Source: Thiohalobacter sp. (lineage in GTDB: Bacteria; Pseudomonadota; Gammaproteobacteria; Thiohalobacterales; Thiohalobacteraceae). Taken from it: a DNA stretch of 32,551 bases. The notes below the pieces were generated by a model, which did not search any database, was not told where the DNA came from, and saw only the letters and a list, made by a program, of their open reading frames with translations. The stretch covers positions 1 to 32,551 of the forward strand of contig NZ_JALTON010000060.1 in NCBI RefSeq assembly GCF_027000115.1, given 5' to 3'. Position 1 is the first letter of the stretch, and every line of letters starts with the position of its first letter. Positions 1 through 32,551 of this stretch are shown here, one piece after another. Both the position numbers and the translations under genes were made by a program.

Positions 1-157
1 CCAGCTCCTCGGCACGCCAGCCAAACGGATGGCTCCGCGACGCCGGGTTGCCGAACACGCCCGTGCGCGTCAGACAACCGCACATCCGGTCCGCCACCCG
101 CTCGTCCACCGGCGTCGTCGCACTGTAGTCCAGATATATGGGCGTGTTTACCGTCAT
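1..157 (-). CDS. iscS: Cysteine desulfurase IscS (N-terminal part, runs off the window)
   Basis: The first 52 residues are visible, starting [20 protein letters not shown]; the rest lies beyond the window edge. The [11 protein letters not shown] start and the later [12 protein letters not shown] segment are typical of IscS, the PLP enzyme that takes sulfur from cysteine and passes it to the IscU scaffold for Fe-S cluster assembly. The ATG at 157 is preceded by a GGTGGAAC stretch that can serve as ribosome binding site. It follows the NifS-like desulfurase by 41 bp on the same strand and so belongs to the iscR-led operon. The pyridoxal lysine and catalytic cysteine are not in view. Confidence 0.93.
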
Positions 158-198
158 TGCTGTTCCACCACTCGTGTCTCGTTTGAATCGAATGCCGC

Positions 199-1347
199 CT
201 ACCAGCCGATGGCACCGGATGCCGCCGACAGTCGGGCTGCCTGTTGCGCCAGCAGGTCGACCAGCCGGTCCACCTCTTCGCGCGTCGTGTCCTTGCCGAA
301 GCTGACCCGCACCGCGCTGCGCGCGCTGGCCTCGTCCACACCCATGGCCAGCAGCACATGGCTGGGCTGGGTCTTGCCCGCAGCGCAGGCCGAACCGCTG
401 GATACGGCGATCCCGCCCTTGTCCAGCTCCATCAGCAGCGTTGCGCCGTCCATGCCGGGCAGCAGCAGCTGCACCGTGTTGGGCAGCCGCGGCGCGCCCT
501 GCGCCAGCACCCGGATCTGCGGCAGCCCGGCCAGCCGCGATTCCAGATGGTCGCGCAGCGTCCGCATGTGACGGATGCGTTCCACCCGTTCCGCCAGAGC
601 CAGCTCCGCGGCCTTGCCGAAGCCGACGATGCCGGCGACGTTCTCGGTGCCGGCGCGCAGGCCACGCTCCTGGCCGCCGCCCACCAGCATGGGATCCAGT
701 TCCAGCGCCTTGTCGAATATCAGCGCGCCCACGCCCTTGGGGCCGTAGATCTTGTGCGACGACAGGCTCATCAGTTGCGCGCCGGTCGACGCGAAGTCGA
801 ACACCAGCTTGCCCGCGGCCTGCACCGCATCGCTGTGCATCACCACGCCGGCGGCCCGGCACTGCGCGGCCAGCGCGGCGACCGGCTGCACGGCGCCGGT
901 CTCGTTGTTGGCCAGCATCACCGAGACGAGTGCCGGCCGCTTCGCCAGCAGCGGCTCCAGACGCTCGGTCTCGACCACGCCCTCGGCGTTTACCGGCAGT
1001 TCGTGGAGCCGCCAGCCGCGGCGGGTCCAGGCCTGCGCCGGTTCGCGCAGGGAGGCGTGCTCGATGGCGCTGATCACCAGTGTGCCCGGTGCCCGACCCA
1101 TGCAGCGCGTCCACAGGGCCAGATTGTTCGCCTCGGTGCCGCCGCTGGTGAAGATCACCTGTCCGGGCGCCACCCCGACCAGCGCGGCGACCTGCTCGCG
1201 CGCCTGGTCGATCCCGGCCCGCGCCTGCCGCCCGAAGCGGTGCACGCTGGACGGGTTGCCATGGATGTCCCGCAGATAGGGGGCCATGGCCTCGAATACA
1301 CGTTCATCGAGGGGCGTGGTGGCATTGCAGTCGAGATAGCCCTGCAT
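199..1347 (-). CDS. NifS/IscS-like cysteine desulfurase, second copy
   Basis: A 382-residue class V aminotransferase-fold protein. It converts L-cysteine to alanine and an enzyme-bound persulfide. Visible landmarks are the N-terminal [11 protein letters not shown], the conserved His in IEHAS (about residue 97), the [10 protein letters not shown] loop with the likely PLP lysine K199, and SSGSACAAG with the likely catalytic cysteine C321. It lies 18 bp after iscR and 41 bp before iscS, so two desulfurases sit in tandem. At 382 residues it is slightly shorter than IscS (about 404) and nearer to NifS-type enzymes. It could supply sulfur to a separate acceptor or act as a backup for IscS; the sequence does not decide this. 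The ATG at 1347 has a GGGAG motif upstream. Confidence 0.93.
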
Positions 1348-1365
1348 CGACCCGCTCCCGCCCGC

Positions 1366-1854
1366 TCAGCCGCGCGCGCTGCCGATGGGCACCCTAACCT
1401 CGGTGGTGCCACCCTGCTGCACGCGATCCTGGCGCTCGGCGACTTCCTTGATGCCGCCGTTGCGCATCAGCTCGCCGAGCGTGATGGCCGAGAGGAAGCC
1501 CTTGATCTGGTCACTGAGTTCGGTCCAGAGTTCGTGGGTCAGGCAACGCTGGTCGTTGTGGCAGTTGCCCATGCCACCGCAGCGCGTGGTATCGACGTTC
1601 TCGTCGACCGCGAGGATGACATCGGCGACGGCGATCTCGTCGGAGGGCCGCGCCAGGTTGTAGCCGCCACCCGGACCGCGGGTGCTGGTGACCAGCCCCT
1701 GCCGGCGCAGGCGCGTGAACAACTGTTCCAGATAGGACAGGGAGATGCCCTGCCGCTCGGAGATATCCGCGAGCTTCACGGGCGCCGGGCCGGCATGCAT
1801 GGCCAGGTCCAGCATGGCGGTGACGGCGTAGCGCCCCTTGGTCGTCAGTTTCAT
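1366..1854 (-). CDS. iscR: Fe-S cluster assembly transcriptional regulator IscR
   Basis: A 162-residue Rrf2-family regulator starting [18 protein letters not shown]. The winged helix-turn-helix occupies about residues 1-65. The [2Fe-2S] ligands fall at C92, C98, C104 and H107, the same positions known for E. coli IscR, so cluster sensing should be intact. Holo-IscR represses its own isc operon when clusters are plentiful. Downstream on the same strand are two cysteine desulfurases. A TGAC-N7-GTCA inverted repeat just upstream (within 1905-1932) is a good candidate for the autoregulatory site. The C-terminal tail after about residue 140 is poorly conserved and polar. Confidence 0.97.
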
Positions 1855-1904
1855 CGGCGGTGTCCCGGTGGTATATTGGCTTACTGCCCGGCACGCAAGG
1901 TGCC

Positions 1905-1932
1905 ATACCTGACAAATTTAGTCAAGAATTAT
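1905..1932 (-). promoter_or_regulatory. Candidate IscR type-1 operator and -35 region of iscR
   Basis: Read on the minus strand, the site contains TTGACTAAATTTGTCA, in which TGAC and GTCA form an inverted repeat around an AT-rich centre, flanked by AT-rich ends. This resembles IscR type-1 sites. TTGACT could also serve as a -35 element. No strong -10 hexamer lies 17 bp away (CACCTT is poor), so the exact promoter is uncertain. The site overlaps the cysE stop codon, so isc regulation would be embedded in the end of the preceding gene. Confidence 0.5.
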
Positions 1933-2782
1933 CCGCCGATTTTTCCGGGTCTTTTTCCCCGGCCGCTTCCGAAGCCTCCGTTTTCCCCTCGCCTTCCCCG
2001 TCCTCTGTCCCGGATTCCAGCTCCTGCACCGGCGCGGTGCTGTGGATCTCGCAGGGCCCCAGGTCGGGGAGCTGCAGGTCGGCCACCTCGGCACCCAGGC
2101 TCTTCAGGCCGCGGCACATGTCCTCGAGCTTCTTGTCCATGACATGAATGTGGTCGAGCATGGCATTGATGGCAGTGGCGACCGGGTCCGGCATCTCCTT
2201 GGTGGTGCCATAGGCATCGAAGCCCATCTTGCGCGCGATCTCGGCGCCGCGGTCACTGACCGAGGGCCGCTCGTGGGCCACGATGCGGCCGGGTACGCCG
2301 ACCACGGTGGCGTTGTCGGGCACGTCGCGCAGCACCACGGCATTGGAACCGATGCGCACGCCATTGCCGATGCGCAACGGGCCCAGCACCTTGGCGCCGG
2401 CACCGATGACCACGTCATTGCCAAGGGTGGGGTGGCGCTTGCCCTTCTCCCAGCTGGTACCACCGAGGGTAACGCCGTGATAGAGGGTGCAGTCGTCGCC
2501 GATCTCGGCGGTTTCGCCGATCACCACGCCCATGCCGTGGTCGATGAAGAAACGCCGGCCGATGCGGGCGCCGGGATGGATCTCGATGCCGGTGAACCAG
2601 CGGGCCAGCGCCGACAGCCAGCGTGCCAGCCAGCGCAACCCCCGCGCCCACAGGGCGTGGTTGATGCGATGGGCGATGATGGCGTGCACGCCCGGATAGG
2701 TGGTGAGGATCTCGAAGGTGCTGCGCGCGGCGGGGTCGCGATCGAACACGCAGCGCACGTCTTCCCGGATTCGTTCGAACAT
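1922..2782 (-). CDS. cysE: Serine O-acetyltransferase CysE
   Basis: A 286-residue left-handed beta-helix acyltransferase that makes O-acetylserine from serine and acetyl-CoA, the precursor of cysteine. Diagnostic segments are [20 protein letters not shown] and [20 protein letters not shown], with the two active-site histidines, followed by hexapeptide repeats to about residue 190. After about residue 245 the protein has an acidic, low-complexity tail (rich in E, G, S and A), which makes it longer than compact bacterial homologues. It lies between trmJ and iscR, a grouping that links cysteine supply to the Isc desulfurases. The start is [20 protein letters not shown], after a GGGAGA ribosome binding site. 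Confidence 0.95.
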
Positions 2783-2848
2783 GCGATCTCCCTCGCCCGC
2801 ATATTGCCTTTCCCGGCATTCTACCGCGGGGGCACGGGGCGATGCGAT

Positions 2849-3574
2849 TCAGTCGCGGATGCGATCGTTCACCGCGGCGAGGATGCCGCGGAGGATGTTG
2901 ACCTCGTTGCGATCGGGCCGCGCCCGTGACAACAGCCGGCGCAACCGGCGCATCATGTTGCCCGGACGTTCGGGAGTGATGAACTCGAGCGCGTACAGGG
3001 TCTGCTCGAGGTGGGCATACAGGCCTTCCATCTCCGCGCCCGTCGCCGGCGGGTGTTCCTCTGGCTGCGGTGCCAGCGGCCGCTCGCCGAGCTGCGCCAT
3101 GCGGATCTCGTAGCTCAGTACCTGCACCGCCTGGGCGACATTCAGGGAACTGAATGCCGGGTCCGCCGGGATGTGGACCAGGTGGTGGCAGAGATCCAGC
3201 TCGTCGTTGGTCAGCCCGGAGCGTTCGCGGCCGAACACCAGCGCCACCTCGCCACGCGCGGCCTCCGCCACCACCCGCTCACCGCAGGTGCGGGCATCGA
3301 TCACCGGCCAGCGTATCGAGCGCAGCCGGGCACTCGCGCCCACCACCCAGCTTGCGCCGGCCAGCGCCTCGGCCAGGGTGTCGAACACCTCGGCCTGCGC
3401 CAGCAGGTCCTCGGCGCCCGAGGCCCGCGCCGTCGCCTCCTCGTGCGGAAAGGCCGCGGGCGTCACCAGCGACAGCCGGCGCAGCCCCATGTTCTTCAGG
3501 GCGCGGGCCGCGGCACCGATGTTGCCGGGGTGCGTGGTCTCGACCAGCACCACGCGCACCTGGTCGGCGATCAT
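2849..3574 (-). CDS. trmJ: tRNA (cytidine/uridine-2'-O-)-methyltransferase TrmJ
   Basis: A 241-residue SPOUT (TrmH-type) methyltransferase that 2'-O-methylates position 32 of certain tRNAs. The N-terminal VVLVETTHPGNIGAAARALKNMG, the LVFGRERSGLTNDEL loop and SSLNVAQAVQVLSYE (the knotted SAM-binding region) are all present. The C-terminal part, about residues 165-241, is the helical dimerisation extension. Its ATG overlaps the stop of the upstream lipoprotein gene (ATGA at 3571-3574), so it is translated from the same transcript. cysE and iscR follow, an order I recall from other gammaproteobacteria. Confidence 0.95.
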   Translation of the reverse strand: MIADQVRVVLVETTHPGNIGAAARALKNMGLRRLSLVTPAAFPHEEATARASGAEDLLAQAEVFDTLAEALAGASWVVGASARLRSIRWPVIDARTCGERVVAEAARGEVALVFGRERSGLTNDELDLCHHLVHIPADPAFSSLNVAQAVQVLSYEIRMAQLGERPLAPQPEEHPPATGAEMEGLYAHLEQTLYALEFITPERPGNMMRRLRRLLSRARPDRNEVNILRGILAAVNDRIRD

Positions 3575-4194
3575 CGCGCCTCCGCCATGCCTTCAGCCAT
3601 GAAACGCGCGACCGACGCCAGCCAGCGCGCAACGGCCCGGTTGGCGGCCTTGGCCGCCGCGGCCGGCCCCTTGCCCGCGACGGGCTCGGAGACCTCGAAT
3701 TCCCTCGCCACGGCCAGCCGCCGCTGCGCCAGATCGATCAGGCGCAGGCGGGCACGCAGCAGGAACCGGTCCTGTTCTGGCACCAGATCGTAGGTGAATT
3801 CCAGTACCTCCAGCTCCAGCCGGTGGCGCACGCCCAGCGGCGTGCCCCGACCGACCACCGCGGCGACGCCCGGCTGTGCGGTCAGTCGCGCCGCCAGCAC
3901 CGGCTGCAGCATCGCCGCCGGGTCCTCGACCCAGCGCGCGGAGCGGAAATAGCCCAGCCGACCGGGCTGCTCGCGATAGGCCATGCGCGGCGTATCGATG
4001 CCCGGTGCGACGCGGGTCACGGCCAGCAGCAGCACCTCGCCGCCGGTCGTTGCCGGGGCGGGTGGCGGCAGCTCGATGCGATAGCGGCTGACCGCCTGCG
4101 CTTCCGGCCTCGGCAGCAGGGTGCAGCCACCCAGCAACAGGGCGGCAATCAGGGCCGGCAACAGCGAGAGGGTCAGGGAAGTACGCCGCTTCAT
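3571..4194 (-). CDS. ABC-type transport auxiliary lipoprotein (PqiC/ABC_trans_aux-like)
   Basis: A 207-residue predicted outer-membrane lipoprotein. The start at 4194 (MKRRTSLTLSLLPALIAALLL) gives a clean lipoprotein signal peptide with lipobox LGGC and the lipidated Cys at about residue 23; a GGAG motif precedes the ATG. The upstream in-frame ATG at 4230 would put a polar stretch before the signal and is rejected. The mature part (SRYRIELPPPAP..., RMAYREQPGRLGYFRSARWVEDP) matches lipoproteins that accompany MCE transporters. It follows the MCE gene with a 4-bp gap and overlaps trmJ by 4 bp. The likely role is the outer-membrane end of an intermembrane lipid pathway. Confidence 0.85.
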   Translation of the reverse strand: MKRRTSLTLSLLPALIAALLLGGCTLLPRPEAQAVSRYRIELPPPAPATTGGEVLLLAVTRVAPGIDTPRMAYREQPGRLGYFRSARWVEDPAAMLQPVLAARLTAQPGVAAVVGRGTPLGVRHRLELEVLEFTYDLVPEQDRFLLRARLRLIDLAQRRLAVAREFEVSEPVAGKGPAAAAKAANRAVARWLASVARFMAEGMAEAR

Positions 4195-4198
4195 GGGT

Positions 4199-5122
4199 TC
4201 ATTCTCCGGGGCCCGGGGGTTCGAGCGCATTGCCGTAGATCAGCCGCGCCGGCTGCGCCTCGACCTGCTCGGCCACCCGCCTGAGGTCACCGGCCAGCCG
4301 GCGCAGCTCGTCGATCAGCAGCGACAGGTCCGGCGCCAGGCTGCCGGTCACCGTGGTTACCGCCTGCCCGCCCTGCGCCACCTGATGGCGCAACACCTGG
4401 CTGGTCTGACGGAAATCGGCGGCCATCGCCTCCAGCCCGGCGGCCGCCGCTTCCACCCGGGCGAGCAGGTCCGGCACCGCCGCGGTGGCCTGCCGCGCCT
4501 CGGCCAGCAGCCGCGCGCCCTCGGCCAGGCCCTGCTCGATCTGCTGCCGGCTGTCGGCCAGGGCGCCGGTCACCGACTCTACATGGGCAAGGATGTTGCC
4601 GATGCGCGCGCGGTTGTCGGGATTGAGCAGGGCGTGCAGGTCATGGCTCACCACATTGAGATTGCCGATCAGCTCGGACACCGTGTCGTCCAGCCGCGAG
4701 AACAGCGAGGGACCGGTAGGGATCACCGGATAGGGCTCGCCCGGCGTTTCGGTCAGCGGGGGCGCCTCCGGCGAACCGCCCGAGAGTTCGATGGAGGCGA
4801 TGCCGGTCAGGCCCTGGACCGACAGCGTGGCCACCGTATCGGTGCGGATGGGTACGTCCGGGCGCAGCGCCAGCAGCAGTTCCACGCGCTGCGGGTTGGC
4901 AGGATCCAGGTTCAGCTCGCGCACCTTGCCGACCTCCACACCGCGATAGCGCACCGGCGCATCCACGTACAGGCCGGACACGGACTCGGTCATGTACACC
5001 CGGTAAAGGCGGTACTCCTGCGCAAAGTCGCCGAAGGCCAGCCACAGGCTGATGCCGATGCCGGCCGCACCCAGCAGGATGACAAACAGGCCGACCAGCA
5101 CATAGTTGATGCGTGTTTCCAT
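4199..5122 (-). CDS. MCE-domain (MlaD-like) lipid transport protein
   Basis: A 307-residue protein with one N-terminal membrane segment (about residues 7-29, YVLVGLFVILLGAAGIGISL). An MCE domain follows at about residues 38-115 (YRVYMTESVSGLYVDAPVRYRGVEVGKV). The long C-terminal part is helical with coiled-coil character, including QQIEQGLAEGARLLAEARQA. MCE proteins form periplasmic rings or tubes that carry lipids between membranes. The start METRINYVLVG at 5122 is chosen because it places the membrane segment at the N-terminus; the upstream open frame overlaps the ATPase gene. It is the substrate-binding part of the transporter encoded at 3571-7011. Confidence 0.9.
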   Translation of the reverse strand: METRINYVLVGLFVILLGAAGIGISLWLAFGDFAQEYRLYRVYMTESVSGLYVDAPVRYRGVEVGKVRELNLDPANPQRVELLLALRPDVPIRTDTVATLSVQGLTGIASIELSGGSPEAPPLTETPGEPYPVIPTGPSLFSRLDDTVSELIGNLNVVSHDLHALLNPDNRARIGNILAHVESVTGALADSRQQIEQGLAEGARLLAEARQATAAVPDLLARVEAAAAGLEAMAADFRQTSQVLRHQVAQGGQAVTTVTGSLAPDLSLLIDELRRLAGDLRRVAEQVEAQPARLIYGNALEPPGPGE

Positions 5123-5126
5123 GTCC

Positions 5127-5888
5127 TCAGACCCGCCGCGCCCGCCGCGCACGCGGGCCTTCGAAGTACTGGCGCACCGCGGGATGATCGACGCCGGCCA
5201 GCTCAGCCATGGGCGCCACCGCCACGATGCGACGGTCACCCAGCACCGCCACCCGGTCGGCCACGTTCCACAGTGAATCCAGATCGTGACTGATCATCAC
5301 CACCGTCAGCCCCAGCCATTGTTTCAGTTCGCGGACCAGCGCGTCAAAGCCGTCGGCACTGTGCGGGTCCAGGCCCGACGTGGGCTCGTCCAGAAACAGC
5401 AGCTGGGGATCCATGGCCATGGCGCGCGCCAGGCCGGCGCGCTTGATCATGCCGCCGCTCAGTTCCGCCGGATAACGGTGTGCGGCCTCGGCCGGCAGCC
5501 CGGCCATGCGGATCTTGATCAGGGCCAGGGCGTCGATGGTGTCGTCGGCCAGCCCGGTGTGCTCGCGCAGGGGTACGCCGACGTTCTGCAGCACCGTGAG
5601 CCCGCTGAACAGGGCGCCGTGCTGGAACAGCACGCCGAAGCGGCGTCGCAGTGCCTGCGCCCGCTGCGGCGATATGCCGACCACCTCCTCGCCGAACAGG
5701 CGGATGGAACCGGCGCTCGGCCGCCGCAACATGATCATCTCGTGCAGCAGGGTGGTCTTGCCGCTGCCGCTGCCGCCGACCAGGGCCAGGATCTCGCCGG
5801 CCTGCACATCCAGGTCCAGGTGCTCGTGCACGGTGAAGTCACCGAAGCGGGTACAGACGTCACGCAGCCGGATCAGGGCTTCGCTCAT
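5127..5888 (-). CDS. ABC transporter ATP-binding protein, MlaF-like
   Basis: A 253-residue ATPase with Walker A GGSGSGKTT (residues 38-46), signature LSGGMIKRAGLARA, Walker B LLFLDEPTSGLD and switch histidine in MISHDLDS. The LSGGM variant of the signature is typical of the Mla/MCE branch. It powers lipid transport together with the permease encoded immediately upstream (gap of 1 bp) and the MCE protein encoded downstream (gap of 4 bp). The start MSEALIRLRDVC at 5888 is favoured; the longer open frame runs into the permease gene in another frame. Confidence 0.93.
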   Translation of the reverse strand: MSEALIRLRDVCTRFGDFTVHEHLDLDVQAGEILALVGGSGSGKTTLLHEMIMLRRPSAGSIRLFGEEVVGISPQRAQALRRRFGVLFQHGALFSGLTVLQNVGVPLREHTGLADDTIDALALIKIRMAGLPAEAAHRYPAELSGGMIKRAGLARAMAMDPQLLFLDEPTSGLDPHSADGFDALVRELKQWLGLTVVMISHDLDSLWNVADRVAVLGDRRIVAVAPMAELAGVDHPAVRQYFEGPRARRARRV

Positions 5889-5889
5889 C

Positions 5890-7011
5890 TCAGATCCCCA
5901 GCCAGCTGAACAGCACCGAGAACTGGGCGTCGGCGACGATGACCAGGAAGATCGACTGCACCACCGACAGTGTCGTGTGACGTCCGACGCTGGCCGCACT
6001 GCCCGACACCCGGAAGCCCTGGAAGCAGCCGATCAGGGCGATGATCACCGCGAACACCGGTGCCTTGAGCAACCCCAGCAGGAAGGAACGCACCGACACC
6101 GCGTCGCCGAGGCGATCGATGAAGGGCTCGAAGCCCAGCCCGAGCTGGACCTTGGCCATGAGCATGCCGCCGAACACGCCCGCCACGTCGGCGAACACGC
6201 TCAGCAACGGCAGGGCCAGTATCAGGGACAACAGCTTGGGCAGCACCAGCACGTCCAGCGGTGCGATGCCGATGGTGCGCAGGGCCGCCACCTCCTCGGT
6301 GACCTGCATGGTGCCGATCTGCGCGGTATACGCGGAACCGGTGCGCCCGGCGACGATGATGGCCGCCAGTAGCGGCGCCAGTTCGCGCACCATGGACAGG
6401 CCCACGAGATCGGCGACATAGATGTTCGCGCCATAGGCCTTGAGCTGGACGGCGCCCTGATAGGCGATGACCACGCCCATGAGAAAGGACAGCAGTCCGA
6501 CGATACCCAGCGCCCGCACCCCGGCGCTGTCCAGATCGGCCACCACCGCCGCCCAGCGGATGCGCCAGGGGCGCAGGAGCTGCGTGCCCAGCCGGCTCAG
6601 CGACTCCCCGGTGAAGCTCAGAAAGCCCAGCAGTTCCTCCACCCCTTCGAACACCCGCTGGCCGGTTTCGGCCAGCAGGTTCTCGCGCGGCGGTGGTTCC
6701 GGCCGGTCGGCGGCGAGGGTCTCCACCTGTTCGATGAGGCTACGGTAGCGTTCGGGCAGGCCTGCGAGGGTGACGCCACGCCCGCCTTCCGCGAGCCGCC
6801 GGCGCAGGTGGTCGACGAGCCAGGCGCCCGCGGTATCCAGGGCAGTGAGCGCGGAGAGATCCAGGGTCACCGCACCCGATCCCACCCCGGCGAGCAGCCG
6901 CTCGGGCGGGCCGAGGTCCGCCACCGTGGCCAGGGTCCAGGCACCCTCGGCGCGCAGGGTGTCGCCTTCCAGGCGCAGGCGCGGGGGGCTTTCGGAGGCT
7001 GCGGCAGGCAT
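5890..7011 (-). CDS. MlaE-like ABC permease with N-terminal STAS domain
   Basis: A 373-residue inner-membrane protein. Residues about 10-100 form a STAS-like domain (VTLDLSALTALDTAGAWLVDHLRRRL). The rest is an MlaE-family permease: ALGIVGLLSFLMGVVIAYQG, the conserved VRELAPLLAAIIVAGRTGSA loop, ALRTIGIAPLDVLVLPK and GCFQGFRVSGSA. In other systems the STAS protein is a separate subunit (MlaB); here the domain is fused. It is the first gene of the transporter cluster. The start MPAAASESPPRLRLEG at 7011 leaves a weak ribosome binding site; an in-frame ATG at 7077 would add 22 basic residues without family support. Confidence 0.9.
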   Translation of the reverse strand: MPAAASESPPRLRLEGDTLRAEGAWTLATVADLGPPERLLAGVGSGAVTLDLSALTALDTAGAWLVDHLRRRLAEGGRGVTLAGLPERYRSLIEQVETLAADRPEPPPRENLLAETGQRVFEGVEELLGFLSFTGESLSRLGTQLLRPWRIRWAAVVADLDSAGVRALGIVGLLSFLMGVVIAYQGAVQLKAYGANIYVADLVGLSMVRELAPLLAAIIVAGRTGSAYTAQIGTMQVTEEVAALRTIGIAPLDVLVLPKLLSLILALPLLSVFADVAGVFGGMLMAKVQLGLGFEPFIDRLGDAVSVRSFLLGLLKAPVFAVIIALIGCFQGFRVSGSAASVGRHTTLSVVQSIFLVIVADAQFSVLFSWLGI

Positions 7012-7144
7012 GGCGCAGAGTGTCCCGGTTCGCCGGGCGCCGCGCAAGCGGACGCCGTGTGGAGGGTTCACCCGCATATTGCACCAGGGGTTGTGGATGA
7101 TGGCGGATTTGCAGCCCGCTGCCGCCCAGGTGCCATATGCGGGT

Positions 7145-8134
7145 TCAGGCGCGACCGACCGGAAAGGCGAGCACCTCGCGAATGTCGTCCACGCCAGCCG
7201 CCAGCATCACCAGCCGGTCGAAGCCCAGCGCCACCCCGCTGCCGGCCGGCATCCCGGCCTCGAGCGCGGCCAGGAAGGTTTCGTCGAGGGGCATCTCCGG
7301 CCGACCCGCGGCCCGCCGGGCCGCGTTCTCGGCCTCGAACCGCGCCCGCTGCTCGACGGGATCGGTGAGTTCGTAGAAGCCGTTGGCCAGCTCCAGGCCC
7401 CCGACATACAGCTCGAAGCGGTCGGCCACTTGGGGACGATCCGGCCGCCGCGCGGCCAGTGCTGCCTGGCTCGCCGGGTAGTCGACCACGAACAGGGGTT
7501 CGCCACGACGGGCCAGCTCGGGCTCGATGAGACGGGCAAGCACCAGGTCGCGCCAGACATCGATGTCCTCGTCGGCCCCGAGCGTCACCTCCACCCCCGC
7601 CTGAGTCAGGCGGCCGGCCAGGGTCGCCGCATCGGCGGTCAGGCCGTCGACCCCGGCGAATTCGCGGAAGAGTTCGGCATAGGGAAGGCGGCGCCAGGGT
7701 GGCGACGGCACCCGCGCCCCGAGCAGCTCGGCCACCAGCGCCTCGACCTCGTCGATCAGTTCGTCGCTGCGCCAGCCCGGCCGGTACCACTCCAGCAGGG
7801 TGAACTCGGGGTTGTGGCGGGGACCCGCCTCGGCGTCGCGGAACACCTTGCAAAGCTGGAATATGGGGCCACAGCCGGCCGCCAGCAGCCGCTTCATGGG
7901 GAATTCGGGCGAGGTGTGCAGGAACACCCGCGCGGGCGCCGCGGCGCCGGGCAGGCGGACGCGGGTCTCCAGGCTGTCCAGTGCCGGCGCCGGCGTGGCC
8001 GCCCGCGACAGCATCGGCGTCTCGACTTCCAGCACGCCGCGCGAGGACAGGAAGGCGCGCGCGCCCGCCAGCAGGCGGGCGCGCAGCACGAGTGTTTCCG
8101 GGGATGCGGCCGGCCGCCAGTCCGGCGCCGACAT
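7145..8134 (-). CDS. epmA: EF-P lysine ligase EpmA (GenX/PoxA/YjeA)
   Basis: A 329-residue paralogue of the class II lysyl-tRNA synthetase catalytic core without the anticodon-binding domain. E. coli EpmA is 325 residues. Motif 2 region FRDAEAGPRHNPEFTLLEWYRPG and motif 3 region GSGVALGFDRLVMLA are intact. It attaches (R)-beta-lysine to Lys34 of EF-P. The ATG shares one base with the efp stop codon (8134), so the modifying enzyme is translationally coupled to its substrate. The partner aminomutase epmB lies divergently next to efp. The longer upstream open frame is the antisense of efp and is rejected. Confidence 0.96.
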   Translation of the reverse strand: MSAPDWRPAASPETLVLRARLLAGARAFLSSRGVLEVETPMLSRAATPAPALDSLETRVRLPGAAAPARVFLHTSPEFPMKRLLAAGCGPIFQLCKVFRDAEAGPRHNPEFTLLEWYRPGWRSDELIDEVEALVAELLGARVPSPPWRRLPYAELFREFAGVDGLTADAATLAGRLTQAGVEVTLGADEDIDVWRDLVLARLIEPELARRGEPLFVVDYPASQAALAARRPDRPQVADRFELYVGGLELANGFYELTDPVEQRARFEAENAARRAAGRPEMPLDETFLAALEAGMPAGSGVALGFDRLVMLAAGVDDIREVLAFPVGRA

Positions 8135-8703
8135 CAGTCCTTGGCGCGCGAGATGTACTCGCCGGTGCGGGTGTCGACCTTGAGCTTGTCGCCGACATCG
8201 ACGAACAGCGGCACCAGGACGGTGGCACCGGTTTCCAGCGTGGCCGGCTTGGTGGCGCCGGTGGCGGTATCGCCGCGGATGCCGGGTTCGGTCTCGGTCA
8301 CTTCCAGCACCACGTGGTTGGGCGGGGTGACGCTGATGGGCACGCCGTTCCAAAGGGTGACAGTGCAGACGTCCTGCTCCTTGAGCCAGTTGCGGGCATC
8401 GGCCACCGCGGCCTCGTCGGCGGCGACCTGTTCGAAGGTCTCGGGGTGCATGAAGTGCCACTGCTCGCCGTCGCTGTACAGGTACTGCATGTCGACGTCC
8501 AGCACGTCGGCGGCCTCGACCGACTCACCGGACTTGAAGGTGCGTTCCCAGACCCGCCCGGTCTTGAGGTTGCGCAGCTTGACGCGGTTGAACGCCTGCC
8601 CCTTGCCGGGCTTGACGAACTCGTTTTCAATGATGGCGCAGGGATCGCCGTCCAGCATCACCTTCAGGCCGCGCTTGAATTCGTTGGTGCTGTAACTCGC
8701 CAT
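8134..8703 (-). CDS. efp: Translation elongation factor P
   Basis: A 189-residue EF-P, near the usual 188. [21 protein letters not shown] begins the KOW-like N domain. The modified lysine is at K34 in KPGKGQAF. Two OB domains follow and the protein ends [12 protein letters not shown] relieves ribosome stalling at polyproline stretches once Lys34 is beta-lysylated. A GGAAGG ribosome binding site precedes the ATG at 8703. Its gene overlaps epmA and faces epmB, so substrate and two modifying enzymes are together. An upstream continuous frame across 8704-9768 is antisense to epmB and not part of the protein. Confidence 0.98.
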
Positions 8704-8733
8704 AGAACCTTCCACTCGAAACCGGGAGAGCCC

Positions 8734-9750
8734 GTGAACAAACCGGCGCGTATGATACCGCGATCGGCCCGCGCCGACCATGCGGCCGAGTGGCAGCAGG
8801 CACTGGCGCGGGGCTTCCGCAGCGCCGCCGAGCTGCTCGAATTCCTCGGCCTGCCGCCCGAGCCCGGCGCCGGGGCCGGCGAGCGCCTGTTTCCGACCCG
8901 GGTGCCGCGCGGCTTCGCCGCCCGCATGCGGCCGGGCGATCGCCGCGACCCGCTGCTGCTGCAGGTGCTGCCCCTGGCCGCCGAGGCCGAGGCCGTGCCC
9001 GGCTTCGTCAGCGACCCGCTGGCCGAGCAGTCGGCCATGCCGGTACCCGGACTGCTGCACAAGTACCGCGGCCGCGCCCTGCTCACCGTCACCGGCGCCT
9101 GCGCCGTGCACTGTCGCTACTGCTTCCGGCGCCACTTTCCCTATGCCGAGGCCAACCCGGGTGCGGGCGGCTGGCAGGACGCACTGGATTACCTGCGTGC
9201 CGATGCGGACATCCGCGAAATCATCCTCAGCGGTGGCGACCCGCTCAGCCTGTCCGACGATCGGCTGGCCGATCTCATCGGACGACTGGAGGCCATCCCC
9301 CACCTGACCCGGCTGCGCCTGCACACGCGGCTGCCGGTGGTGCTGCCGGAACGGGTCACCGGCGCCCTGTGCGCGCGGCTGGCGAAGAGCCGGCTGGACG
9401 GCGTGTGCGTGCTCCACGTCAATCACCCCGCGGAGCTGGATGCAACCGTCGACGCCGCGCTGGCCCGGCTGCGGGCGGCGGGCCTGACCCTGCTCAACCA
9501 GAGCGTACTGCTGTGCGGCATCAACGATGACGCCGACACCCTCGCCGGTCTCAGCGAGCGCCTGTTCGCCGCCGGCGTGCTGCCCTACTACCTCCACCAG
9601 CTCGATCCGGTGGCCGGCGCGGCCCACTTCGCGGTGCCCGACGAGCGGGCCCGAACCCTGGCGGCCACGCTCCGAACACGCCTGCCCGGCTACCTGGTGC
9701 CACGGCTGGTACGCGAGCAGGCGGGCGCTCCGGCCAAGACACCCCTCTGA
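8734..9750 (+). CDS. epmB: EF-P beta-lysylation protein EpmB (lysine 2,3-aminomutase-like)
   Basis: A 338-residue radical SAM protein that converts (S)-lysine to (R)-beta-lysine for EpmA. The [4Fe-4S] motif CAVHCRYC is at residues 123-130, with the PLP-binding surroundings of the KAM family ([54 protein letters not shown]). E. coli EpmB is 342 residues. The GTG at 8734 follows a GGGAGAG ribosome binding site; an in-frame ATG at 8752 is an alternative and would remove six residues. Only 30 bp separate it from efp on the other strand, so the two divergent promoters must overlap coding DNA. Confidence 0.95.
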
Positions 9751-9765
9751 AAAAGCTGGTATTAT
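9736..9765 (+). promoter_or_regulatory. Possible promoter for the 9864 gene
   Basis: TATTAT at 9760-9765 resembles a -10 element. AAGACA at 9736-9741 is a fair -35 match with an 18-bp spacer. It overlaps the end of epmB and lies about 100 bp before the ATG at 9864. The 112-bp gap between the genes contains nothing else that I can identify. Confidence 0.35.
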
Positions 9766-9863
9766 CACCGGGCGACCGACATCCGCACCGGCGCGGAGCC
9801 CGCTAAGGAAACCCCCGCTCCGGCCGAGAAAAACAAAAACCCCCCTGTCGCGAGCTGGAGAAC

Positions 9864-11663
9864 ATGGACCAACGTTTGCCGCTACGCCGGCCGGCGACGC
9901 CGGGCAGTTTCGACGCCCAGCCCGCCCACGTCGAACAATGGATTGCCGCTCTCCCCGTCCTCAATGTCGGCGAGACCACCCGGCTGCTGTTCAACGCCCT
10001 GGTGGAATTCAACACCCTGGAGATGCCCACCGCCCAACGCATGAAGTCGCTGGAGCTGCTGCGGGTGCCGGTGCGCAACATCACGGAAACCCTGAAGAAA
10101 CATTATGTGGGACACAGCTTCCCGCTGGCGCCCAAGGGGCGCAAGGTCGCCGAGCTGTCCAAGGAAATGCTCAACCAGCTCGCCATCGGCTACCGCATCG
10201 TGGTCGCCGAGGAACGCGACAAGCCGCGTTTCCGCCGCGACAAGCGCCTGCTGGCCACCGCCATGCACCGCGCGCTGGCCTGCCTCGGCCTGGTCCTGCT
10301 CAAGGCCTACCAGGTCTATGCCCCCTACCCGCCCGGCGTCTGGCGCGAGGTGCACCGGCTGTACGAACAGGCCAGCGAACGCGGCCTGCTCGAGCACGCG
10401 GTCCGCGATGCCGGCGAGGACGGCATTGCCCTGACCATCGAGGATGCCTACAAGCAGATCCTGCTGCTGGCGCTGGCCTGTCCCTACCGGCTGCGCCAGG
10501 GCGAGGTGGAGCAGGTGTTCCGCGCCCTCGAGAACTGGTCCCGCGAGGCGGAACTCACCGACCTGGTCGAGGCACCCAATCCCGGCGGCCTGTTCATCGT
10601 CAATCTGGCCAGCGACGACCCGCCGAGCTACCTGATCCTGCGCCACACCCGGTACGATCGCGCGCATTGCCGGCTGCTGGACACCGCGCGGCTGGCCGAA
10701 ACCGTGCGCCATGCCTTCACCGACCGCAATCAGGGCCGTGCCGGCCCCGGCGTTCCGTCCGAGACCATCCTGCGGCGGCTGATGCTGTCCTGGGGCGTGA
10801 TGCCCAGGCGACGCTATTCGCGGACCGAAAAGGCCGCCACTGCCGTGGTCGCCATGGGCCTGAGCGCCACCCACTACTTCATCAGCGGCGAGAACACCTT
10901 CTCGGCCGACAGCGGCGACGCCGAGGCCCCGCACTACGACGCCCGCGCGACCTTCACCGCTCGCGAGACCCGGGAGCGCGAGAACGAGGTCCCCGATGTG
11001 TGGGACTTGGCCGAGACCCGCCGCTGGCGCAGCGACGACAACCATCGCATCCGCATGGTGGATTTTCCTGCCCAACCGAGCAAACTGGCGCCGAAGTCAC
11101 CCCCGCCACTGGAGACCGAACCCCATCCACCGGAGTATCACACCCACGAGTGGAAGATGGTCGACGTCAGCGCCGGCGGCTACCGGCTGCTGTGGGACAG
11201 CGGCGAGAACTCGGAAGCCGAGGTCGGCGAGCTGGTCGGCATCCGCGAGGCTTCGGACCCCGATGCCTTCCACATGGGACTGGGCGTGGTGCGCTGGATG
11301 AAGTGCGCCGAGGGTCGTGGTCTGGAGTTGGGCGTGCAGATGATCGCGCCCGGCGGCGTGGCCGTGGGCACCAAGAAGGCCGGTGCCCGTGAATACCTGC
11401 GCAGCCTCATCCTGCCGGAGATTCGCGCCATCGGTCAGCCGGCCACCCTGATCACGCCCACCCTGCCCTACCATGTCGGCGACCAGGTGCTGGTCAACAG
11501 CCACGGCAAGGAGGCGCGGGTGGAGCTGACCAAGCTGGTCGAGAACACGGGGGCCTTCGCCCAGTTCCAGTTCCGGCCACTGGACAGCCGCGCCAGCAGC
11601 AGCCAGGGCGATTCCGCCGACGGCTCGAACTCCGGCTTCGACGAACTCTGGGAACAGATCTGA
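9864..11663 (+). CDS. Uncharacterised 599-residue protein with PilZ-like C-terminal region
   Basis: I do not recognise a named function. Residues about 20-270 are helical and leucine-rich ([29 protein letters not shown]), resembling a protein-interaction domain. Residues about 300-420 form a variable middle. The C-terminal part contains [17 protein letters not shown] and ELVGIREAS, followed by [26 protein letters not shown]; the DVSAGGYR stretch resembles the DxSxxG motif of PilZ c-di-GMP-binding domains. I do not see a clear RxxxR motif, so ligand binding is uncertain. A FimX-type gene lies downstream, and I recall an uncharacterised large gene beside fimX in Pseudomonas. A role in c-di-GMP or twitching control is therefore inferred from context. 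GGAG precedes the ATG. Confidence 0.8.
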
Positions 11664-11681
11664 AAGAATGCGGCGGGCCCG

Positions 11682-12209
11682 TCAGCCCCCGTAGATCCTG
11701 AAGAAGTCGTCCGGATAGCGAATGCGACCGCCCCCTTCGAGCGCACCCGCTTCCAGCTCCATGGCGGACACCGCCTCGCCCGGACAGGGCAGGTTGGTTT
11801 CCAGGCCCCAGTCCGAGGCCGGACGAAAGCCGAACCGCTGATAGTAGTCGGGATGACCCGCCACCACGATGGCGGCATAGCGCATGTCACGGGCGCGGTT
11901 GACGGCGGCCTGGATCAGCGCCGAGCCGATGCCGCGGTGGGACTGCGAGGGCACCACCGACATGGGCCCCAGTGCCAGTACCCGGTCACGGCCCTTGCCA
12001 CCCTCGCGGGCCACCGGCGACAGCAGCACATGACCGACGATGCGGCCGTTGATCTCGGCCACCAGCGACAGGTCGCGGATAAAACCCGGGCGGTTGCGCA
12101 CGGCGTCGACCAGCTGGGCCTCGGCCTCGCCCTCGAAGGCGCTCAGGTTGACCACGTCGATGGCCTTGACGTCTTCCGGCGTCTCCGCGCGGACGATGAC
12201 CTCATGCAT
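11682..12209 (-). CDS. GNAT-family N-acetyltransferase (YhbS-like)
   Basis: A 175-residue acetyltransferase. Motif A appears as VVPSQSHRGIGSALIQAAV, with the acetyl-CoA pyrophosphate-binding RGIGSA loop; motif B follows at AAIVVAGHPDYYQRFGF. The RFGFRPAS segment near the end is typical of the YhbS subgroup. The substrate is unknown. It lies opposite in direction to both neighbours and converges on the 9864-11663 gene with an 18-bp gap, so it is probably a single-gene unit. In E. coli yhbS sits beside the ubiT/U/V homologues; here those genes lie about 4 kb away. Confidence 0.88.
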   Translation of the reverse strand: MHEVIVRAETPEDVKAIDVVNLSAFEGEAEAQLVDAVRNRPGFIRDLSLVAEINGRIVGHVLLSPVAREGGKGRDRVLALGPMSVVPSQSHRGIGSALIQAAVNRARDMRYAAIVVAGHPDYYQRFGFRPASDWGLETNLPCPGEAVSAMELEAGALEGGGRIRYPDDFFRIYGG

Positions 12210-12268
12210 GTTCGCCTACTCCTCAAGCGCAAGCCGACGAGTTCATGCTAGCAGGATTCACCCGCATG

Positions 12269-12287
12269 GAAAACAGCCCGGGTTTTC
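12269..12287. repeat. Inverted repeat between the divergent GNAT and fimX genes
   Basis: GAAAAC (12269-12274) and GTTTTC (12282-12287) form a perfect 6-bp inverted repeat around AGCCCGG. It is the only AT-rich symmetric element in the 192-bp divergent region, so it could be an operator or a small hairpin. No convincing -35/-10 pair was found for either gene. Confidence 0.35.
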
Positions 12288-12401
12288 TGTAAAACGATCC
12301 TGACGCGAGGGCGACAGGACTTCATTTTCAGCACCTGCTGCCGCTAAGCTCACGATGGAGTCCATACACCGTCACGGAAGGGAACAGGAACGGAGGACCG
12401 A

Positions 12402-14495
12402 GTGTCGACGGACGACAAGCTGCTTCGCCTCATCATCGCCGAGGAATCCCGGAACGACGCCGAGGCCGTTGCCAACATCCTGCGCAATGCCGGCCATGCC
12501 GTGCGCTTCCACTATGTGGAGGACACAGAGGATCTCGAGAATGCCCTCGACCAGCAGGTCCCGGACCTGATCATCCTCTCCGAGGGCCTGGAAGGACTCG
12601 GCCTGGACGCGCTGCGCACCGAACTGGACAGCCGCAAGCTGGACATCCCCGTCATCCTCATGGCCGCCGAGGCCAACGAGGCGGAGGTGGTCGAGGCCCT
12701 GCGCGCCGGCGCCACCGACCTGGTGTCCTTCGACCAGCCCGACCACCTGCGGCTGGTGGTCGAACGCGAGCAGAAGAGCCTGCATACCCGACGCGCCCTG
12801 CAGCGATTCGAAACCATCTACAGGGAAAGCGAGCGCCGCTGCCGCGCACTGCTGGACACCTCGCGCGACGCCATCGCCTACGTGCACGACGGCATGCATA
12901 TCTATGCCAACCAGTCCTATCTGGAGATGTTCGGCTTCGACGACATGGAGGAAATCGAGGGCCACCCGATCATGGACATGGTCGCGCCGGAGGACCATGG
13001 CTCCTTCAAGGATTTCCTGCGCAGCTACGGCAAGGAGGACAGCGAGGAGATCGCCGAGCTGGAGGTTTCCTGCGTCAGCGCCAGCAAGGGCAGCTTCAAG
13101 GCGCTGATGGAGTTCGCGCCCGCCTCCATCGAGGGCGAGGCCTGCACCCAGATCGTCATCCGTGACCGTTCGACCGCAGACCCGGAACTGGCCGAGAAGC
13201 TCAGGCACCTGAGCAAGCAGGACATGCTCACCGGCCTGTTCAATCGCCAGTACTTCATGGAAGAGGTGGAACTGGCCGTCTCCGAGGCGGTCACCGGCGG
13301 CGAGAGCAGCGGCGTGCTCTACGTGCTGCTGGACAACTTCAAGCAGGTCAAGGAAAGCGTCGGCCTGGCTGCCAGCGACCTGGTCATCAAGGACATCGCC
13401 GATCTCATTCGCAACAAGGTGGGCGACAGCGGCATCGCCGCCCGCTTCGGCGACAACACCTTTGCCGTGCTTTGCCGCGGCAGCGACATCGACGCCGCCC
13501 AGGCCCTGGCCGAGGCCATCCGCCACAGTGTCGAGGAGCATATCGTCGATGTCGAGGGCCGTTCGGTCACCGTCACCTGCTCGGTCGGCATCAGCCTGAT
13601 CACCGAGTCGGCCCCCGAAGCCGCCGAGGTCATGGCCCGGGCGGACCTGGCCTGCGAGGTGGCGCGCTCCGCCGGCGGCAACCGCGTGCACCTGCACAAT
13701 CCGGTCACCGACGAACAGCGCGGCAGGGAACGCGAGGCGCAATGGAAACAACTGATCAAGGAGGGACTGGAGCAGGACCGCTTCCACCTGGTCTACCAGC
13801 CCATCGTCAGCCTGCAGGGCGACCCGCAGGAAAAATACGAGGTGCTGCTGCGGCTGCGCGACGCCGAGGGCCAGGACTACCTGCCGGGCCAGTTCCTGCC
13901 GGTGGCCATCGACGGCGGCCTCATCGCCGAGATCGATCGCTGGGTCATCGCCCATGCCATCGAGGTACTGGCCGAGCACCGGCGTCAGGACCACGACACC
14001 CAGTTCTTCGTCAAGGTGTCCGGCGTGACGCTTGCCGACCAGGAACTGCCGCTGTGGATCAACGAGCAGCTCAAGGCGGCGCGCCTGCAGAGCGACGCCA
14101 TCGTGTTCGAGATCGCGGAAAAGGAGGCCAGCCAACACCTCAAGCATGCCAAGGCCTTCATCAAGGCGGTCAAGGCGCTGCACATAGGCACCTCGCTGGA
14201 ACACTTCGGCAGCAGCCCCAATTCCTTCCAGCTGCTCAAGCACGCCGATGTCGACTACCTCAAGATCGACGGCGCCTTCATCCACAACCTGATGAAGGAC
14301 GAGAACAACCAGGCCATGGTCAAGTCGATCGTGGAAATGGCCCGCTCCATGAACAAGCAATGCGTGGCCGAGTTCGTCGAGGACGCCTCCAGCGTGGCCA
14401 TGCTGTTCCAGTTCGGTGTCCAGTACATCCAGGGCTACTTCCTGCAGGAACCCCATCCCGCGCTGGACTACGACTTCTCCGAGGAATCACTGTAG
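12402..14495 (+). CDS. fimX: FimX-type degenerate GGDEF/EAL c-di-GMP receptor
   Basis: A 697-residue protein with four domains. The first is a REC-like domain (about 8-125) in which the phospho-acceptor position reads DLIILSEG instead of an Asp. Then come a PAS domain (about 138-255), a GGDEF domain (about 265-425) whose signature is GDNTF at 350-354, and an EAL domain (about 440-690) with EVL at 480-482. The loop-6 DDFG motif is replaced by LEHFG. All catalytic signatures are therefore lost, as in Pseudomonas FimX (691 residues, also EVL), which binds c-di-GMP through its EAL domain and controls type IV pilus assembly and twitching. The GTG start at 12402 has a strong GGAGGA ribosome binding site. 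The FimX role is by family resemblance; no pilus genes are in the window. Confidence 0.9.
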   Translation: MSTDDKLLRLIIAEESRNDAEAVANILRNAGHAVRFHYVEDTEDLENALDQQVPDLIILSEGLEGLGLDALRTELDSRKLDIPVILMAAEANEAEVVEALRAGATDLVSFDQPDHLRLVVEREQKSLHTRRALQRFETIYRESERRCRALLDTSRDAIAYVHDGMHIYANQSYLEMFGFDDMEEIEGHPIMDMVAPEDHGSFKDFLRSYGKEDSEEIAELEVSCVSASKGSFKALMEFAPASIEGEACTQIVIRDRSTADPELAEKLRHLSKQDMLTGLFNRQYFMEEVELAVSEAVTGGESSGVLYVLLDNFKQVKESVGLAASDLVIKDIADLIRNKVGDSGIAARFGDNTFAVLCRGSDIDAAQALAEAIRHSVEEHIVDVEGRSVTVTCSVGISLITESAPEAAEVMARADLACEVARSAGGNRVHLHNPVTDEQRGREREAQWKQLIKEGLEQDRFHLVYQPIVSLQGDPQEKYEVLLRLRDAEGQDYLPGQFLPVAIDGGLIAEIDRWVIAHAIEVLAEHRRQDHDTQFFVKVSGVTLADQELPLWINEQLKAARLQSDAIVFEIAEKEASQHLKHAKAFIKAVKALHIGTSLEHFGSSPNSFQLLKHADVDYLKIDGAFIHNLMKDENNQAMVKSIVEMARSMNKQCVAEFVEDASSVAMLFQFGVQYIQGYFLQEPHPALDYDFSEESL

Positions 14496-14543
14496 GCGCC
14501 TCCTCGCTGGCGCAACCTGGACCGGCTCCATTCCGGCGGGCGC

Positions 14544-14557
14544 TTGATCTGGATCAA
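14544..14557 (+). promoter_or_regulatory. FNR-type box upstream of pdxS-pdxT-ubiT
   Basis: TTGATCTGGATCAA matches the FNR consensus TTGAT-N4-ATCAA perfectly. Its centre (14550.5) lies about 42 bp before the start point predicted from the CATAAT hexamer at 14581-14586, which is class II activator spacing. The box is nested in a GC-rich inverted repeat (GGCGGG 14535-14540, CCCGCC 14559-14564), which might also act as a hairpin after fimX. Expected effect: activation at low oxygen. Confidence 0.75.
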
Positions 14558-14580
14558 ACCCGCCCGCGCCGCGGCTTCGC

Positions 14581-14586
14581 CATAAT
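14581..14586 (+). promoter_or_regulatory. Predicted -10 element of the pdxS operon
   Basis: CATAAT matches TATAAT at five of six positions. It stands at the distance expected from the FNR-type box for an activator-dependent promoter with no good -35 element. The predicted start is near 14593, giving a 5' leader of about 39 nt before pdxS. Confidence 0.6.
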
Positions 14587-14631
14587 CGCTGCGCCCGGCC
14601 TGCACGCCAGGCGCAGTCGAGCGAAGCCCTC

Positions 14632-15522
14632 ATGTTTGTGCAGAAGGATTCCCGCCATCGTCTCAAGATCGGCCTCGCCGAGATGCTCAAGGGCGGCGTC
14701 ATCATGGACGTCACCACCCCCGAGCAGGCGCGCATCGCCGAGCGTGCCGGCGCCGTGGCGGTCATGGCCCTGGAGCGGATTCCCGCCGACATCCGCCGGG
14801 ATGGCGGCGTGGCGCGCATGTCCGACCCCGCGCTGATCGACGCCATCCGCGATGCGGTGTCGATACCGGTCATGGCCAAGTGCCGCATCGGCCATGTCAG
14901 CGAGGCGCGCATCCTGGAGGCGCTGGAGGTCGACTTCATCGACGAAAGCGAGGTGCTGACCCCGGCCGACGAACAGCATCATATCGACAAGTGGGCATTC
15001 GAGATCCCCTTCGTCTGTGGCGCCACCGACCTGGGCGAGGCCCTGCGCCGCATCGGCGAGGGCGCGGCCATGATCCGCACCAAGGGCGAGGCCGGCAGCG
15101 GCAACATCGTCGAGGCCGTGCGCCACCTGCGGCTGATCCGCCGCCAGATCGGCGAACTGTCCGCGCTGCCGCGCGAGGAGTGGATGCGGGCCGCGCGCGA
15201 GCTGGGCGCACCCCACGCGCTGGTGGAACAGGTGGCCACCCTCGGCCGCCTGCCGGTGCCGGCCTTCTCCGCCGGCGGCATCGCCACCCCCGCCGATGCC
15301 GCGCTGGTGCGGGAACTGGGGGCCGAGGCCGTGTTCGTCGGCTCCGGCATCTTCCGCTCCGAGGACCCGGAGGCGCGCGCCGCGGCCATCGTGCAGGCGA
15401 CCACCTGGTTCGACTGCCCGGAAATCCTGGCCGAGGTATCGCGCGGCCTGCGCGAGGCCATGCCCGGCATCGAGCTGGGCGGCCTGGACGACGACCAGCG
15501 CATGGCGCGGCGGGGCTGGTAG
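14632..15522 (+). CDS. pdxS: Pyridoxal 5'-phosphate synthase subunit PdxS
   Basis: A 296-residue (beta/alpha)8 enzyme that builds PLP directly from ribose 5-phosphate, glyceraldehyde 3-phosphate and ammonia. [19 protein letters not shown] contains D26; MAKCRIGH gives the Schiff-base lysine K83; [12 protein letters not shown] gives the second lysine K151; [13 protein letters not shown] binds phosphate. Ammonia comes from PdxT, whose gene starts 2 bp after the pdxS stop. This DXP-independent route uses no oxygen, unlike PdxH in the route typical of gammaproteobacteria. An FNR-type promoter lies upstream. The ribosome binding site before ATG 14632 is weak, but the N-terminus fits the family. Confidence 0.97.
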
Positions 15523-15524
15523 CC

Positions 15525-16094
15525 ATGAGTACCGTCGGCATCCTTGCCCTGCAGGGTGACGTCGAACGCCACGAGGCGGCGCTGGAATCACTGGGCCACG
15601 CCACCCAGCGGGTGCGCGGCGCCGCGGAACTCGACGGCTGCAGCGCGCTGGTAATCCCCGGTGGCGAGTCCACCACCCTTTCCACCCTGCTGCACCGGCG
15701 TGGGCTCACCGCAGCCCTGCGCCGCTTCGGCGCATCGCATCCGGTACTGGGCACCTGCGCCGGGCTGGTACTGATGGCGCGCGACAACGGTGATACGCGG
15801 GTCGCCTCGCTGGGGCTGCTGGACGTGCGCCTGCAGCGCAACCACTACGGCAGCCAGCGCCACAGCTTCAGCACCGACCTGGAAGTGCCGGCGCTTGCCG
15901 AGGGTCCGCTGGCGGCCGACTTCATCCGCGCGCCCGCCATTCTCGATGCAGGTCCCGGGGTGGAAGTGCTCGCGCGCTGCGACGGCCTGCCCGTGCTGGT
16001 GCGGCAGGGCCGGCATGTCGGTGCCAGCTTCCACCCCGAACTCGCCGGTGACGCGCGCATCCATCGCCTGTGGCTGGAAGGCGCCTGCCACTGA
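15525..16094 (+). CDS. pdxT: PLP synthase glutaminase subunit PdxT
   Basis: A 189-residue class I glutamine amidotransferase starting MSTVGILALQGDVERHEAAL. The catalytic triad is visible: C78 in LGTCAGL, and H170 and E172 in SFHPEL. PGGEST (about 46-51) is the oxyanion region. It hydrolyses glutamine and channels ammonia to PdxS, forming the PdxS12-PdxT12 complex. The ATG lies 2 bp after the pdxS stop and the pdxT stop is 6 bp before ubiT, so all three are one operon. Confidence 0.97.
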   Translation: MSTVGILALQGDVERHEAALESLGHATQRVRGAAELDGCSALVIPGGESTTLSTLLHRRGLTAALRRFGASHPVLGTCAGLVLMARDNGDTRVASLGLLDVRLQRNHYGSQRHSFSTDLEVPALAEGPLAADFIRAPAILDAGPGVEVLARCDGLPVLVRQGRHVGASFHPELAGDARIHRLWLEGACH

Positions 16095-16100
16095 CCGCCG

Positions 16101-16628
16101 ATGACCGCCCCCGACATCTACCAGCCCTCGGCCCGCACCCTCCGGCCGCTGCCCGGGGTGCCGGCCCCGCTGGCGGCCCTGTCGCGGCTGCTGCCGGGTG
16201 CGCCATCGGCCTGGCTGGCACCGCGGCTGCTCGACCGCATGTTCGTGGCCGAACGCGAATGCGGGGCACTGGATTTCCTCACCGACCGCCAGGTGCTGCT
16301 GCGGGTGAGCGACCTCGATCTTTCCCTGCCGCTCGGCTACCGCGGGCGCCGCTTCCGCCGCGCCGATCCGCGACGACAGCCGGTGCATCTGCGCCTGGAG
16401 GGGCCGCTGTACGGCTTCCTGCTGCTGGCGGCACGCCGCGAGGACCCGGACACCCTGTTCTTCCAGCGCCAGCTGCGCCTGTCCGGCGACACCGAACTGG
16501 GCCTGGAACTGAAGAACTTCCTCGACGGCCTGGATGCCTCGCCGGCCCGGCAGCGACTGGCCGCAGTCGCGGAACAGATGCTGGGCGTCGCCGATCGGCT
16601 GAGCGGAAAACAGGCGGGAAGCGACTGA
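16101..16628 (+). CDS. ubiT: Ubiquinone biosynthesis accessory factor UbiT (SCP2 domain)
   Basis: A 175-residue protein with an SCP2 lipid-binding domain (about 40-140; FVAERECGALDFLTDRQVLLRVSDLDLSLPLGYRG). In E. coli UbiT (YhbT) is required for oxygen-independent ubiquinone synthesis with UbiU and UbiV, probably by binding lipophilic intermediates. Family membership is supported by context: ubiU and ubiV face it across 175 bp. It is the last gene of the pdxS-pdxT-ubiT operon and so inherits its FNR-type promoter. It has no catalytic motif of its own. Confidence 0.88.
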   Translation: MTAPDIYQPSARTLRPLPGVPAPLAALSRLLPGAPSAWLAPRLLDRMFVAERECGALDFLTDRQVLLRVSDLDLSLPLGYRGRRFRRADPRRQPVHLRLEGPLYGFLLLAARREDPDTLFFQRQLRLSGDTELGLELKNFLDGLDASPARQRLAAVAEQMLGVADRLSGKQAGSD

Positions 16629-16765
16629 AACGATAGCCACGGCTTCCACTGGACCCACGGAAACTGCCGATCGCCCTGCACGGTTTCCTGCCAAGGGCAG
16701 CGAATGTTCGTTACCCTGGGTTCGGTGGATTCAGTGGCCATCGTCCAAAAGACCACCGTGCAGGG

Positions 16766-16781
16766 CCGCCGCAACCGGCGG
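16766..16781. terminator. Weak hairpin between convergent ubiT and ubiV
   Basis: CCGCCG and CGGCGG form a perfect 6-bp stem around CAAC. It lies in the 175-bp gap where the two transcripts converge. There is no T tract on either side, so termination here is only a possibility. The rest of this gap shows no gene or clear site. Confidence 0.3.
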
Positions 16782-16803
16782 ACGACGGGCGTTTCCATCC
16801 TCG

Positions 16804-17697
16804 TCAGCAAGGGACCCGCGCCATGCCGGGCTCGCCATGCCAGAAGCCGTTGCCCGGCGCCAGCGGCAGCATCGCATCCAGGCGGGCGGCCTCTGTCTGC
16901 GGGTCCGCCTCGCCCCGACGCACCGCGTCGAAGGCGGCGACCACTTCGGCCATGCCCTCGGCCTCCGGATACAGCCGCAACCATTCCACGCCGATTTCCG
17001 CCAGCGCGGGCAGTTCCGCCAGCAGGCTGAAGGGGGCGGCGGGCTGGAGCTGGATGCCATTGATGTTGAGAAAGGGCTCACCGTTGCGGGTACGCAGCAG
17101 CTCGCCGGCCGGGTCTTCCAGACAGCGAAAGCCGCACTCGTCCTTGGCCAGATCGTGGGCGCGAGCGGTGAAGCAGCGCGCCGAATGCGCGAGCCCCGGC
17201 CGCCCGAACACCGTGACCTCCGTTTCCACACCCGACGGACGCGCGTCGTGCAGGGCGCGGCATTCACGCTCACCCAGCTCCACCGGCAGCACCCAGCGCA
17301 CCATGCCCGCGGCCGCCAGCCGCTTCATGGCGCGAACGTTGTAGAGGTTGATCCCCGGTCCGGCAACGAAGGGGGCACCCTCGCGCAGCTGCGCCCCGGC
17401 CAGGTCGTTCACCTCGACCGGATAATCGCGCTGGCTGCACAGCCGGCGCAGCGTCGCCAGCTCCGAGCCGGCGCTGATCAGCAACAGCGAGGACAGCACC
17501 ACCTGCTTGCCGGCCGCGCTCAGAAAGGCCACCAGTTCCTGCCAGTCCGCCTCGCGCAACTGGCGCCGCTTGGCGCAGACGTTCTCGCCGAGATAGACCA
17601 GATCCACCGGCCACTCGGCCACCTGCCGATAAAAGGCGAACACCTGTTCACGCGGCCAGAAATACTGGATGGGCGCAAGGCTCAGTCGCGGCCTCAT
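16804..17697 (-). CDS. ubiV: Oxygen-independent ubiquinone hydroxylase subunit UbiV
   Basis: A 297-residue U32-peptidase-family protein (E. coli UbiV has 292). Four cysteines likely bind a [4Fe-4S] cluster: C41 in GENVCAKRRQL, C175 in SARCFTARA, and C188 and C192 in DECGFRC. The spacing of the last three equals that of E. coli C180, C193 and C197. With UbiU it carries out hydroxylations of the ubiquinone ring without O2. The start MRPRLSLAPIQYFWPRE at 17697 is chosen by family fit; the longer frame runs through ubiU antisense to its coding sense. It is encoded 10 bp after ubiU. Confidence 0.95.
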   Translation of the reverse strand: MRPRLSLAPIQYFWPREQVFAFYRQVAEWPVDLVYLGENVCAKRRQLREADWQELVAFLSAAGKQVVLSSLLLISAGSELATLRRLCSQRDYPVEVNDLAGAQLREGAPFVAGPGINLYNVRAMKRLAAAGMVRWVLPVELGERECRALHDARPSGVETEVTVFGRPGLAHSARCFTARAHDLAKDECGFRCLEDPAGELLRTRNGEPFLNINGIQLQPAAPFSLLAELPALAEIGVEWLRLYPEAEGMAEVVAAFDAVRRGEADPQTEAARLDAMLPLAPGNGFWHGEPGMARVPC

Positions 17698-17707
17698 CGC
17701 GGATTCC

Positions 17708-18700
17708 TCATCGCCAGGGCCGGGCGTAGGCGCCCAGCGTGGTCTGTACGCCCTCGGCGACCCGGCCCAGGCTGCGCTGCCAGTCCTCGCGTACCCTGAA
17801 GCCGTCGCCCGCGGCGAGGCTGTCGATGGCCTCGCGCCAGACGCGGGTGACACTGGCGACATACTGCGGACTGCGCTGCCGGCCCTCGATCTTGATCGCG
17901 GCCACCCCCGCGGTCTTGAGTTCCGGCAGCAGCGCCAGGGTATTGAGACTGGTCGGTTCCTCCAGCACGTAGCCCACGCGGCCGTCGACCTCGAAGCGCC
18001 CCTTGCAAAGCGTCGGGTAGCCGGCCAGCTCGTCGGCCCCGTAGCGGTCGATGAGCACGCCGTTGAGCCGGGTTTCCAGAAGATCGCCGTCGTTTTCCCA
18101 GGACACGTAACGCGCCGGCGAACAGGCCCCGCAGGTGTTGGGCGACTCACCCGTGACATAGGAGGACAGGAAACAACGCCCCTCGGCCATCACGCACAGG
18201 CTGCCGAAGCCGAACACCTCGATCTCGGCCGGCGCGGATTCGGCCAGCGCGCGGACCTGGGCCAGTGACAGCACCCGCGGCAGCACCACCCGCTGCACGC
18301 CGAACCGCTCGACATGGAAACGGATGGCCTCGGCATTGGTGGCGGAGGCCTGCACCGACAGATGCAGGCGCAGGCCGGGGTGGCGCTCCGCCGCATGGTC
18401 CAGCACCCCGAGATCCGCGGCGATCAAGGCATCCACCCCCAACTCTGCGGCGCGGTCCACCGCCTTCTGCCAACGCGGCCAGCCATCCGGACGCGGATAG
18501 GTGTTGAGCGCCAGGAACACCTTGCGGCCGCGCTCGCGGGCGTAGGCAATCGCCTTGGCAATATCGTGGCCGGAAAAGTTGAGCCCGGCGAAGTGCCGCG
18601 CATTGGTGTCGTCGCGAAAGCCGAGATAGACGGCGTCCGCACCATTGTCCACCGCTGCCTTCAGCGACGGCAGATTACCCGCGGGGCAGACCAGTTCCAT
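17708..18700 (-). CDS. ubiU: Oxygen-independent ubiquinone hydroxylase subunit UbiU
   Basis: A 330-residue U32-family protein (E. coli UbiU 331). It begins MELVCPAGNLPSLKAAVDNGADAVYLG. Cysteines C169, C176, C193 and C232 fall at the same numbers reported for the [4Fe-4S] ligands of E. coli UbiU, with an extra C190. It forms a heterodimer with UbiV for anaerobic ubiquinone synthesis. A GGGAGG ribosome binding site precedes the ATG at 18700. Its first 26 bp overlap the end of the radical SAM gene upstream, so the three genes are one operon under the FNR/ANR-type box near 19676. Confidence 0.96.
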   Translation of the reverse strand: MELVCPAGNLPSLKAAVDNGADAVYLGFRDDTNARHFAGLNFSGHDIAKAIAYARERGRKVFLALNTYPRPDGWPRWQKAVDRAAELGVDALIAADLGVLDHAAERHPGLRLHLSVQASATNAEAIRFHVERFGVQRVVLPRVLSLAQVRALAESAPAEIEVFGFGSLCVMAEGRCFLSSYVTGESPNTCGACSPARYVSWENDGDLLETRLNGVLIDRYGADELAGYPTLCKGRFEVDGRVGYVLEEPTSLNTLALLPELKTAGVAAIKIEGRQRSPQYVASVTRVWREAIDSLAAGDGFRVREDWQRSLGRVAEGVQTTLGAYARPWR

Positions 18701-19604
18701 TACGATACCTCCCGGAACGCCGCGCCAGCGCGCGCTCCACTGCATTGAGCACCCGCCATTTCCAGGCACACCAGTGCGGCGCCAGCAGCAGGCGCGGCTC
18801 CGCCGTTCCGGTCAGGCGGTGAAAAACGATACCCGGCGGCGTGGCGCGCACCAGTTCCGCCACCAGATTCACGTACCAGTCGAAGGCCGGCGGCCGGTAC
18901 TCGCCGCGGCGCCACTCGTTGGCGAGCCGGGTGCCCTTGACCACGTGCAGCGGATGCAGCTTGAGACCCTCCACGCCCAGCGCCAGCACCCGGCGATGGG
19001 TCTCGCGCACATGCCAGGCGTCCTCGCCGGGCAGGCCGAGGATCAGGTGGGTACACAGCGGCAGGCCGCGCGCGCGTGCCCGCTGCACGGCGTCGGCATA
19101 CTCGGCGAAGCCGTGGCCGCGATTGACCCGCGCCAGCGTGTGATCGAAGGCCGACTGCAGCCCCAGCTCCAGCCACACCTCGTAGCCCTGCGCCCGGTAC
19201 TCCGCCAGCAGGTCCAGCACGGCATCGGGCACGCAGTCGGGGCGAGTACCGATGCTCAGGCCGATGACATCGGGCTCGGCCAGCGCCTCCTCGTAGCGCG
19301 CACGCAGCACTGCCACATCGGCATAGGTATTGGTGTAGGCCTGGAAATAGGCAATGTAACGCTGCGCACCGGTGCGCTTGCGGATCACCCGGCGCCCGGC
19401 CTCGATCTGCTCGGCCACCGACGGCGGCCGGCGCGCGGCCGGACTGAAGGACTGGTTGTTGCAGAAGGTGCAGCCGCCGATGCCGCGGCTGCCGTCGCGG
19501 TTGGGGCAGGTGAAGCCGGCGTGAATGGCCAGCTTGTGTACCCGCCGGCCATGACGGCGCAAGAGATCCTGACCGAAGGTGGAAACGTACTGATGCAGGG
19601 CCAT
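18675..19604 (-). CDS. YhcC-family radical SAM protein (TIGR01212-like)
   Basis: A 309-residue radical SAM protein, the same length as E. coli YhcC as I recall it. The cluster-binding region reads CPNRDGSRGIGGCTFC, with C33, C45 and C48, an elongated first spacing characteristic of this family. Further support comes from SFSPAARRPPSVAEQIEAG, YFQAYTNTYADVAVLRARYEEAL and IGLSIGTRPDC. The reaction is unknown. The start MALHQYVSTFGQDLLRRHG at 19604 is preferred to an in-frame ATG 39 bp upstream because it aligns with family N-termini. It heads the operon with ubiU and ubiV, suggesting a role under low oxygen. Confidence 0.92.
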   Translation of the reverse strand: MALHQYVSTFGQDLLRRHGRRVHKLAIHAGFTCPNRDGSRGIGGCTFCNNQSFSPAARRPPSVAEQIEAGRRVIRKRTGAQRYIAYFQAYTNTYADVAVLRARYEEALAEPDVIGLSIGTRPDCVPDAVLDLLAEYRAQGYEVWLELGLQSAFDHTLARVNRGHGFAEYADAVQRARARGLPLCTHLILGLPGEDAWHVRETHRRVLALGVEGLKLHPLHVVKGTRLANEWRRGEYRPPAFDWYVNLVAELVRATPPGIVFHRLTGTAEPRLLLAPHWCAWKWRVLNAVERALARRSGRYRNGTGLPRG

Positions 19605-19669
19605 GGGACCATCCGCCGGCGGGCGCACAAGGAATTGGCGCATTGTCCGGCGGGCGCCGGCACGCGGCT

Positions 19670-19683
19670 TTGACCTGCGTCAA
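19670..19683 (-). promoter_or_regulatory. FNR/ANR-type box upstream of yhcC-ubiU-ubiV
   Basis: TTGACCTGCGTCAA is a perfect inverted repeat TTGAC-N4-GTCAA, a variant of the FNR consensus known from ANR/DNR-type sites. Taking class II spacing on the minus strand, the predicted -10 falls on 19642-19647, which reads GACAAT (4 of 6 matches to TATAAT). The predicted start is then near 19635, about 31 nt before the yhcC ATG. The box is also 60 bp before the divergent dioxygenase gene. Confidence 0.65.
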
Positions 19684-19742
19684 TTACCCCTCGATGACAA
19701 CCCGGCACCCTGCCCTGACTCGGCACCATCCGGAATCAGTCC

Positions 19743-20648
19743 ATGCCCCAGGCCACATCTGCAATCGACAACCCCTTCGATCCCGACGGCGATCCCGCGC
19801 CGTACCGGCGCTGGCGGGAGTGGAAGCTGGATCATCATCCCCGCCGCCTGGAGGACCTGGTGGTTACCCTCACCGACCCCGCGCGGCTCACGCCGGGCGA
19901 GCGCCAAGCGGTGATCGACCGCATCCGTCGCGCCAACATGGTCCTCTATGTCACCGACCCGGCACGGATCGAGGCCCGGCAGGTGCCGCTGCTGCTGGCC
20001 CGCCAGCTCGGCGTGAGCGGGCTGGACTGCAACTGGCTGGCGGAGGACGACGGCCTGACCGCGCTGAGCGTGCACGAGGACGCCCTCCATCGGGGCTACA
20101 TCCCCTACACCGACCGGCCCATCCAGTGGCATACCGACGGCTACTACAACCCGCCGGAGCGCCAGGTACACGCCCTGATGCTGCACGCGGAACGGCCAGC
20201 CGCCGAAGGCGGCGAGAACCGGCTGATGGATCACGAACTGCTCTACATCCTGCTGCGCGACGAGGACCCCGCGCTCATCCGCGCGCTGATGCGACCGCAG
20301 GCCCTGTCCATCCCCGCCCGGGTCGCCGGTGGCGACACCGCCCGGCCGCTCGCGCGCGGCCCGGTGTTCTCGATCACGGCACAGGGCAAGCTGCACCTGC
20401 GCTACACGGCGCGGCAGCGCAATGCCCTGTGGGAGGAAACGCCCGCCGTGCAGCGGGCGCAGGCGCGCATTCGCGAACTGCTGGAGCAGCCGTCACCCTG
20501 GATCTTCCAGGGCCGGCTGGAGGCCGGCATGGGCCTGATCAGCAACAACGTGCTGCACGATCGCAACGGCTTCCGCGACCCACCCGGATCACCCGGCCGC
20601 CTGCTGTATCGTGCCCGCTTTCACGGCCGGGTCACGGCCGCGGACTGA
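19743..20648 (+). CDS. TauD/TfdA-like Fe(II)/2-oxoglutarate-dependent dioxygenase
   Basis: A 301-residue protein. WHTDGYYN supplies the HxD pair (H130, D132) and SNNVLHDRNGF the distal histidine (H272), with a nearby arginine likely to bind 2-oxoglutarate. These are the iron-binding elements of the TauD/TfdA fold. The substrate cannot be told from sequence; it is not close enough to TauD to claim taurine. It is divergent from the yhcC-ubiUV operon with an FNR/ANR-type box between them, noteworthy since the enzyme itself would need O2. The ATG at 19743 has only a weak ribosome binding site. Confidence 0.82.
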   Translation: MPQATSAIDNPFDPDGDPAPYRRWREWKLDHHPRRLEDLVVTLTDPARLTPGERQAVIDRIRRANMVLYVTDPARIEARQVPLLLARQLGVSGLDCNWLAEDDGLTALSVHEDALHRGYIPYTDRPIQWHTDGYYNPPERQVHALMLHAERPAAEGGENRLMDHELLYILLRDEDPALIRALMRPQALSIPARVAGGDTARPLARGPVFSITAQGKLHLRYTARQRNALWEETPAVQRAQARIRELLEQPSPWIFQGRLEAGMGLISNNVLHDRNGFRDPPGSPGRLLYRARFHGRVTAAD

Positions 20649-20666
20649 CGGCCCGGAGGCCGTCAG
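20645..20666. terminator. Hairpin shared by two convergent genes
   Basis: CTGACGGCC (20645-20653) and GGCCGTCAG (20658-20666) form a perfect 9-bp stem around the loop CGGA. Both stop codons lie in the stem: TGA 20646-20648 for the dioxygenase and the complement of 20663-20665 for the minus-strand gene. No T tract follows on either strand, so it is a bidirectional hairpin terminator of the GC-rich, U-poor kind or an mRNA-end stabiliser. Confidence 0.6.
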
Positions 20667-21175
20667 GGAAAGGCAGGGATGGTGGGTTCGACGCCGTGGG
20701 CGTCCGCTTCCGGATGCAGCCGGCGGATCAGATCGCCGATTTCCTCGGCGCGCCCCTTGGGCACGTCCACCATCAGCAGAATCTGGCCACGGGCGATGGC
20801 ATCCTCGAACTGGCGCAGACGGTGATTGGGCACGCTCACCCCGATCATGCTCGCCACCCAGGCCCCGAACAGGGCCCCGGCCAGCGCCGTCGCCAGCACC
20901 AGCACCCCGCCCGCCTGCAGGCTCAGGCCCAGCAGGGGCATGGACAGGCCACCGGCGAGGATACCGGCCAGGCCGCCATAGATCAGCCCCAGCTGCAGGC
21001 CATGCACCAGGTCACTGCGCTGGAACAGGTTGGCCCGCGGCAGGTCCGCCGCCTCCATCTCCGAAGGCGTCAGGTAGTGAATATGCCGTTCCTCGATGCG
21101 CGCCAGCAGCAGCTCGTCATGGGCGCGGCGGGCGCTGTCCAGGTTCGGCAGCAGGAAATAGAGTCTTCTTCTCAT
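20663..21175 (-). CDS. Small membrane protein, DUF1269-like
   Basis: A 170-residue protein of unknown function. MRRRLYFLLPNLDSARRAHDELLLARIEERHIHYL resembles the N-terminus of proteins proposed to sense or handle stress by an alpha/beta domain. Two glycine-rich hydrophobic segments follow at about 59-83 and 88-113 (GLIYGGLAGILAGGLSMPLLG; LVLATALAGALFGAWVASMIG), similar to glycine-zipper hairpins. A soluble tail follows (LLMVDVPKGRAEEIGDLIRRLHPEADAHGVEPT). AGGAGG gives a strong ribosome binding site. The 5' leader contains a small hairpin (CCCCG-N3-CGGGG) and an inverted repeat at 21215-21236. The gene appears to be a single unit. Confidence 0.8.
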   Translation of the reverse strand: MRRRLYFLLPNLDSARRAHDELLLARIEERHIHYLTPSEMEAADLPRANLFQRSDLVHGLQLGLIYGGLAGILAGGLSMPLLGLSLQAGGVLVLATALAGALFGAWVASMIGVSVPNHRLRQFEDAIARGQILLMVDVPKGRAEEIGDLIRRLHPEADAHGVEPTIPAFP

Positions 21176-21214
21176 GGTCGCCTCCTTCCCCGCAACGGGG
21201 ATGGTCCTCGACTC

Positions 21215-21236
21215 GACAGGCCCGAAGCAGCCTGTC
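21215..21236. repeat. Inverted repeat in the 5' region of the DUF1269-like gene
   Basis: GACAGGC (21215-21221) and GCCTGTC (21230-21236) form a perfect 7-bp inverted repeat with an 8-nt loop. It lies about 40 bp upstream of the minus-strand ATG at 21175, in a position suited to an operator or a leader hairpin. Confidence 0.4.
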
Positions 21237-21299
21237 CTTCCCTGAGTCTAGGTCACCGGGCGGCATCGACCGATAGAATCTCCTTGGGTTCGGCCAGCG

Positions 21300-21314
21300 A
21301 TAGAAGACTTCTAT
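21300..21314. repeat. Short palindrome ATAGAAG-A-CTTCTAT
   Basis: A 7-bp perfect inverted repeat around a single central base. It overlaps the stop codon of the chimeric open frame at 21311-21658 and lies about 125 bp from the DUF1269-like gene. It may be an operator or a chance palindrome. Confidence 0.3.
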
Positions 21315-21658
21315 GAGTCCTCGGAACGCCAGCCCTTGTCCGCGCGGCGCCGGTCGGCTTCCGGCGGATCGCCTCGCCGAAAGCGCCTGATGAGTTCATG
21401 CTGTTCCTTGCCGGGAAAGATAACGTAAAGCCATTCAGAGGGTCGTTCTTGGGCAAGAGCTTGCCGCTCCTTATCTATTACCGGGATATCCGCTTGAATT
21501 CTCGCCCGATTTTGCGGAGAGAACGCCGGCATGCCGTCGAAGGGATAGGCCAACGCGGGTCGATCCCCGCGTGTGCGGGGAAGCCCGTCCCGGCCGGCGG
21601 CCTGCAGCCGGTGCAGGGCGTCGAGGACAGGCCGGTCATCTACTTCGATTCGGATCAT
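21311..21658 (-). pseudogene. Chimeric open frame: phage virion-morphogenesis start fused through a CRISPR repeat to unknown sequence
   Basis: Read as one frame this gives 115 residues in three parts. Residues 1-24 (MIRIEVDDRPVLDALHRLQA...) look like the start of a Mu gpG-type virion-morphogenesis protein. Residues about 25-34 (GLPRTRGDRP) are a translation of the orphan CRISPR repeat 21558-21585. The remaining 80 or so residues (ALAYPFDGMPAFSPQNRARI... to KGWRSEDS) resemble no family I know and do not continue the phage protein. The frame is therefore an accident of the junction, and the phage part is a truncated gene. The left part could be a relic of a gene that bordered the original array end. 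Confidence 0.6.
21558..21585 (-). repeat. Orphan type I-E CRISPR repeat
   Basis: This 28-bp stretch is identical, base for base, to the 13 repeats of the array at 22536-23295 and in the same orientation. It is 950 bp beyond the leader-distal repeat. No repeat is found 61 bp further left, where 21497-21524 is unrelated. It probably marks the original leader-distal end of the array. Confidence 0.95.
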
Positions 21659-22535
21659 TGTCTATAATAATAGGAAGCGCCCAGGGCATCGGGACGTTGT
21701 GCTCATACCACAAAGCCGTTACGGACGTAGTCCTGGGGACTGGGCGCTCTTCCACAGGGTTTGCAGCACCATCATCCGCCGGCTGCTGCGCAGTTCAAAC
21801 GCGGCCGTGTATTCGACGTCGTTCCAGCGGCGCCGGGCACGCACCACGGGGCGACCGACATCGGATGTCCCGCCGTATTCCAGGGCGTCGGCATCCAGGA
21901 TGATCGCGGGCAGCCGTGCATAGTCTTCCACCGTGACCGCCACCTGCCCCCGGGGCGCCTCGGTTGCGGCATCGCCATGCTGGCGGCGCACATGGCCGGG
22001 CGCGTTGCGGTCGATGGCCCAGTCGTAGAGCGCCAGCCGCCCTGCGTCCTGCCCGGTCATGCCCGCGATCTGCCGGGCCTCGCTTGCAGTCAGCAGGCCG
22101 AGCGTGCGATACGGCGGCACCGGCCGCCCCGCGAGCACGGCCTGGGCGTAGCGGCGGGTGTCCTCGGCCACCGAGGGTAGACCGCGGTAGGCGATGGCGT
22201 GGGCGTCGCGCACCCGCGCCGGCAGGGCCTGCATATAGGCCTTGGCCAGCTCGTAGGGCCACTGGCGCGTCTTGTCGGCCATCGCTACCGCCATGTCCCG
22301 CAGTCCCGGATCCAGCGGCGCCAGCCGGCGCGCGATCTCGCCCAGCGCGCGGGCCCGCCGCCCCGGCATGTAGTCCCATCCCGGGTCGATCCCGGGCGGT
22401 GCCCCAGTGTCCGGGTCGGCTGAGTTCCAGCCCTCGGGGGGCTGCTTGTCCGGATTGCCGCCGAGCCGCCGCGCGCCGCGTTCGGAGCGGGCGCCGACGA
22501 CGTAGCAGCGACAATTGCTGACCACCGCCGCGTTC
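21586..22535 (-). mobile_element. Mu-like phage head-gene segment located between two CRISPR repeats
   Basis: A 950-bp block bounded exactly by two perfect CRISPR repeats. On the minus strand it reads as the C-terminal part of a MuF-type head morphogenesis gene (22535 to 21719), a 60-bp gap and the first 24 codons of a gpG-type gene. That is the gene order of Mu-like phages. Phage-like protein sequence runs to the repeat on both sides: NCRCYVV begins within about 25 bp of the right repeat and QAAGRD touches the left one. There are no phage ends, integrase or attachment sites. It is a fragment, not a prophage. Confidence 0.8.
21719..22535 (-). pseudogene. C-terminal fragment of a MuF-type phage head protein with nuclease-like tail
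   Basis: An uninterrupted frame of about 272 codons with no start of its own, beginning at the CRISPR repeat. The first part (NCRCYVVGARSERGARR..., GIDPGWDYMPGRRA) matches the end of MuF/minor-head proteins, where NCRC and DPGWDYNPG are common. The C-terminal 100 residues resemble the phage barnase/EndoU/colicin-like nuclease (PBECR/MuF-C) domains: APGHVRRQHGD, GQVAVTVEDYARLPAIILDADALEY and RRMMVLQTLWK. The putative catalytic histidine is in HVRRQHG. The lack of frameshifts suggests a recent event. The frame is in the same direction as array transcription. Confidence 0.75.
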
Positions 22536-23295
22536 GGTCGATCCCCGCGTGTGCGGGGAAGCCCGCATTCTTTGGTTGCCTCGTGCTCGAGGGCAAGGTC
22601 GATCCCCGCGTGTGCGGGGAAGCCTCGCTGGCGTCGTCGGACAGGCGTCCGACGTGAGGTCGATCCCCGCGTGTGCGGGGAAGCCCCGAACAGGTCGTGC
22701 CTCACTCTCGCATGAGGGGGTCGATCCCCGCGTGTGCGGGGAAGCCGTCCAGAAGGTCTACATGTCGAACGGCAACCCGGGTCGATCCCCGCGTGTGCGG
22801 GGAAGCCGAGGCCAACGCGGCCACGGCCACCAAGCCGAAGGGTCGATCCCCGCGTGTGCGGGGAAGCCCCACGAACCGGAGCCTGCAGCATGACCGACAG
22901 AGGTCGATCCCCGCGTGTGCGGGGAAGCCCGCAGTGCTCACGGACGAGAAGATGATCGTATTGGTCGATCCCCGCGTGTGCGGGGAAGCCGAGAGCCCGG
23001 CCAGAAGCCGGGCTTCGTGGAGGGGTCGATCCCCGCGTGTGCGGGGAAGCCCTGCGACACGAAAGTGCCGCAGGAGATGGCCGAGGTCGATCCCCGCGTG
23101 TGCGGGGAAGCCGCGTTTGCGCGGGGTGTGGCGCGGGCGGGGCTGGGTCGATCCCCGCGTGTGCGGGGAAGCCAGCCCCATGACGCGATGGGTCAGGCCG
23201 TGGCGGGGTCGATCCCCGCGTGTGCGGGGAAGCCTGGGCCAACCGGTATGGCGTCCATAGGCAGGTGGGTCGATCCCCGCGTGTGCGGGGAAGCC
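22536..23295 (-). CRISPR. Type I-E CRISPR array, 13 repeats and 12 spacers
   Basis: Thirteen identical 28-bp repeats start at 22536 and recur every 61 bp to 23268; all 12 spacers are 33 bp. On the minus strand the repeat begins GGCTTCCCCGC and ends GCGGGGATCGACC, with the CCCCGC/GCGGGG hairpin recognised by Cas6e. This orientation matches the E. coli I-E repeat and puts the leader at 23296, next to cas2, so the array is transcribed leftwards. No repeat shows decay, even at the leader-distal end. Spacer 22991-23023 holds a perfect 8-bp inverted repeat. Peptide-like open frames across this block are repeat artefacts. Confidence 0.99.
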
Positions 23296-23344
23296 TCTTG
23301 TATGCGACGCCTTGATTTTACACAAATTGTTAAAGAGCGAAGAA
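23296..23344 (-). promoter_or_regulatory. CRISPR leader with boxA-like element
   Basis: The 49 bp between the cas2 stop and the first repeat are AT-rich relative to the surroundings. On the minus strand they contain CGCTCTTTAACAATTTG; the part CGCTCTTTAACA (23328-23339) is one base from the boxA sequence of E. coli rRNA operons. BoxA elements in CRISPR leaders are known to recruit Nus factors and prevent premature Rho termination. The leader is short, so promoter and integration-host sites may extend into the end of cas2. Confidence 0.75.
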
Positions 23345-23713
23345 CTACCCGGGTGTTATCCCGGCCCGTTTACCTGAGAAAGTCCGTTCCCATTTGGTTT
23401 GCGCTGTCTCCGTATCCATCTGATGGTGTGTAACGATCAAGCCATCGACTTCGACCAGGGCAACCGGTGGCAGGCCCAGTGTTTTAACAGCCTGTTCGCC
23501 GGGCATCCGCGGCTCGCGCCAGACCATGACAATGGACGCCTCCTGTTCTCCTGTGAACCATTCTTCCAGAACCTTCCAGATACGCTCGCGGACGGCCGGT
23601 GACTGGCGTGGTGAGCTGTAGACCCCGGGTGCCATCTCCAGCATGGTGGAAGCTAGAAAACCCCGTATGCGGGGCGATACATTACGGGTGACCACCACGG
23701 TCATCGTCGACAT
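23345..23713 (-). CDS. cas2: CRISPR-associated protein Cas2 (type I-E, Cas2e)
   Basis: A 122-residue Cas2e. MSTMTVVVTRNVSPRIRGFLASTMLEMAPGVYSS parallels the E. coli start MSMLVVVTENVPPR, and LVEVDGLIVT matches the final core strand. With Cas1 it forms the integrase complex that captures spacers. E. coli Cas2e ends soon after that strand; here about 28 residues follow (HHQMDTETAQTKWERTFSGKRAGITPG). The gene overlaps the end of cas1 by 32 bp. An ATG three codons in (23704) is an alternative start. The array leader begins right after the stop. Confidence 0.95.
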   Translation of the reverse strand: MSTMTVVVTRNVSPRIRGFLASTMLEMAPGVYSSPRQSPAVRERIWKVLEEWFTGEQEASIVMVWREPRMPGEQAVKTLGLPPVALVEVDGLIVTHHQMDTETAQTKWERTFSGKRAGITPG

Positions 23714-24581
23714 GGAGCAGTTCCTTTATTCGATCAATCATGGCAGGGATGATTTTGCGCTTGCGGAACCAGGATGCGGCTGTGAACCGGATCTCCCGTT
23801 CGAGCAGCAGTTCGGGATCGTCCATGACCTTGCGCGCCACGGAAAAAGCCAAAGGGACGGTAAAGTCGTCTCGCCACAGATCGGCAATATCCAGTGTAAA
23901 CGCATTGCTGGATTCTTCGTGGATGAACCCCAATGGAGGCAGCGCACCCACGGCGGCAACGGCAATATCGGCCGCCGATTCGACAAACGTGGCTGCGTGA
24001 TTAAGTGCCTGGTTGGGCACATCGTTGGTGGACGGATTCTGCCGGTCATATCGCCTCCCCCGCCAGGGAATACCGTATTTCTCGGCGTGAGTCTTGTACA
24101 TGGATTTTACCCGTCCGCCCTCGATCCCGCGCAGGACCGTGATATCCCGGTGCGGCAGCACTCGCCCGAAACGAAAGGCATACATCCGTCGGGCCACCTC
24201 GAGGCGGGCTTTCTCGTCGGCCCAAAGGCGAGCATGTGAACGCGCCACGTCTGACTGGCCCTGGCCCATGGGAGGCGCGGTGTAAAAGCGAATGCCGCCT
24301 TCTCCGATGGCGGCCAGCAGGGTACCGTGACGGGCCAGGATACGCAGGGCGTCATGGCTGACCGTCGTCCCGGGACCCATGAGAATCATCGAGACGGACT
24401 GGTAAGGGATGGCATAGACTCCGGGTTTGAACAAATCACTTTTTGCAGCCAGAAACTGGAGTGTTCCGTCCTCCACATAGAGATTGCCACGACTGAGCCA
24501 TAGCAGGCCATGCCGGTCGGCATGGGGAATGCGGCTTTCAGCGAGACCGAGCCGGCCGGGAAACAAGCCTCTGCGCGACAT
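23682..24581 (-). CDS. cas1: CRISPR-associated endonuclease/integrase Cas1 (type I-E)
   Basis: A 299-residue Cas1 (E. coli 305). Metal-binding residues are visible: E154 in RGIEGGRVK, H221 in LGFIHEESSNAF, and D231/D234 in LDIADLW. It joins new spacers at the leader-repeat junction with Cas2. The ATG at 24581 (MSRRGLFPGRLGLAESRIPHADRHGLLWL) lies 2 bp after the cas6e stop. The longer upstream frame overlaps cas6e and is not used. Nothing suggests inactivation, so adaptation should be possible. Confidence 0.97.
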   Translation of the reverse strand: MSRRGLFPGRLGLAESRIPHADRHGLLWLSRGNLYVEDGTLQFLAAKSDLFKPGVYAIPYQSVSMILMGPGTTVSHDALRILARHGTLLAAIGEGGIRFYTAPPMGQGQSDVARSHARLWADEKARLEVARRMYAFRFGRVLPHRDITVLRGIEGGRVKSMYKTHAEKYGIPWRGRRYDRQNPSTNDVPNQALNHAATFVESAADIAVAAVGALPPLGFIHEESSNAFTLDIADLWRDDFTVPLAFSVARKVMDDPELLLEREIRFTAASWFRKRKIIPAMIDRIKELLHVDDDRGGHP

Positions 24582-24583
24582 GA

Positions 24584-25318
24584 TCAGGCAGGACGAAGCA
24601 GGATCATGCCAAAGCCGAAGGCGCGGTGCCGCCCTACCCCCCGGCGCAACAAGTCCAGAAGGCCGCCATCCCCGGTGGCTTTGAGAACGCCGCGGAATTC
24701 GGCCTGTGGTCGAATCGCCTGTCGAGGATTGCGGGGATGATCCTGCGTCTTGCGCATCACTTTCCCCAGACGGAATGCGTTCACGTCTATATTCAGTATC
24801 TGGATGCCCTCCACGGCTTCGGCTCGGGTTCTGAACCAGTCCTGATACACCGTCGCGCGCTCCAGCGTCTCCTCCGGCGCCTGTTCGGTGGCAAGCAGGA
24901 AAACGTCCTTCTCGGTGCCTTGCCTGGCCTTGCGCCCCACGGGGCAGCACAATGCCTCGAAAGCGTAGTGCCGGTTCGGTGGCCACTCCTGCGGCAGGGC
25001 CTTGCCCTGAATCCCGTCGGCGGGACAGACCGCTTCCACGGATGGGGTGCCGAACCGGGCGAGGTGATCGCCGAGTGCGTCGGCCGGATGATCCGAATAG
25101 GCCAGGATGCGGGCTGGCAGGAATCGTCGCTGCGGCGGCCCTGGCATGAATAATCGCCAGCGTCCCGGTGCCCGATCACCAAAGGCAGCCTTGAGCCAGG
25201 CATGACCGAGATACCCCAGGTCCAGTTCGCCACGACCGGGATCCAGTCCCTGCTCGCGGGCGAAGGCCATGAAGGCCCTGGGGTCGAGAGTGCATTGGAT
25301 CATGTAAAGAGGATTCAT
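24584..25318 (-). CDS. cas6e: CRISPR pre-crRNA endoribonuclease Cas6e (CasE)
   Basis: A 244-residue RAMP protein that cuts the repeat hairpins and stays bound in Cascade. It has two ferredoxin-like folds. A histidine in LGHAWLKAAFG (about H39) is the likely catalytic residue by comparison with the N-terminal His of known Cas6e. The C-terminal glycine-rich loop reads GVGRHRAFGFGM. The ATG is 2 bp after the cas5e stop, and cas1 follows in the same way. Confidence 0.95.
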   Translation of the reverse strand: MNPLYMIQCTLDPRAFMAFAREQGLDPGRGELDLGYLGHAWLKAAFGDRAPGRWRLFMPGPPQRRFLPARILAYSDHPADALGDHLARFGTPSVEAVCPADGIQGKALPQEWPPNRHYAFEALCCPVGRKARQGTEKDVFLLATEQAPEETLERATVYQDWFRTRAEAVEGIQILNIDVNAFRLGKVMRKTQDHPRNPRQAIRPQAEFRGVLKATGDGGLLDLLRRGVGRHRAFGFGMILLRPA

Positions 25319-25320
25319 GT

Positions 25321-26073
25321 TCAGCCTCCGAGGATGCCTTCAGCCCGCTCCCGGCTGCCGGCAGGGAGCTGGTTGGCCCAGTCGCGCAGATCGTAGACAC
25401 GGCGGATTTCACCACCCGTTCCTTTGGGGAAGCCCAGTTCGGCGGGCCAGCAGGCCTCCGCCTTTCCCGCCTCGTCCTGCGGTTGCCCGTTCCGATCCCA
25501 GCGAGGCACGTCGCGGAGGATGGCGAGGAGATCCGGCCCTTCGCGCACCGGTACCGGGTCGAGCAGGGGACGGGCGGGCAAGCAGGCCTTGCGGCCCAGG
25601 AACAGGGGACGAGCGGGATGCGCCAGGGCATCGCGCACGGCGTCGAGGTCCGGATTCCCTTCTTCCGCCAGAGCAAGGGCGACGGTCATGAGGCCGTCGG
25701 CCCAGTAGTGGCGATACCGGATGTGCGTGCCCTTCGTTGCCTCACCTTTTCCTCTACCCTCCGGTACACCCCTAGTGGTCCATCCTAAGGGCTCTTTACC
25801 TGTTGCATAACCTTTCATCTTAGGCTGCCCCAGATTGACAGTGTGGTAATCTACGATGCGTACCGGTAGTACGTCCCAGCGGGCGGCGTAGGCGAGTCGT
25901 GCCTGCAATGCCTCGAGACGTTCGAAATCACCATGCCCCCAGCCGAGGGCGTTGCCGACAAGACCCGTGAGCAGGCTGGTTCCGGGGAAACGCTCGATGA
26001 AACCATGTTGATCGATCATCACCCCGCCGAAGCTCATCAGTGGCGCATCCAGGCGCAAGATGAGGGCTTTCAT
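25321..26073 (-). CDS. cas5e: Cascade subunit Cas5e (CasD)
   Basis: A 250-residue protein. MKALILRLDAPLMSFGGVMIDQHGFIERFPGTSLLTGLVGNALGW is the typical start, with the P-rich and G-rich loops of Cas5e. LRDVPRWDRNG and the end region are longer than in E. coli CasD (224). It caps the 5' handle of the crRNA in Cascade. Its ATG overlaps the cas7e stop by 4 bp (ATGA at 26070-26073). Confidence 0.95.
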   Translation of the reverse strand: MKALILRLDAPLMSFGGVMIDQHGFIERFPGTSLLTGLVGNALGWGHGDFERLEALQARLAYAARWDVLPVRIVDYHTVNLGQPKMKGYATGKEPLGWTTRGVPEGRGKGEATKGTHIRYRHYWADGLMTVALALAEEGNPDLDAVRDALAHPARPLFLGRKACLPARPLLDPVPVREGPDLLAILRDVPRWDRNGQPQDEAGKAEACWPAELGFPKGTGGEIRRVYDLRDWANQLPAGSRERAEGILGG

Positions 26074-27242
26074 GCCGCGCCTCCGAAGATGTATCCCAGA
26101 GCCTTCTCGATAGCTTCAGGCAGGGGCAGGACCGATTCCGATTCCCGTGGCCAGGGGTGACGGCTGGAAACCCAGCGGCCGGCGTCGGCTTTGCCGTACA
26201 TTTGCTCCATGCCGCCAAGATAGTCGGCGGCCGCATCGGCGGACTGTTTCAAGGGGTGAACCTCGTCAGACGGTCTTACCGGCTGAAGATAGGCGTTGGC
26301 CAGGCTGCGGGGTTGACCTCTTCCGGCCTCCAGCAGCATCCATTCGGCGTGGGCGTAGGGTGCGGTGGCGCCCAGTTTGGCTCCCGGCGAGACCTGGGCG
26401 ATGGCGTGGATCAGCCGTTCCAGCAGCTTTCGCGCATCTGCGTGGTCCTGCGCCTGCCAGTCCTTCGCGCTCGCCCCAGTAAGGTTGGAGACCAGCAGGG
26501 GGATATCCACGGCCACATAGCCGTAGAAGATGCCGGCGCCCAGTTCCATGTCACCCGCGTGGGCAGCACCGGTTTCCTCATCCTTGTTCAGATCGTCCAC
26601 CACCGTGAAAAAGTCCACTTCCGTATCCAGTGCATGGGTGGTAAAGGCGTGGGCCACATGCACGGGCGCATCGAGGCGGGCAAGGATATCGGAAGTAACG
26701 AAACGGCCGAACAGCGCACCCTCGAAGCCGGCAGCCAGATCATGCGCTCCGGCTTGGCTCATGAGGGCCTTGAGGTTCTTTTTCCCCTCCTTGAGCTGTT
26801 GATTCAACCACTCGGTAGCGGCTTTTTCGTCGCCTTGTCCGGCAGCCTCCTGAATGAGCCAGACGAAGAAGTCGGCCTCGGGTCTGCCGAAAAGCACCGG
26901 CTGTTTCATGGCCAGGGTGTCTTTGTCCACGGCGTCCTTTTCTCCGGCCGCAGTGAGCAGGGCCTTGGCCAGATGCAGGGTGAGGGCATGAGCCAATGCC
27001 TCCTCCATGCCGTCTTTCACCAGTCGCGGCTTGACCTCGCGGCCGAAGAATTCGCGGGTACGGAGACCCGAGGGCAGATCGGTCTGTTCCATGAGCCATT
27101 CCCGCCAGTGGCGTTTCTGGCACTGGCTGGACACGCGCAGGCGCTCGCTGCCGCCAAACGGGATACGCTTGGCGAGTCCGGCGTCGTCGCGGTTGAGGAG
27201 GGTGGCGTGGTAGCTGGTGAGGAAGTGGATTTGCAGAAACAT
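26070..27242 (-). CDS. cas7e: Cascade backbone subunit Cas7e (CasC)
   Basis: A 390-residue protein beginning MFLQIHFLTSYHATLLNRDDAGLAKRIPFGGSERLRVSSQCQKRHWR, a very characteristic Cas7e start. Further conserved parts are FGRFVTSDILARLDAPVHVAHAFTTHALDTEVDFFTVVDDL, AGIFYGYVAVDIPLLVSNL and RQPRSLANAYLQPVRP (near the end). Six copies line the crRNA in Cascade. It lies 14 bp after cse2 and overlaps cas5e by 4 bp. Confidence 0.97.
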   Translation of the reverse strand: MFLQIHFLTSYHATLLNRDDAGLAKRIPFGGSERLRVSSQCQKRHWREWLMEQTDLPSGLRTREFFGREVKPRLVKDGMEEALAHALTLHLAKALLTAAGEKDAVDKDTLAMKQPVLFGRPEADFFVWLIQEAAGQGDEKAATEWLNQQLKEGKKNLKALMSQAGAHDLAAGFEGALFGRFVTSDILARLDAPVHVAHAFTTHALDTEVDFFTVVDDLNKDEETGAAHAGDMELGAGIFYGYVAVDIPLLVSNLTGASAKDWQAQDHADARKLLERLIHAIAQVSPGAKLGATAPYAHAEWMLLEAGRGQPRSLANAYLQPVRPSDEVHPLKQSADAAADYLGGMEQMYGKADAGRWVSSRHPWPRESESVLPLPEAIEKALGYIFGGAA

Positions 27243-27256
27243 GAAATTTCTCCTTG

Positions 27257-27760
27257 TCAGGCAGTCTTCTTCTGTTGTTCGACGATGGTGTAGAAGTCAC
27301 GGGCTACATGCCGGTGCACGCGTTCACGTTTTTCCGGGTCACGGGTCAGAAGCAGGCGGGCGGCGTCCTGCCAGTCGAAGGGGCGGGCCTTGGCGGCGAG
27401 AAAACGCACGGCGCGCAGGAACAGGGTCCGCCGGGTATCACCCTCGCTCTGCAGCAGGCGCTCGAGGCGCCCTTCGCTGTAGCCGCCCTCCCCCAGGGCC
27501 GTGCCCAGGCCGGTTCCGGAGCGGTGGGCATGCGGGACCATGAGGGCGATGCCAGCGACAAGGGTGATCCAGTCCGCCTCGTCCCGCTCCCAGGTTTCGG
27601 GCAGATGGCGCAGGGCAAAGCGGTAGAAATACAGGGGTGGGGGCTGGCCGGGCGTCATCCGTTTGAGTGCAGCGCGCTCGCCGGTGGGGAAGTGTTCGCT
27701 GGAGAGGGTGCCAGCAACGTGGGCGATGGCACGGGCAAGGGAGTCAGGCGATGTGCTCAT
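27257..27760 (-). CDS. cse2: Cascade small subunit Cse2 (CasB/Cas11e)
   Basis: A 167-residue helical protein, close to E. coli CasB (160). The start MSTSPDSLARAIAHVAGTL at 27760 overlaps the end of cas8e by 17 bp. Identifying segments are LKRMTPGQPPPLYFYRFALRHLP, LVAGIALMVPHAHR, and RLERLLQSEGDTRRTLFLRAVRFLAAK. Two copies stabilise target DNA in Cascade. The longer frame to 27898 overlaps cas8e and is rejected. Confidence 0.94.
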   Translation of the reverse strand: MSTSPDSLARAIAHVAGTLSSEHFPTGERAALKRMTPGQPPPLYFYRFALRHLPETWERDEADWITLVAGIALMVPHAHRSGTGLGTALGEGGYSEGRLERLLQSEGDTRRTLFLRAVRFLAAKARPFDWQDAARLLLTRDPEKRERVHRHVARDFYTIVEQQKKTA

Positions 27761-29294
27761 GGCGGGCCTCCTTGAGGTCGGGGAAATATTTGTACAAGGC
27801 GCCGCAGAAGGTGCGACCGGCGGCGACCCGGGCGTGCCACAGGCGTCCGGCATGCCGGGGTAGCGACTGTTCGGCCTCTTGCAGCACGGTCTCGGCATGT
27901 CGCTTCAGGCGACTGGCCCAGTCCAGGCGTGCTTCGTCCTTGTTCAGGGAATCTGGCAACGACCAGAGCCAGGGAAAGTAGTCGTCGGACCAGAGGGTTT
28001 CGAAGCGGGAGGCAAACCGCTTCCACCAGGCGTTTGAGGTATCGTCGTCGAACGCCAGATTCTCTGGGGCGCCTTGCATGAGAACCAACACGGCAGGCTT
28101 CAGGATCCGGTTCCGCATGAGCCCGGCCAGCTCGATACCCTCCCTGGCCAGGAGAGCGAGGGGATCATCCGGTTGTAACCTGAACAGCCGCCGCTTTACC
28201 TGCGCGGGGATGGGAAGATGACGCTCGTGGAAACCGTCGGTCGTACCCTGCCCTCGCACCAGAACGGAGGCCAGCAACCATGTGTCCCCCTGCCAGTCTT
28301 CGCCCGGTTCCTGGAGGCGGGTACGGCGGATGGCGTCCTGGAAGAGGATGCGCCGCATCAGGTCAGCGGTCCAGCCATTGGCAGAGACGGTCAGCGCCTT
28401 GGCGCCCTCCTTCACGGAAAGATCCACCGGTAGCCAGGCATCCTCCACCAGGCCATTCAATTCCTTTGCGGCGATCCGGTTGGCATTGGAAGGTAGGCCT
28501 GCCGCGTTGAAGACGTGTTCATTGTCCCCTTTCAAGCGTATGCGTCGGCAGATTTCCAGGAAGAAGGGATCCAGATCCGACAGGTTGAGACTCGCCTTGC
28601 CGTCCCAGGGCAGCAACCAGACCAGTACCAGGCCATCGTCCCGGAAAGGGATGTTCCCGGCCAGCGCCTGGCGGCGGTGGTCTCGCAGGCGCAGCACGGC
28701 GTCGCGCCAGCGGGGAGCCTGTTTCCGGGAACGGGCCACCTCCACGACGGGACGGTTGCCGAAACCGCTGTTCATGCGGGCTATGCCATATTTCTTCTTG
28801 CCGAAGAAGCCGCTCATGGTCTGCAGGCTGATGAGAGCGTAGAGCCATTCGAAGGGTTCAGGCCGGGTGGCGCGAGCCCGTTTGACATCATGGTTCTTGG
28901 CGGTGGGCAACAGATCCAGAGTATCTGGCGTTTCGGCCAGGCGCTTGAGCTTTCCATGATCCGCCTTTGGCAGAGGTGGCTGCATGAAGGCCGGTTTCGA
29001 AAGGTCGTCCCCCACCAGCGCCCAGGTGTCGTCCCCCGCCTCACCGGCGAGCACCCGCAGACCATCGCGCCAGAAGGCTTCCTCACGCACGGGGTTCCAG
29101 TCACCGTCGCGGGCCAGAACAGCCCCGGCCAGATAACAAAGGAAAACGTGGAAGGCATCCTCCTGATGGCGCTGCAGCCCGTCGATGCGCTGCACGGTGT
29201 CAGCACCCAGGCCGGCGAGAAGGGCCGGCAGGTTGATGTATTGCCGGCCGTCGGCCGTGAACACGGGAATAAGAGGGTCGGTGAGCAGATTCAT
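27744..29294 (-). CDS. cas8e: Cascade large subunit Cas8e (Cse1/CasA)
   Basis: A 516-residue protein (E. coli CasA 502). It starts MNLLTDPLIPVFTADGRQYINLPALLAGLG, the usual N-terminal motif. It continues with HQEDAFHVFLCYLAGAVLARDGD, FEWLYALISLQTMSGFFGKKKYGIARMNSG and a helical C-terminal bundle after about residue 370. Cas8e recognises the PAM and recruits Cas3. Its ATG overlaps the cas3 stop (ATGA, 29291-29294), so the nuclease and effector genes are translated together. No interruption is visible. Confidence 0.96.
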   Translation of the reverse strand: MNLLTDPLIPVFTADGRQYINLPALLAGLGADTVQRIDGLQRHQEDAFHVFLCYLAGAVLARDGDWNPVREEAFWRDGLRVLAGEAGDDTWALVGDDLSKPAFMQPPLPKADHGKLKRLAETPDTLDLLPTAKNHDVKRARATRPEPFEWLYALISLQTMSGFFGKKKYGIARMNSGFGNRPVVEVARSRKQAPRWRDAVLRLRDHRRQALAGNIPFRDDGLVLVWLLPWDGKASLNLSDLDPFFLEICRRIRLKGDNEHVFNAAGLPSNANRIAAKELNGLVEDAWLPVDLSVKEGAKALTVSANGWTADLMRRILFQDAIRRTRLQEPGEDWQGDTWLLASVLVRGQGTTDGFHERHLPIPAQVKRRLFRLQPDDPLALLAREGIELAGLMRNRILKPAVLVLMQGAPENLAFDDDTSNAWWKRFASRFETLWSDDYFPWLWSLPDSLNKDEARLDWASRLKRHAETVLQEAEQSLPRHAGRLWHARVAAGRTFCGALYKYFPDLKEARHEHIA

Positions 29295-31984
29295 GATGTC
29301 TCCTTGCCTTCCAGGCCGTAGCGGGAGTAGGTGTAATGCCGATCGGCGCAGCGCAAGTGGATGACGCCACCCTCCTCGCTTTCCACCGTCACTGTGTCGT
29401 TGGGCTGTCCGGGGGCCAGGTGTTCGGGAATGGTGATCTCATGCAGGGCCTGACCGAAGGGGCTCTGGACATGCCGGTCCAGGGGCAGGCGCAGGGCGTC
29501 TGCTCCCAGGCGGGTGGCCACCTTGAGCCCCTGTTCGTTGAAGACGAAGTCACCAAAGCAGCGTTCGAAGGGGATGTTGACGGCTGCCGCTTGCTGGGCC
29601 TTGTGAATATCACTACCCAACACGTGCTGGCCGTGGCGTGCCCAGCGCGCGTCTTCTGCTTCGAGCAGAGACAGGGATTCGGGGTGGGTGGCGGCCTCAA
29701 CCAGCCTGCGGTTGTCGGTGGGGATTTCGAGTGTGGGCGTTTCCAGCAGGCTTCGGCGGGTTTGCTCAAGTGAGCGCAAGTCCTCGTATATACCATTCGA
29801 ATTCCGGCCGAAGCCCCAGCCTATACGCCGGAAGCGTCCTGCTACAAAACCCTGATCATCCAGCCCCGTCACCAGCTTTTCATCGGGTGTCAGAAGCAGG
29901 CAGCGGGCCTCCCCGAAACCTGTCGGACGGGGCCGATCATGCCGGTGCAGTCGGCCGAGACGTTGCAAGAGCACGTCTGCGGGTACGAGGTCGGTGACCA
30001 GCAGATCGGCGTCGATGTCCAGGCTCTGCTCCAGCGTTTGTGTGCCAATGATAAGTACAGGCCCGTCAGGCCCACCCTTGCCCATCCGGGCGCTCACGGC
30101 GGCGTCGAGCACCAGCCGGTCTTCAGGGGCGAAGCGGCCGTGATGGGGACAGGGCACCTCTTCGAAACTGAAGCCCCAGGCTGGGTTCATGCCCGGGTGG
30201 GCCTCCAGGGCGCGATGCAGGGTATTGGCCCGATTCACGGTATTCATGACTACCATGATCCGGGCGCCCGCTTGCAGCGCCTGGACGAGGCGATCGGCCA
30301 GCTTTTCGGGGATGAAGGCAAGGGGGGTTTCTTCGACGATGATGGATCTTGTTCGCGCCTCACCAGGACAGGGTGTAACGCTGCCATCGGCGCGGCTGAG
30401 CAGCGGATAAGCCAGGGTTTGGCAGTCTGTCACTGTTGGCGGCTGTACCCGGTTGGGGTTCTCGCCACGGGCCACCGCCAGGTAGCGTTCGCGGGCCTCC
30501 GCGCCCAGGGTCGCGGAGAGAAGCACGGCCCGGCCGCCCAACGCCAGGTGGTGTTCCAACAGGTGCTCCAGGAGACTGGCCATGTAGCGATCAGATGCGT
30601 GGACCTCGTCCACCACCAGGAGACTGCGAGCAAGGCAGGCGCCGCGGAGGTGGGCGTGTTTGGTCTGCACCGCCGAAAGCAGGGCCTGGTCGATGGTACC
30701 CACCGCCACGGTGGCGGCAAGGAAGCGCTTGGGATGCTCGATGGCCCAGACACGCTCCCGCCGCCGGGCCTGGTCGTCATCTTCCCAGATGTTGCCTGCC
30801 TCAGGCACCGGCAGAATCTGATCAGCGGGCAAGCCGTCCACTTGGGCGTAACCGGGCACAGCGAGGACGGTCACGGGGCGGCATGCGGGATCGGGGAACC
30901 AGCGGGACATGGTGTCGTGCACGCGGGTGTACAGCTCGCGGGCGGCCACGCGGGTGGGCAGGGCAAAGTAGAGACCCTCCACCTCACCGCCGGCGAAGAG
31001 GGTGAAGAACCAGTCCAGGGCGGCCTCCGTCTTCCCCGAGCCCGTTTCCGACTCGGCGATGAGCAGGCGGCTGGCCGGATCCGAGGGGTCTTGGCCATGC
31101 ATTACCGTCTGCAGGGGGCGCGGAGTAAAGCCGAATCGTTCCTCGAAGGACCCGGGGCCCGGTTGCAGGACGGAACGCAGGGGACGAGCATCCAGCCCCA
31201 CGGTCCGGAGTTCACGAGGGGCAGCCTCCCTGCTGTGTTCCAGGCGCGCCGCGGCGTCGGTGTTCTGGACGGGGAACCAGCGGGGGTGGGAACCGAGCCA
31301 GTCGGCCAACATCACCAGGCCGGCAAAGAGGTGCTGGAGACGGACAGCCCCAGGCAGGGGCGCCCCACCGGGCTCAAAGGCAGCCGGGAACGCCGCTTGG
31401 CTCCAGGTTACCAGCTCAGCGACCGCGGCCATGGGGTCGTATCCACCGTGGGGTTGCCAGTAGCCAGCGCTGGTGATCGCCCTGCCGGCCAGGCCCTCGT
31501 CGAATCTCACTGGGCGGCCGTGATGGGACCATGTGGCATGGAGATAACTCTCCAGTTCATCGCCCTCGTCATCGAACCAGGACTGGAGCCTGCCAACCTG
31601 GAGCGCCTCGGCAAAGGCCTGGTTCAGTTCGGCACGACCGGCGTCGAACAGAATCCCCAGCTCTGCCACATGACCGGCAGGTTCGAAGGGCGAGTCGGGG
31701 AAGACTTTGTACTGAAAGCCCAGGTTCGCCTTTCCCGCATCATGGAGCATGGCCAACACCGCCAACCGGTCGAGAATGCGATCATCAAGCATCCTTCCGG
31801 CGGCTGATTCCAGCGCCCGATGGAATCCAGGCAGGTCACAGAGCCTCCTGAAAACCAGCGCCACATCGATACAATGGCTTTCCAGTGGAAGACAATCTCG
31901 CTCAGAGAACTTGCCCCAGAAAATACAGCGGTCATGTGCTTGATCTAGCCCATCCTGCTTTGGATTAGCCTTCCTGTCCTGCAT
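29291..31984 (-). CDS. cas3: CRISPR-associated helicase-nuclease Cas3
   Basis: An 897-residue protein (E. coli 888). The N-terminal HD nuclease includes H37 in ESHCIDV, HD at 81-82 in MLHDAGK, and the later SHHGRP. The SF2 helicase follows, with Walker A SETGSGKTEAA (about 310-320), DEVH (about 458-461) in LLVVDEVHASDRY, LLSATLGAEAR (motif III) and QTLEQSLDIDADLLVTD (motif V) with the arginine finger in LQRLGRLHRH. All needed residues are present. It leads the cas operon. The ATG at 31984 is only 2 bp from an AGGAG, closer than usual. Confidence 0.97.
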   Translation of the reverse strand: MQDRKANPKQDGLDQAHDRCIFWGKFSERDCLPLESHCIDVALVFRRLCDLPGFHRALESAAGRMLDDRILDRLAVLAMLHDAGKANLGFQYKVFPDSPFEPAGHVAELGILFDAGRAELNQAFAEALQVGRLQSWFDDEGDELESYLHATWSHHGRPVRFDEGLAGRAITSAGYWQPHGGYDPMAAVAELVTWSQAAFPAAFEPGGAPLPGAVRLQHLFAGLVMLADWLGSHPRWFPVQNTDAAARLEHSREAAPRELRTVGLDARPLRSVLQPGPGSFEERFGFTPRPLQTVMHGQDPSDPASRLLIAESETGSGKTEAALDWFFTLFAGGEVEGLYFALPTRVAARELYTRVHDTMSRWFPDPACRPVTVLAVPGYAQVDGLPADQILPVPEAGNIWEDDDQARRRERVWAIEHPKRFLAATVAVGTIDQALLSAVQTKHAHLRGACLARSLLVVDEVHASDRYMASLLEHLLEHHLALGGRAVLLSATLGAEARERYLAVARGENPNRVQPPTVTDCQTLAYPLLSRADGSVTPCPGEARTRSIIVEETPLAFIPEKLADRLVQALQAGARIMVVMNTVNRANTLHRALEAHPGMNPAWGFSFEEVPCPHHGRFAPEDRLVLDAAVSARMGKGGPDGPVLIIGTQTLEQSLDIDADLLVTDLVPADVLLQRLGRLHRHDRPRPTGFGEARCLLLTPDEKLVTGLDDQGFVAGRFRRIGWGFGRNSNGIYEDLRSLEQTRRSLLETPTLEIPTDNRRLVEAATHPESLSLLEAEDARWARHGQHVLGSDIHKAQQAAAVNIPFERCFGDFVFNEQGLKVATRLGADALRLPLDRHVQSPFGQALHEITIPEHLAPGQPNDTVTVESEEGGVIHLRCADRHYTYSRYGLEGKETS

Positions 31985-32075
31985 TTCTCCTCACCGTCCA
32001 TAGCCCGGGCTGCTATGCGCAACAAGCATACCGTTCGTCACTACGCCCCCCTTGCCGGCCAACAACCCGTGCGAA
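31985..32075 (-). promoter_or_regulatory. Upstream region of the cas operon
   Basis: This 91-bp gap between the RES gene stop and the cas3 ATG must hold the cas operon promoter unless it reads through from the RES gene. It includes CATAGC (31999-32004) and GCTATG (32012-32017) as a 6-bp inverted repeat with a 7-nt loop, and inside it the palindrome AGCCCGGGCT (32002-32011). A candidate -10, TATGCT, lies at 32025-32030 on the minus strand, without a clear -35. The inverted repeat sits between that element and the ribosome binding site, where a repressor or an RNA hairpin could act. Confidence 0.45.
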
Positions 32076-32551
32076 TCAGCCCTCTCCGTCGAACACAAAC
32101 CGCCATCGCGTCCGCCCGCTGGCGTCGACCCGCTCGCAGGCCGCTTCACTGCGGGTCAGGTACATCGACCAGGTCTGGCGCGCGACCGGCTCGCGGTGCG
32201 TGAACACGCGTGGCGTCAGCAACGCCAGGTTGACGCCCGCCTCCGGGTCGCGCACCGACGCGTAGCGGATGACTTCCAGCGCCGCCGCGCGCGCGGCGGC
32301 GGCGAGCTGCTGGGTTGCGGTGTAGTCGGTCGGGTCGGTCCACAGGGCGCGGTCGCGATCGAGCGGCGGCAGAGTCAGGTCCAGCGCGGATTCGGAATGG
32401 CAGGCGGCGGCAAAGACGGTCAGAGTATGCGCCCGCATCGGCAGCTGCGTCTGCGGGGATTCTCGAAAGAACCGCATACGGTAGTGACACAGCTCCGCGA
32501 GCGCGGTCCGGGGGGTTTCCGAGGCGTAGAAGACCCCCTCCGAGGGGCCGG
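32076..32551 (-). CDS. RES-domain (NAD+-degrading) toxin, C-terminal part, runs off the window
   Basis: About 157 residues are visible without the N-terminus. GVFYASETPRTALAELCHYRM carries the conserved E of the RES family. EVIRYASVRDPEAGVNLALLTP contains the later R and S and is typical of RES toxins, and WSMYLTRSEAACERVDASGRTRWRF closes the domain. Known RES toxins degrade NAD+ and pair with an Xre/ParS-like antitoxin usually encoded just upstream, which would lie outside this window. It ends 91 bp before cas3 on the same strand. A shorter ATG at 32477 exists but would lose conserved residues. Confidence 0.85.
   Translation of the reverse strand, partial: GPSEGVFYASETPRTALAELCHYRMRFFRESPQTQLPMRAHTLTVFAAACHSESALDLTLPPLDRDRALWTDPTDYTATQQLAAAARAAALEVIRYASVRDPEAGVNLALLTPRVFTHREPVARQTWSMYLTRSEAACERVDASGRTRWRFVFDGEG

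Follow-up and report, generated by a model that had tools for sequence, protein, structure and literature searches.

A perfect FNR box placed at class II distance from a -10 element heads the pdxS-pdxT-ubiT operon of Thiohalobacter sp., which joins the two subunits of PLP synthase with an accessory factor of O2-independent ubiquinone synthesis. This arrangement, found in the window (the whole 32,551-nucleotide stretch of DNA that was analysed), probably represents a class II FNR-dependent promoter that would activate the three genes as O2 falls. The remaining ubiquinone genes of the locus lie behind a similar box, and the two O2-independent cofactor routes would probably be switched on together in the absence of air.

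A predicted class II FNR promoter upstream of pdxS-pdxT-ubiT

The promoter elements and the genes behind them are:

14544..14557, + strand: FNR box TTGATCTGGATCAA, perfect palindromic consensus, kept in relatives
14581..14586, + strand: -10 element CATAAT, class II spacing, 23 nt 3' of the box end
14632..15522, + strand: pdxS, PLP synthase lyase subunit, 296 aa (NF003215, 488 bits; TIGR00343, 449 bits; PF01680)
15525..16094, + strand: pdxT, PLP synthase glutaminase subunit, 189 aa (TIGR03800, 182 bits)
16101..16628, + strand: ubiT, accessory factor of O2-independent ubiquinone synthesis, 175 aa (NF047962, 118 bits, cut-off 46.9)

Profile scores of PdxS, PdxT and UbiT all exceed the curated cut-offs and, with both PdxS and PdxT encoded, the DXP-independent PLP synthase has its two subunits. 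The intergenic gaps are 2 bp between pdxS and pdxT and 6 bp between pdxT and ubiT; therefore, the three genes probably form one operon.

In class II FNR promoters, the box is centred near -41.5, with about 22 nt between the box end and the -10 element. An earlier note on this DNA had described a perfect FNR box and CATAAT at class II distance without a good -35, and this description is confirmed. The box has 0 mismatches to the FNR consensus TTGATNNNNATCAA, the gap is 23 nt, and the -35 position is occupied by ACCCGC (at 14558), which is unlike TTGACA. Transcription of pdxS is predicted to start at 14592 or 14593, that is, 6-7 nt past the -10 element, which would put the box centre at -41.5 or -42.5. 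An ordinary sigma-70 promoter pair was not found anywhere in 14300-17000. The whole 2.65 Mb genome (63 contigs) contains four perfect boxes and not a single copy of the reversed control pattern, while TTGAYN4RTCAA sites number 18 genome-wide versus 4 for the control. Given this density, a particular 200 bp would contain a perfect box by chance with a probability of about 3e-4. The box lies within a G+C-rich inverted repeat.

A gene for a response-regulator/PAS/GGDEF/EAL protein (window 12402-14495, + strand) stops 48 bp 5' of the FNR box. We saw no terminator between the end of this gene (14495) and the pdxS operon, and read-through into pdxS is therefore possible.

The convergent mnmL-ubiU-ubiV operon

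The other two genes of O2-independent ubiquinone synthesis are on the minus strand, in an operon converging on ubiT:

16804..17688, - strand: ubiV, start approximate (NF047965, 353 bits)
17708..18700, - strand: ubiU (NF047963, 549 bits)
18675..19604, - strand: mnmL/ytqA-type radical SAM gene, first in mnmL-ubiU-ubiV, start probably 19604
19670..19683, - strand: FNR-type box TTGACGCAGGTCAA, upstream of mnmL-ubiUV, 22 nt before GACAAT, class II spacing

The first ATG of the mnmL reading frame, at 19643, overlaps the -10 element. Thus, the locus has the make-up of an FNR-controlled ubiTUV locus: ubiT, ubiU and ubiV are all present above cut-offs, and FNR-type boxes precede both operons. Since both box-to-hexamer spacings are class II, pdxS-pdxT-ubiT and mnmL-ubiU-ubiV would both have class II FNR-type promoters. 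Boxes occur before mnmL in relatives too, and in most of the relatives read it is this gene, with an FNR-type box 5' of it, that heads the ubiU-ubiV operon. The tRNA-modification family to which mnmL belongs has no obvious link to anaerobic ubiquinone synthesis. A gene of the TauD/TfdA dioxygenase family, whose members normally use O2, is also found near the ubiTUV-pdxST cluster in both families that we compared; its position varies, and in the window it occupies 19743-20648 (+ strand).

Conservation of the box and its association with ubiT

Most members of the window's family possess pdxS, and in a second family (f137) it occurs in 28 genomes. At 29 of the 38 pdxST loci read across these two gammaproteobacterial families, ubiT lies within the stretch. 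Boxes were called in 200 bp at p<0.02 versus shuffled sequence, using a weight matrix trained on 27 sites outside pdxS promoters (at unlinked ubiT, mnmL, fnr and the ccoN side). A box was found upstream of pdxS at 22/29 ubiT-linked loci but at 0/16 unlinked pdxST loci (Fisher 5e-7), some of the compared loci being closely related (the L214 and L215 sites are identical). Conservation in related genomes, which the earlier note had named as a check on its reading, is thus seen in two families. When only Fnr-positive genomes are considered, boxed pdxS promoters amount to 21/28 linked versus 0/5 unlinked (Fisher p=0.003); the contrast is weakened because many genomes with unlinked pdxST do not have Fnr and the Fnr-positive unlinked group comprises just five. 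At the remaining seven of the 29 linked loci, no box reached p<0.02 within 200 bp. One genome, G010, has only a 3-mismatch box, and it says little because its pdxS appears to be broken by a frame or assembly error.

The distance to the -10 element, which played no part in site selection, is conserved as well. A -10-like hexamer was scanned for between 8 and about 57 nt after the box in 24 boxed promoters, and the signal is strongest at a gap of 21-23 nt, matching class II spacing. The peak is unchanged in 18 non-redundant promoters (<60% alike), with a permutation P=0.00045 for a peak anywhere. The exceptions are L124 and L128 (27-28 nt) and L123 (45 nt). With box and spacing conserved in two families and a four-cysteine Fnr encoded in the genome (see below), the earlier proposal that pdxS-pdxT-ubiT has a class II promoter of FNR type is supported, as far as sequence can tell.

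Several loci indicate that the box accompanies ubiT and is not a general feature of pdxST. In G005, a member of the window's family in which ubiT is unlinked from pdxST, the box TTGATCTGAGTCAA is kept before ubiT, and there is no box upstream of pdxST, where the best match has 4 mismatches. In G004, a single perfect box sits between the divergent mnmL-ubiUV and pdxST-ubiT operons. Unlinked ubiT has its own FNR box in many other gammaproteobacteria. At the pdxST-ubiT loci of the window's family, no second box was found between pdxT and ubiT, and a genome of the second family (L195) instead has a one-mismatch box just 5' of ubiT. The gene order pdxST-ubiT is common to the two families and to many genera. 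PdxS proteins of both families fall in a single clade (support 0.50), which weakly fits a single origin of the operon followed by losses.

Regulators encoded in the genome

The genome encodes a canonical Fnr. It scores 299.7 bits against the NCBIfam Fnr profile (cut-off 228) and is 50% identical over 225 aa to E. coli FNR. The four cluster cysteines are kept (C-x2-C-x5-C plus the cysteine of VCEIPF), and the recognition helix reads ETVSRLFSRF. The fnr gene is itself preceded by a perfect FNR box, which stands about 10 nt before CATAAT (L135 12484-12513), placed as for autorepression. Other FNR-type boxes in the genome precede norC-, nnrS-, nos- and nap-like genes (identified by eye), as expected for an FNR/DNR-type regulon of a denitrifier. 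A third Crp/FNR protein, encoded on contig 37 (L037 1432-2145, - strand), has an E..SR-type recognition motif without the N-terminal cysteine cluster and is a candidate DNR-like NO sensor.

PLP synthesis in the window's genome and its relatives

It is established biochemistry that PdxST needs no O2. The earlier note had contrasted this route with the one ending in the oxidase PdxH, but that contrast does not survive: pdxJ and pdxA are present in the window's genome, whereas pdxH is absent from it and from all members of its family, and no PF01243 protein was found in the genome. PdxJ and PdxH are therefore not both available there as an aerobic alternative, and we reject the idea that PdxST is a plain anaerobic replacement for PdxH. 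A published list of ten genomes that carry both PLP routes includes Thiohalobacter, with the remark that the PdxJ route there may be incomplete (PMC9997740). Five genomes (G002, G003, G004, G005 and G008) have none of pdxJ, pdxA and pdxH, and PdxST seems to be their only recognisable de novo PLP route. In G002, G003, G004 and G008, this route lies behind an FNR-type box; therefore, some expression in the presence of O2 must have another source.

Discussion

The features described above suggest a simple mechanism. As O2 falls, a [4Fe-4S] Fnr dimer would bind 14544-14557 and contact RNA polymerase at the pdxS promoter, which has a -10 element but not a -35, and transcription of pdxS-pdxT-ubiT would rise. 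The matching FNR promoter at 19670-19683 would raise mnmL-ubiU-ubiV in step. The primary selected target was probably the O2-independent ubiquinone pathway (ubiT, ubiUV), PdxST coming under FNR control because it is co-transcribed with ubiT. The idea that pdxST-ubiT and mnmL-ubiUV make up a conserved FNR module, raising PLP synthesis for its own sake alongside O2-independent ubiquinone synthesis, is one we hold only tentatively and with some doubt. Were it true, FNR would control the PdxST route to an essential cofactor and, in some relatives, the only recognisable de novo route. We see about an even chance that the box is instead ubiT's inherited FNR site and that pdxST is a passenger inserted between promoter and ubiT, PLP having no special need of FNR. 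This is what one would read from G005, where ubiT alone has kept a box, from the boxless unlinked pdxST even of Fnr-positive genomes, and from the boxes at unlinked ubiT in many other gammaproteobacteria. On the other hand, the pdxST-ubiT order persists in both families and in many genera, with PdxS in one weakly supported clade, and such long conservation suggests some benefit from co-expression. In any case, an inserted pdxST is compatible with FNR activation, because the question then concerns the origin of the site and not the action of FNR on pdxST.

Other explanations bear on activation itself. DNR- and FNR-type sites have a common consensus, and another Crp/FNR-family regulator, such as a NO-responsive DNR-like protein, might act at the box, the signal then being NO or denitrification rather than O2. 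The boxes before denitrification-like genes and the contig-37 protein, with its E..SR-type motif and no cysteine cluster, are in line with this, but we consider it unlikely given that the genome encodes a canonical Fnr, that FNR activates ubiTUV in E. coli (PMC10470549) and that, as cited in PMC11707229, the same genes are under the action of FNR or a homologue of it in P. aeruginosa. Repression of pdxST by FNR when O2 is absent appears very improbable. FNR is able to act as a repressor when bound close to the -35/-10 region or across it, and the box before fnr is a plausible autorepression site; at pdxS, however, the conserved spacing is that of activation and there is no -35, and ubiT is needed anaerobically and is activated by FNR in E. 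coli (PMC10470549). Finally, a palindrome embedded in a G+C-rich inverted repeat could in principle be a product of chance or part of a hairpin or terminator, with no regulatory role. We reject this as scarcely credible: no terminator-like T run follows the box, a perfect box is rarely expected in 200 bp, and chance would account neither for its conservation and the contrast between ubiT-linked and unlinked loci nor for a fixed -10 spacing despite divergent flanks.

If our favoured reading of FNR activation is correct, vitamin B6 synthesis would come under the oxygen regulator FNR by way of an operon that it shares with the anaerobic ubiquinone pathway. The system offers a way to ask directly whether PLP supply has to change on oxygen loss.

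Comparison with known systems

The pdxS promoter resembles class II FNR promoters in its perfect TTGATNNNNATCAA, in the -10 element at class II distance without a -35, and in the presence of a canonical Fnr in the genome. The only difference in layout is a gap of 23 nt instead of the 22 nt implied by a centre at -41.5; activation is here a prediction. Transcriptional control of pdxST as such is not new, since PdxR, a MocR-type regulator, controls these genes in Gram-positive bacteria, as cited in PMC9997740, but both the regulator family and the signal differ. Another case is Actinobacillus pleuropneumoniae, for which an Fnr (HlyX) motif has been predicted upstream of pdxST (PMC10224306). That prediction comes from a loose motif search (p<0.001, with 63% of differential genes positive), pdxST was down in biofilm, and no link to ubiT was reported. 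Apart from this predicted motif, we found no description of an FNR-controlled pdxST-ubiT operon in the open-licence literature, and a conserved FNR-led operon joining PLP synthase with ubiT appears to be undescribed. The earlier note took oxygen control of PdxST-type synthesis to be undescribed, and for pdxST in a shared operon this agrees with the literature searched; the note did not mention that control of ubiT by FNR is established in E. coli (PMC10470549) and predicted across Pseudomonadota (PMC11707229), or that the box follows linkage to ubiT.

A close counterpart is the E. coli ubiTUV system (yhbT, yhbU, yhbV), in which FNR activation has been demonstrated (PMC10470549). The same O2-independent ubiquinone genes are involved, and FNR sites precede both ubiT and ubiU. 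However, ubiT of E. coli is transcribed from promoters of its own and pdx genes were not reported there, whereas in Thiohalobacter the FNR promoter is separated from ubiT by pdxS and pdxT, and ubiU is preceded by mnmL. The regulon logic is also the same as in a survey of Pseudomonadota in which 87% of ubiTUV triplets had predicted FNR sites (PMC11707229). Its scan covered the 450 bp in front of every ubi gene, and pdx is not mentioned in it. In the window, the box of each operon is farther away, about 1.5 kb from ubiT and about 1 kb from ubiU; boxes before pdxS and mnmL would therefore have been beyond the reach of that scan. This suggests that FNR sites placed, as here, ahead of longer operons would escape surveys restricted to the 450 bp before ubi genes.

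Follow-up and report, generated by a model that had tools for sequence, protein, structure and literature searches.

A type I-E CRISPR array of Thiohalobacter sp. carries, in place of a spacer, a 950-bp stretch of Mu-like phage DNA that fits between two repeats to within about 10 nt and probably to 1 nt. The structure is real and unusual, and ordinary spacer capture does not explain it. As the explanation we favour, with a chance somewhat short of even, a continuous piece of a Mu-like phage genome would have replaced the oldest content of the array via recombination at two former spacers. The window analyzed is the whole of contig C60 (32,551 nt), which belongs to a draft genome of 2.65 Mb in 63 contigs, and all features of the window described below lie on its minus strand.

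Array and cas locus

An exact repeat search found 14 identical copies of the 28-bp repeat GGTCGATCCCCGCGTGTGCGGGGAAGCC, which form a single array and confirm the layout given in the preliminary description, i.e., a perfect terminal (leader-distal) repeat at 21558-21585, then 950 bp, then regular repeats from 22536. Repeats start at 21558, at 22536, and thereafter once per 61 bp up to 23268. The repeat leader-proximal to the phage interval occupies 22536-22563, and the regular array, with twelve spacers and twelve further repeats, extends over 22564-23295. These twelve inter-repeat lengths are exactly 33 bp, the canonical I-E spacer length being about 33 bp, whereas the remaining one (21586-22535) measures 950 bp. 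Since the leader and the cas operon are located at the opposite end of the array (about 23.3 kb), the 950-bp interval occupies the leader-distal and, therefore, oldest position.

The leader-side sequence (23296-23344) reaches from the first repeat to cas2e (23345-23713), which is accompanied by cas1e (23682-24578) and by cas6e, cas5e, cas7e, cse2, cse1, and cas3 (24584-31984), completing the I-E operon. The presence of all these genes in one operon, together with an array of about 61-bp period, assigns the system to type I-E. A full-length alignment of Cas1 with E. coli-type Cas1 also matches the catalytic Glu, His, and Asp positions. The Cas6e match (E 1.3e-9) is under the curated cut-off, and its position in the operon is as expected. 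A search of the locus against Rfam returned no match.

The 21-bp core of the repeat, with up to one mismatch allowed, has 14 matches in the genome, all within the array (21558-23295), and it is present in only one other genome among 369 of the class. This genome, G255, the sole other one with the repeat type of the window array, possesses an orphan array of three near-identical repeats with 61-bp spacing (contig C2, about 3255.0 kb; positions 1433-1582 of L083), which shows one core mismatch in two copies and sits inside or at the edge of an apparent sensor-protein gene. The array at 21558-23295 was common to no other genome of the family, no further genome of the same genus being among those returned. 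Past the terminal repeat, the trailer (21311-21557) is an open frame of 81 codons (ALAYPFDGMPAFSPQ...), for which no relative was found in Pfam or, by tblastn, in phage or plasmid records, and which is not phage by these searches.

Phage genes in the interval

By repeat search and homology, the interval at 21586-22535 is phage-derived, and it reads on the coding strand of the array as the C-terminal part of MuF, an intergenic element, and the start of gpG; the end of a MuF-type and the start of a gpG-type protein had been recognized before, and both assignments hold. Its 271-codon open frame matches PHROG 220 (Mu-like MuF / minor head protein) with an E value of 4e-10, and the comparison of this MuF with Rhodobacter phage RC1 gave 6e-37. 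MuF homology spans residues 7-271 of the 271-aa fragment, with identities of 63% (G077), 58% (G159), 56% (G569), and 52% (G271), and the nearest MuF relatives are found in prophage-like regions in other genera. Next to the repeat at 22536 lies the tail of an intein within MuF, consisting of its last 7 codons (NAAVVSN, 22514-22534), with the splice point before the C of CRCYVVGARS. The C-extein of this Mu gp30-like minor head protein is open to the stop codon (21719-22513), and its C-terminus carries a PBECR3 nuclease-like domain (21740-22027; PF18812, E 4.4e-10, above the cut-off). The MuF-PBECR3 frame contains no internal stop and is still open; therefore, the insert is either not of ancient origin or has suffered little damage. 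Of gpG (virion morphogenesis / tail completion protein), the interval contains the first 24 codons (21587-21658), which align through codon 24. In this Mu-like phage group, gpG normally comes after MuF on the same strand, and the interval matches this order. Only the MuF and gpG coding sequences and their gap are held in the interval, which has no element ends, transposase, or recombinase, and no target-site duplication was found at it apart from the CRISPR repeat itself.

Between MuF and gpG, an element conserved among related prophages (21684-21728) was observed. In the gaps of L032, L033, and L034, the identity of this non-coding stretch, ACGTCCGNAACG-NTTCGNGGTATGAGC, exceeds that of the flanks, and the MuF homologues of L037 and L038 show a hairpin-like stretch at the same position. 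Since the reading frame is lost in the window, the element may be a structured RNA or a DNA site; the window copy has no Rfam match. As well, the phage fragment and the CRISPR repeat, the latter at its 3' end, have about 10 bp in common (GGGATCGACC, minus strand, 22377-22402); this match lies well inside the interval and off the junctions, and is probably due to chance.

In a precursor transcribed from the leader, Cas6e sites would flank a unit of 950 nt. The interval is probably useless or inert as a guide at present, and its first 32 nt might in principle serve as one. The open PBECR3 domain, a MuF tail of the polymorphic-toxin type, sits downstream of an active-looking array.

Edges of the interval

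Close homologues of MuF align with the fragment only from CRCYVVGARS on, and upstream of this point they carry HYPPNGWG or similar, in contrast to NAAVVSN in the window. This disagreement (PPNGWGC in the homologues, NAAVVSNC in the window) was the earlier basis for a different reading, in which a 917-bp phage insert divided one 33-bp spacer into pieces of 22 nt and 11 nt. The split-spacer reading is ruled out by the MuF of a Mu-like prophage in G576, whose intein ends in GIVVSN/C. With a slash at each splice point, this protein runs ...HYPPSAWN/CFPGDT...TVNHPVLT...VYDFTTSTGLILAGGIVVSN/CSCYVVGARS..., its intein being located at exactly the Cys in question. The insert separates W-N from C-S-C at the CxC motif of MuF, and the window carries a related intein tail at the same site, with Asn before the Cys of the CxC motif in both cases (NAAVVSN/C and GIVVSN/C). 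Because the G576 intein ends at the same point of MuF, NAAVVSN/C is taken as the end of an intein and hence as phage sequence. By sequence comparison, the assignment of VVSN (12 nt) as intein end is firm, and the usual ending of inteins accommodates the preceding codons N, A, and A. The G576 gene itself (L069, G576:C1:76000-95500; frame 11543-13906) contains a complete intein-like insert of about 270 aa with no obvious endonuclease, which matches PF14890 with an E value of 1e-5, under the curated cut-off, and has Cys-1 present.

The non-phage remainder beside the repeat at 22536, therefore, does not exceed about 10 nt and is probably 1 nt. On the gpG side, ALHRLQAAGRD aligns with TFRKLIEAGTD of G569 and with other homologues, and gpG Asp-24 ends 1 nt short of the repeat at 21558, the conservative limit for non-phage sequence being about 9 nt. 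The remainders at the two edges cannot add up to 33, and simple insertion into one spacer is, therefore, excluded. According to the preliminary description, phage-like coding reaches both repeats without leftover spacer sequence; the edges are indeed near-exact. In addition, the coding at 22535 is the tail of an intein and not ordinary MuF, which strengthens this reading of the edges and of the phage origin.

An intein in MuF (gp30) has also been described for the Mu-like prophage of Methylococcus capsulatus Bath (PMC517821). The likeness to the window is at the level of the host protein; unlike the M. capsulatus Bath MuF intein, the window retains the last seven intein codons only.

Searches for the source phage and for protospacers

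The preliminary description had proposed a search of the 950 bp against phage and prophage sequences, which returned protein relatives in prophage-like regions and nothing at the DNA level among 50,697 phage records. The relatives found in IMG/VR, GTDB genomes, and phages were distant ones at the protein level only, and IMG/VR contained no close homologue of the junction. Portal searches of the same genome, run without a positive control, detected neither a source prophage nor another phage part. For the other spacers, searches of phages, of the 369 genomes of the class, and of IMG/VR, the last with three degenerate peptide patterns, gave no convincing protospacer, and their comparison with related Mu-like prophages yielded no match clearly above shuffled controls.

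The PAM in studied I-E systems is of the AAG or AAN type. The phage sequence that precedes the leader-distal 33-mer of the interval is ...TCGACG, which is not of this type, and AAG/AAN might not be the PAM of the present system. This check covers the distal 33-mer alone, the PAM position of the proximal one falling outside the interval. Among the ordinary spacers, 11 of the 12 begin with a pyrimidine (P about 0.01), which hints at a PAM with a last base other than G.

Origin of the interval

Recombination at two former spacers would start from an array with two spacers from the same phage, whose positions in its genome are separated by about 880 bp, and the terminal 33-mers at 22503-22535 and 21586-21618 would be those old spacers. 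Homologous recombination between both spacers and their protospacers, perhaps assisted by DNA ends from Cascade-Cas3 attack on the phage, would have copied the phage stretch between the protospacers into the array, and whatever separated the spacers would have been lost. This explanation is consistent with the perfect repeats on both sides of the interval, with phage coding up to both edges (VVSN/C at one end, gpG Asp-24 at the other), and with a genome in which Ku was not found. There are already reports of recombination between spacers and protospacers, i.e., between arrays and phages (Watson 2018; Varble 2019; both cited in the review PMC8616872). In the staphylococcal case (Varble et al. 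2019, as cited there), phage and array likewise recombine via spacer homology with junctions inside spacers; there the phage transfers CRISPR-Cas and adjacent DNA, whereas here phage DNA would have entered a I-E array by two events. On the other hand, two crossovers within 33-bp homologies are required, no other spacer matches this phage group, and an ancestral array with two ordinary spacers is not known. The ACG before the distal 33-mer is also unlike the AAG/AAN-type PAM, a weak mark against this explanation; the system's own PAM may differ. The double crossover put forward in the preliminary description thus agrees with the contiguous phage DNA and the near-exact edges and does not agree with the PAMs of studied I-E systems; it is plausible, unproven, and one of two live explanations that account for exact edges. 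In another recombinational route, circular phage DNA would integrate by a single (Campbell) crossover at one spacer, and the two ends of the interval would then carry identical 33-bp sequences; the longest direct string common to both ends is 5 bp and, therefore, a Campbell remnant at one spacer is ruled out.

The other live explanation is that a phage fragment of 950 bp, left untrimmed, was integrated in one piece by Cas1-Cas2 as a giant prespacer, with the repeat duplicated as normally, in which case the interval, being the oldest, may record a first acquisition. Edge-exact insertion flanked by repeats is the hallmark of this integrase, and Cas1 and Cas2 are intact here, with the catalytic residues of Cas1 conserved. 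Canonical I-E adaptation resembles the window in that foreign DNA is placed exactly between repeats beside intact cas1-cas2, and differs from it in inserting 33 bp instead of 950 bp. A giant prespacer would need a PAM at one edge only and, therefore, the ACG found inside the interval before the distal 33-mer poses no problem for it, and we reason that PCR adaptation assays that select +61-bp products are blind to such events. However, I-E length control is tight, Cas1-Cas2 measuring about 33 bp by a structural ruler (PMC5059440), and integration at the second site was inhibited by longer prespacer strands in the type II-A system of S. pyogenes (PMC8390005). The remaining twelve spacers are all exactly 33 bp, and no precedent near 1 kb for the integration of an over-long spacer was found in the literature searched. 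This explanation is considered rather unlikely. Less probable again, and to be regarded as improbable, is that the array, or a site beside it, received a complete Mu-like prophage whose two flanks were afterwards deleted, each deletion ending within a spacer of phage origin or, by coincidence, at the edge of a repeat. Mu-like phages do insert nearly anywhere. The integration of prophages and IS elements into CRISPR arrays has been reported as well (cited in PMC10359306), and, as in those cases, foreign DNA far beyond spacer length interrupts the array here; unlike them, the window has an internal phage fragment only, with no recombinase, transposase, or element ends. This course would take three events with two lucky ends, namely one insertion and two deletions each stopping at a repeat edge, while the phage ends are absent and no other phage part was detected in the genome, in searches without a positive control.

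Capture of a phage fragment by illegitimate end joining at a double-strand break in the array requires no homology. However, both ends lie within about 10 nt of the repeat edges, for which the chance, by our own estimate from the 61-bp period, is about 3% under loose limits and about 0.1% if 1 nt is left, and lossless insertion into one spacer is excluded. A search that detected B. subtilis Ku as positive control found no Ku in the genome. Because of the near-exact edges and the result for Ku, end joining is judged quite improbable. An error of assembly or cloning, by which phage reads became attached to a repeat, has the smallest chance and appears very improbable: the draft consists of 63 contigs and a repeat is a possible point of mis-joining in the graph, whereas the interval is single-copy with a repeat at both ends, the assembly holds no second array or copy with which to mis-join, and any modern read spans a 28-bp repeat.

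Implications for CRISPR arrays

More generally, and with appreciably more doubt than confidence, it is proposed that a natural I-E integrase, or recombination through the array's own spacers, can write kilobase phage stretches into the array with repeat-exact junctions. If true, this would be a kind of array change distinct from 33-bp adaptation, in contrast to the usual reading of arrays as fixed-length records that are added singly. Both routes would be missed by size-selected PCR assays and by CRISPR finders that discard long intervals, and both are testable in laboratory strains. Either the length control of Cas1-Cas2 can fail nearly thirty-fold in nature, or phage DNA can overwrite part of the array via its spacers; in the latter case, immune memory would be erased and phage genes, here one with a nuclease domain, would be brought into the locus.
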